Source: Candidatus Cloacimonadota bacterium (GTDB lineage Bacteria; Cloacimonadota; Cloacimonadia; JGIOTU-2). From it: a stretch of 54,442 nt of DNA. The notes beneath the pieces were generated by a model. The model ran no database searches. It saw only the letters and a program-made list of their open reading frames with translations, and was not told the DNA's origin. The stretch covers positions 1 through 54,442 of the forward strand of contig JAFGDR010000059.1 in NCBI GenBank assembly GCA_016932035.1. The letters run 5' to 3'. The first letter of the stretch is position 1. Every line of letters starts with the position of its first letter. Below are positions 1-54,442 of this stretch, one piece after another. A program made the translations under genes and the position numbers.

Positions 1-1808
1 ATTTCATTTCTGGCAGAAGCATAACTGAAATCTTTTACAACACCGATAACCTGTCCGTATTGTGTTTTTTTTCCAATCGGATCTTTCCAGCCAAAGAGTT
101 TTACAAGAGCTTCATTCACGATGAAATCGATTGAACCTTCCGGAGTTCGATCAATGATAAAATTTGTGCCAGCTACAATCGGGATACCCATTGTTTCCAG
201 GAAATTTTTGTCAGCATAAAGCATTCGATTGGCATGAATTTCCATTTCTCCGTTTTCGGTTTCCCATTCGAAAGCCAGCCCGGAAAGTCCTCTGCCAATT
301 GTTGAACCGGAAAATCCTGCGCTAACGACGTTATGATGGTCCAAAATTGCATCTCGGAAAGCGGGAAACTTCTGCATAAGTTCTTCATTAGATGAGTAGA
401 TCATCAGAACATTTTCCTTCTGGAAACCCAGATCGAGTCTTTGCATGAATTCGATCTGCTGTCGCATGAAAAGAGTTAGAATAACCGCAGCAATGGAAAC
501 TATGAATTGAAATGAGACCAGGGCATTACGGAAAAATTGACCAGCTTTGTCTTTCTTTAAACTACCTTTCAAAGATGAGATCGGTTTCAAATGAGAAAGA
601 TAGAAGGCCGGGTATAAACCGGAAAGAAATCCCACCAGAAGTGTGATGAGAATCGAACCTCCCAACAGGATCGGGTTATGTAAAAGATCAATCTGCAGAT
701 TTTTATTTATCAATTCATTGAATGGAGTTATCTTGAGTACAAGCTCCACTAAAATAAAGCCAATGATCAAAGCCAGGAAAGAAAGAATGATAGATTCACC
801 CAGAAATTGGCTGATCAATTGTTTTTTCTCTGCGCCCAGAACCTTTTTCATGCCGATCTCGCGAGTTCTGTTGCCAGCTCTGGAAGTTGCCATGTTGACA
901 TAATTTATACATGCGAGGATCAGGATAAATAGACCTATCGAAGCAAAACCAAACAGGAATCTGCGATTGGCATCCGAAAATCTTTGATTGATGGTAGATT
1001 TGAGATAAATATCAGTGAGCGGCTCTACTACTGCAACATATTCGATTCTGTCAATATCGATCATTTCTCTCTGGTAGAAATTCTTAAATTTTTGAGAGAA
1101 CTCCTCGGGAGTGAAGTTTTCTGCGAACAGAAAATAGGTAAAAAACGACATACCCCCGCCCAGAACGCGCGGTGAGTAGATCTCTTCCAGGTTCTTAGTA
1201 TGCAAATATGAATTCAAAGAAATGAGTCCGGAAAATTTGAGATGAGAATTATCCGGTAAATTTTTGATGACCCCGGTAATTTCGTAGATTTCGTTATCAA
1301 TTTCCATCTCTTTTCCTATCGGATTTTGTTTGCCAAAGTATTTACTGGCTAAATCTTCTGTGAGTACAATAGTATTAGGCCTTTCCAGAGCATCTGTGCT
1401 GTTGCCGTATAAGAAAGGATATGTAAATACACGGAACACACTGTTATCAATCATCAACAGGTTATCTTCATATAAGGTTTTTTCATTGGCTTTCACCAGC
1501 ATATTCCCGGCATAAACACAGCGGACATACTCTTCAATTTCCTGCATTTCATGTTGAAAAAGCGGACCCACTGCTAAATTGCAGGTGGTTTGAGTGCTAT
1601 TGATACCACCGATGGTCATGTTCACGCCATAACGATAGATCCTGTCAGCATTTTCGTGGTGTCTGTCGCAGGAAAGCTCATTTTGCACAAACAGCAAAAC
1701 CAGAATACTGCAACACAAACCGAGTGCTAGGCCGGTAATGTTCAAAATAGAATGAAATTTGTCCTTCAATATGATCCTGATTGCCTGCTTTATATTTTGT
1801 TTGATCAT
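1..1808 (-). CDS. FtsX/MacB-type ABC permease, C-terminus cut by window edge
   Basis: An open frame of 602 codons runs from an ATG at 1808 to the window edge without a stop; it lacks the end of the second periplasmic domain and the last three membrane segments. It begins MIKQNIKQAIRIILKDK, then the first membrane segment (about residues 18-40) with NITGLALGL. The first FtsX block follows at about residues 290-410, with the coupling motif TREIGMKKVLG near 314 and a GLYPAF motif. A fifth segment starts near 425, and the second periplasmic domain reaches its IGVVKDF motif just at the edge. The start is supported by a GGAG site that overlaps the stop codon of the preceding gene; the gap is 9 nt. 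It is the seventh permease of operon B. The Lys in place of Arg in GMKK is unusual among its neighbours. Confidence 0.93.
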   Translation of the reverse strand, partial: MIKQNIKQAIRIILKDKFHSILNITGLALGLCCSILVLLFVQNELSCDRHHENADRIYRYGVNMTIGGINSTQTTCNLAVGPLFQHEMQEIEEYVRCVYAGNMLVKANEKTLYEDNLLMIDNSVFRVFTYPFLYGNSTDALERPNTIVLTEDLASKYFGKQNPIGKEMEIDNEIYEITGVIKNLPDNSHLKFSGLISLNSYLHTKNLEEIYSPRVLGGGMSFFTYFLFAENFTPEEFSQKFKNFYQREMIDIDRIEYVAVVEPLTDIYLKSTINQRFSDANRRFLFGFASIGLFILILACINYVNMATSRAGNRTREIGMKKVLGAEKKQLISQFLGESIILSFLALIIGFILVELVLKITPFNELINKNLQIDLLHNPILLGGSILITLLVGFLSGLYPAFYLSHLKPISSLKGSLKKDKAGQFFRNALVSFQFIVSIAAVILTLFMRQQIEFMQRLDLGFQKENVLMIYSSNEELMQKFPAFRDAILDHHNVVSAGFSGSTIGRGLSGLAFEWETENGEMEIHANRMLYADKNFLETMGIPIVAGTNFIIDRTPEGSIDFIVNEALVKLFGWKDPIGKKTQYGQVIGVVKDFSYASARNE

Positions 1809-1817
1809 GCATTCTCC

Positions 1818-4229
1818 TTATTCGTATTTTATAACTTCTGCTGGGTTCGTATGTGCTGCTCGTATTGTTTGGAAACTGACGGTGAGTAATGAGATAAGCA
1901 ACGTTATCACCATAGTCAAAATAAAAGAAGATACACCGACATTAATTCTGTACGCAAAGTTCTGTAGCCACTTATTCATTACAAACCATGCAATGGGCCA
2001 GGCAATGACGTTTGCGATCAGTACCCAACGGGTAAATTGATTGAAAAGACGGAAAGTAATGTTGCTTACACTCGCCCCAAGTACTTTTCGTATTCCGATC
2101 TCTCTTATCTTCTGCTGAGCCGTAAATGTGGCAAGTCCGTACAACCCAAGGCAAGCAATGACGATCGCAAGGAAAGAGAATATCTTGAAAAGCATTCCTG
2201 AACGGATCTCAGTTTGATGAAGATTCTCGAAATGTTCATCCAGGAAAAAGTATTGGAATGGCTGATTTACTGCAAGCTCTTCCCAAAGGTTCTTGATTTG
2301 ATCAATTGTTTGCTGGATGGTACCCGTTTTTGCCCTGACCACCATGAAATGACTGTAATGTGAGAATGGTGGAAGTAGTAAAATATTTGGTATTTCCTGC
2401 CTTAGAGAATTGAAATGATAGTCACCCACAACACCTATAACGGTTCGATACTCACTTTCTGCCACGTAATAAAGTTTTGTACCAATAGGTTTGTCAAGAC
2501 CTAAATTCTTCACTGCAGACTCATTGATGACACAAGCTGCAGAATCTCCAAGAAAATCTCGTGTATAATACCTGCCCTCTTTCAACTGAATTCCCATTGC
2601 TTCCAGATACTCATAATCACCAGAAATTTGTCGAAAATGAACCATATCCTGTGGACCAGCACCTTCCTTTTGAAGAGTATTCCCACTTGAACCTGTTCCC
2701 GGAATATGGCTTGTTATTGATGCAGCTACAACACCGGGAAATTTTCCTACTTCTTCCTTGAATGTTCCAAGTTTATCCCACAGGCTATATACTCTTTTGA
2801 TCACAAAAGTTTGTTCTTTATGAAATCCCAATTCTTTATTCTGGATATAATGAAGCTGATGTGAGATGACAAATGTGCAGATTATGATCATAATGGATAT
2901 TGCAAACTGGAAAAGCACAAGTCCATTACGCAGCCATGATTTTTTTCCTTTCTGAAGAATATTTCCCTTCAGCACTATTATGACTTTAAAAGATGAGATT
3001 ACAAGAGCTGAATAGATTCCTGAAATGAAACCCACAAGTAGAACGATAAGAAGTGAAAAGGGGATGATCGACAGTTGATTAAAGTAATGCTCAAGAGGAA
3101 TGCTTGAAAGATGCGAGAAATATGGAAGAACAATTTCAATGATAATGAGAGCGAGTACCATAGAAAGGAAGCTATATACGATCGATTCAAACAGCAGTTG
3201 TCTGAATATCTGCAAGCGGTATGAGCCCACAACCTTTCGGAGCCCAATCTCTTTAGCACGAGTTGCTGCTCGTGCAGTTGTCAGGTTCATGAAATTGACG
3301 CAGGCGATCAGCAGGATGAATATTGCAACGATCATAAAAACGATCACATACGTCATGCTGCCCCGAGGACCGTCAGATTCAGTTGTTCTCGGTTGTAAAT
3401 AGATATTTTTTACCGGATCAAGAATGTATCGGTAACGATTTCCTGTATTTTCCCATTCCTCAAATCCCATCCCAATTTCTTGCTCGACGATTGGACCTAC
3501 ATGTCTGTTTCTAAAATCAATGAGCTTTTTCTCGAAATCTTTCCAATCTGTTCCTTCTTTCAGAAGAATATATGTCGTAAGATTGTCATTGAGCCAGTAA
3601 GCATTACGAAAACTTCCAACTGCATCAGAACTTGTAATAAAATCATATTGCCAGTGAGAAGTTAGAGGTGCATCTTCTATAACACCAACTATTTCATAAT
3701 CCCAGTGACCGTCATAATTCAGAATTTTTCCTATAGCAGATTCATTTCCGAAGTATCTTCGTGCAGTAGATTCAGTAATGAATAGGGTATAGGGACGTGA
3801 CAGATTTTCACTTGGATCGCCGGTGATCACAGGAATAGTGAAAAGATCAAAAATTGTTGAATCTGCATAATATACTCGATCTTCAGTATGGTGCACATCA
3901 CCTTCCACCCAGCTGACAAGTTTATTTATTCCCTTGTAGAAGCGTGCCATATTAAGTACTTCGGGATAGTCTTCAACCAATGCAGGTCCCATGAGCCCGG
4001 AAGTGCTTGATCCCTTTCCTTCTGTATCACCCATTTTTATGTCCAGGCCTAATCTGTAGAGATTTTCATAATGCTCATTATGTTTATCATAACTTGTTTC
4101 GTGATGTACCCAGAGCATGATGAGAATAAAGCATGCCATCCCGATTGCAAGTCCGGTAATATTCAGAAACGCATAAATCTTATGACGTTTAATATTACGC
4201 CAAGTGAGCAATAAGTATTGTTTAAACAT
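1818..4229 (-). CDS. FtsX/MacB-type ABC permease (operon B, sixth)
   Basis: 803 residues, full length. The first membrane segment carries NITGLAIGMACF (about residues 23-45). Periplasmic domain 1 follows, then the first FtsX block from about 300 with RAKEIGLRKVVG near 325. Periplasmic domain 2 spans about 470-680, with LYYVAE, IGVVGDYHF and FFLDEHF motifs. The second FtsX block has REIGIRKVLG near 707. The usual SYPAF turn after the third or fourth segment has become IYSALVISSFK, a departure from the family. It ends NPAEVIKYE. A GGGGAG site lies 14 nt downstream of the previous stop. It presumably pairs with one of the two small ATPases of operon A, since no ATPase is visible in operon B; that pairing is inference. 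Confidence 0.96.
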   Translation of the reverse strand: MFKQYLLLTWRNIKRHKIYAFLNITGLAIGMACFILIMLWVHHETSYDKHNEHYENLYRLGLDIKMGDTEGKGSSTSGLMGPALVEDYPEVLNMARFYKGINKLVSWVEGDVHHTEDRVYYADSTIFDLFTIPVITGDPSENLSRPYTLFITESTARRYFGNESAIGKILNYDGHWDYEIVGVIEDAPLTSHWQYDFITSSDAVGSFRNAYWLNDNLTTYILLKEGTDWKDFEKKLIDFRNRHVGPIVEQEIGMGFEEWENTGNRYRYILDPVKNIYLQPRTTESDGPRGSMTYVIVFMIVAIFILLIACVNFMNLTTARAATRAKEIGLRKVVGSYRLQIFRQLLFESIVYSFLSMVLALIIIEIVLPYFSHLSSIPLEHYFNQLSIIPFSLLIVLLVGFISGIYSALVISSFKVIIVLKGNILQKGKKSWLRNGLVLFQFAISIMIIICTFVISHQLHYIQNKELGFHKEQTFVIKRVYSLWDKLGTFKEEVGKFPGVVAASITSHIPGTGSSGNTLQKEGAGPQDMVHFRQISGDYEYLEAMGIQLKEGRYYTRDFLGDSAACVINESAVKNLGLDKPIGTKLYYVAESEYRTVIGVVGDYHFNSLRQEIPNILLLPPFSHYSHFMVVRAKTGTIQQTIDQIKNLWEELAVNQPFQYFFLDEHFENLHQTEIRSGMLFKIFSFLAIVIACLGLYGLATFTAQQKIREIGIRKVLGASVSNITFRLFNQFTRWVLIANVIAWPIAWFVMNKWLQNFAYRINVGVSSFILTMVITLLISLLTVSFQTIRAAHTNPAEVIKYE

Positions 4230-4243
4230 TATCTCCCCTTTGT

Positions 4244-6568
4244 TTATTCATATTTTATGACATCCGAAGGATTAGTATTTGCAGCTCTAAAAGTTTGAAA
4301 ACTTACTGTTAAAGTTGAGATGAGTAATGCAATCAATCCCGAAATAATAAATATCCAGACGTCGATCCCTGTTTTATACGCAAATCCTTCTAGCCACTTT
4401 TTCATGACTAAATATGCAAGAGGACTTGCAATAATTACCGAAAGGAGCACCCATTTTAAAAAATTGCCTGAAAGCAGTATGATGATTTGATTGATGGATG
4501 AACCAAGGACTTTGCGAATACCGATCTCTCTTGTTCGCTGTTCAATCATAAACAATGAAAGACCAAACATGCCCATACAGGAAAGGATTATAGCGAGAAT
4601 GGTAAAATATTCGAAGATCTTACCAAAACGCATTTCAGCCCTATAGAGTAATGCTAAGTCGTCTTCTAAAAAAGCAATAGAAAATGGTTCGTTTGGGACA
4701 AAGTCTTTGAAGGTTTTCTCAATAAATTCTAAAGTTTGTTCAATGTTATAGGGGGCTAATTTTACATTCACAATATGTGTTTCGAGAGGAGAGTTATGAA
4801 CAACAATTGGTTCGATGCGATATTGCAGTTTTCTGAACGAGAAATCTTTCATGATACCTACAATTTCAAACCCTTCAAGTTCAAGTCCGATCGGATCGCG
4901 ACCTTGCCAGTCCAGTTCACGGACTGCAGTCTCATTGATAAGAATTGCGTTTGAATCTGCAATACTGTGTTTCAAAAAATCTCTTCCGCGGACGATCTCA
5001 ATGCCGTATGTGTCAACAAAATCCTCGTCAGCAGTGTAAAATTTGTAGGTTCCGATATCAAGACCATGCTGAAGGATCACATAGCCCAATTTTGTATAGG
5101 TATAAGAGACGGACCTAATATTGCTGTTTTTCAGGAGAGCATCTTTGAACACACCCTGCTTATCTTTTATTTCACCGGTTTGCTTAAAGGTCACGATAAA
5201 ATCTTTATCAAATCCCAGGTCTTTATGGGAGATAAAATGCAGCTGCTTGTAGATAATAATAGTTCCGATAATGAGAAAAACTGCCACGACAAATTGTATG
5301 ACGGTCAAAATTTTTCGTATCACAGCTCCTTTGCTGCCCTTGAGCTGTTCTCTTCGTAAAGCGCTGATTGGAAGTATGGAATTGTAGTATATCGCTGGAT
5401 ATAACCCTGCTAAGATACCGAGTAGAAAAACAAAAATAAAGTAGAGTAATATATTGATTGGAGTTACAATCGATGAGTGAATTTTAAACAAATTTTTCAG
5501 TCCGGGAAAGAGCAATGAAATTATTACTAATGCGAGCAACGATGCAATAAAACAAATGATAACCGATTCACCTAAAAACTGAAACAATATATTGCTTCTT
5601 CGCGCTCCAAGTGTTTTTCTCATCCCGATTTCTTTTGCTCTTTTCGTTGCTTTTGCTGTGGATAGGTTAACAAAATTGATACATGCGATAAGAATGATAA
5701 AGATTCCCGAAGCAAAGAAGATTTTTACTGTTTGTTCATTGCCATGAAGACTATAATCAAATTTGCTATCGTCAAAATAAATGTCTTTGAGCGGTGAAAT
5801 AAAAAAGGTCGTGGTTCGTTGTCCTTCATCAATCCAGCTTGTATGTTCATCATTGAGAAAGAAGTTTTCCATTTTTTTTATCAACGTTGAATGATCCACG
5901 TGTTCATTTACCAACAGATAGGTCACGTAGTTGCTGAAATACCAGTTTTGATTATCCCATCCCCAGCTTTGGATTGTGAAATCGAAGGATATGATACCAT
6001 CATTAAAAACCAGAGAACTCCTTGTGGGTAGATCTTTGATAATCGCTGTTACCGTAAGACCATATTCGTCTTCAATGTCCAGTATCTGCCCGATGGGATC
6101 GTCGTTGCCAAACAATTTCTTGCTGAATGATTCGGATAATACAATTGAGTTTGGATCAGACAATGCAGTTTGAAGATTGCCAGAAACAGGCTGAAGAGAG
6201 AAGATGTCGAAGATCGAGGGATCTGCAACACAGAATGTGCTGTTAATAGACTCATTATTATGAACGATATATGTTCTTAAGTAAGGGTAGAGTCGTGCAG
6301 TTGTTTCAATCTCAGGAATTTGTTCTTTGAGATATGCAGCAAGAGCAAGAGGTGTGACACCATATTTGTCGTTTACGTTTGGGCGATAGATTCGTTCGTA
6401 ATTTTCATTGTATCTATCAGCATTCGTTTCGTACGAAACATAGAATATTATCAAAGAAAACACAGCGATTCCAACAGCTAATCCGATTATGTTTATGAGC
6501 GAGAAACTTTTGTGTTTCCAAATTGTACGCAGTGTCGTCTTAAGATAATTTATTAGCAGATTGACCAC
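4244..6568 (-). CDS. FtsX/MacB-type ABC permease (operon B, fifth); start uncertain, possibly CTG
   Basis: 774 residues if read from the GTG at 6568, which directly follows the previous stop codon. That GTG has no ribosome-binding site in front of it. An AGGTGG site covers the stop/GTG itself and is spaced 5 nt from a CTG at 6559. Starting there the protein would begin M-LINYLKTTLRTIWKHK, matching the M-L-x-N-Y-L start of its paralogues, and the intergenic gap would be 9 nt like the other junctions. Domains: first segment with NIIGLAVGIAVF, first FtsX block with RAKEIGMRKTLG near residue 310, GLYPAI turn, second FtsX block with REIGIRKVLG near 679. Its periplasmic domains are slightly shorter than average for the array. 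It ends NPSDVIKYE. Confidence 0.93.
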   Translation of the reverse strand: MVNLLINYLKTTLRTIWKHKSFSLINIIGLAVGIAVFSLIIFYVSYETNADRYNENYERIYRPNVNDKYGVTPLALAAYLKEQIPEIETTARLYPYLRTYIVHNNESINSTFCVADPSIFDIFSLQPVSGNLQTALSDPNSIVLSESFSKKLFGNDDPIGQILDIEDEYGLTVTAIIKDLPTRSSLVFNDGIISFDFTIQSWGWDNQNWYFSNYVTYLLVNEHVDHSTLIKKMENFFLNDEHTSWIDEGQRTTTFFISPLKDIYFDDSKFDYSLHGNEQTVKIFFASGIFIILIACINFVNLSTAKATKRAKEIGMRKTLGARRSNILFQFLGESVIICFIASLLALVIISLLFPGLKNLFKIHSSIVTPINILLYFIFVFLLGILAGLYPAIYYNSILPISALRREQLKGSKGAVIRKILTVIQFVVAVFLIIGTIIIYKQLHFISHKDLGFDKDFIVTFKQTGEIKDKQGVFKDALLKNSNIRSVSYTYTKLGYVILQHGLDIGTYKFYTADEDFVDTYGIEIVRGRDFLKHSIADSNAILINETAVRELDWQGRDPIGLELEGFEIVGIMKDFSFRKLQYRIEPIVVHNSPLETHIVNVKLAPYNIEQTLEFIEKTFKDFVPNEPFSIAFLEDDLALLYRAEMRFGKIFEYFTILAIILSCMGMFGLSLFMIEQRTREIGIRKVLGSSINQIIILLSGNFLKWVLLSVIIASPLAYLVMKKWLEGFAYKTGIDVWIFIISGLIALLISTLTVSFQTFRAANTNPSDVIKYE

Positions 6569-8896
6569 CTATTCATACTTCAAAGATTTCACCGGATTTG
6601 AGTTTGCCGCGTTGATCGTTTTAAAGCTAATCGTAAGAAGGGCAATAAGCAAACTAATAAAACCTGAGAAAATAAAGATCAATGGATTGATAGAGGTGCT
6701 ATAAGCAAATCCTTGCAACCATTTGCTCATGAAATACCAGGAAGCAGGCCATGCGATAATATTTGCGATGATTATCCATCGAACGAACTGACGGGACAGC
6801 AACCATATGATACCAGTAACAGTGGATCCCATTGCTCTGCGGATTCCTATTTCGAGCTTTTTCTGTTCTGCAAGGAAAGATACAAGTCCAAAAAGTCCAA
6901 GACATGCAATAAAAATTCCAAGCCCTGCAAAGACGCGGAAAAGCACACCAGCTTTGATCTCCTCCTTGTATATTATGTTGAATGTTTCATCAAGAAATCT
7001 GTACTCAAAAGGAAAGTCGGGACATATATCATTCCAAACTTGCTTAATCGAATGAATTGCATTTTGTACATTGATATTTGATAGCTTTATAAGTGTAAAA
7101 TAGAAATAATCTGGTATATTTACTACGATCAAGGGTTCGCGTTCATACGTTAAAGGAAGAGAATTGAAATTATTTATTACTCCAATTATTGTCCATCCTT
7201 CGTCACCAAATTTCAGTCCGATCGGATCCTCAATCTGCATCATTTCGAGCGCAGCTTGATTGATAAGTACTGCATTCTCATCAGTTTGCATATCGTCTGA
7301 AAAACCTCTGCCATCAAGAATTTTCAGGTCAAGCGTCTCTAAAATATTTTTATCTGCAGAAAGAAAAGCAAAGGCAGAACCCTCATCTGTTTGCTTACCC
7401 TCCCAGGTAATACCTCTCATGATAGACCACACTTCAGTGGGAATGCTGGAAACTCGTGAGACTTGATAAATTCCTGATATCTGTTTGCAGGATTGCGTGA
7501 ATACATCAAACTTTTCTTCCAGATCTCGGTTCAATCTAAGATAGAGAAGGTTGTCTTTATCAAAACCAAGATCCTTATTTTTCATATAATCGAGTTGAGA
7601 GTAGATTATGCCTGTACCGATAATAAGGGCAACAGCAAGGGTGAACTGTACTACAACGATAACTGTGCGAAGTGAAATTCCTTTGATAAAGGATTTTGTA
7701 CCGGATTTAAAGATCTTTGTCGGTGCAAAAGAGGAAAGAGCAAAAGCAGGATAGCTTCCGGCAATAATTCCCACTCCGAATAGAATAATTGCATAGAGCA
7801 GTAAGATATTTGAATTGAAAACAGAAAATACAATTTTCCTGCCTACGATCTGTTCAAAGACCGGTAGAGACAGCTCTATCAGAATAAACGATAACAAACA
7901 GGCAATGAACGTATAGAAAACTGACTCTCCAATGAATTGAAACATCAATGAACTTTTCTTTGCCCCTGAAATTTTCCTCACACCCACCTCACGCGCACGT
8001 TTTGTGGCTTGCGCAGTTGCAAGGTTCATGAAGTTTATGCATGCGATGATAAGAATCAACACAGCGATACTGATAAAAATATAAATATATTTCTGGGTTG
8101 TTGGTTTACCATCAACTGAGTACAAATGAATGTTTCTTAAAGATTGTAATCTTGCACCGGATTGCTCTTCAAGGTTGTCCTTGAAGAGCTGATCGATTTT
8201 TGTCTGCAAGGCATCAATGTCTGTTCCCGGTTCGACGAGAATAAAAGTTTCCATCCAATGGGAGTACCAATTATTATAATCTTCCGTTTCAGCAGCAGTA
8301 TCCAGATGTACAATGAAATTGAAGTTATAATCAGAAAGCAGGGGAATATCTTCATACACTGCAGTGACCTGCATCTCGTCAGCATTGTTCAGGATCAAAA
8401 TCTTGCCGATAGGGGCTTCATCACCGAAATACTTTTGTGCTGAGGATTGAGAAATTGCAATCGAATGAACATCTCTGATCGGTTGTATCTTGTCTCCATC
8501 TATGATATTGATCGTAAAGATACTAAATATAGAAGGTGAAGCTCTGCACACATGTCTTTCGCGAAATACTTTTTCACCATATTTTATGATTGCTGAAGAT
8601 TCATACAGGTGCGTTGCCTGGATTACTTCGGGGAAACCCTCACGAATAGCTTGTTCAAGAGGATATGGGGTGGAATAATTAATATTCTCCTCACCATTCA
8701 TTGTATATACTTTATTTATCCTGTAAATGTCATCGACAAGTTCATTGTGCGTATTGAAATTCTTCTCTTCCTGAGTTATCACAAAGATCATTACTGCACA
8801 GGCTATGCCGACAGCAAGTCCAAGAATATTTATCAGAGAATATGTTTTATATCGTTTTATGTTTCTTAGGGCTGTTTTGAGATAGTTTCTTAACAT
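6569..8896 (-). CDS. FtsX/MacB-type ABC permease (operon B, fourth)
   Basis: 775 residues, starting MLRNYLKTALRNIKRYK at an ATG with an AAGGA site that overlaps the previous stop (8-nt gap). First segment with NILGLAVGIAC, first FtsX block with RAREVGVRKISG near residue 300, SYPAF turn, then a fifth segment inside QFTLAVALIIGTGIIYSQL. The second FtsX block has LEIGIRRAMGS near 680, where Arg-Ala replaces the common Lys-Val. The last 14 residues (AANSNPVKSLKYE region) match those of the next permease upstream (8905-11298), whereas the rest of the two C-termini differ, which hints at a local exchange between neighbours. Confidence 0.96.
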   Translation of the reverse strand: MLRNYLKTALRNIKRYKTYSLINILGLAVGIACAVMIFVITQEEKNFNTHNELVDDIYRINKVYTMNGEENINYSTPYPLEQAIREGFPEVIQATHLYESSAIIKYGEKVFRERHVCRASPSIFSIFTINIIDGDKIQPIRDVHSIAISQSSAQKYFGDEAPIGKILILNNADEMQVTAVYEDIPLLSDYNFNFIVHLDTAAETEDYNNWYSHWMETFILVEPGTDIDALQTKIDQLFKDNLEEQSGARLQSLRNIHLYSVDGKPTTQKYIYIFISIAVLILIIACINFMNLATAQATKRAREVGVRKISGAKKSSLMFQFIGESVFYTFIACLLSFILIELSLPVFEQIVGRKIVFSVFNSNILLLYAIILFGVGIIAGSYPAFALSSFAPTKIFKSGTKSFIKGISLRTVIVVVQFTLAVALIIGTGIIYSQLDYMKNKDLGFDKDNLLYLRLNRDLEEKFDVFTQSCKQISGIYQVSRVSSIPTEVWSIMRGITWEGKQTDEGSAFAFLSADKNILETLDLKILDGRGFSDDMQTDENAVLINQAALEMMQIEDPIGLKFGDEGWTIIGVINNFNSLPLTYEREPLIVVNIPDYFYFTLIKLSNINVQNAIHSIKQVWNDICPDFPFEYRFLDETFNIIYKEEIKAGVLFRVFAGLGIFIACLGLFGLVSFLAEQKKLEIGIRRAMGSTVTGIIWLLSRQFVRWIIIANIIAWPASWYFMSKWLQGFAYSTSINPLIFIFSGFISLLIALLTISFKTINAANSNPVKSLKYE

Positions 8897-8904
8897 GAAG
8901 TTCC

Positions 8905-11298
8905 TTATTCATATTTCAAAGATTTTACTGGGTTTGAATTTGCAGCTTTGATGGTTTTAAAGCTGACTGTGAGGAAAGCAATAACAAGTGCTATCAAACC
9001 CGATAAAAGAAAGACACCAATTGTGATATTTGTTCTGTATGCAAAGGTCTGTAGCCATTTATTCATGGCATACCAGGCAAGAGGCCAGGCAACGATATTT
9101 GCTATGAGTACAAGTTTAGAAAAGTCTTTTGTGAGTAGGAATATGACCTGTCCTACTGAAGAGCCCATTACTTTACGTATACCAATCTCCTTGATGCGTC
9201 TTTCTGTTGCGTATGAGGCAAGCCCGAATAATCCCAAACAGGCAATGACAATCGCAAGAACAGTGAAATACATGAACGTTCGTGCAAGATTTCTCTCTGT
9301 CCTATGGATACGATCAAACTGAGCATCAAGGAAGAAATAATCATAAGGCATCGTGGGATTGATCTCTTTCCATTTTGTTTCAATTATGTCGATCATATGA
9401 TAGATATTTCCAGGTTCCAGACGCATGCTTATATAGTTTCGATTGGGTGGATTGTAATACATGATCATTGGTTCGATTTTATCATGAAGGGGATTTACAT
9501 GAAAATCTCCTACTACACCCACAACAGTAATTGGGATCATATCTTCTCCTTCAGTTATGAAGGGATCATGGAACGTTTTGCCAATGGGCTCATCCCAGCC
9601 AACATTTTTCACAAGTGTTTCGTTCACCAGTATGTTCATTGATTCATTTTCATATTCAGAACTGAAAGCTCTTCCTTGGGTTATATGTAATTTGAACGTT
9701 TCGATGAAGTCCTCATCAATATTGAATGTTTTCATAAGCCATGGTTGCCCTTCTGTATATCCTTCCGGAAAGAATCCATGACCTTGCGATGCTCCTGAGC
9801 CAGGGTAATTAGATGATACACACACATCAACTATGCCGGAAGTATTCTTAAGGTCTTCCTTGAGAACCAGTGCTTGCTCTCTTGCTTCATTGCTTCGTAG
9901 AGGAAGGATAAGAACATGCTCTTTATCAAAACCTAGCTTCTTTCGCTGAATATGTTGCAACTGTTTTATAATAATTCCAGTACTCCCAATAAGCGCAATG
10001 GAAATGATAAACTGAAATACCACAAGAATATTTCGCAATGTTGATCTCTTGGATTTTCCTACAAATCTGCCTTTAATGGTCTGTATGGGATCATTAGAAG
10101 AAAGGTGAAACGCAGGATAGATGCCAGATACTATTGCAAGTAAGAGTAAAACTAAGATACCGATAAAAATGTATGACCCCTGGGTTAAAAGTTGTAATTC
10201 TATCTCAAGACCACTTAATTGTTTAAAAACAGGCTGCAGGAGTTCAACGAGAATAAAGGAAATCAATGTTGCGATAATAGTTATCACAACTGATTCTATG
10301 AGGAACTGCGTAACAAGATTTTTCCTGCTTGCACCGATAACCTTACGCATACCTACTTCTTTAGCCCTGATCAGATAATGTGCTGTAGTAAGATTTACAA
10401 AATTGATGTACGCAATGACCAGAATAAAGAATGCGATTATCGAGAAAACATATACATAAGTGATATTGCCATCATTACCCAGATTGTATGAGTAGTGCGA
10501 TCTGAGGTGAATATCTTTGATCGGTTCGAGGAAAAGGAGAAATTCCATGCCTGTTTCTTCCTTTGTGATACCCATCTTATCCATTGCGAGATTCTCAATC
10601 TTTTTTTGGAACGCATCAGGATCTGTTCCATTTTTAAGTCGTATATAATTATGAGCACTAAAAGAACCCCAGTATTGAGGAATATCATCGGTATATTCGA
10701 CAGAAGTAAGGGCGTTCATATGGAGGTGTGAATTGGATGGAAAATCTTTGAATACACCCGTAACAGTATGGTCAGTTGTTTCATTGAGGGATATTGTTTC
10801 CCCAACCGGATCTGCATTCTCGAAGTACTTGTGTGCTAAAGATTCGGAAAGTACAATTGAATTTGGCTGCTCGAGAACGGTCTCCTTATCTCCCCTGATA
10901 AGCTCATAATCAAACACTTTGAAAAAACTTTTCGTAGCACCAGATATATTTGTCTCATAAAAACTTCTATCATCGTACGTTACTAACTGTTTTGATGGAT
11001 GAGAAAAAACACTCGCAGCAGCTTCTACTTCAGGAAATTCATCTTCTAACACAATTGGTAAAGGTACCATGGATACTGCATATTCAATAGGTTGCGTTGC
11101 GATTTCTCCTTTTATTGTAATCCTGAATAAATCCTCTGGATTGTTATGAAACGTATCGAAACTCAGTTCATGAATTATGAACAGTGCAATAAGGAAACAC
11201 ACTGCGATACTCACTGAAAGACCAAGTATGTTTATCAACGAGAGGGACTTGTTCTTCCATAAATTTCTAAATGCTATTTTAAGATAATTAAGTAACAT
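8905..11298 (-). CDS. FtsX/MacB-type ABC permease (operon B, third)
   Basis: 797 residues, beginning MLLNYLKIAFRNLWKNK. The ATG at 11298 has a GTAGGA site about 10 nt upstream and lies 27 nt after the beta-lactamase-like gene. First segment with NILGLSVSIAVCF, periplasmic domain 1 to about residue 280, first FtsX block with RAKEVGMRKVIGAS near 311, GIYPAF turn, fifth segment in QFIISIALIGSTGIII, periplasmic domain 2 with an unusually long loop before VVGVVGDFHV, and second FtsX block with KEIGIRKVMGSS near 701. C-terminus NPVKSLKYE. No ATPase domain; it needs a separate nucleotide-binding subunit. Confidence 0.96.
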   Translation of the reverse strand: MLLNYLKIAFRNLWKNKSLSLINILGLSVSIAVCFLIALFIIHELSFDTFHNNPEDLFRITIKGEIATQPIEYAVSMVPLPIVLEDEFPEVEAAASVFSHPSKQLVTYDDRSFYETNISGATKSFFKVFDYELIRGDKETVLEQPNSIVLSESLAHKYFENADPVGETISLNETTDHTVTGVFKDFPSNSHLHMNALTSVEYTDDIPQYWGSFSAHNYIRLKNGTDPDAFQKKIENLAMDKMGITKEETGMEFLLFLEPIKDIHLRSHYSYNLGNDGNITYVYVFSIIAFFILVIAYINFVNLTTAHYLIRAKEVGMRKVIGASRKNLVTQFLIESVVITIIATLISFILVELLQPVFKQLSGLEIELQLLTQGSYIFIGILVLLLLAIVSGIYPAFHLSSNDPIQTIKGRFVGKSKRSTLRNILVVFQFIISIALIGSTGIIIKQLQHIQRKKLGFDKEHVLILPLRSNEAREQALVLKEDLKNTSGIVDVCVSSNYPGSGASQGHGFFPEGYTEGQPWLMKTFNIDEDFIETFKLHITQGRAFSSEYENESMNILVNETLVKNVGWDEPIGKTFHDPFITEGEDMIPITVVGVVGDFHVNPLHDKIEPMIMYYNPPNRNYISMRLEPGNIYHMIDIIETKWKEINPTMPYDYFFLDAQFDRIHRTERNLARTFMYFTVLAIVIACLGLFGLASYATERRIKEIGIRKVMGSSVGQVIFLLTKDFSKLVLIANIVAWPLAWYAMNKWLQTFAYRTNITIGVFLLSGLIALVIAFLTVSFKTIKAANSNPVKSLKYE

Positions 11299-11325
11299 AT
11301 ATTCCTACTTTCATAAACTATACAT

Positions 11326-12450
11326 TTAATATTTTGGAATTGCCTGCATAATTTTCTCACCGAGTGTGATTTGATAGCCATGCATACAGCAATTTGATAA
11401 CAATATAACACCTGTTTTGGTTGCGTTGTTAAATGCCAAATATGACGAATGCCCTGCTGTATCACCACCCGTCCATATGATTTGTTGCCCATCATCCAGT
11501 TCAAGAATGTACCAGGCAATTCCCACATCGCTCGGAGACCCCTGTATTATTGGTTGATGTGCAAGTTCCATTGCCGGATATAATTGCGTGTCATACAATC
11601 CCATATTTGCTTTAAGATAGATGAGTAAATCATTAAGGCAGGATTTAATAAAACCGCACCCATGGAAGATATCATGTGCAGTATAATAGGGAACTTGTTC
11701 GAACTGTGATGAATATCCAAGAGAATAATTAGTCATTTGTTCATCAGTTAGAAACAGTGAACTTCTGCTCATATTGAGTTCGTTAAAAATAGTACTTTCG
11801 AGTACTGTCTGGTAGGATGTTCCATCGACTAATCCAATGATATGTCCAAGCAATCCATATCCTGTATTTGAGTAACTGTATCCGCCACCAGGTTTAAATT
11901 CAAGAACACAGTAGTTCGTAAGATAATCATACACGTCTTCAGTTGTATAGATCCAATATGGATTTAAAGGATCGAAGCCACTGGGAATTGGATAAGACTG
12001 ACCGTCTTCATGAGGAGTGCGAGGTAATCCGGATGTGTGTGTAGCAAGATCACCAATGGTTATCTCAGTTCCTTTGAATGTGGGTAATGTAACATCTTCT
12101 GGGAGATAATGACTTACTGTGTCATCAATAAAGGTTCCCTGGAGATAGGTGTTCGCAAGCAATGTAGCCGTGAATGTTTTAGTCATCGATCCGATATCAA
12201 ATATTGTGTTGATATCTGGAGCATCTTTTGATTCGAGAGATTTTACTCCATAAGCATAGACTATTTCATTTTGTTCTGCATCGATTATTCCGATGATCAT
12301 ACCGACTTCAAGGTGTGGTTCTACTATAGAATCCACCTCTTCATGTAATGTGTTAATTTCAGGAATGGTTACTTTGGAGCTATCACAACTACAAAGCACT
12401 ATTAATAAAGAAATGATGATTAAAGCCAAAGAGATGTTTTTTTTATTCAT
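11326..12450 (-). CDS. Serine beta-lactamase/DD-peptidase-family lipoprotein
   Basis: 374 residues. A hydrophobic leader ends in LIVLCSC, so the mature lipoprotein would start at Cys22; it should sit in the envelope. The class C beta-lactamase/penicillin-binding fold is shown by SMTK (nucleophile Ser88, Lys91), YSN (Tyr193, Asn195) and HTSGLP near 138. The third active-site motif, normally Lys/His-Thr/x-Gly, reads Trp326-Thr-Gly-Gly, so the usual basic residue is absent; esterase or amidase activity, or a weakened enzyme, is possible. The ATG is embedded in the last codons of the upstream permease (8-nt overlap ATGAATAA), and its GGAGG site lies inside that permease's Ser-Glu-Val codons, so translation is probably coupled. 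It is one of the few non-permease genes in operon B. Confidence 0.93.
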   Translation of the reverse strand: MNKKNISLALIIISLLIVLCSCDSSKVTIPEINTLHEEVDSIVEPHLEVGMIIGIIDAEQNEIVYAYGVKSLESKDAPDINTIFDIGSMTKTFTATLLANTYLQGTFIDDTVSHYLPEDVTLPTFKGTEITIGDLATHTSGLPRTPHEDGQSYPIPSGFDPLNPYWIYTTEDVYDYLTNYCVLEFKPGGGYSYSNTGYGLLGHIIGLVDGTSYQTVLESTIFNELNMSRSSLFLTDEQMTNYSLGYSSQFEQVPYYTAHDIFHGCGFIKSCLNDLLIYLKANMGLYDTQLYPAMELAHQPIIQGSPSDVGIAWYILELDDGQQIIWTGGDTAGHSSYLAFNNATKTGVILLSNCCMHGYQITLGEKIMQAIPKY

Positions 12451-14833
12451 ATTTTATGACCTCCGATGGATTTGTGTGAGCGGTTCTCAATGTTTGAAAA
12501 CTCAGTACAATTAATGATAGTAATATGGTAATCACGCCTGATAGAAGGAAGATCAAAGGATCGATGCTGCTTCTATATGCGAAATTTAAGAGCCATTTTT
12601 GTATGATATAATACGAAATGGGCCAGGCAATGGCATTCGCGATGATGACCCAGAGCAAGAAATTTTTATTTAGCAATGTTATTAAAGTAGTTACTGAAGC
12701 ACCCAGGACTTTCCTGATACCGATCTCTTTTGTTCGAAGCTGGAATATGAATAATGAAATACCAATCAATCCTGAACAGGCAATGAATATTGCGAGGATG
12801 CTGAAGTATCGCATGAGAGTTATTGCTTTCATTTCATTTTGATATTTTTCATTGAATGCTTCATCAACAAAGAAGTATTCTATTGGGATATGAGGGAAAT
12901 TTTTCTGCCATACATTATTGATCTCATTTATGACTTGTGACAGGTTGTTCGATTGGATATTCAAAGTAAGATACTGGAAGTATCCGGGGAAAAACTCAAA
13001 GAATAATGGCTCGATCTCGACATGCAGACTTTCATAATTGAAGTCCTTGAATATGCCAATGATCTTGCCAGTTCTTCCTCCATGACCAGTTACTATCTCC
13101 TGTCCTATAGCTTCTTGGACTGAATTCCAACCCATATGTTTTATTCCGCTTTCACTCATCATAAATACGCGGTCAGGTTCTGTATCAATTACCTGATCAA
13201 AATTCCTTCCTTCAATAACGTGAATATCATATTGAGGTAGAAAATCTTGATCGATGCTGAAGCAGTACATAGTGGTTTGAACCTTATGCCCATTATTCTC
13301 ACTTTCAATTGAAAAACTTGGGTAATTTCTACCCGGAAGCTGACCCGAAGCAGTTACACCCTGCACACCGGGAATTGCTACAAATATATCCTTATATGTT
13401 TCATATTTATCCGGGAACTCTGTTTCTCTTCTCATCGTAAGTACAAGTTTGTGGTTAGCATCATATCCAAGATCTTTGTTTTGCATATAGGCAACTTGCT
13501 GTTTCATGCTCAACATCACGATAATGATCACAATAGAAATAGCAAACTGCATAATGATTAGCCCCGGTCTGAGTATTTTATTCGTAAATTGAACTTTTTT
13601 CTGACCAAGTGAATGAGATGTTGTTCTGGAAGATGCATAGATTGCCGGATAGATACTCGCGGCAATGCCTGCACTAAGAATCAGAATGGTAAAGAATACG
13701 ATTTGAGCGATTGGTAATTCACTGAGATACAAAGTTGGAATTCCAGTAAAGTTCAGGAAAGAGGGAAGTACAAGTTCGATTGCAACCACAGAAACAAGAA
13801 TAGACAGAATGACTGTGATCATACTCTCAACAAGAAATTGATGTACAAGCTGACTCTTACCTGCTCCAAGCACTTTTCGGATACCAACTTCTTTCGTTCG
13901 TTTGAAATAGAGAGCAAGGGTGAGATTTATAAAATTTAGACATGCAAGAAACAGTACAAATATTCCCAGGAATCTGAAGATCACAATATTTCGTGCAGAG
14001 GATGAAACGACTATTCCACTATCGGTTAGTCTTTGCTTGCTGATCATTGATATCGGCTGTAACAAAAAAGTATAGTCAAGACCGGAATCCTTGAATTGCT
14101 GAATAGCTTGTTCGTTTGAAAGGTATTTTACCTTTTCCTGGACGAGTTTAATGTTCGCTTCGGGACGTAGTTTGACAAAGGTCTCTATGGCATGCCATAA
14201 CCAGGCAGAATTATGAAATGCAGGATCGTCGATAGTATAGATTGTTCTGAGAATATCATATTGAAGATAAGAATATGATGGGGGATTCTCGATCACTGCT
14301 CCAACAGTAAAATCCTTATCCCGTATTGTCAGTGTTTGCCCGATTATGTCTGTTGTGCCAAAATATCGTTCTGCAATCCGACGTGTTACAACAATATTGT
14401 CTGGATTATCAATGACTTCCATTGGTTGTCCCTGCAGTACTGGAATTGAAAACATACTGAAGAAAGAAGGATCGACATAACGGTAGTGATCTTCGTAGGC
14501 TGTATGGTTTGGTCCTGCAACAAGACGACTACTCATTTCAAGATACCGGCAGGTAGATTCGATATCAGGAATAGTTGATTCAATTTCGAGTGCTAAAGGA
14601 GGAGCTGTTGCTTCACTTATCGATTCGTTCCCAAGAGACATCTCTTTCTGGCAGACTCGAAATATCCTCTCATGATCCGGATAGAAGGTATCATAAGACA
14701 TCTCGTGATTGGTGAATACAAATACAAGAAAAAGCCCAGTTATGCCAATTGAGAGTCCTATTACGTTGATGAATGTGATGATCTTGTTTTTCAGTAGGTT
14801 TTTTATAGAACTTCGAATATAATTCTTTAGCAA
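12443..14833 (-). CDS. FtsX/MacB-type ABC permease (operon B, second), TTG start
   Basis: 796 residues. The start codon is TTG at 14833, backed by a full AGGAGG site 5 nt upstream that overlaps the previous TAG stop, and by the family start LKNYIRSSIKNLLKNK. First segment with NVIGLSIGITGLF, first FtsX block with RTKEVGIRKVLGAGK near residue 313. The post-FtsX turn is SIYPAIYASSRTTSHSLG, lacking the SSFKP sequence seen in most paralogues. Second FtsX block with TKEIGIRKVLGAS near 700. The terminal NPSEVIKYE codons double as the ribosome-binding site and start codon of the downstream beta-lactamase-like gene. Confidence 0.95.
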   Translation of the reverse strand: MLKNYIRSSIKNLLKNKIITFINVIGLSIGITGLFLVFVFTNHEMSYDTFYPDHERIFRVCQKEMSLGNESISEATAPPLALEIESTIPDIESTCRYLEMSSRLVAGPNHTAYEDHYRYVDPSFFSMFSIPVLQGQPMEVIDNPDNIVVTRRIAERYFGTTDIIGQTLTIRDKDFTVGAVIENPPSYSYLQYDILRTIYTIDDPAFHNSAWLWHAIETFVKLRPEANIKLVQEKVKYLSNEQAIQQFKDSGLDYTFLLQPISMISKQRLTDSGIVVSSSARNIVIFRFLGIFVLFLACLNFINLTLALYFKRTKEVGIRKVLGAGKSQLVHQFLVESMITVILSILVSVVAIELVLPSFLNFTGIPTLYLSELPIAQIVFFTILILSAGIAASIYPAIYASSRTTSHSLGQKKVQFTNKILRPGLIIMQFAISIVIIIVMLSMKQQVAYMQNKDLGYDANHKLVLTMRRETEFPDKYETYKDIFVAIPGVQGVTASGQLPGRNYPSFSIESENNGHKVQTTMYCFSIDQDFLPQYDIHVIEGRNFDQVIDTEPDRVFMMSESGIKHMGWNSVQEAIGQEIVTGHGGRTGKIIGIFKDFNYESLHVEIEPLFFEFFPGYFQYLTLNIQSNNLSQVINEINNVWQKNFPHIPIEYFFVDEAFNEKYQNEMKAITLMRYFSILAIFIACSGLIGISLFIFQLRTKEIGIRKVLGASVTTLITLLNKNFLLWVIIANAIAWPISYYIIQKWLLNFAYRSSIDPLIFLLSGVITILLSLIVLSFQTLRTAHTNPSEVIKYE

Positions 14834-14842
14834 GAAGACCTC

Positions 14843-17236
14843 CTATTCATACTTTATAACCTCTGCTGGATTTGTTCTTGCTGCTTTGATCGTTTGATAG
14901 CTTACTGTAATAATTGATAATATCATCACAGCAAAAGATGAAAGCAAGAAAATCCAGGCTGGCTGTTCTGTACGATATGCAAAACCCTGAAGCCATTTGT
15001 TCATGACTATATAAGCGAGCGGGGATGCAATGAACATCGAAATAAAGATCAAACGAATGAAGTCACCTGATAATCTGATCGTTATACCGCTTACAGAAGC
15101 TCCCATAACTTTTCGAATGCCTATTTCCTTTGTCCTCTTGTGTACAAGAAAAGTAGTGAGACCAAACAGACCAAGGATCGCCAGCAAGATTGCCAGCAAG
15201 CAGAAGTACAAAGCCATCTTTCCAACTTGTTTATCGGATGTATATTGATTGTGAAGGACATCATCGAGGAAATAATATTTGAACATGAAGTTTGGATTAA
15301 AAGCCTGTATCTTCTTCTTAATGATGCTTAGCGTTTCTTCAGTTGGTTTAGTATATGTCTTAATGATGAGAAAATTTGTTTTATCCGGTTGATTATATAT
15401 GATAAGAGGTTCAATTTTATCATGGAGTGAGGATGAATGAAAATCATTCAGGACACCAATAACATTCAGTTTTTCCAGCTCTTCATTTTTACCTCTAAAC
15501 AAGAAGGTTTTTCCCAGAGGTTCTTTCCATCCAAAGGTTTTGGCTGCAGTTTCATTGATTATCACACTTTCGGTTGGATCAGAGGGATAATTTTGTGAAA
15601 AATTTCTGCCATATACAAAGCGCATCCCCAGGGCATCCAGAAAACCTTCATCAACGAAGAGTTTTTGTCCCATCTGCGGCTGATCCATGGGAAATCCTTC
15701 AGGATACATGATTGCTTTCTGTGTTCCGAATCCGGGCACTAATGATGAAAATCCAATCTCTTTGATGTGTGGAATTTCAGAAAGCTGTTCCTTGAGAACC
15801 TCAGCAGAACTATTATGTAAAAGGAGCCTTGTATTAGGAACAATAATCAGATTTTCCTGCGAGAAGCCAGGATCTTTGTCCTGCATAAAATTTATCTGAT
15901 TAAATATCGTGAGAGTCGAAATGATAAGAATAAGAGAAATCGTGAACTGCAGAATCACCAGTATATTTCTTAGATGTGCTTTGCTTGATGTTTGTAAAAA
16001 TCCTGAACGAAGAATTGCAACTGGTTTGAAGCGGGAAAGATAAAATGCGGGATAGCTTCCAGCTATTACGCCCAGAAGAACTGGAAACAGAAGAATGAAT
16101 CCAGTTGCCGTCACAGGATTGAGATAGCCGAGATCGATATGAACACTGAAAATATTCTGCAAACTCGGTCTTGAAAGATCGATAATGACGAGTGTGAGCA
16201 GCATAGCAATAAAACAAAGTATAATGGACTCAGTAAGAAATTGTGCTACAAGTTGTCTCTTTTTTGAGCCGATTGCTTTACGCAGTCCAATCTCACGTGC
16301 ACGTACTCCAGCATTAGCAGTCGAAAGATTGATAAAGTTAATGCAGGCAATAATCAAAATAAAAATAGCAATGGAGAAGAAAATATATAGTGTTTGTATG
16401 TTTGATTGTTTTGCAATGTCTCCTGCCAACTCAGATCGAAGGTGTATGTCCTTAAGAGGTTGCAAGAAGAATGTAAGTTGAGCTCCAGCTGAATGAAGCA
16501 ACTCACCCATATGTGCATCGACAAATGAAACCAGTTTTGCTTCGAAATCTTCGATCGAGGTATCCTCTTTGAGGAGAAGGTAAGTAAAAAATTGGATATG
16601 AAACCAGTTACTCATCGCATCACTATTTTGTGAGAAGAGTGTTTCAAATGATCCCATTATACTAAGTCTGAAATGAGAATTGTACGGGATGTCCTCAATA
16701 ATTCCGGTAATACGATAGGGTGTATTATTTATCTCAACCGTTTCTCCGATTGGATTGCTTTCACCAAAATATTTCTGTGCAATAGAATGAGTAAGAACTA
16801 CAGTAAAAGGTTCTATGAGTGCTATTTGCTTGTCACCACTCTTGAAGGGAAAAGTAAATACCTCAAAAATCGAATTATCCCCATGACAGAAACCTTCTTC
16901 GGTAAAGGTTTTTTCACCGATCTTAACTGTAGCTCTTCGAGGACTTTCAAGTCTTGCTGCGTGCATAACTTCCGGGAAATCCTCTACTAATTGTGGACCC
17001 GCATTTGGCATGGTCATGGGGTAGATCATATGATTTCCAGCTTCAAAATCTACACAGAGTCGAAATATCTGATCTTTGTTTTCATTGAAGCTGTCATAAC
17101 TCATTTCGTAACCTATCCATATCATGATCAGCACGAACGAGGTTATGCCTACGATCAATCCGATAAGATTGATAACACTGAACACCTTGTGATGCTTCAT
17201 ATTCCGTAAACTAAGGGTAAGATAGTTCTTAAGCAT
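14843..17236 (-). CDS. FtsX/MacB-type ABC permease, first gene of operon B
   Basis: 797 residues starting MLKNYLTLSLRNMKHHK. It follows a 225-bp gap that holds a sigma-54 promoter and two operators, so it opens a new operon. Domains: first segment with NLIGLIVGITSF, first FtsX block with RAREIGLRKAIGSKK near residue 314, SYPAFYLSRFKP turn, fifth segment in QFTISLILIISTLTIF, second FtsX block with KEIGIRKVMGAS near 701. The start codon lies inside the last codons of a seven-codon mini-ORF (8-nt overlap), with only a weak CAGG directly before it, so initiation may depend on ribosomes finishing that mini-ORF. C-terminus NPAEVIKYE. Confidence 0.96.
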   Translation of the reverse strand: MLKNYLTLSLRNMKHHKVFSVINLIGLIVGITSFVLIMIWIGYEMSYDSFNENKDQIFRLCVDFEAGNHMIYPMTMPNAGPQLVEDFPEVMHAARLESPRRATVKIGEKTFTEEGFCHGDNSIFEVFTFPFKSGDKQIALIEPFTVVLTHSIAQKYFGESNPIGETVEINNTPYRITGIIEDIPYNSHFRLSIMGSFETLFSQNSDAMSNWFHIQFFTYLLLKEDTSIEDFEAKLVSFVDAHMGELLHSAGAQLTFFLQPLKDIHLRSELAGDIAKQSNIQTLYIFFSIAIFILIIACINFINLSTANAGVRAREIGLRKAIGSKKRQLVAQFLTESIILCFIAMLLTLVIIDLSRPSLQNIFSVHIDLGYLNPVTATGFILLFPVLLGVIAGSYPAFYLSRFKPVAILRSGFLQTSSKAHLRNILVILQFTISLILIISTLTIFNQINFMQDKDPGFSQENLIIVPNTRLLLHNSSAEVLKEQLSEIPHIKEIGFSSLVPGFGTQKAIMYPEGFPMDQPQMGQKLFVDEGFLDALGMRFVYGRNFSQNYPSDPTESVIINETAAKTFGWKEPLGKTFLFRGKNEELEKLNVIGVLNDFHSSSLHDKIEPLIIYNQPDKTNFLIIKTYTKPTEETLSIIKKKIQAFNPNFMFKYYFLDDVLHNQYTSDKQVGKMALYFCLLAILLAILGLFGLTTFLVHKRTKEIGIRKVMGASVSGITIRLSGDFIRLIFISMFIASPLAYIVMNKWLQGFAYRTEQPAWIFLLSSFAVMILSIITVSYQTIKAARTNPAEVIKYE

Positions 17237-17268
17237 CCTGAGACCTATTCATATTTATTATCCTGAGT
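17229..17268 (-). other. Relic of a deleted permease C-terminus plus overlapping 7-codon mini-ORF
   Basis: On the minus strand, 17268-17245 reads as codons for TQDNKYE followed by TAG, the exact Lys-Tyr-Glu-stop ending used by the permeases. It is embedded in sequence that matches the 14843/14833 junction in 17 of 22 aligned positions by eye. No open permease frame extends upstream of it, so it looks like what remains of a former upstream permease. In another frame the same bases give ATG at 17252, preceded by AGGA, and a seven-codon ORF (MNRSQDA) whose TAA stop overlaps the next gene's ATG. Both readings sit inside the presumed 5' leader of operon B. Confidence 0.55.
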
Positions 17269-17290
17269 TTTAAATTATATATAATAATAA

Positions 17291-17306
17291 AGCATTTTTC
17301 GTGCCA
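17291..17306 (-). promoter_or_regulatory. Sigma-54 (-24/-12) promoter of operon B
   Basis: Minus-strand TGGCACGAAAAATGCT: GG at 17305-17304 and GC at 17293-17292, separated by exactly 10 nt, as sigma-54 requires. The -24 half matches the TGGCAC consensus fully; the -12 half is ATGCT instead of TTGCA/T. Transcription should start near 17280, about 44 nt before the first permease ATG. Confidence 0.85.
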
Positions 17307-17369
17307 AAAATTAAAACACGAGAGAAGTTGTATTATATGGTAATTGTTATGTTTCTGGAATAAATCTAC

Positions 17370-17406
17370 TGTTCGCTGATGGAACACTAGTGTACGAGAG
17401 TGAACA
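17370..17406. promoter_or_regulatory. Two dyad operators (enhancer sites) of operon B
   Basis: Site 1, 17370-17386: TGTTC, 7-nt centre, GAACA. Site 2, 17391-17406: TGTAC, 6-nt centre, GAACA. They are 4 nt apart (starts 21 nt apart) and lie roughly 65-100 bp upstream of the sigma-54 promoter. The order, lengths, spacing and a following CTTTTT are the same as in the operon A control region, so the same NtrC-type activator (46519-47895) is the likely ligand. Confidence 0.72.
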
Positions 17407-17461
17407 CTTTTTATTGTAAGTAAGAGCTATGGGATTATTAGCTTTTGGGAGGATCTATCTA

Positions 17462-18139
17462 TTACTCAAGATAAACCGCAATCTGACAGACGTCATCTCC
17501 ATTCATTATTGATTTGAGTATTTTAATTTTTACTTCTTTCTGAAGGATATACTCCCAGATGTCTTTGTAGAAGCCAGCCCCGCAGTAGCAGTATTTCGGG
17601 TCAATTAATCTGTTTTCTAATATTGATGTACGTATCCGGGGACAGTGGCAATAATAGTATTGCTTTTTTTTCTTATCTTTTTCTGAAAAATAGTTGTGAA
17701 ATTCTTTTGGGATTTTAGTCGCATAAATAACCTTTCCATTAAGTTTGCCAGCCATTCCCCAACCGTTTTTCCTGAGAAAATCAATCTGCTCATTGTCGAG
17801 TTTCTTATATCCGCGTATAAAAGATTCAAACTGCTGTTGCAGAAGGTTATGTACATGCTGAATATCCTTTGTGCGGGTATATTCCTCTTGAATGTGCTTC
17901 AGATTATCCTTTGGAGTCAGGCATGCACATGAGATCATCACTTCTTTAATTTCAGATTCTGATAGATTTTCAGAAAGAAAGGCCATAAGGTTTTGTGTCC
18001 AGTTGATCAGATTGGTTTCTGTAATAAATTTTCTAATATCATTAAATAAATATGATTTGTTTATTTTTTCTAATCCAAGTTGGAGTTTTGTTAACCATTG
18101 GGTTTCGAAGTTATCATTATTTTTCATAAGCTTACTCAT
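17462..18139 (-). CDS. Cys-rich protein of unknown function, last gene of operon A
   Basis: 225 residues from ATG 18139; a second in-frame ATG at 18127 (residue 5) is equally possible. No signal peptide or membrane segment is visible, so it is probably cytoplasmic. The N-terminal half is helical; the C-terminal part carries paired cysteines: Cys71/Cys73, CHCPR (164/166), YCYCGAGFY (184/186) and GDDVC (218). The CYC-x-AGFY-x(3)-WE and GDD-x-C pattern resembles the ends of V4R/ATC-hydrolase-like and DUF6144-type proteins, which suggests metal binding; this likeness is from memory and moderate. From ATG 18139 it overlaps the upstream permease by 8 nt (ATGAGTAA), so it is probably translated in step with it. 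It is followed by the operon B control region. Confidence 0.82.
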   Translation of the reverse strand: MSKLMKNNDNFETQWLTKLQLGLEKINKSYLFNDIRKFITETNLINWTQNLMAFLSENLSESEIKEVMISCACLTPKDNLKHIQEEYTRTKDIQHVHNLLQQQFESFIRGYKKLDNEQIDFLRKNGWGMAGKLNGKVIYATKIPKEFHNYFSEKDKKKKQYYYCHCPRIRTSILENRLIDPKYCYCGAGFYKDIWEYILQKEVKIKILKSIMNGDDVCQIAVYLE

Positions 18140-20573
18140 ATTTTAAGGTTTCTACAGTATTTATTCGAGCTGTTTTTAAACAACGTAATGAAACAATGAT
18201 TGTTGATATTCCAAGTACGATCATACTTGAGATGACAAAGGGAACTGGATTTATCGAAATTCTATATGCAAAGTCCTGGAGCCATAAAGTAATGATTTTC
18301 CAGCTTAGAGGGACAGCTATGATAACGGACAAAAGTATAAGCTTGATGTAACGGAATGAAAAAAGACTCACAATCTCAGACAATTTACTCCCAAGCACCT
18401 TCCTAATGCCAATTTCTCTGGTTTTTTGTATAATGAAGAATGAAACAAGCCCGAACAATCCTATTGCAGCTATGACCATTCCGAGTATCGCAACGAGTCC
18501 CACTACAAATCCAACCTGCGATTCATGTTTATAAAGTCTGTTGAAATCCTCATCAAGGAACGAAAAAGAGAATGGAGTATCCGGGAAAAGGGTATTATAA
18601 GCATCCGTTATATTCTTTATTGTTTTGGGCAGATTTCCCTGCATAACTGAAAGAGTAAGTGTTGAATACAGCGAGTTTTCGACATCCATGACAAGTGGTT
18701 GAACTTCTTGCTGCATACCTTTATAATGGAAATCAGATACAATTCCTGTAATTGGTTTTGTCAAGCCATGATAATGAGCATTTAACTCAACACCAAGTGC
18801 TTCATCAGGATGGGTAAAACCTAGCAGCTTTATGCCAGTTTCGTTTATGATGTAACCATTTACAACGTCTGGTTCGAAGTCATGTCCGGCAATTAGATCT
18901 AGTTTATACTCATTGATAAAATCTGTATCAGATGTAAGAACCTGGAAGAAATTGGATTCTGCATTAGGAATATCAATCCTTTTCATATAATAGCCGCCAG
19001 ACATACTTCCGGGAACTCCAGATGAAACAGTTGCTCCAACTATTTCAGGATATTTTGTGAAAGCTGATTTGATGTTTTCGTAGTCTGTACGTAATCTTCC
19101 AAGATGAGTTTTAAAAGGAATCACTATCTTCTGCTCTTTATCAAACCCAAGATTGCTCCCGCGCATATATTCTAACTGTTTATAAATATACATTGAGAAT
19201 GTTAAAAAAGATAGAATGACAGTAAATTGTGTCACGACTAAGATTTTTTGAGTAACTGAACCATGCCCTTTTGATGAAAGCTTTCCTTTGAGGATATTGA
19301 AGGATTTGTCTTTTGTGAGAACAATGGCATTGTAACTACCGGAAAGCAGTACAATAAGTAACAATAGACCTATTGTGGCTAGAATCACTGTACTATTGAT
19401 AAGTGTTGATATGGTGAGGAGATGACCTGTGAGTTGATTAAACACAGGTAGTAGTATTTCCAGTAGTATCAGAGCTATGATAAATGAAAGTATTGCATAG
19501 ATCGCTGCATGGAGGAAACACTGAGAAATAAGATGCCATCGGTTTGCACCAACCACCTTTCGTATTCCCATCTGCTTGATGCTCTTCATGCCAAGAGCAG
19601 CAGAAATATTGATAAAGTTAAGACAACCGATCAGAAGAACAACAAAGGCTATAAAAGAATAGATTTTTATGTAATACCAATTACCTGCTGGAACAATTTT
19701 ATATCGTACATTTTGATCCATGTGGATGTTCTTGATCGGTTGCAGATAATAGTAATTGCTTATCCATTCGCGTCCAGTGATCTGTTTGTACACCTCATGA
19801 TTCGTTGTTGCTAGTTCTTTTAGATGCGGTTCTAGATCACGAATATCAGCATTGGGTACAATTTTAACATAAGTATATTTTCTGTGGGCATCACCCCAGT
19901 ATTCATCGATCCAGGGTAGGTGAGTTCGGAGAGAATTCATACTTAGTAGCATTGTTATTGGCACATGTGTGTTGGAAGGTGTGTCCTTTACTACAGCAGT
20001 AATTGTAAAATCATCTCTCGCAACTGGGCAGTAGTAGTCATAATCAATCTCAATGTTCAGCGTTTTTCCTGTGCAGTTTTGATTTCCAAAGTATTTTTCT
20101 GCCATTGATTCCGTAATGATGAGTGAAAATGGTTCATCGAGTGCAGTTTCTTTATTCCCTGCGAGGAATTCGAATTTGAGTATATCTTTGATCTCTGGAT
20201 CTGCAAAATAAATGTCTGTTTCGAAGAAACGGAGATCCTCTTTTTCAACCAAAACATTCTTATGATTTTCGAATGGACGGATCAAACGAGCTTGTTTTTC
20301 TATTAAAGGGGAAGATTCTGTTAGCGATGGTCCAACGGGTCCAGCGACAGAATTATTATAGAACTCACCAACATACGAATCACGATATGATTCAATCCTG
20401 AATATTCTTTCGAAGTCATCGTGGTAGGTGTCATAGTTTAATTCATGTTGCACATAACCAAATATGAGAACAGAACAAGCAATACCAAGACTCAAGCCAA
20501 GAATATTTATCAGAGCATATGCTTTATGTTTTCTGATATTTCTTAACGATAGGATAAGTAGATTTTTAAACAT
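18132..20573 (-). CDS. FtsX/MacB-type ABC permease (operon A), divergent first FtsX motif
   Basis: 813 residues from ATG 20573, giving the family-like start MFKNLLILSLRNIRKHK; a GTG at 20582 overlapping the previous TGA stop (GTGA) would add three residues. First segment with NILGLSLGIAC. The first FtsX motif near residue 332 is SIKQMGIRKVVGAN, so the acidic residue of R-E-[IV]-G is replaced by Gln and the Val/Ile by Met. The following turn is SGSYNAIVLTKDKSF instead of SYPAF-x-LSSFKP. The second FtsX block is ordinary (REIGIRKVLGS near 718). C-terminus RINTVETLKYE lacks the usual Asn-Pro. A specialised or partly degraded member of the bank. Confidence 0.94.
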   Translation of the reverse strand: MFKNLLILSLRNIRKHKAYALINILGLSLGIACSVLIFGYVQHELNYDTYHDDFERIFRIESYRDSYVGEFYNNSVAGPVGPSLTESSPLIEKQARLIRPFENHKNVLVEKEDLRFFETDIYFADPEIKDILKFEFLAGNKETALDEPFSLIITESMAEKYFGNQNCTGKTLNIEIDYDYYCPVARDDFTITAVVKDTPSNTHVPITMLLSMNSLRTHLPWIDEYWGDAHRKYTYVKIVPNADIRDLEPHLKELATTNHEVYKQITGREWISNYYYLQPIKNIHMDQNVRYKIVPAGNWYYIKIYSFIAFVVLLIGCLNFINISAALGMKSIKQMGIRKVVGANRWHLISQCFLHAAIYAILSFIIALILLEILLPVFNQLTGHLLTISTLINSTVILATIGLLLLIVLLSGSYNAIVLTKDKSFNILKGKLSSKGHGSVTQKILVVTQFTVILSFLTFSMYIYKQLEYMRGSNLGFDKEQKIVIPFKTHLGRLRTDYENIKSAFTKYPEIVGATVSSGVPGSMSGGYYMKRIDIPNAESNFFQVLTSDTDFINEYKLDLIAGHDFEPDVVNGYIINETGIKLLGFTHPDEALGVELNAHYHGLTKPITGIVSDFHYKGMQQEVQPLVMDVENSLYSTLTLSVMQGNLPKTIKNITDAYNTLFPDTPFSFSFLDEDFNRLYKHESQVGFVVGLVAILGMVIAAIGLFGLVSFFIIQKTREIGIRKVLGSKLSEIVSLFSFRYIKLILLSVIIAVPLSWKIITLWLQDFAYRISINPVPFVISSMIVLGISTIIVSLRCLKTARINTVETLKYE

Positions 20574-20578
20574 ATCTA

Positions 20579-23014
20579 TCACTCATATTTTATTACTTCA
20601 GCTGGATTCGTATGTGCAGCCCGGATTGTGTAAAAGCTGATCGTAAGTAATGCAACTGCAATTGCAGACACTCCTGCCAGAATAAATAAACCAATGTTTA
20701 TCGGAGCCCTATATGCAAAGCCCTGAAGCCATTTACTCATAGCAAAATAAGCAACAGGCCAAGCAATAACATTAGCGATAAGTGTCCATTGTGTAAGTTC
20801 GCGGGAGAGCTTGAGCGTGATATTACCGACAGTAGCGCCGAGTACTTTCCTGATACCTACTTCTTTTCTGCGCTGTTCTGCAATAAAGGTCGAGAGACCA
20901 AAAAGACCAAGGCATGCGATCAAAACCGCGATAAAGGTAACATAGATAATCGTTTTACTCTGGCGTTGTTCTCTGATATATTGTTGTGCAATGCGGTCAT
21001 CAAGGAAATGATAAGTGAACGGACGGTTTGGAGAAAGTGAGCCCCACTCCTTTTCTATTGCACTGATTGTTTTGGACATATTTTCGGGTCGTACTTTTAC
21101 TACGAGCTCATTCATTTCAGATCCACCCAAATGGATAAGTACCGGCCGTATCATATCATGAAGTGATTCGAAGTGATAATTATTGATCACTCCAATTATT
21201 TTGTAGGTTAAATCTACCATTGTATTTTCATCGAGACCCGCATTTGGATCTTCCACTGTCGACCAATATACTTCCTTACCGATCGGCTGATCATAACCAA
21301 GCTGTGTTACAAGCGCTTGATTAACGATAAATGCTTCGTCGTCAGTCTGCATGTCTTCAGAAAAATTCCGTCCTTCAACAAATTCAATTCCAAGAGTATT
21401 GAAGTAATCATAGTCAACTTCTTCATACTTCATGATCATCGGTTGTTGGTCTTCCAAGCCCTCAAAACTGAATAGGTATTCCATATCTCCAGTGTCCCCG
21501 GGATAATTTGATGAAAGACTGGCGGACTGAACACCTTCAATGGCAAGCACATTTGCCTTGAATACATCCATATTTGAGCGGATATCACTTCCCCTGAGTG
21601 GAACGATAAGTATGTGATCTTTATTGAAACCAAGAGGTTTGTTCTTCATATATGATATCTGGTGAAGCATCGTAAAGGTGCAGATGATCAAAGCAATTGA
21701 GATCACGAACTGGAACACAACCAGAACATCTCGGAAAATTCTATTTCCTGATCCTGCTTTAAGTGTGCCTTTAAGAACTTTAACCGGCTTAAAGGACGAA
21801 AGGAAAAATGCTGGATAGATACCAGCGACACATCCGACAACAAGACTTATTCCGAGCAGACCAAATGATATTTGCCAATTTTTGACGATGCTATAAGTTA
21901 ATTTCACATTTATCAACGTATTGAAAACAGGAAGGAGAAACTCAATCAGTACAAGGGCAATGATCAAACCCAATAAACTCATGAAGATGGATTCGCCAAG
22001 AAACTGTCTGATCAATCTCGAGCGCTCTGCACCAATCACTTTTCTCATACCCACTTCTCGTGCGCGGGATGCTGAACGGGCTGTGGAAAGGTTCATAAAA
22101 TTAATGCATGCAATTAAGAGGATGAACAGCGCTACGGCTGAGTATATGTAAATGAATGCAGTATCTCCGCTGTTATCATCATCAAAAGTGAAGTGTGAGT
22201 GTAAATGGATATCCTTAAGCGGTTGAAGAAGGAGCTCGGCTTTCATTCCATATTGAATTGCGATGGGGTGACTTTCTGCTTTCTCTTTAATGATCTCTCT
22301 GAATTTTGGAGCTATATCATCCGGCGTGATGCCGTCTTGTAATTCGACATAGGTTGTGTAAGAATTCATTAGCCAGATATTCATCATCTCCTCACCCCTG
22401 AGTTTATACATTGTTGAAAATGAAGCGAGCATTTCAAAAGACAGGTGTGAATTAGAGGACATTTCTTCTACAACTCCTGTTACGGTGTATTCGTTACTAT
22501 TATTGAATGTAAAAACCTTTCCTATTGGGTTTTCATCGCCGAAATATTTTTTTGCAGTCTCCTCAGTGATAATGACTGAAAACGGATTTTCAAAGCAGGT
22601 TTCCGGATCACCTTTCAGGAATTTGATCGTAAATATATCGAAGAGTTCAGGATCAGCGTAATAGAGACCAGTCTGCTCATAGAGTTTGTTATCGTAGGTT
22701 ATGATTGGGTGATTTTCCTGTGACATACGAGCTGCGTGTTTGATGTCTGGATATTCTTCATTAAGATAAGGTGCGAGTGGTGCCATTGTAATCGGACCAG
22801 ATATTTTATTTCCCATTGCTTCGAGATCCATGGTTACGCGATAGATATTCTCATAATTTTCATTGAATCTATCATACGTAAGTTCATTCACTACATACAT
22901 AAGGATCATCGAACTGATCGCAAGTCCGAGAGCAAGTCCGGTGATGTTTATAAATGAGAAAATCTTACTTCTTTTAAGATTTCTTATTGCTACAATAAAA
23001 TAATTCTTTAACAT
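20579..23014 (-). CDS. FtsX/MacB-type ABC permease (operon A)
   Basis: 811 residues, MLKNYFIVAIRNLKRSK, with an AAGGAG site overlapping the previous stop (11-nt gap). First segment with NITGLALGLAIS. First FtsX block with RAREVGMRKVIGAE near residue 317, then GIYPAFFLSSFKPVKVLKG, one of the most consensus-like copies. Fifth segment in QFVISIALIICTFTM. Periplasmic domain 2 has VEGRNFSEDM, IGVINNYHF and HFLDDRI motifs. Second FtsX block with KEVGIRKVLGAT near 716. C-terminus NPAEVIKYE, with a TGA stop. Confidence 0.96.
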   Translation of the reverse strand: MLKNYFIVAIRNLKRSKIFSFINITGLALGLAISSMILMYVVNELTYDRFNENYENIYRVTMDLEAMGNKISGPITMAPLAPYLNEEYPDIKHAARMSQENHPIITYDNKLYEQTGLYYADPELFDIFTIKFLKGDPETCFENPFSVIITEETAKKYFGDENPIGKVFTFNNSNEYTVTGVVEEMSSNSHLSFEMLASFSTMYKLRGEEMMNIWLMNSYTTYVELQDGITPDDIAPKFREIIKEKAESHPIAIQYGMKAELLLQPLKDIHLHSHFTFDDDNSGDTAFIYIYSAVALFILLIACINFMNLSTARSASRAREVGMRKVIGAERSRLIRQFLGESIFMSLLGLIIALVLIEFLLPVFNTLINVKLTYSIVKNWQISFGLLGISLVVGCVAGIYPAFFLSSFKPVKVLKGTLKAGSGNRIFRDVLVVFQFVISIALIICTFTMLHQISYMKNKPLGFNKDHILIVPLRGSDIRSNMDVFKANVLAIEGVQSASLSSNYPGDTGDMEYLFSFEGLEDQQPMIMKYEEVDYDYFNTLGIEFVEGRNFSEDMQTDDEAFIVNQALVTQLGYDQPIGKEVYWSTVEDPNAGLDENTMVDLTYKIIGVINNYHFESLHDMIRPVLIHLGGSEMNELVVKVRPENMSKTISAIEKEWGSLSPNRPFTYHFLDDRIAQQYIREQRQSKTIIYVTFIAVLIACLGLFGLSTFIAEQRRKEVGIRKVLGATVGNITLKLSRELTQWTLIANVIAWPVAYFAMSKWLQGFAYRAPINIGLFILAGVSAIAVALLTISFYTIRAAHTNPAEVIKYE

Positions 23015-23025
23015 AGTATTTCTCC

Positions 23026-25413
23026 TTATTCGTATTTTAATGTTTCGACCGGATTAGACCGGATGACAGTTATCATTCTTAAAGAAATTGTAAAAATTGA
23101 AATGATGAGCGCGGCAATGCCGGCAAGAAGAAAGGGTATGATTGAAAATGGTGCTTTATACGCAAAACCACTCAACCATTCGCGCATCAATAAAAATGCT
23201 GCTGGCCAGGCTATGATGTTTGCAAAGACCACCCATTGAGAAAATTCTTTTGAGAGAAGATATATTATTTGGGGAACGGTTGAACCAAGCACCTTTCGGA
23301 TTGCAAGTTCCTTTTGGCGAACTTCTATGGCATATGATGCAAGCCCGAAAAGTCCCAGGCAGGCTATAATAATTGCTAGTCCAGCAAAAACTGCGATACC
23401 AAATGCAAAACCTCTATCTTCATTAAACTGGAAGGAAAAGATCTCATCGAATGGGAAACTCCTAAATTCTCGATCCGGATAGAGTTCTGTGTATATTTCT
23501 TCAATATTTTCAATTGTTGTTTCGGTATCAGTGTTTTCAAGACGAATGAATGCAAGTCCTGCAGCTGCAGGATTTAGCATGAGGAGCATTGGTTCAACAG
23601 GACGATTTGCAAGACCAAAGTGTATATCTTTAAAGACACCAATCACTTGGAATGGCTCATCAATCATGCTTGCTCCACGATTAATGATCTTTTTGCCCTC
23701 CAGATCCTTCCAGCCGGACATTCTATAGGCTGTTTCATTGATTAATACGGCTAATGTGTCAGACGCAAAATCACGAGAGAAATTTCTTCCCCTTACAATG
23801 CTAATTTCCAAAGACGGTATAAAGTCATGATCGATCCAGAAATGCTCAAACATATTACTTTCACCTTCTTTACGGTAATCGAAACACACTTCAGTGGTCG
23901 GTAGTGTTCTGCCTGGTGCGAGTGATGCCCGGCCAAATGAGATGATTCCAGGTATTTGTACCGCTCGATCTTTAAAAATATCACTATCCAAACTCAAATT
24001 CTGATCTCCTGCAGGTATTATTATAACATGATCACGATTATATCCAAAATCGCGATGCTCCAAAAATCGTATCTGTTGAAGGACGATTAAAACTCCTGCA
24101 ATAAGACCTATTGAGATGCTGAACTGTCCGATAATAAGTATTTTTCTTAGACCCAGACCCGTTCTTGTTTTGTTTAACTTTGCTTTAAGAACTTTTGCCG
24201 GTTTGAAGGATGAAAGAATGACCGCAGGGTAGAACCCGGAAGCTAGTCCTAAAACGATAGCAAGGGTTATAAAGAGTAACAGTGTTAAGGGGTGTTGGAG
24301 GAAATTAAGTGAAAGGGTTTTGTTCAGGAATGTTTGTAAATATGGGAGACTGATCTCAGCGGCACAGACTGCAATGATCATTGCGAGTACTGTGAGTATT
24401 ATGGATTCAAGGATGAATTGTGTTCCTAATTGTCTTCTGTTTGCCCCGACTACTTTTCTCATTCCCACTTCTCGAGCTCGTTTTACCGATCGGGCAATAG
24501 AAAGATTAACGAAATTAATTGAAGCAACGAATATAACAAGAATTGCGATTAGAATAAGTGCATATACAGCTGATCTGTTATTCTTATTCATGTTAAATGC
24601 ATCGTAGCGGATATCCTGGGAACCCAGGTGCATATCGAGAATCGGTTGTAACTGAGGAGTAAATACTTCAGAGAATCCTCCTTCCCGAGATGATGCGACA
24701 ATTTTTGGTTCTACTTCTTTTGGATCGACTCCTTCATGAAGAAGTACATAGCCAGTTAGAGAAAGGTTTTCCCAGCTATCCCACCACGCGAGATTTCGAT
24801 TAATGTCCATAAATTGAACTACGTCGAACTGCATATGAGAAGTAGTTGGAGGAGTCTCAATAATTCCAGCTACGTAAGCATGTTCATTCGAGCGGATATT
24901 TATTGGTTTCCCAACAGGATTTTCATCTGGAAAGATTGCATCAACAACATCTTGTGAAATATATATTCCGTTCGGATCTTCAAATGGATTCTCCTTCTCT
25001 CCTTCAAGTATCTCAAAATCAAATACTTTAAAAAATCCAGGACCAGTTACTATTCCGCGCCTGAAGATTGCCAGAGAGTCAGATGCGGGATCAATTGTTC
25101 CGGGCTGTAATCTGAAAAATGCAGGACTAATACGAGTAGAAGCTTCAATTTCTGGAATATCTTGGCCAAACTTCAACAACATTGGTCCTGAAGTAACTGC
25201 AGAAACCCAATCGCGAGTATTATCAAAAGAGACGACTCTATATATCCTGTCAGCGTTTGTATGATATCGATCAAAGGAAAGGTCATCCACAACATACAAA
25301 CCTATTATTATACATACATAAATGCCAAGTGCTAAACCGAAAATATTGATAAATGAGAAGATCTTACTTCTCTTAATATTTCTAAAAGTTACCAGAAGAT
25401 AATTTTTTAGCAT
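23026..25413 (-). CDS. FtsX/MacB-type ABC permease (operon A)
   Basis: 795 residues, MLKNYLLVTFRNIKRSK; an AAGGA site follows the upstream stop directly (9-nt gap). First segment with NIFGLALGIYVCI. First FtsX block with RAREVGMRKVVGANR near residue 313, GFYPAVILSSFKPAKVLKA turn, fifth segment in QFSISIGLIAGVLIVL. The second coupling motif is KELAIRKVLGST near 700, with Ala replacing the Gly of EIGIRK. Its periplasmic domain 2 ends in RSFPFDEIFSFQF instead of the usual FFLD motif; the permease at 32588 has a similar variant (VETFDQQFSYQF), so these two may be a closer pair. C-terminus NPVETLKYE. Confidence 0.96.
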   Translation of the reverse strand: MLKNYLLVTFRNIKRSKIFSFINIFGLALGIYVCIIIGLYVVDDLSFDRYHTNADRIYRVVSFDNTRDWVSAVTSGPMLLKFGQDIPEIEASTRISPAFFRLQPGTIDPASDSLAIFRRGIVTGPGFFKVFDFEILEGEKENPFEDPNGIYISQDVVDAIFPDENPVGKPINIRSNEHAYVAGIIETPPTTSHMQFDVVQFMDINRNLAWWDSWENLSLTGYVLLHEGVDPKEVEPKIVASSREGGFSEVFTPQLQPILDMHLGSQDIRYDAFNMNKNNRSAVYALILIAILVIFVASINFVNLSIARSVKRAREVGMRKVVGANRRQLGTQFILESIILTVLAMIIAVCAAEISLPYLQTFLNKTLSLNFLQHPLTLLLFITLAIVLGLASGFYPAVILSSFKPAKVLKAKLNKTRTGLGLRKILIIGQFSISIGLIAGVLIVLQQIRFLEHRDFGYNRDHVIIIPAGDQNLSLDSDIFKDRAVQIPGIISFGRASLAPGRTLPTTEVCFDYRKEGESNMFEHFWIDHDFIPSLEISIVRGRNFSRDFASDTLAVLINETAYRMSGWKDLEGKKIINRGASMIDEPFQVIGVFKDIHFGLANRPVEPMLLMLNPAAAGLAFIRLENTDTETTIENIEEIYTELYPDREFRSFPFDEIFSFQFNEDRGFAFGIAVFAGLAIIIACLGLFGLASYAIEVRQKELAIRKVLGSTVPQIIYLLSKEFSQWVVFANIIAWPAAFLLMREWLSGFAYKAPFSIIPFLLAGIAALIISIFTISLRMITVIRSNPVETLKYE

Positions 25414-25422
25414 AGAATTTCC

Positions 25423-27813
25423 TTATTCATAACTTAATATTTTAGCTGGATTCGTTGTTACAACCTTGTATGATTGGGAGGCGATCGCAAGAAAAGCAAT
25501 ACCAAAGGTCAGTACAAAAATCCCTATGTAGGTGAAAACACTGATCTGACTGATGAACATCATTCCTGTCTGCATGACTTTAGTCCATAGGAAATGGATC
25601 AAGATTACACCAAGAATATTTGCAATAGTAACCAGCACTAAGTAGTTTTTACTTATTGTCCAGAAGATGCTCTTTCTGGAAGCTCCTAGTACTTTGCGTA
25701 TACTCATCTCCTTTAAACGCATCTCAACGAGTATGGAAGTAAGTCCAAGAAGCCCGAGACACGAAAAGAAAATTGCTAACAATCCTAGAACGCTAAAGAA
25801 GTTACCAACCTTCACGACCATGCCGATCGTATCAGTAAAAAATGCATCAAGCGAAGTAATATTCATGGATTGGTCGGGGAATATCCCATTCCAAATCGAT
25901 TTTATTTCGGCAGTAAAATAAGCGAAATCAGTTCCTTCTCTATAACGAACAAGTAAGTAGTTCAAACTGTTTGTATCAAGATGAAGAGCGGTTGCAGGTA
26001 TTTCGAAACCAACGTCTCCTAAGATAAAATCATCTGATATGCCGATAACTGATCCTTCTTTCTCGCCGATCTTTATCAGTTGACCTAGAGGATCGACAAG
26101 ATTGAGTTTTTGAGCAGTCTTGGAGTTAATAATAAATGAATGTTCATCTCCATGACCAATCTGAAAACTTCTTCCTGCTTTCATATGGATTTCCATGAGT
26201 TCAGCGAAATTATAATCTACACCATAGGATTCTACAGAGACCTTAATTGGGTCGGTCTCTGCAGCTATCGCGGCAGCTTGTGGTGATTCCCACAAAACGG
26301 GAAGCTGTTCGGAGGCGGAAACGCCCAATACATCTGATCTTGACTGTATCTCATTCTCAAGGATTTCCCGTTGCGATTTATCGAGGTCTTTTATAAAAAT
26401 ACCAGCAACATTATTTCTGTTGTACCCATAATCAGCTGTTACCACTTTATTCAATTGATCCTTTGTAATTGTTGCTGAAGTGATCAAAAGCACAGCGAGG
26501 AAGAATTGTAATATGATAAGAATTTTATTTCCTTTTCTTCGATTTTTACCTTTTTGGATATGTCCTTTCAAAATCTTGAGAGGGGAAAAACCTGATTGAT
26601 AAATAGCTGGATAGAGTCCAGAGATAAATCCTACGACAAGTGAAGTATAGAAAAAATATTTAATGATAAAGGGATAATGCCAGATTGATGTTCCTGCGCT
26701 GTTCATAAGTTCCGGCATCGATTGTCCGATGAAGGATTTGAGTAAAATTGGATATCCTATCTCGAATATTACTAGAGATAATGGAAGTGCGATCAAAGAG
26801 ATCAGAATGGACTCACCAAGAAATTGGAGGATAAGCTGGAAGCGGGAAGCTCCGATGATCTTGCGAATACCGATCTCCTTCACGCGTTTTATATATCGAG
26901 CAACCGAAAGGTTAATAAAATTGATACTCACTACGAACAGCATGAGAGCAGAAATGATAAATAATATTATGATGCCCCTAAAAGAACTGCTTGAAATCCA
27001 TGACTGAATGTGTTCGGATTTCAGTCTGAAATCAACAAGGGGGAAAAGATACATAGTTGTTGGGGTATTCTCACCATCCGCATAGAGTTTCTGATGCACT
27101 TCCGTTAACTTATCGTTTACACGAGATAGTGAACTCGTGTTCTTCAATTGCACAAATGATGTAATCTGATGTTCGTTGAATGAATCAAGAGCAGGCAAGA
27201 ATTCATTAAGACTTGAATAAGATATAAGAGCATTATATCTGATCGCTGAAGTTCGTGGAGTGTCGTCTATGACACCAGTAATATTCATCAATGTATTGTT
27301 TACATAAAGTTCTTTACCTATTGGATTTTTCTCTCCAAAGAATCTCTCTGCATTATATCTTGAAAGGATTATCGAATTTGGTTTTGATAAAGCTGTTTCA
27401 GGATCACCTGCAATAAGTTTGAAAGAGAACATCTCGAAGAATTCAGGTTCTGTAAAGAGTATTTTGTCCTCAAAGAAAACATGATCATTGGACTTTATGG
27501 TCATTGGGGGAGCATTATAAATTCTGGTGACTTTTTCAATATCAGGGATCTCATTAATAAGAATATTCTTAAGAGGTGAAGGTGCATACGTAGCATGAAC
27601 TTCATTACTCTCTTTATCCTGAAATGTTTGAACAACAGCAAATATATTCTCAGCATTTTTGTGGAACTTGTCCGATTTTAGCTTTATTCCAGCAGATGTA
27701 GAGAAAATTCCGAAGATAACCATGCCAACTGCAAGACCAACCACGTTTATTGCAGTAAAAACACGGTGATGAAAAAGGTTTCTAAGAGCAGTTAAAAGGT
27801 AATTTTTAATCAT
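25423..27813 (-). CDS. FtsX/MacB-type ABC permease (operon A), divergent copy
   Basis: 796 residues from ATG 27813, giving MIKNYLLTALRNLFHHR. The frame stays open for 39 more codons upstream into the previous gene, but those are not family-like. The ATG is only 1 nt past the upstream TAA and has no clear ribosome-binding site, so translation is probably coupled. First segment with NVVGLAVGMVIF. First FtsX block with RVKEIGIRKIIGAS near residue 312, followed by a longer loop before GLYPAIYQSGFSPLKILKG. Second coupling motif LKEMSIRKVLGAS near 700, with Ser for Gly. Lacks the usual FFLD motif (has ITSLDAFF). C-terminus NPAKILSYE. Confidence 0.95.
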   Translation of the reverse strand: MIKNYLLTALRNLFHHRVFTAINVVGLAVGMVIFGIFSTSAGIKLKSDKFHKNAENIFAVVQTFQDKESNEVHATYAPSPLKNILINEIPDIEKVTRIYNAPPMTIKSNDHVFFEDKILFTEPEFFEMFSFKLIAGDPETALSKPNSIILSRYNAERFFGEKNPIGKELYVNNTLMNITGVIDDTPRTSAIRYNALISYSSLNEFLPALDSFNEHQITSFVQLKNTSSLSRVNDKLTEVHQKLYADGENTPTTMYLFPLVDFRLKSEHIQSWISSSSFRGIIILFIISALMLFVVSINFINLSVARYIKRVKEIGIRKIIGASRFQLILQFLGESILISLIALPLSLVIFEIGYPILLKSFIGQSMPELMNSAGTSIWHYPFIIKYFFYTSLVVGFISGLYPAIYQSGFSPLKILKGHIQKGKNRRKGNKILIILQFFLAVLLITSATITKDQLNKVVTADYGYNRNNVAGIFIKDLDKSQREILENEIQSRSDVLGVSASEQLPVLWESPQAAAIAAETDPIKVSVESYGVDYNFAELMEIHMKAGRSFQIGHGDEHSFIINSKTAQKLNLVDPLGQLIKIGEKEGSVIGISDDFILGDVGFEIPATALHLDTNSLNYLLVRYREGTDFAYFTAEIKSIWNGIFPDQSMNITSLDAFFTDTIGMVVKVGNFFSVLGLLAIFFSCLGLLGLTSILVEMRLKEMSIRKVLGASRKSIFWTISKNYLVLVTIANILGVILIHFLWTKVMQTGMMFISQISVFTYIGIFVLTFGIAFLAIASQSYKVVTTNPAKILSYE

Positions 27814-27814
27814 A

Positions 27815-30229
27815 TTATTCGTACCTGATGTTTTTTGCCGGATTGGTATGAGCAGCTTTAAGTGTCTGAAAACTGACTGTAAGGATAGATGCAAGTATAG
27901 ATATAAGCACTGCAACGATAAACGTAACAACGTTCATGTTGATGCGATAGGCAAAACCTTGCAACCACTGTTTTGAAGCGAACCATGCAAGCGGAATCGC
28001 GATGACGTTTGCAATGATCACCAATTTAAGGAAATTGAAAGCAAGTAATCCCGTAATACTACTCGAACTAGCACCCAGAACTCTTCGTATGCTGATCTCT
28101 TTCATTTTTTGCGATATCGAGAAGCTGGCGAGTCCAAAGAGACCGAGACACGCAACGAAGATCGCAAGTGCAGAAAAGATATTTACAACAACACCTGTTC
28201 TGACATCCTGATCATAGAGTATTTGAAGAGATTCATCAAGGAAAGTATATTTAATAGGATTGTCCGGAAAAAGGTCTTTCCAGGTTTGCTTGATATAACT
28301 CATTGCGTTATGAACATTACCTTGTTTGATCTTTGCAACGACAAATGCACCTGTCGAATCAGGAAGCCGAAAGATCACAATCGGTTCGACGGGCTGGTGT
28401 AAACCATCTGTATGGAAGTCTTTTACAACACCAATAACTTCTGAGCCGAGACTGTCCGCATCACCAAAATATAATTTCCTTCCCACTGCTGCATCCCAAC
28501 CGACCTGCCGTGCAGCAGTTTGATTTATTAAAACTCGATTATCCTGATTTACATCGAGATCAGGACTGAAGTTTCTTCCTTCCACGATCTTCATATCCAT
28601 GGCAGGAATGAATTCATCATTGATCCCGAAATTTCTCCAGATGTAAATATCATCCTCTGATGTCCCTTCAGGAGTTAAGCCAGTTCTTCCAAATGTATTA
28701 CCCGGTAGATTTGTAGAACGACCAACCGCTTCTATTCCTGTATGTTCCAATAGTTTTGAAATATAAGCTTCAGAATTCGGAGAAACATCTGGATGGTTCA
28801 TAATGAACGATACGATCTGATCTTTATTATATCCCAGATCTTTGGAATTGATGTAATGCATCTGCTGCTGAATAATGATGCTGAGCCCGATTAGTGCGAC
28901 TGATAATGTGAATTGGAAAATCACAAGTATTTTTCTTAAAATCACACCACCTTTGCTTTTCTGATATGCTCCTTTAAGAATAGTTGATGGCTTAAAACTC
29001 GAAAGGATGAAGGCAGGATACAGTCCGGCAACGATCCCGATGAAGATCCATATAAGTGCTATCGGAAGGATGAGTATGCCGAGTTCAGACACATTGAACT
29101 GGATCGATGTTCCGGCTATGTTGTTCAGCAGTGGTGTAGAAATATCCACAATCGGGATTGCGAGAAGAATTGCAACAAAAGATGTAAAGAGAGATTCACC
29201 TATAAACTGGATTCGGAGTTGATTCAAACTTGAACCTACCACCTTTCTCATTCCAACTTCTTTTGCGCGCTGAATGCTTCTGGCAGTTGACAGATTCATG
29301 TAATTCACTGCAGCAATAACGAGGATGAGAAAAACGATCGCTGAAAAGATATATATATTCTTAACATCACCCTTTTTTCCAATCGGGTCGAAGATTATAT
29401 CCGAAGAATGAAGATGAACATCATTGAGTGGTTGGAGGGTAATTTCAAAATTTTCGTCAACATCATTTTCTCTGCATAATGCGGTAAGTTTTTCTGCAAG
29501 ACCCTCGACGGATGTGCCTTCTTTCAGGAGCATATACGTTGGCATTGCAACCAGCCCCCAACTCTCTAACCAGATTGGTTGTGTTGAATTTTCAGGTTGG
29601 TTTGCACGAGCAAGAGATTCGAACGTGGCAAGGGATACAAGTGCGTCAAAAGTAAAATGTGTGTTATCGGGAAGATCTTCAATAATTCCAGTTACTGTGA
29701 ATTCCAGTCCTTGGGCAGTTATTGTTTGATCAAATCCAGAATCTTCTTTGTAGAGTTTATCTGCGAGGGATTTTGTGAGAACAATTGTATACGGTTCAGT
29801 TAGAGCTGTTGTGGGATCTCCTTCAATGAAGGAATAGTCAAAAAATGTGAAGAAATTTCCGCTTGCTGATCTTGCATTTTCACTGAAGATACCCTCTTCA
29901 CCTTCTCTTTGCATGAGGGTTTGTCTGCCCCCGGAAATTCTGACAGCGTCTTCAACTTCAGGTAAGTTTTCCACCATTGCAGGACCAAGAGCCGGCATGG
30001 TTATCCCTACTCGTTGCTTATTGGTTCCCAGTGCACTATCAATAGTAAGTACACGATAAATTCTATCTCTCTTTGCATGCATATCTTCAAAGGAATATTC
30101 ATATTTGATAAAAAGAACGATCAACAAACATGCTGTAACACCTATTGTAAGACCAAGTATATTGATAATGGAATATCCTTTATGCCTGAGGATATTTCTT
30201 AATGCGATCTTAAGATAATTTTTGATCAT
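27815..30229 (-). CDS. FtsX/MacB-type ABC permease (operon A)
   Basis: 804 residues, MIKNYLKIALRNILRHK; AAAGGA site shortly after the previous stop (11-nt gap). First segment with NILGLTIGVTACLL. First FtsX block with RAKEVGMRKVVGSS near residue 322, GLYPAFILSSFKPSTILKG turn, fifth segment in QFTLSVALIGLSIII. Periplasmic domain 2 has VEGRNFSPDL, IGVVKDFHT and TFLDESL motifs. Second coupling motif MKEISIRRVLGAS near 709, with Ser for Gly as in the next gene downstream, which suggests these two adjacent copies are related. C-terminus NPAKNIRYE. Confidence 0.96.
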   Translation of the reverse strand: MIKNYLKIALRNILRHKGYSIINILGLTIGVTACLLIVLFIKYEYSFEDMHAKRDRIYRVLTIDSALGTNKQRVGITMPALGPAMVENLPEVEDAVRISGGRQTLMQREGEEGIFSENARSASGNFFTFFDYSFIEGDPTTALTEPYTIVLTKSLADKLYKEDSGFDQTITAQGLEFTVTGIIEDLPDNTHFTFDALVSLATFESLARANQPENSTQPIWLESWGLVAMPTYMLLKEGTSVEGLAEKLTALCRENDVDENFEITLQPLNDVHLHSSDIIFDPIGKKGDVKNIYIFSAIVFLILVIAAVNYMNLSTARSIQRAKEVGMRKVVGSSLNQLRIQFIGESLFTSFVAILLAIPIVDISTPLLNNIAGTSIQFNVSELGILILPIALIWIFIGIVAGLYPAFILSSFKPSTILKGAYQKSKGGVILRKILVIFQFTLSVALIGLSIIIQQQMHYINSKDLGYNKDQIVSFIMNHPDVSPNSEAYISKLLEHTGIEAVGRSTNLPGNTFGRTGLTPEGTSEDDIYIWRNFGINDEFIPAMDMKIVEGRNFSPDLDVNQDNRVLINQTAARQVGWDAAVGRKLYFGDADSLGSEVIGVVKDFHTDGLHQPVEPIVIFRLPDSTGAFVVAKIKQGNVHNAMSYIKQTWKDLFPDNPIKYTFLDESLQILYDQDVRTGVVVNIFSALAIFVACLGLFGLASFSISQKMKEISIRRVLGASSSSITGLLAFNFLKLVIIANVIAIPLAWFASKQWLQGFAYRINMNVVTFIVAVLISILASILTVSFQTLKAAHTNPAKNIRYE

Positions 30230-30240
30230 GCAATTATCCT

Positions 30241-32577
30241 TTATTCATATTTTATGGAATCAACCGGATTAAGTTTTGCTGCTCTAATGGTTTGGACGCT
30301 TATGGTTATTAATGAAGTCAGCAGAGCGATACAGCCTGTGACGATGAATATATAGATGCTGATAGATGTCTTGAATGCGAAATTCTGAAGCCACTTATCC
30401 ATGATAAAGTAGGCAATGGGAAGAGCAATTATATTTGCAAGAATGATCCACTTAATGAACTGGGTAGAAAGTTGTTGTATGATCCCGGAAACCGATGAAC
30501 CGAGTACTTTGCGCAGTCCGATCTCTTTTGTTCTTTGCTGTATCATATAGGATGATAATCCAAGTAGTCCAAGGCATGATATGATAATTGCAAAGAGTGA
30601 AAAGTAATTGAAGAGTTTACCTAGTCGGATTTCTGATTGATACATACCATCAAACTCGCTATCAAGAAAACTATACTCAAAGAGAAATTCGGGAGCAATT
30701 TTTTTGCTTACTTCTTCAATATACTTGATGGTCTTTTCTATGTTATATCCGGATATTTTAATGGCAACATAATTGTCCCATTCTGGAACAGTTACCAGGG
30801 CAAGAGGATCAATATTATTATGTAGAGAACTGAAATTGAAATCCTTTATCACACCTTTTATCGTGCCGTTGTGGAATGACTTGCCGATTGGATCTTCTAT
30901 GCCAGCGGTTTTGACTGCAGTTTCGTTCAGTATGAATTCAAAACCACCTTTCTGACTATAGAAATCTTCAGTATAAAACTCACCTGCCACTAATTCTAAT
31001 CCAAATGTTTCTAGGAAATCACTGTCGCAAGAAATGAGAGGTAGCGTGAGTGTTGATTCTCCATTTTTGCCTTCCCAATTTTCTATGGTCATACTCCATT
31101 TTGGTCCAAGACCTAACTTGCTGGATGTTCTAGTTACATTCAGGATGTTTGGATCCTTAAGCAGTTCCTCTTTTAAAGCATCTGAATGTTCATAAAAATC
31201 ATTATTAAGAGGTAAATATACAACATTCTGCCTGTTAAATCCTAAGTTCTGATTCTGTATAAATTTTATCTGCTTTGCCACAACAATTGTTGAGAAAATG
31301 AGAATCGTGGAAAGGGTGAACTGTAGTACAACAAGACATTTTCTGAGTGTATTTGAGTCTCCTCTTGGATTTCCCTTCAAAACCTTAACCGGCTTGAACG
31401 AGGAAAGGAGGAATGCTGGATACAGTCCGGAAAGCAGTCCGGTGACAAGGGTGATAAAAAGAAGAGAAAGCGAAATACTGCTGTTGAAAATATCAAAAGA
31501 TAATGCTTTCCCGGTCAGAGTATTGAAGATCGGCATAAGAAGTTCTACCATTAGAATGGCAACAAGAAGAGCAATCATAGAAAGCATAACGGATTCACAG
31601 ATAAATTGAACTCTCAGCTGATGACGAACTGCACCGACAACCTTTCGTATACCAATCTCCCGAGCTCTCTGCATTGATCGCACCGTTGAAAGGTTCATGA
31701 AATTTATGCATGCTATGATGAGGATGAAAAGAGCAATAGAGGAAAAGATATAGACGTATAATATTCTTCCTGAATGGCCATCCAGATTATAGAGGTGCAT
31801 TTTCTTTAAGGGCTGCAAATAGAATTTTCTGCCTAATTCTGGGAGGATCTCATCTACACACATGTTGATGTTCTTCTCGGTCTGGTCGATCGAAGCAGAT
31901 TTATTGAGCAGAATAAACGTGTTGAATCCGAAATCACCCCACTCATCTTCACCGCCATATCCCATAATATCCGGAAGATGCTTGAAAGACATCAAGAGAT
32001 CGAATACCAAATGGCTTCCGGCTGGCAACGGTTCGAGAACACCGTCAACCATAAGATCTAGTTGGTTATTTATTGAAATAGTTTTTCCAATCGGATTTTC
32101 ATCCGGAAAGAATGTGTCAGCCATTTTTTGAGATATAACCGCTGAAGAAGGATCTACTAAAGCAGTCGTTTGATCTCCCTGAGCAAAAGGAAGGGTGAAG
32201 ATGTTAAAGAGAGAATTGTCAGTATATCCTGCTATAAGCTTAAGTTTTTTATTATCAACACTTACAAGAACCTGTCCTTCATTATGAAACCTCGCTGCAT
32301 CTTCAATTTCAGGATATTTCTTTTTAATCGTACGAGCCATTGGAGGGGGGGTTCGCCAGTGATGCTTTGTCTCATTATTTGAGAGGTATGAGAAATTTAT
32401 TCGATAGATACTATCAGCCTTCGCATTGAATCTGTCATAATTATATTCATCTCGAACCCATAACAGAATGAGGATACAAACTGCCATTCCCGTCGCAAGA
32501 CCGATTATGTTTATGAACGAGAACCCTTTTCTTCGAAGAATATTTCTTAATGCTACTTTTATATAGTTTTTTATCAT
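30241..32577 (-). CDS. FtsX/MacB-type ABC permease (operon A)
   Basis: 778 residues, MIKNYIKVALRNILRRK. The TAGGT following the upstream stop is a modest ribosome-binding site, 10-nt gap. First segment with NIIGLATGMAVCIL. Periplasmic domain 1 is shorter than average. First FtsX block with RAREIGIRKVVGAV near residue 306, then GLYPAFLLSSFKPVKVLKG, fifth segment in QFTLSTILIFSTIVV. Second FtsX block with KEIGLRKVLGSS near 684. Motifs IKGVIKDFNF and SFLDSEF are present in periplasmic domain 2. C-terminus NPVDSIKYE. Confidence 0.96.
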   Translation of the reverse strand: MIKNYIKVALRNILRRKGFSFINIIGLATGMAVCILILLWVRDEYNYDRFNAKADSIYRINFSYLSNNETKHHWRTPPPMARTIKKKYPEIEDAARFHNEGQVLVSVDNKKLKLIAGYTDNSLFNIFTLPFAQGDQTTALVDPSSAVISQKMADTFFPDENPIGKTISINNQLDLMVDGVLEPLPAGSHLVFDLLMSFKHLPDIMGYGGEDEWGDFGFNTFILLNKSASIDQTEKNINMCVDEILPELGRKFYLQPLKKMHLYNLDGHSGRILYVYIFSSIALFILIIACINFMNLSTVRSMQRAREIGIRKVVGAVRHQLRVQFICESVMLSMIALLVAILMVELLMPIFNTLTGKALSFDIFNSSISLSLLFITLVTGLLSGLYPAFLLSSFKPVKVLKGNPRGDSNTLRKCLVVLQFTLSTILIFSTIVVAKQIKFIQNQNLGFNRQNVVYLPLNNDFYEHSDALKEELLKDPNILNVTRTSSKLGLGPKWSMTIENWEGKNGESTLTLPLISCDSDFLETFGLELVAGEFYTEDFYSQKGGFEFILNETAVKTAGIEDPIGKSFHNGTIKGVIKDFNFSSLHNNIDPLALVTVPEWDNYVAIKISGYNIEKTIKYIEEVSKKIAPEFLFEYSFLDSEFDGMYQSEIRLGKLFNYFSLFAIIISCLGLLGLSSYMIQQRTKEIGLRKVLGSSVSGIIQQLSTQFIKWIILANIIALPIAYFIMDKWLQNFAFKTSISIYIFIVTGCIALLTSLITISVQTIRAAKLNPVDSIKYE

Positions 32578-32587
32578 AGGTTTTTAC

Positions 32588-34972
32588 CTATTCATACTTA
32601 ATAGATTTGACCGGATTAAGATTTGCTGCCCTGATTGTCTGAAAACTCACTGCAAAAGTTGCGATCAGAACAACAATAATACCCGAAAGAACAAATATAA
32701 TTGGATTGATCGAGGAACGATAGACGAATCCATCGATCCACTTGCTCATGGCATACCAGGTTATAGGAATTGCTAGAACGTTAGCGATGAGAACCCATTT
32801 GAGGAAACTTTTGGTGAGAAGAAATGCTATTTTTTTTGAAGTAGCTCCCATCACTTTTCTGATACCGATCTCTTTTGTTCGCTGCTCAGTCATGAAAGCA
32901 GAAAGACCGAGTAATCCCATGCATGAGATGATGATTGCAATAATAGAGAATATTCGAATCTGGTCAGAGAAATTACGCTCTCTATAAAATTGATATGAAA
33001 ACTGCTGGTCGAAAGTCTCGACATGAAGATCACCATCTGGAACCAATTCCAGGTGTGCCGATGTGATTTTTTCAAGTGTTTCCTCATCATTACGTCCATC
33101 GAGTTTCACCATTGTTTGGTACATTCGATCATCATATACGATGAACATAGGATTGATCTCTCTTTTGACAGTTGTAAAATTGAAATCCTTAACAATGCCG
33201 ATCACCTCTCTCTCTTCAGTTGTCTCGTCTTCGTTGAACAACTTTACGGTCTTACCGATCGGATCATCCCAACCGGCATATTTTACTGCGGTTTCATTTA
33301 AAATGATAGATCTCAAGGTGTCGGTACTTAAAGACCGGGAGAAATTTCTTCCCTTTATGATTCTCATATTCAGCGCAGGAATAAGATTATCATCAACGAT
33401 TAAGCGATCATACATACCGTCCTTTTCACCTGATTCTGCAAACGTTTTTATCTGGTATTTTTGCAGCGTCCCGCCCGGAAGACTTCCTATTGATGCGACA
33501 TATTCAACACCTGGAATTGAGCGTATCTTATCATTAAAAACTTCCCTGTTTTCAGGAATATTAATATTCGAGATCAGATATACATTTTCTCTATTATAAC
33601 CAAGATCTACTTTTTGTAGGAATTTCATGTGCTGCCCCGCAATAAGAAGTGCAGATATAAGAGAAATCGTGATCGTGAATTGTCCCACCACAAGGATCTT
33701 TCGTAAAGCAAGTCCTTTTTTTGTTTTGGAAAAAGCGCCTTTGAGGACAATGATCGGCTTGAAGTTAGACATGATCAATGCTGGATAAAGACCGGCACAG
33801 ATGCCTATAACAAGAGGAATAATCAGCGTTCCGATGAGCAGATAATTTACAGCAAGCAGTTCGAAAATTCCCTTGAAAGGGAGTTCGAGAATAGGGATAA
33901 ATATCTCGAGAAGAACCAGGGCAAAAAGTGTTGATATATATGTTATTACGATTGATTCTCCAAGAAACTGCCTCATGACCTGGCTACGTTGTCCACCGAT
34001 TACTTTACGCACTCCAACTTCTCGAGCTCTTCTCATTGCTTTTGCCGTTGTCAGGTTGACATAGTTAAAAGAAGCGATAAGCAGAACGAGGAAAGCGATC
34101 AAAAGGGAAGTATACACACTTGCAGAATCTTTATGCCCCACATTCATAAGATTGAAACTGAGGTGTTCGGATTTCAGGTGCATATCCTTCATAGGTATAA
34201 ATTCTGCAGTCCAGATCTTGGCAAATCCGTTCTCATGGCTGTGAACATTAATCTTATCCTTCAACTCTTGCATGTTGACGTTATCGATAACTTTTATATA
34301 TCCGGAAAGTGCAGCATTTGTCCAGGAATCCCACCAAATAGGATTTAATTCAAGATCAATCGGATAGACAACGCTGAACCTAATTTGTGTATTCAGAGGA
34401 AGATCTTTTATGACGCCTGCAACGAATTTGTCTTCATATCCTATAAAATAGATGGGTTTTCCTATTGGATTTTCTTCACCAAATAATTTTTCCGAGAATT
34501 CCTCGGTAATATATACTCCGTGAGGATCGACAAGCGGATTTTCGTTATTACCTTGAATGATCGGGAAATTGAAGATTTCAAAGAAATCTGGATCAGCACC
34601 AATTAAAAAAGCTCGGATCTCTTCGGGAGGTGAATCATCATTGCTAATTTCTCTTGTGAATGAAGAACCCATTGAAGCTATGCGGACGGAATGAGATACT
34701 TCCGGGAAATCCTCTTTCAAGCTCTTTACAAGCGGACCAGATGTGATTCCATAAACGATCTGATTGTCACCTTCAGAATCTTCTCGAGTGGTTACACGGT
34801 AGATGTTTTTGATATCTTTGTGAAAGGTGTCGTATGTAAGATCTATGATCACCAGTGAGGATATGAGAATGAAGATAGCAAGCCCGATCGAGAAACCCAA
34901 TATTGTAATAATAGAGAATATCTTCTGCCTGATAAGATTACGGAAAGTGACCGATATAAAATTCTTAAACAT
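32588..34972 (-). CDS. FtsX/MacB-type ABC permease (operon A)
   Basis: 794 residues, MFKNFISVTFRNLIRQK. TAGGAG overlaps the stop of the ankyrin/MBL gene just upstream (8-nt gap). First segment with TILGFSIGLAIFILI. First FtsX block with RAREVGVRKVIGGQR near residue 317, GLYPALIMSNFKPIIVLKG turn, fifth segment in QFTITISLISALLI. Periplasmic domain 2 has IKGRNFSRSL and IGIVKDFNF, and VETFDQQFSYQF where most copies have FFLD. Second FtsX block with KEIGIRKVMGAT near 700. C-terminus NPVKSIKYE. Confidence 0.96.
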   Translation of the reverse strand: MFKNFISVTFRNLIRQKIFSIITILGFSIGLAIFILISSLVIIDLTYDTFHKDIKNIYRVTTREDSEGDNQIVYGITSGPLVKSLKEDFPEVSHSVRIASMGSSFTREISNDDSPPEEIRAFLIGADPDFFEIFNFPIIQGNNENPLVDPHGVYITEEFSEKLFGEENPIGKPIYFIGYEDKFVAGVIKDLPLNTQIRFSVVYPIDLELNPIWWDSWTNAALSGYIKVIDNVNMQELKDKINVHSHENGFAKIWTAEFIPMKDMHLKSEHLSFNLMNVGHKDSASVYTSLLIAFLVLLIASFNYVNLTTAKAMRRAREVGVRKVIGGQRSQVMRQFLGESIVITYISTLFALVLLEIFIPILELPFKGIFELLAVNYLLIGTLIIPLVIGICAGLYPALIMSNFKPIIVLKGAFSKTKKGLALRKILVVGQFTITISLISALLIAGQHMKFLQKVDLGYNRENVYLISNINIPENREVFNDKIRSIPGVEYVASIGSLPGGTLQKYQIKTFAESGEKDGMYDRLIVDDNLIPALNMRIIKGRNFSRSLSTDTLRSIILNETAVKYAGWDDPIGKTVKLFNEDETTEEREVIGIVKDFNFTTVKREINPMFIVYDDRMYQTMVKLDGRNDEETLEKITSAHLELVPDGDLHVETFDQQFSYQFYRERNFSDQIRIFSIIAIIISCMGLLGLSAFMTEQRTKEIGIRKVMGATSKKIAFLLTKSFLKWVLIANVLAIPITWYAMSKWIDGFVYRSSINPIIFVLSGIIVVLIATFAVSFQTIRAANLNPVKSIKYE

Positions 34973-34980
34973 AACTTCTC

Positions 34981-37101
34981 CTACTGCAAATAGGAAGTGT
35001 TAAAATAGAATCTGTCACCCGGGAAAATCTGGTAGTACATTAGAGGAGTGGCACCATCTTCATATGCTTGTTCCACAAATTCCATATAATCCGGAGAATA
35101 ATCCCCGGCATGCATAGGGAAGAAGACGGTTGGTTCGAGAATCTCAAAGGTTTTATGAACGCCGAGTCGTACTGCTTCATTATCTCCAAAGTTACATCCG
35201 CTTATCGGCATGAAGGCAATATCAATAGGCTTGTTCAGAGATTGCAAATAGTAAATTTCATCGAGGTAGTCACCAGAAAAATCTCTCTCTCGATTTGCAT
35301 GATCACCGGGATGGAGTATGGTCACACCATCTGCTTCGACCATGAAACCTACTCCAGTATCGTTTGAATAGATAGCAGTTATATCCACTCCGTTTACATT
35401 AACTGAAGTACGTGGTTGCATAACAATATACTCTTCATTTGCAACGTGCGGATCAAATCCCATGACGTAGGTGATGTTTGGTATAGAATCATTCCATGTG
35501 AAGATCTCAGGACTATAATGGTCTTGATGTACATGCGAAACCAATACGATCACATCGAGATTTTTTATTTCATTAAAAGTGAACATTCCATTGGCGATTG
35601 ATGGATTATCCGGGGGTCTGTTTTGTCTCCAATAGTCAAAGACTAACAAGTGATCCTTTGTTCGGGCAAACCAGCCACTGTGCGTTACAAACCAGATATA
35701 AATTTCACTCTCTTGAAGGGATGCCTGTAAGAGTTCCTCGGGTTTTGCATCTTCAATAGTTTCATTACCTAAAAGCATTTTTGCGATCCCAAGATTTCCA
35801 TGTTCAAGAGCTAAGTCAGCTGCAGTTTTACCATTGATATCTTTTATACTCTCATCACATCCGCTCTCGATGAGTAATGCAACAATATCACCATATCCCA
35901 TCGCTGCTGCAAGATGAAGCGGTGTTTGTTTGAATTCTTCATTTTTAATATTTACATCAGCACCATGGTCAATAAGAATACCCATGAAGTCAGCAGCCCC
36001 TCTTCTTGAAGCAAGATGCAGTGGGGAAGATTCATAAGTCTGACAGCCAGTTTCACATTCTGCATCGATGATTTCGATTGTTGCACCTTTTTCAAGTAAA
36101 AGTTCCATCATCGAAGTGTCTTCACTCCACAGCGAAAATTTAAGTGGTGTCCAACCGTGTTCGTTTATCTTATTAACATCAGCCCCATGCTCGATCAGAT
36201 ATGTGGCAACTTCAGTATTGCCTCTTTGAGCAGCAATATGTAACGGTGTCGTTCCAGAAGAATCCTCAACATTCGTATCAGCGCCATTCTCGATCATATA
36301 GGTAACAGCTTCCATCGGGGACTTGCCGGCTGAAAAAAACATGGTAGCTCCGTGTTCGTTACGATCGTTATAGCTTAATCCCTTATCCATTAAGAGCTCC
36401 GCAATGTCAAAATGCATTCTAATCGTAGCCCATACTAATGCAGTTTCTCCATTATTCGAAATAGCTGTAACATCTGCACCATTCTCCAGGAGAAATTCAA
36501 CAACGTCTTTATTTCCGACAATCGAAGCATACATGAGCGGTGTTACACCCCATTGATTTGGATGATTAACCGAGAATCCTTTATCTATAAAAAAATCAAC
36601 GATCTCAATATTGCCTGCGAAGGCACTGTTTAGAATGACATTTGTGCCATTAATACTTTCTGCTTCAAGGTCAGCCCCTTTATCGAGGAGGAATTTGATA
36701 AGGTCGAAATTATTATGTGAAGAAGCAAAGAGAAGCGCAGTATTTCCATTTGCATCTTCTGCATTAATGTCGAATCCCTGATCAAGTAGATATTGTACAA
36801 CTTCGAGATGACCATTTGCGGCAGCATTATGAAGAAGATTACTTCCTTCACGATCAATCGTGTTGATATCTGCCCCCTGTGAAATGAGATATTTCATGAT
36901 ATCCAGATTGCCGGCAATTGCTGCTACAGTAAGGGGATCACAGTATTGTTCATCCCGCTCGTTCAGAATATCTGGATTGTCTGTTACAAACGTTGTTACT
37001 TCATCGATATTGTTGTTTTGAATTGCTTCAAATATTGTTGCACTTATCGCTTGTGATGAAATGATAAGTAAAGTAGAAAGGATTATTAGAAATATTTTCA
37101 T
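34981..37101 (-). CDS. Exported ankyrin-repeat protein with C-terminal metallo-beta-lactamase-fold domain
   Basis: 706 residues. A signal peptide (MKIFLIILSTLLIISSQAISA) predicts export. About twelve ankyrin repeats fill residues 25-455 (typical G-x-TPLH-A-x-G and LL-x-GAD-[IV]-N patterns). From about 470 a metallo-beta-lactamase fold follows, with the metal motif SHVHQDHYS near 520, ILHPGDHA near 600 and FPMHAGDY near 675; this is closest to the UlaG-like/L-ascorbate-lactonase-type branch. Ankyrin repeats bind proteins, so a plausible role is a hydrolase docked on a periplasmic partner; the substrate is unknown. TAGGAG precedes the ATG. The gene lies between the second ATPase gene (59-nt gap) and a permease (8-nt gap), so it is probably co-expressed with the permease bank. 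Confidence 0.93.
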   Translation of the reverse strand: MKIFLIILSTLLIISSQAISATIFEAIQNNNIDEVTTFVTDNPDILNERDEQYCDPLTVAAIAGNLDIMKYLISQGADINTIDREGSNLLHNAAANGHLEVVQYLLDQGFDINAEDANGNTALLFASSHNNFDLIKFLLDKGADLEAESINGTNVILNSAFAGNIEIVDFFIDKGFSVNHPNQWGVTPLMYASIVGNKDVVEFLLENGADVTAISNNGETALVWATIRMHFDIAELLMDKGLSYNDRNEHGATMFFSAGKSPMEAVTYMIENGADTNVEDSSGTTPLHIAAQRGNTEVATYLIEHGADVNKINEHGWTPLKFSLWSEDTSMMELLLEKGATIEIIDAECETGCQTYESSPLHLASRRGAADFMGILIDHGADVNIKNEEFKQTPLHLAAAMGYGDIVALLIESGCDESIKDINGKTAADLALEHGNLGIAKMLLGNETIEDAKPEELLQASLQESEIYIWFVTHSGWFARTKDHLLVFDYWRQNRPPDNPSIANGMFTFNEIKNLDVIVLVSHVHQDHYSPEIFTWNDSIPNITYVMGFDPHVANEEYIVMQPRTSVNVNGVDITAIYSNDTGVGFMVEADGVTILHPGDHANRERDFSGDYLDEIYYLQSLNKPIDIAFMPISGCNFGDNEAVRLGVHKTFEILEPTVFFPMHAGDYSPDYMEFVEQAYEDGATPLMYYQIFPGDRFYFNTSYLQ

Positions 37102-37160
37102 TAAGACTCCTAATGCTTAATTATTAACCAAGCTCCCCTTGCATGTTGGAGTTTAGTTAT

Positions 37161-37820
37161 TTAAACGATCCTGCCATCAAGCAGATTGATTATTCTATTT
37201 CCGTATGATGCTTTTTCTTTTGAATGAGTTACCTGTATGATCGTGGTGCCTTCCCTGTTCAGTTTTGCAAAAAGATCCATGATCTCAGTGCCCTGTTCAG
37301 AGTTCAGGTTACCTGTTGGTTCATCTGCGAGAATGAGTGTGGGTTCTCCGGCAATTGCTCGTGCGATACCAACCAACTGCTGCTGACCTCCTGAAAGCTG
37401 GAAGGGAAAAAGATCCTTTTTTCCCACGATCCTGAATCGATCAAGCAGATCACATACTCTGGATTTTCTTTCTTTCCCGGGTTTCTTTTGATAAAGAAGA
37501 GGTAATTCGATATTTTCATACACCGTAAGATCGTCGATCAGATGATATTGCTGGAAAACAAATCCGATTTCTGTTCTGTGCAGATTGGTCCTCTGCTTTT
37601 CATTAAGTGTATGCACTGGCTGCTCTCTATAAAAGTATTCACCATCGCTGAGCGTATCGAGCATGCCGAGTATGTAGAGCATTGTAGATTTTCCTGCACC
37701 GGAAGGACCCATTACCGTGACGAATTCTCCCTTTTCGACATCAAGACTGATGTCATTCAAGACATACGTTTTTACATAGTTGTTCGAGAAGTATTTGAAG
37801 GCACCTTGCAACCGTAACAT
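37161..37820 (-). CDS. ABC transporter ATPase (MacB/LolD-type), second copy
   Basis: 219 residues; the nucleotide-binding subunit that would power FtsX-type permeases at the inner membrane. Walker A GPSGAGKST (38-46), Q-loop Gln90 with the family-typical FVFQQYHLIDDLTVYENIELPL context, signature LSGGQQQ (142-148), Walker [10 protein letters not shown] (162-170), switch His199. The residue after the signature is Leu (QQQLVGIARA) where the first ATPase and most of the family have Arg. It starts at ATG 37820 with an AAGGAG site. It lies in mid-operon, after a 117-nt gap without a recognisable promoter. Which permeases it serves, as opposed to the copy at 44262, cannot be read from the sequence. 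Confidence 0.96.
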   Translation of the reverse strand: MLRLQGAFKYFSNNYVKTYVLNDISLDVEKGEFVTVMGPSGAGKSTMLYILGMLDTLSDGEYFYREQPVHTLNEKQRTNLHRTEIGFVFQQYHLIDDLTVYENIELPLLYQKKPGKERKSRVCDLLDRFRIVGKKDLFPFQLSGGQQQLVGIARAIAGEPTLILADEPTGNLNSEQGTEIMDLFAKLNREGTTIIQVTHSKEKASYGNRIINLLDGRIV

Positions 37821-37937
37821 TGTTACTCCTTAAAGTTTTCTTACCACGAAAACTCGAAAATTACCAAAGGAACTTTCTTCAATATTACTTATTTGAAGAT
37901 TGCTGATCGATTTTCGAATAATTCGCAGCTTTGCATT

Positions 37938-38516
37938 TTAAATGATTATTACTGACGCATTATTCAATATGTTCCTTTGAATATACTGATAGAACATACC
38001 GATTTGATTAATTTGTGACTGAGCTAGGTTGATGATCGCTTCATCTCCGTTACAATGAGCGGTGATCATCACTTCGTGAGCATGGATAATACGTTTTAGG
38101 AAATCGTTATTTACAAAGAATGAGTTTGTGTGATTTGATGGATCGTTAAGGATAAGTTCAGATTCTATCTGGATTGCTTTTTCTTTTGAAGACGGCTTGT
38201 TGTAATTATCAAGTTCAAGTTTAATTGATTTGAGTTCAGTCCAGGTTGGCTGTACCTGTGAACAGTCGATGGTCATATACCATCTGTAGGTTGAACCTAT
38301 TTTTTTGAATTCAAGAAAGAGATCGGCAACGGTTGTTTCACTGTCATGAAAGATCGTTACCTGCATCGGTGAGCAGTGGTAATGAATAGCATTTTTTTCC
38401 CCAAGTTCATCGCTCTTATCAATGATCTTAAGATTCGTTGATGCGCAAGAGGTGAAGAACAAAATAACGAGTAGGATAATGAGCATAACTGCCAGAATGG
38501 ATACTAATGTTTTCAT
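37938..38516 (-). CDS. Small lipoprotein of unknown function
   Basis: 192 residues. Hydrophobic leader followed by FTSC (lipobox Cys24), so an envelope lipoprotein. The rest has no family I recognise: a beta-rich stretch (residues 40-110, including RWYMTID) followed by helices. The C-terminal part has HAHEVMITAHCNGDEAII, which reads like a conserved surface. GAGGAGG precedes the ATG. It follows the 97-residue gene by 18 nt and is the last gene before a 117-nt gap, so the fragment, the small protein and this lipoprotein form a compact unit inside operon A. Confidence 0.85.
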   Translation of the reverse strand: MKTLVSILAVMLIILLVILFFTSCASTNLKIIDKSDELGEKNAIHYHCSPMQVTIFHDSETTVADLFLEFKKIGSTYRWYMTIDCSQVQPTWTELKSIKLELDNYNKPSSKEKAIQIESELILNDPSNHTNSFFVNNDFLKRIIHAHEVMITAHCNGDEAIINLAQSQINQIGMFYQYIQRNILNNASVIII

Positions 38517-38534
38517 GAGACCTCCTCATGTTGT

Positions 38535-38828
38535 TTAGCATATTGCTTCCTGAGTACCGTCAGGATATATTGCTTTTTTCTTTCTAAACATGATCGGGAT
38601 CTTATCTTTGTCCGGAGCGCCGATCTGGATAAGTTCCCAATCTTTGTCATAATCGTGAATTACTTTTCGAAGGACACCGACAATTTCTTCTGAGCTTGCA
38701 TTCGGATCATCCCATTCAACAAGCTCGACACGGTAGCACAGCGTTTTTTTCTTACCGTTAATACGAACTTCAATTTCAAGGTTTTGCTGCGCTTCAAGGG
38801 TTGGGATATTTAAAACTATTTCACGCAT
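38535..38828 (-). CDS. Small protein of unknown function (97 residues)
   Basis: The chosen start is ATG 38828, which has a perfect GGGAGG site 8 nt upstream and overlaps the stop of the permease fragment by 8 nt (ATGCGTGA, in two frames). The frame is open further upstream but without signals. No leader and no membrane segment; it starts MREIVLNIPTLEAQQN. Charged, beta-rich, with a DKDWELIQIGAP motif near residue 68 and a basic RKKKA stretch near 81. Function unknown; tight coupling to a permease remnant suggests a role linked to the transporters, perhaps on the cytoplasmic side. Confidence 0.8.
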   Translation of the reverse strand: MREIVLNIPTLEAQQNLEIEVRINGKKKTLCYRVELVEWDDPNASSEEIVGVLRKVIHDYDKDWELIQIGAPDKDKIPIMFRKKKAIYPDGTQEAIC

Positions 38829-39441
38829 ATAAACCTCCCTGTTCATGCGAATATTGTAATTTTGTGAGTATTTTATCTGATCCCTCCGGGAACCAGCTCT
38901 TTTCATATATCTCCTGCTTTAAAAAGGAATAGGTGGCGAAGATGTTTTGATCAGATGAAGAACGTAATATACTTGTTACCTTGCTGGTTACTACCAAGTC
39001 GAGGGGATCATCATAATCAACAAGATCACCACCCTTATGTGAAGCAATGGAGATTATGGATTTGAGAGCTGGTATGTCCTGGAGGAGACGGTTATTGGAA
39101 AAATTATATTTTTTAGATTTATTATTACTATACCTATAATACGATTCATTATTTTTGTTACATTCGTGAGACGTGTCTTCTAAAATGGGTGCAAGCGCAT
39201 AAGGAATCGTTTGGTTACCATATTCTTCGTTATAATGTGATAGACCTTCTTGAATAATACGGTATGTGGATTCCCCTTTTATATGGAACCGATCGAAGCT
39301 TACCTTGTCTTGCACCCATAATAGAAGGAGGATGCATACGGTCATTTCTATGACCTGTCCTAATATGTTGAAGGAGGATTGTCCCTTTTGTTGTTTAAAG
39401 TTTTTAAGAGCTTTTCTGAAATCTTTATACATCTTATTCAT
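38821..39441 (-). CDS. N-terminal permease fragment, possibly a repurposed single-pass protein
   Basis: 206 residues from ATG 39441, which overlaps the upstream permease stop by 8 nt; the in-frame ATG at 39432 gives the more family-like MYKDFRKALKNFKQQKG. The first ~90 residues align with the N-terminus of the permeases: basic start, NILGQVIEMTVCILLLLWVQ membrane segment (NI-x-GLA-x-G degraded to NILGQVIEM), then DKVSFDRFHIKGESTYRI. The sequence then departs and ends without any FtsX block. Either a decayed permease, or a truncated derivative kept as a membrane-anchored periplasmic piece. The frame is intact over its whole length and its 3' end carries the next gene's ribosome-binding site, so it is translated or only recently broken. 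Confidence 0.78.
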   Translation of the reverse strand: MNKMYKDFRKALKNFKQQKGQSSFNILGQVIEMTVCILLLLWVQDKVSFDRFHIKGESTYRIIQEGLSHYNEEYGNQTIPYALAPILEDTSHECNKNNESYYRYSNNKSKKYNFSNNRLLQDIPALKSIISIASHKGGDLVDYDDPLDLVVTSKVTSILRSSSDQNIFATYSFLKQEIYEKSWFPEGSDKILTKLQYSHEQGGLYA

Positions 39442-41794
39442 ACCTCATTGAATCAGATGGATTGCGTAGCGCTGCTCGTATTGTTTGGAAACTAATAGTG
39501 ATTATTGCTATAAATATGCTAAGAAGTCCTGCAAGGATAAAAAATGTTAATGACATTGTTGTTCTATAAACAAATGTTTTAAGCCATTTTGATAAAGCAA
39601 GATATGCAATGGGCCATGCAATGATATTTGCAATGAAAACCCATTTGATAGATTCTTCAGTCAACAGGACGACAATATTCCGAACAGATGCACCCATCAC
39701 TTTACGGATGCCTATTTCCCGTGTTCTTCGAGTCGTCATATAAGATATTAGACCAAAGAGACCAAGTGATGAGATAAGGATCGCCATAATGGTGAAATAT
39801 TTGAAAATAGTAAGCATTCTCTGTTCTGCCCGATACAGTCTGTCATAGTTTTCATCGAGGAATGAGTATTCAAATGGAATTGATAGATTGACTTCTTCCC
39901 AAACATTTTTGATCTGCGCCAGTGTATTTTCGATATCTTCAGTATTCAGTTTTATGAAACAATATGACGACTGAGGTGACAGGGTAATAAAAAGAGGTTC
40001 GATCTCCGTCTGTAATTTCTTAAAATGGAAGTCTTTTACAACACCGATAATATGATATGGCTTGTTATTCTGATAATGATCTGTTACCTGCTCTGAAAGA
40101 GGATCATCAAAACCCAGTAATGCAACAGCAGTTTCATTCAGGATAATTGCAGATGAATCAGTTGGCATGTCCGGTGAGAATTCTCGCCCTTGTACGAATT
40201 CCATGTCCAGTGTTTGGAAGAAATCATATTCTACGTTCAGGTAGTGGATGAGTACCCGCTCATCATCTGGTTTTGTACGCCAGTCATAGCCATATCCTGA
40301 ATTTACAATACGATGAGGATATGCTGAAGCAGTAGTAACGTTTTGAATTTGGGGGAGTTTGAGTATTTCAGACTTGAGAGTTTCGTAATTTCCAACTGTC
40401 TGGCTTCTGAGAACAAACGTTAATATTTGTTCCTTTGAATAGCCAAGTTCTTTATTATGTATAAATTGAACTTGCTTAAAGACAACCAACGTTCCAATAA
40501 TCAAAATGATCGTAATGGAAAATTGAATAATAACCAAGACACGTCTAAAGATGACACCCTTCTTTCCTGATTTCATAGTACCCTTCAATACATTGATCGG
40601 CTTGAAACTTGAGAGAACGAATGCTGGATAGCTTCCAGAAACCAATCCTGTAATGACTGCTACAAGAACCAGAAAGATATAGATGAACGCATCCTGCCCG
40701 GAGAAGAAATTAAGTTCCTTGCCTGAGATATTATTGAATAAAGGTAATAATAATTCTACTAAAATTACTGCAAAGAGTAGTGAAATGAGAGAAAGAATGA
40801 GTGCTTCACCAATGAATTGTCTGATCAGTGTTCTTCTTTGTGAACCGACCACTTTCTTGATGCCAACTTCTAGGGCTCTCGTTTCTGCACGTGCAGTTGA
40901 GAGATTCATAAAATTGATGCATGCGATTACGAGCACGAATATCGCAATGAGAGAGAAAAGCCGCACATAAAGAATGTCCCCATGTCCGCCAATATCTGCC
41001 ACATAGTGTGAATGCAAATGAATAGCTGTGAGCGGTTGCAGATTCAGTTTAACTGGATAACCGACATCATGATCTGCAAGATATCCTTCAATTTTAGCAT
41101 CAAATTCAACCCAATCAGCATTTTTTTCTAGTTGGATGTATGTATAGTAAGAATTTGAGCCCCAGGATTCTAAATCTCCACCAAACAATTTGAGTACTTC
41201 GAAAGGTACGATGTACTCGAAGTCCAGATGTGAATTATCTGCTATGCTCTGGAATACACCCGTTACAGTAAGGTTTATCGATGAGTTAACTTCGAGAGTT
41301 TTTCCAATAGGATCTTCATCACCAAAGAATTTATAAGCTGTTTCTTCCGAGATAACGACATTGTATAGATCATCGAACATAACTTCTTTATTGCCAGCAA
41401 TAATCGGGAATGTGAACATCTCAAAGAACGATGGATCTGCCAAAGTGATATTTGCCTTGTATTTTTCTTCTCCACTGCTAATGTAACCAAAACCATAGGT
41501 TTGAAATCTCGTGAAATTGATCACTTCAGGAAAATCCTGCAACATACCTGGTCCCAAAGCAGCAGGTGTGACGGCAACTGGAAACGGTTCGCCTGATTGT
41601 TCCTGCATTTCTACAACGCGAAAAATTCTCTCAGCGTTTTCATGAAAACGATCAAAACTTAGCTCATGATGAACCCAGAGAAAGATCAAAATACAACAGG
41701 TCAGTCCAATAGAAAGACCCAGTATGTTTATAAATCCGTGTCCTTTATGACGTTTGATGTTCCTGAATGCAGTGAGTAGTGATTTTCTAAACAT
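39434..41794 (-). CDS. FtsX/MacB-type ABC permease (operon A, second)
   Basis: 786 residues, MFRKSLLTAFRNIKRHK, with TAGGAG overlapping the previous stop (8-nt gap). First segment with NILGLSIGLTCCILIF. First coupling motif near residue 307 is ETRALEVGIKKVVGS: Leu replaces the usual Arg/Lys and Lys replaces Arg. SYPAFVLSSFKPINVLKG turn; fifth segment in QFSITIILIIGTLVVF. Periplasmic domain 2 has VQGREFSPDM, IGVVKDFHF and SFLDENY motifs. Second FtsX block with REIGIRKVMGAS near 692. C-terminus NPSDSMRYE; its Tyr-Glu-stop codons contain the ATG of the following fragment gene. Confidence 0.96.
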   Translation of the reverse strand: MFRKSLLTAFRNIKRHKGHGFINILGLSIGLTCCILIFLWVHHELSFDRFHENAERIFRVVEMQEQSGEPFPVAVTPAALGPGMLQDFPEVINFTRFQTYGFGYISSGEEKYKANITLADPSFFEMFTFPIIAGNKEVMFDDLYNVVISEETAYKFFGDEDPIGKTLEVNSSINLTVTGVFQSIADNSHLDFEYIVPFEVLKLFGGDLESWGSNSYYTYIQLEKNADWVEFDAKIEGYLADHDVGYPVKLNLQPLTAIHLHSHYVADIGGHGDILYVRLFSLIAIFVLVIACINFMNLSTARAETRALEVGIKKVVGSQRRTLIRQFIGEALILSLISLLFAVILVELLLPLFNNISGKELNFFSGQDAFIYIFLVLVAVITGLVSGSYPAFVLSSFKPINVLKGTMKSGKKGVIFRRVLVIIQFSITIILIIGTLVVFKQVQFIHNKELGYSKEQILTFVLRSQTVGNYETLKSEILKLPQIQNVTTASAYPHRIVNSGYGYDWRTKPDDERVLIHYLNVEYDFFQTLDMEFVQGREFSPDMPTDSSAIILNETAVALLGFDDPLSEQVTDHYQNNKPYHIIGVVKDFHFKKLQTEIEPLFITLSPQSSYCFIKLNTEDIENTLAQIKNVWEEVNLSIPFEYSFLDENYDRLYRAEQRMLTIFKYFTIMAILISSLGLFGLISYMTTRRTREIGIRKVMGASVRNIVVLLTEESIKWVFIANIIAWPIAYLALSKWLKTFVYRTTMSLTFFILAGLLSIFIAIITISFQTIRAALRNPSDSMRYE

Positions 41795-41802
41795 GAACTC
41801 TC

Positions 41803-44223
41803 CTATTCATATTTAAGAGTTATTGAAGGATTAGTGCGTGATGCTTTAAGAGATTGATAGAGAACCGTTAGAATTGCAATCGCAAGTGCAATCAGCCCCG
41901 AAAGAATAAAAGTAAGTACCGAGAGTTGCGTTCTGTAGGCGAAGTTTTCAAGCCAGCTTTTCAGTGCGAAATAAGCAACTGGCCAGGCGATGATATTTGC
42001 AAGAAGCACCCATTTTGTGAAAGTCTTCGAGAGCAGCATAACAATTGTCTGTGAAGTAGCTCCGAGCACTTTACGAATACCGATCTCCCGGGTGCGCTGC
42101 TCTGTCGTATATGATGCTAATCCAAACAGACCAAGACATGCAATCAGAATGCTGATGAACGCAAAGATCGTGAATATCTTTGCAAGTTTCTGTTCCGGAA
42201 TATAGAATTCATTAAGAACATCATCGAGGAACTCATATTCAAAGGGGAATTCCGGCATGAAATCCTGCCAGGTTTCTCGGACATATGTAAGGACATCCTG
42301 GATATTCTCAGGATTATATTTGATCACAACACTTGTTTTCGGGAAGTCGGTAGTAAAGATGGTAATTGGTGCAACTTTGTTATGAAGTGATTGATAGTTG
42401 AAATCTTTAACAACACCAACTACCTCTCCGCTAAAGAATGCAGTGCCATCATCGCGAAGTCCGAGATAAATGCGTTTACCGAGAGCTCCATCTGACCAAT
42501 TCATTTCTTTGGCTGCTGCTTCATTAATGATCACGGCTTTTTCTCTATCAGTGGCAAGGCTGTCCGAGAAATTTCTGCCTTCGACGATCTCCATTCCCAT
42601 CAGATCGATAAATTTTGTATCAGTAACAAATAGGTTGAGCGGTTTTTCGGTAAAACCATCTTCAGCTTCAACTCTCATGATGAGTTTGCCGGTCATTCTT
42701 CCTGGAACACTTGTTGTAATAGCGCTAGACAGAATGTCAGGATGGTTGCCCATCGCATCACGAACAGCTTCCATATTCCGTACTGCTGAAGTGTCCTGAA
42801 GTGTAAGAACGAGTACATCTTCTTTATCGAAACCTAAGTCTTTTTTCTGAATATAACTCAGTTGATTTGATACAGCAAAGGTGCCGATCAGCATAATGAT
42901 CGTGATCGAGAATTGGATAAGAACGAGAACTTTACGTAGACCTCCGCTTCCTTTCCCGCTCTTAAGTTTTCCTTTGAGAACCGTTACAGGTTTGAAAGAT
43001 GACAGGTAGAATGATGGATAACTACCTGAGATAAGTCCTACAATAATTGTTGCGATCAGTATGTAGATGAGGAGAAGAGGGTTTTGTCCAATATTGAAAG
43101 AAATATCTACACCCGAAATATGGCTGAAAGTTGGAATGAGAATGTATGCAGCGATGACTGCAATAATCAGTGAGATAAATGACAGAAAGACCGACTCCGA
43201 AAGGAATTGACGGATAAGCAGACCTTTAGGTGCTCCTGCGACTTTTCGAATACCGACTTCACGTGCACGATTCATTGACCGAGCAGTTGCAAGGTTCATG
43301 TAATTTATACAAGCGATCAGCAATATGAACATTGCAACAAAGATGAAGATCAAGGTGTAGGACGTATTTCCAGTTGGGAAATCATACTGCAGGTCACCGA
43401 TGAAATGTGTATCCCTTACTGGTGTTAGACGGATCGTCATGCTTGTATTGATGCGATCACCCAACTCCTTCATGTACTTATCATAAAATTGCTGGAATTT
43501 ATCCATAACTGCCTGCGGATTTGTCTTATCATTTAATCTGATATAGGAATATACGCTTATATTCCAGAAGCCATTCGTTGCAGTAGAATTGTATTGTTCT
43601 GCACCGATAAGCTCTCTTAGGGTGGTCATGGAAGTGAGAAGCTGGAATTGAACATGAGAGTTGTCCGGTATGTCTTCAATTACTCCGGTGACTTGGAACG
43701 TTAGTCCATTACCACCGACGATCGTCTCACCGATGGGATGAATATCTCCAAACAGTTTATCGGCAAAACTCTCTGTTAGAACTGCGGTAAACGGTTCTGA
43801 GAGTGCAGTCTTCGGATCTCCATGGATGAACTCATATGAGAAAATATCGAAGAATGTGGAATCCGCCAAGTAGGCATCATCTTCGTATATTTTGTTTTCT
43901 CCGTGCTTGAAGAGCCGATTCTGCATGAATTGCAGGCGGGTGGCTTCCTCGATTTCAGGGATTTCAGCCTTCATCGTATGAACAAGTGGGAATGCAGTTA
44001 AAGCGAACTTATCGAGTTTTCCCTGAACCGTGAACATTGATTCAACACGGTAGATCCTGTCTGAATCCTTATGAAAGGAATCATAGGAATACTGGTGCTG
44101 AACATAAAGCCCGATGAGCAATGCACAGGTAATACCGATTGCCAGCCCGATAATATTGATGGCTGAGTAGAACTTATTCCGAGCAATGTGTCTGTACGCT
44201 ATCTTCAGGTAATTTTTTAGCAT
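41803..44223 (-). CDS. FtsX/MacB-type ABC permease (operon A, first), next to the ATPase
   Basis: 806 residues from ATG 44223, backed by AAGGAG 5 nt upstream and the family start MLKNYLKIAYRHIARNK; a GTG at 44244 lies before the ribosome-binding site and is not used. First segment with NIIGLAIGITCALL (about residues 21-42), periplasmic domain 1 to about 280, second segment about 285-308, RAREVGIRKVAGAP near 321, SYPSFYLSSFKPVTVLKG, fifth segment about 430-450, periplasmic domain 2 with VEGRNFSDSL, VGVVKDFNY and EFLDDVL, second FtsX block with REIGIRKVLGAT near 711. It directly follows the adaptor and ATPase genes, so these three alone could form a complete MacAB-like inner-membrane exporter. 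C-terminus NPSITLKYE. Confidence 0.96.
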   Translation of the reverse strand: MLKNYLKIAYRHIARNKFYSAINIIGLAIGITCALLIGLYVQHQYSYDSFHKDSDRIYRVESMFTVQGKLDKFALTAFPLVHTMKAEIPEIEEATRLQFMQNRLFKHGENKIYEDDAYLADSTFFDIFSYEFIHGDPKTALSEPFTAVLTESFADKLFGDIHPIGETIVGGNGLTFQVTGVIEDIPDNSHVQFQLLTSMTTLRELIGAEQYNSTATNGFWNISVYSYIRLNDKTNPQAVMDKFQQFYDKYMKELGDRINTSMTIRLTPVRDTHFIGDLQYDFPTGNTSYTLIFIFVAMFILLIACINYMNLATARSMNRAREVGIRKVAGAPKGLLIRQFLSESVFLSFISLIIAVIAAYILIPTFSHISGVDISFNIGQNPLLLIYILIATIIVGLISGSYPSFYLSSFKPVTVLKGKLKSGKGSGGLRKVLVLIQFSITIIMLIGTFAVSNQLSYIQKKDLGFDKEDVLVLTLQDTSAVRNMEAVRDAMGNHPDILSSAITTSVPGRMTGKLIMRVEAEDGFTEKPLNLFVTDTKFIDLMGMEIVEGRNFSDSLATDREKAVIINEAAAKEMNWSDGALGKRIYLGLRDDGTAFFSGEVVGVVKDFNYQSLHNKVAPITIFTTDFPKTSVVIKYNPENIQDVLTYVRETWQDFMPEFPFEYEFLDDVLNEFYIPEQKLAKIFTIFAFISILIACLGLFGLASYTTEQRTREIGIRKVLGATSQTIVMLLSKTFTKWVLLANIIAWPVAYFALKSWLENFAYRTQLSVLTFILSGLIALAIAILTVLYQSLKASRTNPSITLKYE

Positions 44224-44261
44224 CCTGTCTCCTTCAAAATGCACTTTTGTGGATGCATACT

Positions 44262-44945
44262 CTACAGAAGCTTACGGATATTCTCAGTAACGATATGACC
44301 GTCGAATAGCTGGATGATCCTGTGACTGTATTCTGCATCTGAAGGTGAGTGTGTTACCATTACGATCGTCGTTCCTTCTTCATTAAGCTGGGTCAGAAGA
44401 TCCATGACTTCTTCTCCATTAGCAGAGTCAAGATTACCAGTGGGCTCGTCAGCAAGGATTAGTCGAGGATTTGTTACCACTGCTCTGGCTACTGCAACGC
44501 GCTGTTGCTGACCACCAGAAAGTTGCTGTGGGAAGTGATTCTTTCGATGCATGATCTTCATGCGGTCGAGTACTTCTTCCACCTTTTTCTTTCTAATTGA
44601 TGATGACATCTTGAGGTAAAGAAGGGGAAGTTCTACGTTTTCGTAAACGGTGAGTTCGTCAATCAGATTGAAGCTCTGAAAGATGAAGCCAATGTTGCCT
44701 TTTCTTAGATTCGTTCGGCGACGTTCTGTGTATCCCGAGACCTCCTCGCCCATGAATTCAAAGGTGCCTTCCGAAGGATTATCAAGTAATCCAAGTATGT
44801 TGAGCAATGTCGACTTACCACATCCTGAAGGACCCATGACAGCTACGAACTCCCCTTCTTTAATATCAAGATTTACCTTGTTCAAAGCTGTTGTTTCGAC
44901 TTCGTCAGTTCTGTAGACTTTAACGAGATCATTTGTTTTAATCAT
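44262..44945 (-). CDS. ABC transporter ATPase (MacB/LolD-type), first copy
   Basis: 227 residues; cytoplasmic nucleotide-binding subunit. Walker [10 protein letters not shown] (38-46), Q-loop Gln90, signature LSGGQQQ (142-148) followed by RVAVARA, Walker [10 protein letters not shown] (162-170), switch His199. All catalytic motifs are intact and at the same positions as in the copy at 37161. ATG 44945 has AAGGAG 6 nt upstream; the gene lies 20 nt after the adaptor and 38 nt before the first permease. It is the promoter-proximal ATPase and probably the main power unit of the array. Confidence 0.97.
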
Positions 44946-44965
44946 TGTTTCTCCTTATATGATTT

Positions 44966-46231
44966 CTAATCATTCTTTTTTAATATGAGCACATCAACAT
45001 CACCAAAGGTGTCATAGCTTGAGACGATAACCTGTTCGCCTTCCTGTACACCATCGATGACTTCATAATATTTAGGGTTGTATCTATTTAATCTGATATC
45101 TCTCTTATACGCATTATTGCCGGCTTCGTCAACTACGAAGACCCATTGTCCACCGGTGCTTTGATAGAATCCACCACGGGGTATAAGCAGCGATTCCTTT
45201 GGTTCTCCAAGCTCAAGTTTGATGCGGAAGGTCTGCCCAATGCGCATATTCTCAGGCAGATCACCGATGAATTCCATGTCTATCGAGAACTGACCGTTGC
45301 GAACTTCTGGATATATCTTTGTGACTTCAAGCATAAATGTTTTGTTTGTGTACTCAAACTCTCCGACCAATCCTCTCTGCACGCGGGAAATATAATGCTC
45401 GTCGATCTGAGCATTGATCTTGTATGAATCCAGCACATTGATCTGACCAAGGCGCTGACCTGCACCTTTGGATTCACCTATCTCAGCATTCAGTGATGCA
45501 AGCTGTCCGTTTACCGGTGCTTTCACTTCAAGACTTTCCAGCTTCTTTTGAACGAGATCGAGATTTTGCTGCATGCGGTTTACCGATTCCTCAAGCTGAC
45601 TTATCTGAACATCACGGAAGACCGAGTCCTGCTTTTGAGATTCAATAAGAAGATCTTTTTTATTTACCAGATAATAATAATAATCTTCAGATGTTTGGAA
45701 TTCATCATCAGAGAGTAAGTTTTTATTCATCTCATAGATCTCTTTGTTGATCTCATAATCACGTTTTGCCTTACCGATCGCATAATTAATCTCGATCAGC
45801 TGACTCTTGAGATCGAGTTTGTTCTGTTCCATCAAAAGCCGTGTATTGCGAAGGTTGTTGATCTGCTCAGCAAGACTTGCCTCACGGTTCATAATATTAA
45901 GATGAAGATTTGTATTGCTGAGACGAAGTATCACATCTCCTTCTTTTACCATACTTCCTTCTTCAATTAAGATCTCTTCGACCTGACCACCTTCAAGTGC
46001 GTCGATAAAGACTGTTCGTATCGGTTCCACAGTTCCAGGAATAGTAATATAATCCTGGAAATATCCTTTCTCGACAGTAGCAATGGTCAGCCTTTCGGTT
46101 TGCACTCGCAGCTTCGAGCTCTTATCTGCAAAAATTATGTAATACAGAATGAGCAATACGAAGATACTGGCGAGTGATATCCAAAGGATTTTCTTTGGCG
46201 TCCATGTCTTCTTTTCAATGATTCTGTCCAT
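44966..46231 (-). CDS. Periplasmic adaptor (HlyD/MacA-type membrane fusion protein), first gene of operon A
   Basis: 421 residues. One N-terminal membrane segment (about 15-35) anchors it in the inner membrane. A first half of a lipoyl-like domain follows (GGQVEEILIEEGSMVKEGDVIL, about 80-102), then a long coiled-coil hairpin (about 108-235), the returning lipoyl half (VKAPVNGQLASLNAEIGESKGAG, about 240-262), and beta-barrel and membrane-proximal domains to the end (GEQVIVSSYDTFGDVD). Such proteins bridge an inner-membrane exporter to an outer-membrane channel; no TolC-like channel gene is in the window. The start has a GAGAGG site and lies about 17 nt downstream of the predicted sigma-54 transcription start. 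It is the only adaptor for the whole permease bank seen here. Confidence 0.95.
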   Translation of the reverse strand: MDRIIEKKTWTPKKILWISLASIFVLLILYYIIFADKSSKLRVQTERLTIATVEKGYFQDYITIPGTVEPIRTVFIDALEGGQVEEILIEEGSMVKEGDVILRLSNTNLHLNIMNREASLAEQINNLRNTRLLMEQNKLDLKSQLIEINYAIGKAKRDYEINKEIYEMNKNLLSDDEFQTSEDYYYYLVNKKDLLIESQKQDSVFRDVQISQLEESVNRMQQNLDLVQKKLESLEVKAPVNGQLASLNAEIGESKGAGQRLGQINVLDSYKINAQIDEHYISRVQRGLVGEFEYTNKTFMLEVTKIYPEVRNGQFSIDMEFIGDLPENMRIGQTFRIKLELGEPKESLLIPRGGFYQSTGGQWVFVVDEAGNNAYKRDIRLNRYNPKYYEVIDGVQEGEQVIVSSYDTFGDVDVLILKKND

Positions 46232-46258
46232 GTATGCACCTCTCTTACAAATTACCTA

Positions 46259-46274
46259 TGCATTTTTTGTGCCA
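46259..46274 (-). promoter_or_regulatory. Sigma-54 (-24/-12) promoter of operon A
   Basis: Minus-strand TGGCACAAAAAATGCA: GG at 46273-46272 and GC at 46261-46260, exactly 10 nt between them. The -24 half is perfect TGGCAC; the -12 half is ATGCA. Predicted transcription start is near 46248, just upstream of the adaptor gene. Confidence 0.87.
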
Positions 46275-46339
46275 AAAAAACGAATATTCGGGAAATTGTG
46301 TTTTTTCGGGTATTTGCTGGAAATAATCGAAACAATGAC

Positions 46340-46376
46340 TGTACGGTGACAGGACAGCCATGTACGATATCGTACA
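46340..46376. promoter_or_regulatory. Two dyad operators (enhancer sites) shared by operon A and the regulator operon
   Basis: Site 1, 46340-46356: TGTAC, 7-nt centre, GGACA (one mismatch in the dyad). Site 2, 46361-46376: TGTACGATATCGTACA, a perfect 16-bp palindrome. The 17-4-16 layout and the trailing CTTTTT are the same as at 17370-17406. They lie about 65-100 bp upstream of the operon A sigma-54 promoter and about 100-135 bp upstream of the rightward one, as expected for enhancer sites of an NtrC-type activator. Confidence 0.75.
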
Positions 46377-46392
46377 CTTTTTTAGAAATAGT

Positions 46393-46422
46393 TTGACAAC
46401 CCTAATCCTGAAAAACAGTAAT
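46393..46422 (+). promoter_or_regulatory. Candidate housekeeping promoter for the regulator operon
   Basis: TTGACA at 46393-46398, 18-nt spacer, AGTAAT at 46417-46422. The -35 is perfect but the -10 matches only four of six bases. A short dyad (AACAG-TAAT-CTGTT, 46414-46427) covers the -10. It could supply basal expression of the two-component genes. Confidence 0.35.
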
Positions 46423-46474
46423 CTGTTGTTTGTTTATAAGACCCTAATATTTTTTTTAAATAATTTTTCAGGTT

Positions 46475-46490
46475 TGGTATGTTCTTTGCA
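46475..46490 (+). promoter_or_regulatory. Sigma-54 promoter of the regulator operon
   Basis: Plus-strand TGGTATGTTCTTTGCA: GG at 46476-46477 and GC at 46488-46489, 10 nt apart. The -12 half is perfect TTGCA; the -24 half is TGGTAT instead of TGGCAC. Predicted start near 46501 leaves room for the GGAG site of the regulator gene. It implies that the regulator activates its own gene. Confidence 0.68.
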
Positions 46491-46518
46491 TAAATGAGAG
46501 AAAAAGCGGAGATCCAAT

Positions 46519-47895
46519 ATGAGTCAAAAATTTGGTAAGATACTTGTTGTCGATGATAAGGAAGATATCCTTTTTGCGCTGAAGCTACTTCTTAAAAAAC
46601 ACGTAGAAAAGATCCATACAGAGCAGGATCCGAGTAATATTCCTGAGCTACTGAAGAATGAGTCTTATGATCTGGTCCTTCTGGATATGAATTTCACTGC
46701 GGATATGAGTGGAGGGCAGGAAGGCTACTACTGGATGCAGCGCATCAAGGAGATCGATCCCGCGATTCTTGTGATATTCATAACTGCGTATGGAGATGTG
46801 GAAAAAGCTGTGAAAGCGATCAAAGCTGGAGCTACAGATTTTGTGCTTAAGCCATGGCAGAACGAGAAGCTTCTCACAACCATAAATACTGCTCTTAAAC
46901 TCCGACAGTCACAAACAGAAGCAACCAATCTCAGGATGAAACAGAAGGAATTGAGTGCTGCGCTCGATCAGCCGTTCAGTGATTTTATCGGCGTGTCCGT
47001 AGAAATGAAGAAAGTTTTCGCAACCATTCACAAGGTTGCAGCAACCGATGCCAGCGTGCTTATTCTTGGTGAGAATGGTACAGGAAAAGAGCTGGTAGCG
47101 CGTGCTCTTCATAGGAACTCCAATCGAAAAGATGAGGTTTTCATAAGTGTCGATCTCGGTTCTATTAACGAAAATCTTTTTGAAAGTGAGTTGTTTGGTC
47201 ATGTGAAAGGGGCTTTTACCGATGCTAAGAGTGACAGAACCGGTCGTTTCGAAGTGGCTTCAGGTGGTACTCTCTTCCTTGATGAGATTGGGAACCTGTC
47301 CATGCCGATGCAGGCAAAACTGCTTACAACTCTTGAAAAGATGCAGATTACACGTGTTGGTTCCAATAAGATCATACCCATCAATGTGAGAATGATCTGC
47401 GCAACCAATATGCCGATCCATGCCATGACTCAGGAGAATACTTTCCGTCAGGACTTACTCTATAGGGTAAACACTGTTGAAATTTACCTGCCGCCCTTGA
47501 GAGAAAGGATTGAAGACATTCCCCTTCTTGCTGAACATTTCCTGAAAATCTATGCGAAAAAGTACAACAAAGTAATTGAATCGATAGGGGAAAGAGCAAT
47601 TAAAAAACTGGAACTCTATCCGTGGCCCGGGAACATAAGAGAGTTGCAGCATGCTATTGAAAGAGCTGTGATCCTTAGCGATTCTCCTGTTTTATATCCC
47701 GAAGATTTTCTCCTTTGCGTGAAGGGTGATGAGTCTGATCAGGCAGGTTTTGATACCTATAACCTTGAAGATGTAGAAAAGTCGGTCATTCAAAAAGTGA
47801 TACGTAAACATCACGGAAATATATCTCTTGCCGCAAAAGAGCTCGGGCTTACAAGGACTTCATTATACAGAAGAATGGAAAAATATGATCTATAA
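46519..47895 (+). CDS. NtrC-family sigma-54-dependent response regulator
   Basis: 458 residues. Receiver domain (1-125): acidic pair Asp12-Asp13, phospho-acceptor Asp56 in LVLLDMNF, Thr89, Lys111. AAA+ domain (about 155-390): Walker A GENGTGKE (184-191), sigma-54 contact loop GAFTDA (231-236; Asp replaces the second Gly of GAFTGA), Walker B GGTLFLDEIG (249-258). Fis-type helix-turn-helix at the end (GNISLAAKELGLTRTSLYRR, about 434-453). GGAG site 8 nt before the ATG. It is cotranscribed with the histidine kinase (11-nt overlap) and divergent from operon A. It is the natural candidate to bind the paired dyads at 46340 and 17370 and to drive both permease operons. Confidence 0.97.
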   Translation: MSQKFGKILVVDDKEDILFALKLLLKKHVEKIHTEQDPSNIPELLKNESYDLVLLDMNFTADMSGGQEGYYWMQRIKEIDPAILVIFITAYGDVEKAVKAIKAGATDFVLKPWQNEKLLTTINTALKLRQSQTEATNLRMKQKELSAALDQPFSDFIGVSVEMKKVFATIHKVAATDASVLILGENGTGKELVARALHRNSNRKDEVFISVDLGSINENLFESELFGHVKGAFTDAKSDRTGRFEVASGGTLFLDEIGNLSMPMQAKLLTTLEKMQITRVGSNKIIPINVRMICATNMPIHAMTQENTFRQDLLYRVNTVEIYLPPLRERIEDIPLLAEHFLKIYAKKYNKVIESIGERAIKKLELYPWPGNIRELQHAIERAVILSDSPVLYPEDFLLCVKGDESDQAGFDTYNLEDVEKSVIQKVIRKHHGNISLAAKELGLTRTSLYRRMEKYDL

Positions 47896-49246
47896 AAATT
47901 TTAAGATAAATGTGCTTTTCCGTGTGTTCCTGCTTCTTATTACACTCTTTCTCCTCGTATTTGTTTATTTCAGAACCAGTTTTCACATCACGTTGATATT
48001 TATAGGTGCATTAGTTGTTCTCGAGGTCTATTCTTTGATCTATTATATTGATAGAACCAACCGAGACCTAACAAATCTTCTCGACTCGATACAGTATTCT
48101 GATTTCAGCCGGACGTTTACGATCGAAAAGGAGAGTTCAAGCTACAAAGAATTTAAAAGCGCATTTAATAAAGTGATCACTAAGTTCAAGACTGTACGGG
48201 AGGAAAAAGAAGAGCAATACCATTACCTGCAGAATGTACTTCATCATGTTGGTATTGCTCTAATAGCATTCAGAAAGAACGGCAAAGTGGAGATGATCAA
48301 TAATTTTGCAAAAAAGCTCTTCAGGATCAATAATCTCAGGAACATTCTGTTACTTGAAGATTTTAATAAAGAGCTAGTCGATACCATCCTGAAGCTGAAG
48401 TCCGGCGAACATGCTCTTGTTAAAGTGTATGATAATGATGAACTTCTCCAGCTTGCGATCTTCGCAACCGAGTTTACCTTGAATGAAAGGATTATAAAAT
48501 TAGTCTCTATTCAGAATATTCAGCACGAACTGGAAGAAAAGGAAATGGAGGCATGGCAGAAACTCATTCGTGTTCTTACTCATGAGATCATGAATTCTAT
48601 CACACCAATAGCTTCGATTTCTTCAACGATCAACTCCATGCTTCAGGAAATAGAGAGTGATGCTGATGTGAAGGACGCAGGAGATGTAGATCCGGAGACA
48701 ATCGAAGATATAAGAGAAGCTTTAACAACGATCCATAAACGAAGTACAGGACTCCTTCACTTTGTAGAGACATATAGAAATCTTACCCGTATCCCCAAAC
48801 CGAACTTTCAAATATTCCAGATTAAGAATATTTTCAACCATGTGGATGTGCTTCTTGAAGAGGAATTTAAATCAAAGAATATTGCTTTTTCTTACTCGAT
48901 CTATCCACAGAGTCTTGAGTTGACAGCTGATGAGGATCTTGTACAGCAGGTTGTGATCAATTTGCTTAGAAATGCAATCCACGGAGTTGAGCTTAACGAG
49001 AAACCTTTGATAGAATTAAAGGCGTATGTCAGCGAGAGAGGGCGTGTTGTTATTCAGGTGGTCGATAATGGGACGGGCATACCAGCGGATTCGATTGAGA
49101 AGATTTTTATTCCATTTTATACGACTAAGAAGGAGGGATCTGGTATCGGGCTGAGTTTATCACGCCAGATCATGCGACTGCATGGGGGAACGATCACGGT
49201 GAATTCCGAGCCAAATGTTAAGACTGAGTTTACGTTAAGGTTTTAG
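47885..49246 (+). CDS. Membrane sensor histidine kinase, partner of the NtrC-type regulator
   Basis: 453 residues from ATG 47885, which overlaps the end of the regulator gene by 11 nt; the frame is open upstream but the extra codons lie within the regulator. Two membrane segments (about 8-30 and 35-56) are separated by only a few residues, so there is practically no periplasmic sensor domain and the signal is probably sensed in or at the membrane. Next come a linker of about 60 residues, a PAS-like region (about 115-215), and the H-box with phospho-acceptor His233 (LTHEIMNSITPI). The ATPase domain has N-box Asn363, VVDNGTGIP near 394 and GSGIGLSLSRQI near 418. The H-box plus a short membrane-embedded front end resembles intramembrane-sensing kinases of envelope-stress systems. 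Confidence 0.95.
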   Translation: MIYKNFKINVLFRVFLLLITLFLLVFVYFRTSFHITLIFIGALVVLEVYSLIYYIDRTNRDLTNLLDSIQYSDFSRTFTIEKESSSYKEFKSAFNKVITKFKTVREEKEEQYHYLQNVLHHVGIALIAFRKNGKVEMINNFAKKLFRINNLRNILLLEDFNKELVDTILKLKSGEHALVKVYDNDELLQLAIFATEFTLNERIIKLVSIQNIQHELEEKEMEAWQKLIRVLTHEIMNSITPIASISSTINSMLQEIESDADVKDAGDVDPETIEDIREALTTIHKRSTGLLHFVETYRNLTRIPKPNFQIFQIKNIFNHVDVLLEEEFKSKNIAFSYSIYPQSLELTADEDLVQQVVINLLRNAIHGVELNEKPLIELKAYVSERGRVVIQVVDNGTGIPADSIEKIFIPFYTTKKEGSGIGLSLSRQIMRLHGGTITVNSEPNVKTEFTLRF

Positions 49247-49375
49247 AATTTCCAATAACCAATATTCAATAATCAGAATACATGTCATCATTGGACATTT
49301 CTTGCTTATCGTGGTGTAGCGAAGTAAAGACGGATTGATTATTAGTTATTCTTTCGATCTAATCCAGATTTGTAT

Positions 49376-49837
49376 TTATCTATTTTGTGTTGTCAGCGAA
49401 TGAACAAATTCCTGTGTTGTTCTGACTACCCGTTTGGCAAGAGAATCATTCAGAGAAGCGCAGATCTTAGCGCAGATTGCCATATCACTTTTTAGAAAGT
49501 TGAGAAGGTCCTCATAGGGAAATCGAATGATCACAAGCTCTTCAAGCGCTTTGACATATGCAGTTCGCTGAACCGGTATGATAAAATTTATCTCTCCGAA
49601 TGTTTCACCATTGTACAATGTTGTGATGTGTTGTTCTCTGTTATTTTTATCAACAAAACAGATGGAGACTGAACCTTTTTGAATGACAAAAATGTCCCTG
49701 TTTTTATCGCTTTCCTCAAGAATATATGAGCCCGTCTTAAACGTTTCTTTTTTTGTGATCTTCAGAACCGAAGCTAACTCTTTGTCATTGAGATACTTAA
49801 GAAGTTCATTGTCGTTCTCACGGGTGAAAATGTTCAT
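49376..49837 (-). CDS. Stand-alone cyclic-nucleotide-binding-domain protein
   Basis: 153 residues, essentially one CNB (CAP effector) domain: beta-barrel with KTGSYILEESDKNRDIFVIQKGSV (33-56), phosphate-binding cassette FGE (80-82) and Arg91-Thr-Ala, and a C-terminal helix. There is no helix-turn-helix, so it is not a Crp/Fnr-type regulator by itself; it may act as a ligand-sensing subunit. No clear ribosome-binding site precedes ATG 49837, and a strong hairpin lies just upstream, so expression may be low or come from read-through. It converges with the kinase gene across a 129-bp gap in which I see no clear signal. Confidence 0.88.
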   Translation of the reverse strand: MNIFTRENDNELLKYLNDKELASVLKITKKETFKTGSYILEESDKNRDIFVIQKGSVSICFVDKNNREQHITTLYNGETFGEINFIIPVQRTAYVKALEELVIIRFPYEDLLNFLKSDMAICAKICASLNDSLAKRVVRTTQEFVHSLTTQNR

Positions 49838-49851
49838 GAGAGTAAAAATGA

Positions 49852-49877
49852 GGGGATTGAGAATGATCTCAATCCCC
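49852..49877 (-). terminator. Hairpin terminator between lipoprotein and CNB gene
   Basis: A perfect 11-bp stem (GGGGATTGAGA / TCTCAATCCCC) with a 4-nt loop starts 7 nt after the lipoprotein stop codon; on the minus strand it is followed by TCATTTTTAC, a short T-run. It would end or reduce transcription before the CNB gene. Confidence 0.72.
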
Positions 49878-49884
49878 GAAAATC

Positions 49885-50685
49885 TTATTGGAAACTCACC
49901 ATAATGTGCGCGGCGAGTTTGTTTAATTCCTGAACCTGAAGTTTTGAATAGGTTTGGTCTTCTGAAGAATAGATTATGTCTTTTATTTTGCTAACATCTA
50001 GGATGGCATTCTGGTAATACTGCTCCTCAAGAAGATCTTGATCGGATATATTTGGCAGGTCATGCAAAAGAGCATTGACCACAGACTTGTTTGCAAGGAT
50101 CGAGGTGATCTCAGGATCTTTGTAATTTTCCATGATAAGGTATGAAGCATTCTCAAGACCCCGTGTCCATCCACCGAACTGGATAAGAATGACGGAGTCA
50201 AAATTCTCTAGATTATATAATTCGTCTGTAACATCGCTTTCATACTCTTCGATCTTGGTTTCAACTTTTTCCCAGTCATTATCATCGAGCATGATCTTCA
50301 GGGAGTCTGATAGCTTGAGAAATTCATCACTCACATTAAGTATCTCGGCAAAGTTCACGAGCTCTTTTGTTATATCCAGCAAAATGTCTTTATTCTTAGC
50401 TTTTACTGCCATAAGTGCATCTGCAACATCTGCACCGAGATCAAAAGCAACCTGTGGAAGTGTTTTGGGATCCGGCTTGACCCTCATTTTCAAAACGCTG
50501 TTGAAATTTACACCAGAAAGTTTTGTCAGATCATCCAGGATCATTGAGAAAGGAACATGCTGGGTGTGATAGATCTTCACGATCACTTCACCTTCAGACA
50601 CATCCTGCTTGGGTGCTTTTTCTTTTTTGGCGCAGCCAAGTATTGCAACAAGTACAATGAGCACTAAACAAATAAATCTTTTCAT
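49885..50685 (-). CDS. Lipoprotein of unknown function
   Basis: 266 residues from ATG 50685, chosen for its GGAGG site 3 nt upstream; seven further codons upstream lie before that site. The leader ends ILGC (lipobox Cys18). The mature part is acidic and mostly helical, with QHVPFSMILDDLTKLSGVNF near 43 and a FGGWTRGLENASYLI motif near 170. I do not recognise the family. It lies 94 nt downstream of the ABCG-type transporter gene, probably in one operon with it, and is followed by a hairpin terminator. Confidence 0.85.
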   Translation of the reverse strand: MKRFICLVLIVLVAILGCAKKEKAPKQDVSEGEVIVKIYHTQHVPFSMILDDLTKLSGVNFNSVLKMRVKPDPKTLPQVAFDLGADVADALMAVKAKNKDILLDITKELVNFAEILNVSDEFLKLSDSLKIMLDDNDWEKVETKIEEYESDVTDELYNLENFDSVILIQFGGWTRGLENASYLIMENYKDPEITSILANKSVVNALLHDLPNISDQDLLEEQYYQNAILDVSKIKDIIYSSEDQTYSKLQVQELNKLAAHIMVSFQ

Positions 50686-50779
50686 TCGTCCTCCGCAATC
50701 ATACAATAAATCATAACTTCTTTTTATAAAAACAAACTATTAAAAAAATGCTGTCAACAAATCTATGGAAATGCATGAA

Positions 50780-53700
50780 TTATTTAAACTTGAATCGTAT
50801 GACAAAATAAGTGATTACGTTAATGAAAAATCCATAAATAAGGGCTATCAGTACATTTGAGTTATAGGTATTATACGTCTTACCAAAAAAGATTTTTTTA
50901 CTGCTCAGGAAATGGTTCTTGGGATCGTTCAGGAACCTGCCGTCGATCCTTGAAACTGCAATATTGATGTCTTCATTCACAAATCTATCCGGGTCGTTAT
51001 TCATCAGGAGTTTTGCTTTTTTGTTACGAATCATCTTAATAACTGCATTGAATTCAGAGAGGGGTATTTCATTTCTGGACTTCATATCAAAGAGCACGTC
51101 CTCTTGAATGTTGAGGTCGTTTAATTTCCGTTTATAGAAGTTTAGCTTCGCTTGTGCAGTGAACAAGCCTTCAAAAAGCCATCTCGATGGCATGATATGG
51201 CAGAACTCAGGTATGACTGATTCGGGATTTACTTTAACAACACGGTTCATTTTCTCGAACTCGATAACTGCACCGGCGAAGATCATCTGGGGAATAAGAA
51301 CAAGCGGTAGGATGTTTATCATTGCTTTTCTGTCCTTAATAAGTGCAGATGCTAAAAGTCCAATCGAAAATCCGATAAAAGCAGAAAGGAGCAGGTAGCC
51401 GACATACACGAAGAAGACACCTCTTATTTCAAGGATAAATCCCGCAATAATACAATAAATTGCTGCCTGAACGAACGCAAAGATAGCGAGGGTAATATTT
51501 TTTACGATCAAATACAAACTGCTGCGAATACGAAGTTTCTTCTCACGCATGAGGATTCGCTTCTCGGAAAATATCTCATCAAGACTATTTGATAAACCAA
51601 GAAAGATGAACACAATAATCGATATGAAAATGAAGATCTTCATGTTTATATTCTGGGCAAACGAATAAGATTCTCCAGCTGGAGCATAGCGAAGCACAAC
51701 CGAGATGAGAATCGCTAAAACCGGAGCTGCCATGAAGGTCACAATAAGATTGGTTCTGTTCTTAAGTTTATTGAGGATGTTCCGTATAAACAGGTAGTAG
51801 AATTGTGAGAAATATTCTCTCAAAGAAGTTTTTTTATGTGAGATGGTTTTTTTATTTAATTTTTCCTCAACCTCATCATCAGGAATATTTTTAGTCTTTC
51901 TCTTCATGAGTTCAAAAAGCTGATATTTTTCAAACTTAGCTTTCCAGTGTTGCGGAGGAAATTTTCTTAACTCCTCACGTGCACCTTCGATCGAATAAGA
52001 TTTCTTATATACAGGATTGCCTTCAGAATCCAGGAGCGGGAATTGTATGATGTCAAAGAGATATTCTGCCATCTTTAATTCCTTTTTTCTGAGAAGACTA
52101 CCCAAGCCATAACTTATCTGATCAAGCTCTTCGTTAAAATACGCAAAAACCTCTTCTGTACCACCGAAGAATATTTCAGTTCCTCTTTGATCGATCAAGA
52201 GCACTTTATCAAATTTCTGGAAAATATCGGGATTTGGCTGATGGATCGTGGCAATAACGATCTTTCCCTGATCTTTTAACTCGTTCAGAATATCTGTAAT
52301 TTTCTCAGAATCCTTTGATGATAATCCAGAGGTCGGTTCATCAAGAATGATGATCAGTGGTTCGGCAAGAAGTTCGAGGGCAATATTCAAACGTTTGCGT
52401 TCCCCGCCACTGAGTTTTTTATCCATGATCGAGCCGACGATAAGATCCTTTTTATCAATGAGCCCTATCTGAACAAGGATATTATCGATTCTCTTTCTGA
52501 GCTCTTTGGAGTCGCGAATATGAGGTAGCCGTAACTTGCCGCAATAGAAGAGGTTTTCATAAACCGTCAGATTGTTGAAAAGCAGGTCATCCTGGGGCAC
52601 ATACCCAATATATTTCTGGAAATATGTATAATTTTTAAACAAATCAAAGTCATTGATAAAGATGGAGGCAGTATCCGGTATAATCTCACCGATCAGGCAC
52701 TTGAGAAGCGTGGTCTTTCCACTTCCACTCGCACCCATTATGGAGAGGAACTCACCGCGCTTTGCATAAAAGTTTATCTCATCAAGAGCGACCTTATTAT
52801 CATCCTTGAATGTGTATCGAAGGTTGTGAACTTCCATCTTGGTCACTTCGAGTTCAACCTTGAGGATGTCGAAGAACTTATTGAATCGGATCGTTGTTTT
52901 GCCTATGCTCACGACATCCTTGGCTAATTCGAATTCATGCTCTTTTTCGAGCGGTTGATGATTAAGATATATCTGCGGTGATTTGACGAGTGGATAGATG
53001 AAATAATCCTCATCCTTTTGCGAGATTTTAATAAGCGCATGAGCAGATTTATGTTCATTCATGCGGAAGAAATCTTCATAGCTTTCAAGGAAAAGCGTAT
53101 CAAACCTGCGTTCATCTCGAGTAAAGGTGAGTTTTTCTGTGAGGATGTCAAGGGGGGCAAGTTCGATCACATCATTGATGATGAATCGGTCGGTGATCAT
53201 AACTTCATGGGTTTTTCCATTTGAAAGCACAGTCTTGTTTTGCACGATCTTACCGTCAAAAATCTCGATCTTGAGCCGATTTCTATCTTGAAGAAAGTCA
53301 ACGTCAAAACTCTCTTTTGTATATTTGATGACTTTCTCGATATCATCGGTCTTGTTGTGATAAAGTCTCATCACATCATCGTACGTTACTTCCACAGCAT
53401 TTTCTGCAATATGATCTTTAAGGATAATTGCTTCATCCTTATGAAGTTTGAAAAGTGTATTCCGCTTAAGTGACTGCGAACCGATGCGGTACATGTCATC
53501 AACATAGGTTCCCACGAGGATAAGGTCTTCAATTGTCAGGATTATGAGTTTGTATGGTGTATGATTCTCGTCCCTTAAAAGGATATCGCAATGATGACTT
53601 TCTCCGAGGATGAGTGAGTTTATGAAGAGATTCTCATCGATATCCACAAGGAAATCCTGTAAATTGATCTCTAATGCGTCATTTTCCCCTTCGATAACAT

Positions 53701-54082
53701 CGATGATCTGCGAGTAAAGACGGATATCAACCTCAAGTAATTCTACAACTTCGAGAATGTCCAATCTGTCCATGACGGAGAAATCGTCATTAATATGTGC
53801 AATAAGCAGAAGGTTGATGAGCAGCGTGATCTTGTCTGGGAAGCGCAGGTCGTTCTTGATGATGCTTATTGCTTGCTTCAGAGGTAATGGATTCTCAATA
53901 AGTAGCTGTATGTGATGGATGTGAATCTCTTCCTGACGGAATGTGGTTTTTATGATACGGTAGATCTTTTCCACATCATTTTTGGAAAGGTCTTTTTTGT
54001 TGAACCGGATCAGCGTGAGGTAAAGGGCTACAACCGCATTGATGATATCATCGATATTTTTGACCGGTGTTTTTTTGGTCAT
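50780..54082 (-). CDS. ABCG-type ABC half transporter with long cytoplasmic N-terminal extension
   Basis: 1100 residues; AAAGGA 6 nt before the ATG. Residues 1-155 are helical and resemble TerB-like (tellurite-resistance-type) domains; about 155-410 is beta-rich and may contain FHA-like modules (weak likeness). The ATPase domain follows at about 412-650: Walker A GASGSGKTT near 448, LSGGERKR near 557, Walker B LIIILDEPTSGLSS near 576, switch TIHQPN near 607. This is the ABCG/White order, with the ATPase ahead of the membrane domain. The membrane domain (about 770-1100) has six segments with a large loop before the last. The sensor-like front end suggests regulation by protein contacts. Substrate unknown; unrelated to the FtsX-type bank. 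Confidence 0.93.
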   Translation of the reverse strand: MTKKTPVKNIDDIINAVVALYLTLIRFNKKDLSKNDVEKIYRIIKTTFRQEEIHIHHIQLLIENPLPLKQAISIIKNDLRFPDKITLLINLLLIAHINDDFSVMDRLDILEVVELLEVDIRLYSQIIDVIEGENDALEINLQDFLVDIDENLFINSLILGESHHCDILLRDENHTPYKLIILTIEDLILVGTYVDDMYRIGSQSLKRNTLFKLHKDEAIILKDHIAENAVEVTYDDVMRLYHNKTDDIEKVIKYTKESFDVDFLQDRNRLKIEIFDGKIVQNKTVLSNGKTHEVMITDRFIINDVIELAPLDILTEKLTFTRDERRFDTLFLESYEDFFRMNEHKSAHALIKISQKDEDYFIYPLVKSPQIYLNHQPLEKEHEFELAKDVVSIGKTTIRFNKFFDILKVELEVTKMEVHNLRYTFKDDNKVALDEINFYAKRGEFLSIMGASGSGKTTLLKCLIGEIIPDTASIFINDFDLFKNYTYFQKYIGYVPQDDLLFNNLTVYENLFYCGKLRLPHIRDSKELRKRIDNILVQIGLIDKKDLIVGSIMDKKLSGGERKRLNIALELLAEPLIIILDEPTSGLSSKDSEKITDILNELKDQGKIVIATIHQPNPDIFQKFDKVLLIDQRGTEIFFGGTEEVFAYFNEELDQISYGLGSLLRKKELKMAEYLFDIIQFPLLDSEGNPVYKKSYSIEGAREELRKFPPQHWKAKFEKYQLFELMKRKTKNIPDDEVEEKLNKKTISHKKTSLREYFSQFYYLFIRNILNKLKNRTNLIVTFMAAPVLAILISVVLRYAPAGESYSFAQNINMKIFIFISIIVFIFLGLSNSLDEIFSEKRILMREKKLRIRSSLYLIVKNITLAIFAFVQAAIYCIIAGFILEIRGVFFVYVGYLLLSAFIGFSIGLLASALIKDRKAMINILPLVLIPQMIFAGAVIEFEKMNRVVKVNPESVIPEFCHIMPSRWLFEGLFTAQAKLNFYKRKLNDLNIQEDVLFDMKSRNEIPLSEFNAVIKMIRNKKAKLLMNNDPDRFVNEDINIAVSRIDGRFLNDPKNHFLSSKKIFFGKTYNTYNSNVLIALIYGFFINVITYFVIRFKFK

Positions 54083-54179
54083 CGGGGATCCTTTGGAACG
54101 GAAGAGATATTTTCTTTCACATCTGTTTGGTAAAGAAGAGGGTAATTCATGTCAAATTTTTCGGAAATACAGATTTTTT

Positions 54180-54380
54180 ATGAATTGGAATGCAGGACTG
54201 GATTATTGGAGATTTGTATCATTTGCATGTGAACGCGAGACCAGCAAGTTGATTTTTCCATATCTTTCAATCGGATGTGATCACAGTTTTAAAATTGGTA
54301 AAAATTCCTTTTTCAGGATATCGGGTGATTGGGGTATAAGATTTCTTGGCGGTAATGTAACCTTATCGTTGATATTTTGA
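54180..54380 (+). CDS. Possible C-terminal fragment of an outer-membrane beta-barrel protein
   Basis: A 66-residue frame from ATG 54180 to TGA 54380. Alternating hydrophobic and aromatic residues (YWRFVSF, FFRISGDWGIRF, VTLSLIF) and a terminal Phe are typical of the last strands of a beta-barrel. The ATG has no ribosome-binding site and the frame is open upstream to 54039, overlapping the transporter start on the other strand, so this is more likely the end of a decayed gene than a complete one. I see nothing else in 54083-54442 apart from the transporter's own leader and an AT-rich tail. Confidence 0.3.
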   Translation: MNWNAGLDYWRFVSFACERETSKLIFPYLSIGCDHSFKIGKNSFFRISGDWGIRFLGGNVTLSLIF

Positions 54381-54442
54381 ACAAATTCATAAATTACTTG
54401 ATTAAAAATTTATACCTTCCAAATCTGTAACAAATTAATAAA

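Follow-up and report, generated by a model that had tools for sequence, protein, structure and literature searches.

Which promoter supplies the regulator of a two-component system whose gene diverges from a large transporter operon, and does that regulator activate its own gene through the operators that serve the operon? The question is raised by a divergent intergenic region in the genome of a Candidatus Cloacimonadota bacterium, which an initial annotation had read as an autoregulated two-component switch with sigma-54 promoters facing both ways around one operator pair. The stretch of DNA analysed here, hereafter called the window, spans 54,442 nucleotides and corresponds to the complete contig C59 of this 2.44-Mb genome.

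Genomic context of the divergent region

To the left of the gap, operon A is encoded on the minus strand and comprises an HlyD-type adaptor, an ABC ATPase and a long run of MacB/FtsX-type permeases; to the right, the genes of an NtrC-family response regulator and a sensor histidine kinase follow on the plus strand (Table 1). The likely start of the kinase gene overlaps the end of the regulator gene by 11 nt, so the two are probably co-transcribed. The closest named relative at the regulator locus is Candidatus Celaenobacter antarcticus (Cloacimonadota), the regulator of which is 90% identical.

The regulator combines receiver (PF00072), AAA+ (PF00158) and Fis-type helix-turn-helix (PF02954) domains in one protein, all above cut-off, and its sigma-54 contact loop, of the GAFTGA type, reads GAFTDA, with GAFTDA or GSFTDA found in nearly all orthologues. 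Judged by its sequence features, it is an intact NtrC-family sigma-54 activator. The genome of the window also carries rpoN, the gene for sigma-54 itself (PF00309 above cut-off at G000:C10).

The region 1-46231 encodes about 16 full-length duplicated permeases of the MacB/FtsX type (~800 aa each), all on one strand and divided between operons A and B, together with two ATPases and one adaptor only. Both operons stand behind a sigma-54 promoter with equal operator geometry, and operon B extends past the contig end. Operon A also encodes ankyrin repeats fused to an apparent metallo-beta-lactamase-type domain (34981-37101), and one product of operon B (11326-12450) looks like a serine beta-lactamase or penicillin-binding protein, both assignments being judged by sequence only. 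The profiles of the darobactin exporter DarBCD (NF038007, NF038008 and NF038010) all scored below their curated cut-offs (280/375, 167/700 and 208/450 bits), and the transporter of the window shares with DarBCD membership of the same superfamily only.

Table 1. Coordinates of genes, promoters and operator sites in the window.
Feature	Position	Strand	Details
Divergent intergenic region, operon A (HlyD-type adaptor first) / regulator gene	46232-46518	.	287 bp, ORF coordinates
NtrC-family response regulator	46519-47895	+	Pfam PF00072, PF00158, PF25601, PF02954
Sensor histidine kinase	47885-49246	+	HATPase_c; AtoS/ZraS-like below cut-offs
HlyD-type periplasmic adaptor, operon A first gene	44966-46231	-	PF13437; RND_mfp above its cut-off
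MacB/LolD-type ABC ATPase, operon A	44262-44945	-	PF00005
Operon A sigma-54 promoter, TGGCACAAAAAATGCA	46259-46274	-	16.5 bits, rank 2 in window; inferred start ~46248
Operator site 1, TGTACGGTGACAGGACA	46340-46356	.	17-mer type, nearer operon A promoter; tandem partner of site 2
Operator site 2, TGTACGATATCGTACA	46361-46376	.	16-mer type, perfect palindrome; consensus in 91/102 orthologous loci
TTGACA, -35 element of operator-linked regulator promoter	46393-46398	+	conserved TTGAC; weak -10
Regulator-facing sigma-54 promoter, TGGTATGTTCTTTGCA	46475-46490	+	14.4 bits, rank 3; inferred start ~46501
Operon B sigma-54 promoter, TGGCACGAAAAATGCT	17291-17306	-	16.7 bits, rank 1; inferred start 17280
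Operon B operator site 1, TGTTCGCTGATGGAACA	17370-17386	.	17-mer type and spacing as 46340-46356
Operon B operator site 2, TGTACGAGAGTGAACA	17391-17406	.	tandem partner, 21 bp from site 1

Sigma-54 promoters of the window

A weight-matrix scan of both strands of the whole 54-kb window placed the three sigma-54 promoters at the top, and the fourth-ranked match (13.2 bits) lies inside a coding frame. The promoters sit 28-55 bp ahead of the start codons that they face, the one of operon B being 55 bp before the permease gene start at 17236. When the gap was shuffled 20,000 times with dinucleotides preserved, a match of at least 14.4 bits arose 16 times on the plus strand and 19 times on the minus strand, and never on both. 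The initial annotation was correct in placing sigma-54 promoters in both directions within the gap, coordinates included.

Across three Celaenobacter species, 14/16 positions of the operon A box and 13/16 of the regulator-facing box are invariant, compared with 72/161 in the remaining gap. Most f4 Cloacimonadota keep the operon A promoter, as do a number of Bacteroidota loci, with 91-94 or 101-104 bp between it and the operator; these two distances, about one helical turn apart, also prevail when all loci are taken together.

The tandem operators and their likely regulon

Orthologues of the regulator were gathered from 125 genomes of the class, 26 of which gave a match, and from named genomes of other phyla, and 102 non-duplicate regulator loci from several phyla were compared; these include one paralogue of 48% identity (L051), and a truncated locus (L005) was uninformative. 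A divergent HlyD homologue lies within 1.1 kb of the regulator in 72 of the 102 loci. An operator of the consensus TGTNCGN4CGNACA (also written NGTNCGN4CGNACA) stands upstream of the regulator in 91 of them, at a threshold of at least 9/10 consensus positions, and is accompanied by a second site at 22 bp in 66/91 loci and at 21 bp in 7/91. This second site, TGTNCGN4YGNAACA, has a characteristic extra base. The 1.31 Mb of named loci hold 120 operator matches, whereas the reversed template gives 14, and the distances between paired operators and sigma-54 sites concentrate at 90-119 bp.

The operator pair that had been proposed between the divergent promoters of the window is real: its sites lie 21 bp apart, start to start, and the arrangement is repeated with the same spacing at operon B. 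Relative to the inferred starts, the operator centres fall at about -100/-120 for operon A, -98/-118 for operon B and -132/-153 for the regulator gene. The proximal operator is invariant at 15/16 positions across the three Celaenobacter species, and the recognition helix LTR[TA]SLYRR is, like the operator, near-invariant across phyla. Given operator conservation, the fixed spacing to sigma-54 and the near-invariant recognition helix together, this regulator very likely binds the operator and acts from it on the operon A sigma-54 promoter.

The paralogue L051 (G110:C147) has the loop GAFTGA, an altered recognition helix (INRTSLYRR) and an altered operator pair (TGTTCCATATCGCACA, TGTTCCATATCGAACA), with TTGAC 11 nt downstream of the pair; it provides a natural test of the match between helix and operator. 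The regulator has a patchy distribution. It is missing from 4/8 genomes of its own genus, one of which is only 54% complete, and most of the class's other families lack it too, yet Marinifilum and other Bacteroidota carry orthologues of 70% identity, a pattern that transfer between phyla would be expected to leave.

A larger regulon in the genome of the window was considered and rejected, and only operon A, operon B and the regulator gene remain as targets. None of the exact operators elsewhere in this genome has an adjoining sigma-54 site, and 18 of its stronger other sigma-54 sites lack a good operator at the right place nearby; a scan allowing one mismatch was swamped by chance (at least 272 matches versus at least 456 in controls). 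In the fragmented assemblies of the sister genomes G002, G003 and G005, a search for operators like those of operon B gave only the main site at the regulator as convincing.

A conserved TTGAC element belongs to the regulator gene

The comparison of loci also revealed a TTGAC element 7-17 nt past the operator in 25/25 operator-bearing Cloacimonadota loci, where about 0.028 per locus is expected by chance, two figures that do not amount to a probability because the loci are related. TTGACA is invariant at 6/6 positions in the three Celaenobacter species. No good -10 element follows it, and a sigma-70 scan of the gap gave one weak 9/12 site elsewhere, with 1.9 expected.

Four genomes (L008, L048, L049 and L050) have no divergent HlyD homologue beside the regulator gene, which there has TTGAC beside one operator but lacks a sigma-54 box. 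Two of them, G029 (L008) and G110 (L048), encode the HlyD operon away from the regulator, with operator(s) and a sigma-54 promoter of its own (L185 and L184). At L006, an insertion has shifted the regulator gene about 880 bp off, and operator and TTGAC are still 8 nt apart. At operon B of the window, which has no regulator gene beside it, no TTGAC follows the operators. Since the element is kept at displaced regulators (G029/G110, L006) and missing at operon B, TTGAC belongs, on this comparison, to the regulator gene. NtrC-family proteins usually act on sigma-54, and it is from the retention of the operator beside TTGAC that we infer a role for it at a housekeeping promoter; the operator probably has a use there that is independent of sigma-54.

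The regulator-facing sigma-54 box was found in few lineages

The sigma-54 box facing the regulator gene was found in 5/102 orthologous loci, namely in 3/3 complete Celaenobacter loci and in two of Aminicenantes (L114, L125), and was absent from the other Cloacimonadota orthologues compared. The matrix weights follow a published compilation and were neither fitted here nor calibrated for Cloacimonadota, which makes the absence counts uncertain for distant loci, above all those of Bacteroidota, where more boxes may exist than were counted. The three Celaenobacter species have GGTATGT..TTTGCAT in common, and the excess of invariant positions in this box over the rest of the gap is significant (Fisher P 0.005), a conservation that rests on few independent changes because the sister pair is closely related. 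The background rate of equally strong matches is about 0.002 per 135-bp interval. With 14.4 bits in the window and 11.9 in two sister species, the box scores below most operon A promoters. We take it as real and lineage-specific, and the Aminicenantes cases, few as they are, suggest repeated origins of the same design.

Carboxylicivirga and relatives have two distinct operators, at about -343 and -73, and share a conserved CGGCAYTCTTTTTGG-like sequence about 100 bp before the regulator start (L132, L133, L138, L140, L127). This sequence adjoins the -73 operator and looks like a sigma-54 box whose -12 element is broken.

A model of the control region and its alternatives

From sites, geometry and conservation we infer regulator binding, promoter use and the sign of the feedback, and propose the following reading with a probability of roughly two in three. 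The gap would control transcription in both directions for an NtrC-family two-component system. Before any signal, regulator and kinase would come from an ancestral, operator-linked TTGAC-type housekeeping promoter that is itself probably modulated by the bound regulator. Upon a signal, the phosphorylated regulator would fill both operator sites and open the sigma-54 promoter of operon A, and operon B would be driven likewise from the second operator pair with the same geometry. The Celaenobacter-specific sigma-54 promoter would borrow the operators of the gap and thereby add positive feedback on regulator and kinase once the system is on.

On an alternative in line with the initial annotation, which had given the weaker TTGACA promoter as a possible basal source, the regulator gene would be mainly sigma-54-driven in a simple positive loop, with TTGACA as incidental leakage. 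This is unlikely, even if the box is a good one placed 28 nt before the regulator start codon, the inferred 18-nt leader is sensible and holds GGAG, a locus of Aminicenantes (L125) has the same design with sigma-54 boxes both ways around the operator, and ZraSR offers a precedent (PMC4987338). Against it stand the invariant TTGACA in the genus and the universal presence of TTGAC in the phylum's operator-bearing orthologues that lack a sigma-54 box. On the comparison of loci, the proposed ranking of the regulator's two promoters is thus reversed, TTGACA being no minor basal source. Activation of operon A and of the regulator's own gene via sigma-54 is favoured by the shared operators, the intact activator, rpoN and the genus-conserved box. 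Given the conserved TTGAC and the rarity of the regulator-facing box, positive feedback through sigma-54 is plausible as a lineage-specific addition. A switch, or bistability, would hinge on cooperativity, on phosphatase activity and on the sign of regulation at the older basal promoter, which the regulator may either activate or repress.

Negative autoregulation, in which the regulator represses its own TTGAC basal promoter and the regulator-facing sigma-54 box is weak or unused, appears distinctly improbable. PspF of E. coli provides the pattern: the activator gene is transcribed from a sigma-70 promoter, divergently from the sigma-54 target pspA, with the enhancer sites between the two, and PspF has no receiver domain. 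The layout here is similar, and autoregulation could be of either sign. Repression would agree with the operators kept beside TTGAC away from any nearby sigma-54 promoter (L008, L048-L050) and, in Ancylomarina, with a second operator that immediately follows a putative Bacteroidota -7 element (L069, L070, L075), a position that fits repression in that genus. However, the operator mostly ends 7-17 nt upstream of the -35 element and does not lie over the promoter, and the regulator-facing box is conserved in Celaenobacter.

That the palindrome and its T-run form an intrinsic terminator or a chance repeat can be dismissed as highly improbable: a terminator scan flags TGTACGATATCGTACA-CTTTTTTAGA, and a perfect 16-bp palindrome arose in 244/20,000 gap shuffles (~1%), which makes the palindrome alone weak evidence for an operator, but positions 4 and 13 vary in relatives without pairing being kept (e.g. 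TGTACGGTGACGGACA, TGTCCGCCTGCGAACA), and the tandem partner at 22 bp, the excess over control sites and the fixed sigma-54 spacing all speak for an operator.

Short cationic peptides in relatives

Related Cloacimonadota encode cationic peptides of 19-25 residues with a WNER motif, e.g. MKKMKKSILARWNERKARFGGTR followed by MKHTKLVSKWNERRNRYVGRR, at L182 (G108:C203, 1501-2950), L179 (G109:C117) and L217 (G029:C134), with further copies at L207-L210, L213, L219 and L226. The pattern gave 22 matches, all in 4/125 genomes of the class, versus 1 control match; no Pfam family was assigned to the peptides, and none was found in the window or its genome. An operon often holds two or three of these peptides, which have good ribosome sites and lie about 50 bp past near-consensus sigma-54 promoters. 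Several units, including three in tandem in G108, bear the tandem operators of this regulator, and others differ upstream. In G108, G109 and G029, where peptide operons stand behind this operator and near-perfect sigma-54 promoters, the WNER peptides may be cargo or signals for the exporter. That the whole system is part of a wider class of sigma-54 circuits around tiny secreted peptides, with the self-activation in Celaenobacter as the feedback arm of a peptide-responsive circuit, seems a doubtful extension.

Relation to known systems

Literature searches gave no paper on this two-component system. In ZraSR/zraP of E. coli and Salmonella, an NtrC-family two-component regulator acts on divergent sigma-54 promoters for its target and its own operon (PMC4987338). 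The sequence of the window shows this layout, with divergent sigma-54 promoters for target and regulator and shared enhancer sites. Unlike in ZraSR/zraP, the target operon encodes an HlyD/ABC/FtsX-type transporter, the regulator gene precedes that of the kinase, the operator is accompanied by a conserved housekeeping-type element, and the sigma-54 feedback promoter is limited to one genus in the phylum. The regulator scored 343.9 bits with the ZraR equivalog NF007689 (curated cut-off 760); by sequence, the circuit would work like ZraSR, yet the protein is not ZraR. PspF/pspA differs in turn, the sites here being upstream of the -35 element. Most likely, the circuit represents ZraSR/zraP logic laid over a PspF/pspA-like layout, in which a stress-type regulator probably switches on a back-to-back large transporter operon.

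Sigma-54 control of FtsX/MacB-type permeases (COG0577) has been predicted in Bacteroidia and others in a promoter survey (PMC12316311). In the window, operons A and B both encode such permeases and follow sigma-54 promoters, and comparison of loci adds to the survey a likely cognate regulator, its operator and the geometry.

A design known in outline from E. coli is assembled differently here. The comparison yields an operator code, open to test, for a two-component system that is so far uncharacterised and whose orthologues occur in Cloacimonadota, Bacteroidota, Aminicenantes and other lineages. Relatives have further targets to which the same operator points, among them the very short cationic peptides, a family that is still unannotated. 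The feedback wiring of one regulator would differ by lineage, an old operator-linked housekeeping promoter having been joined by sigma-54 self-activation in one genus.
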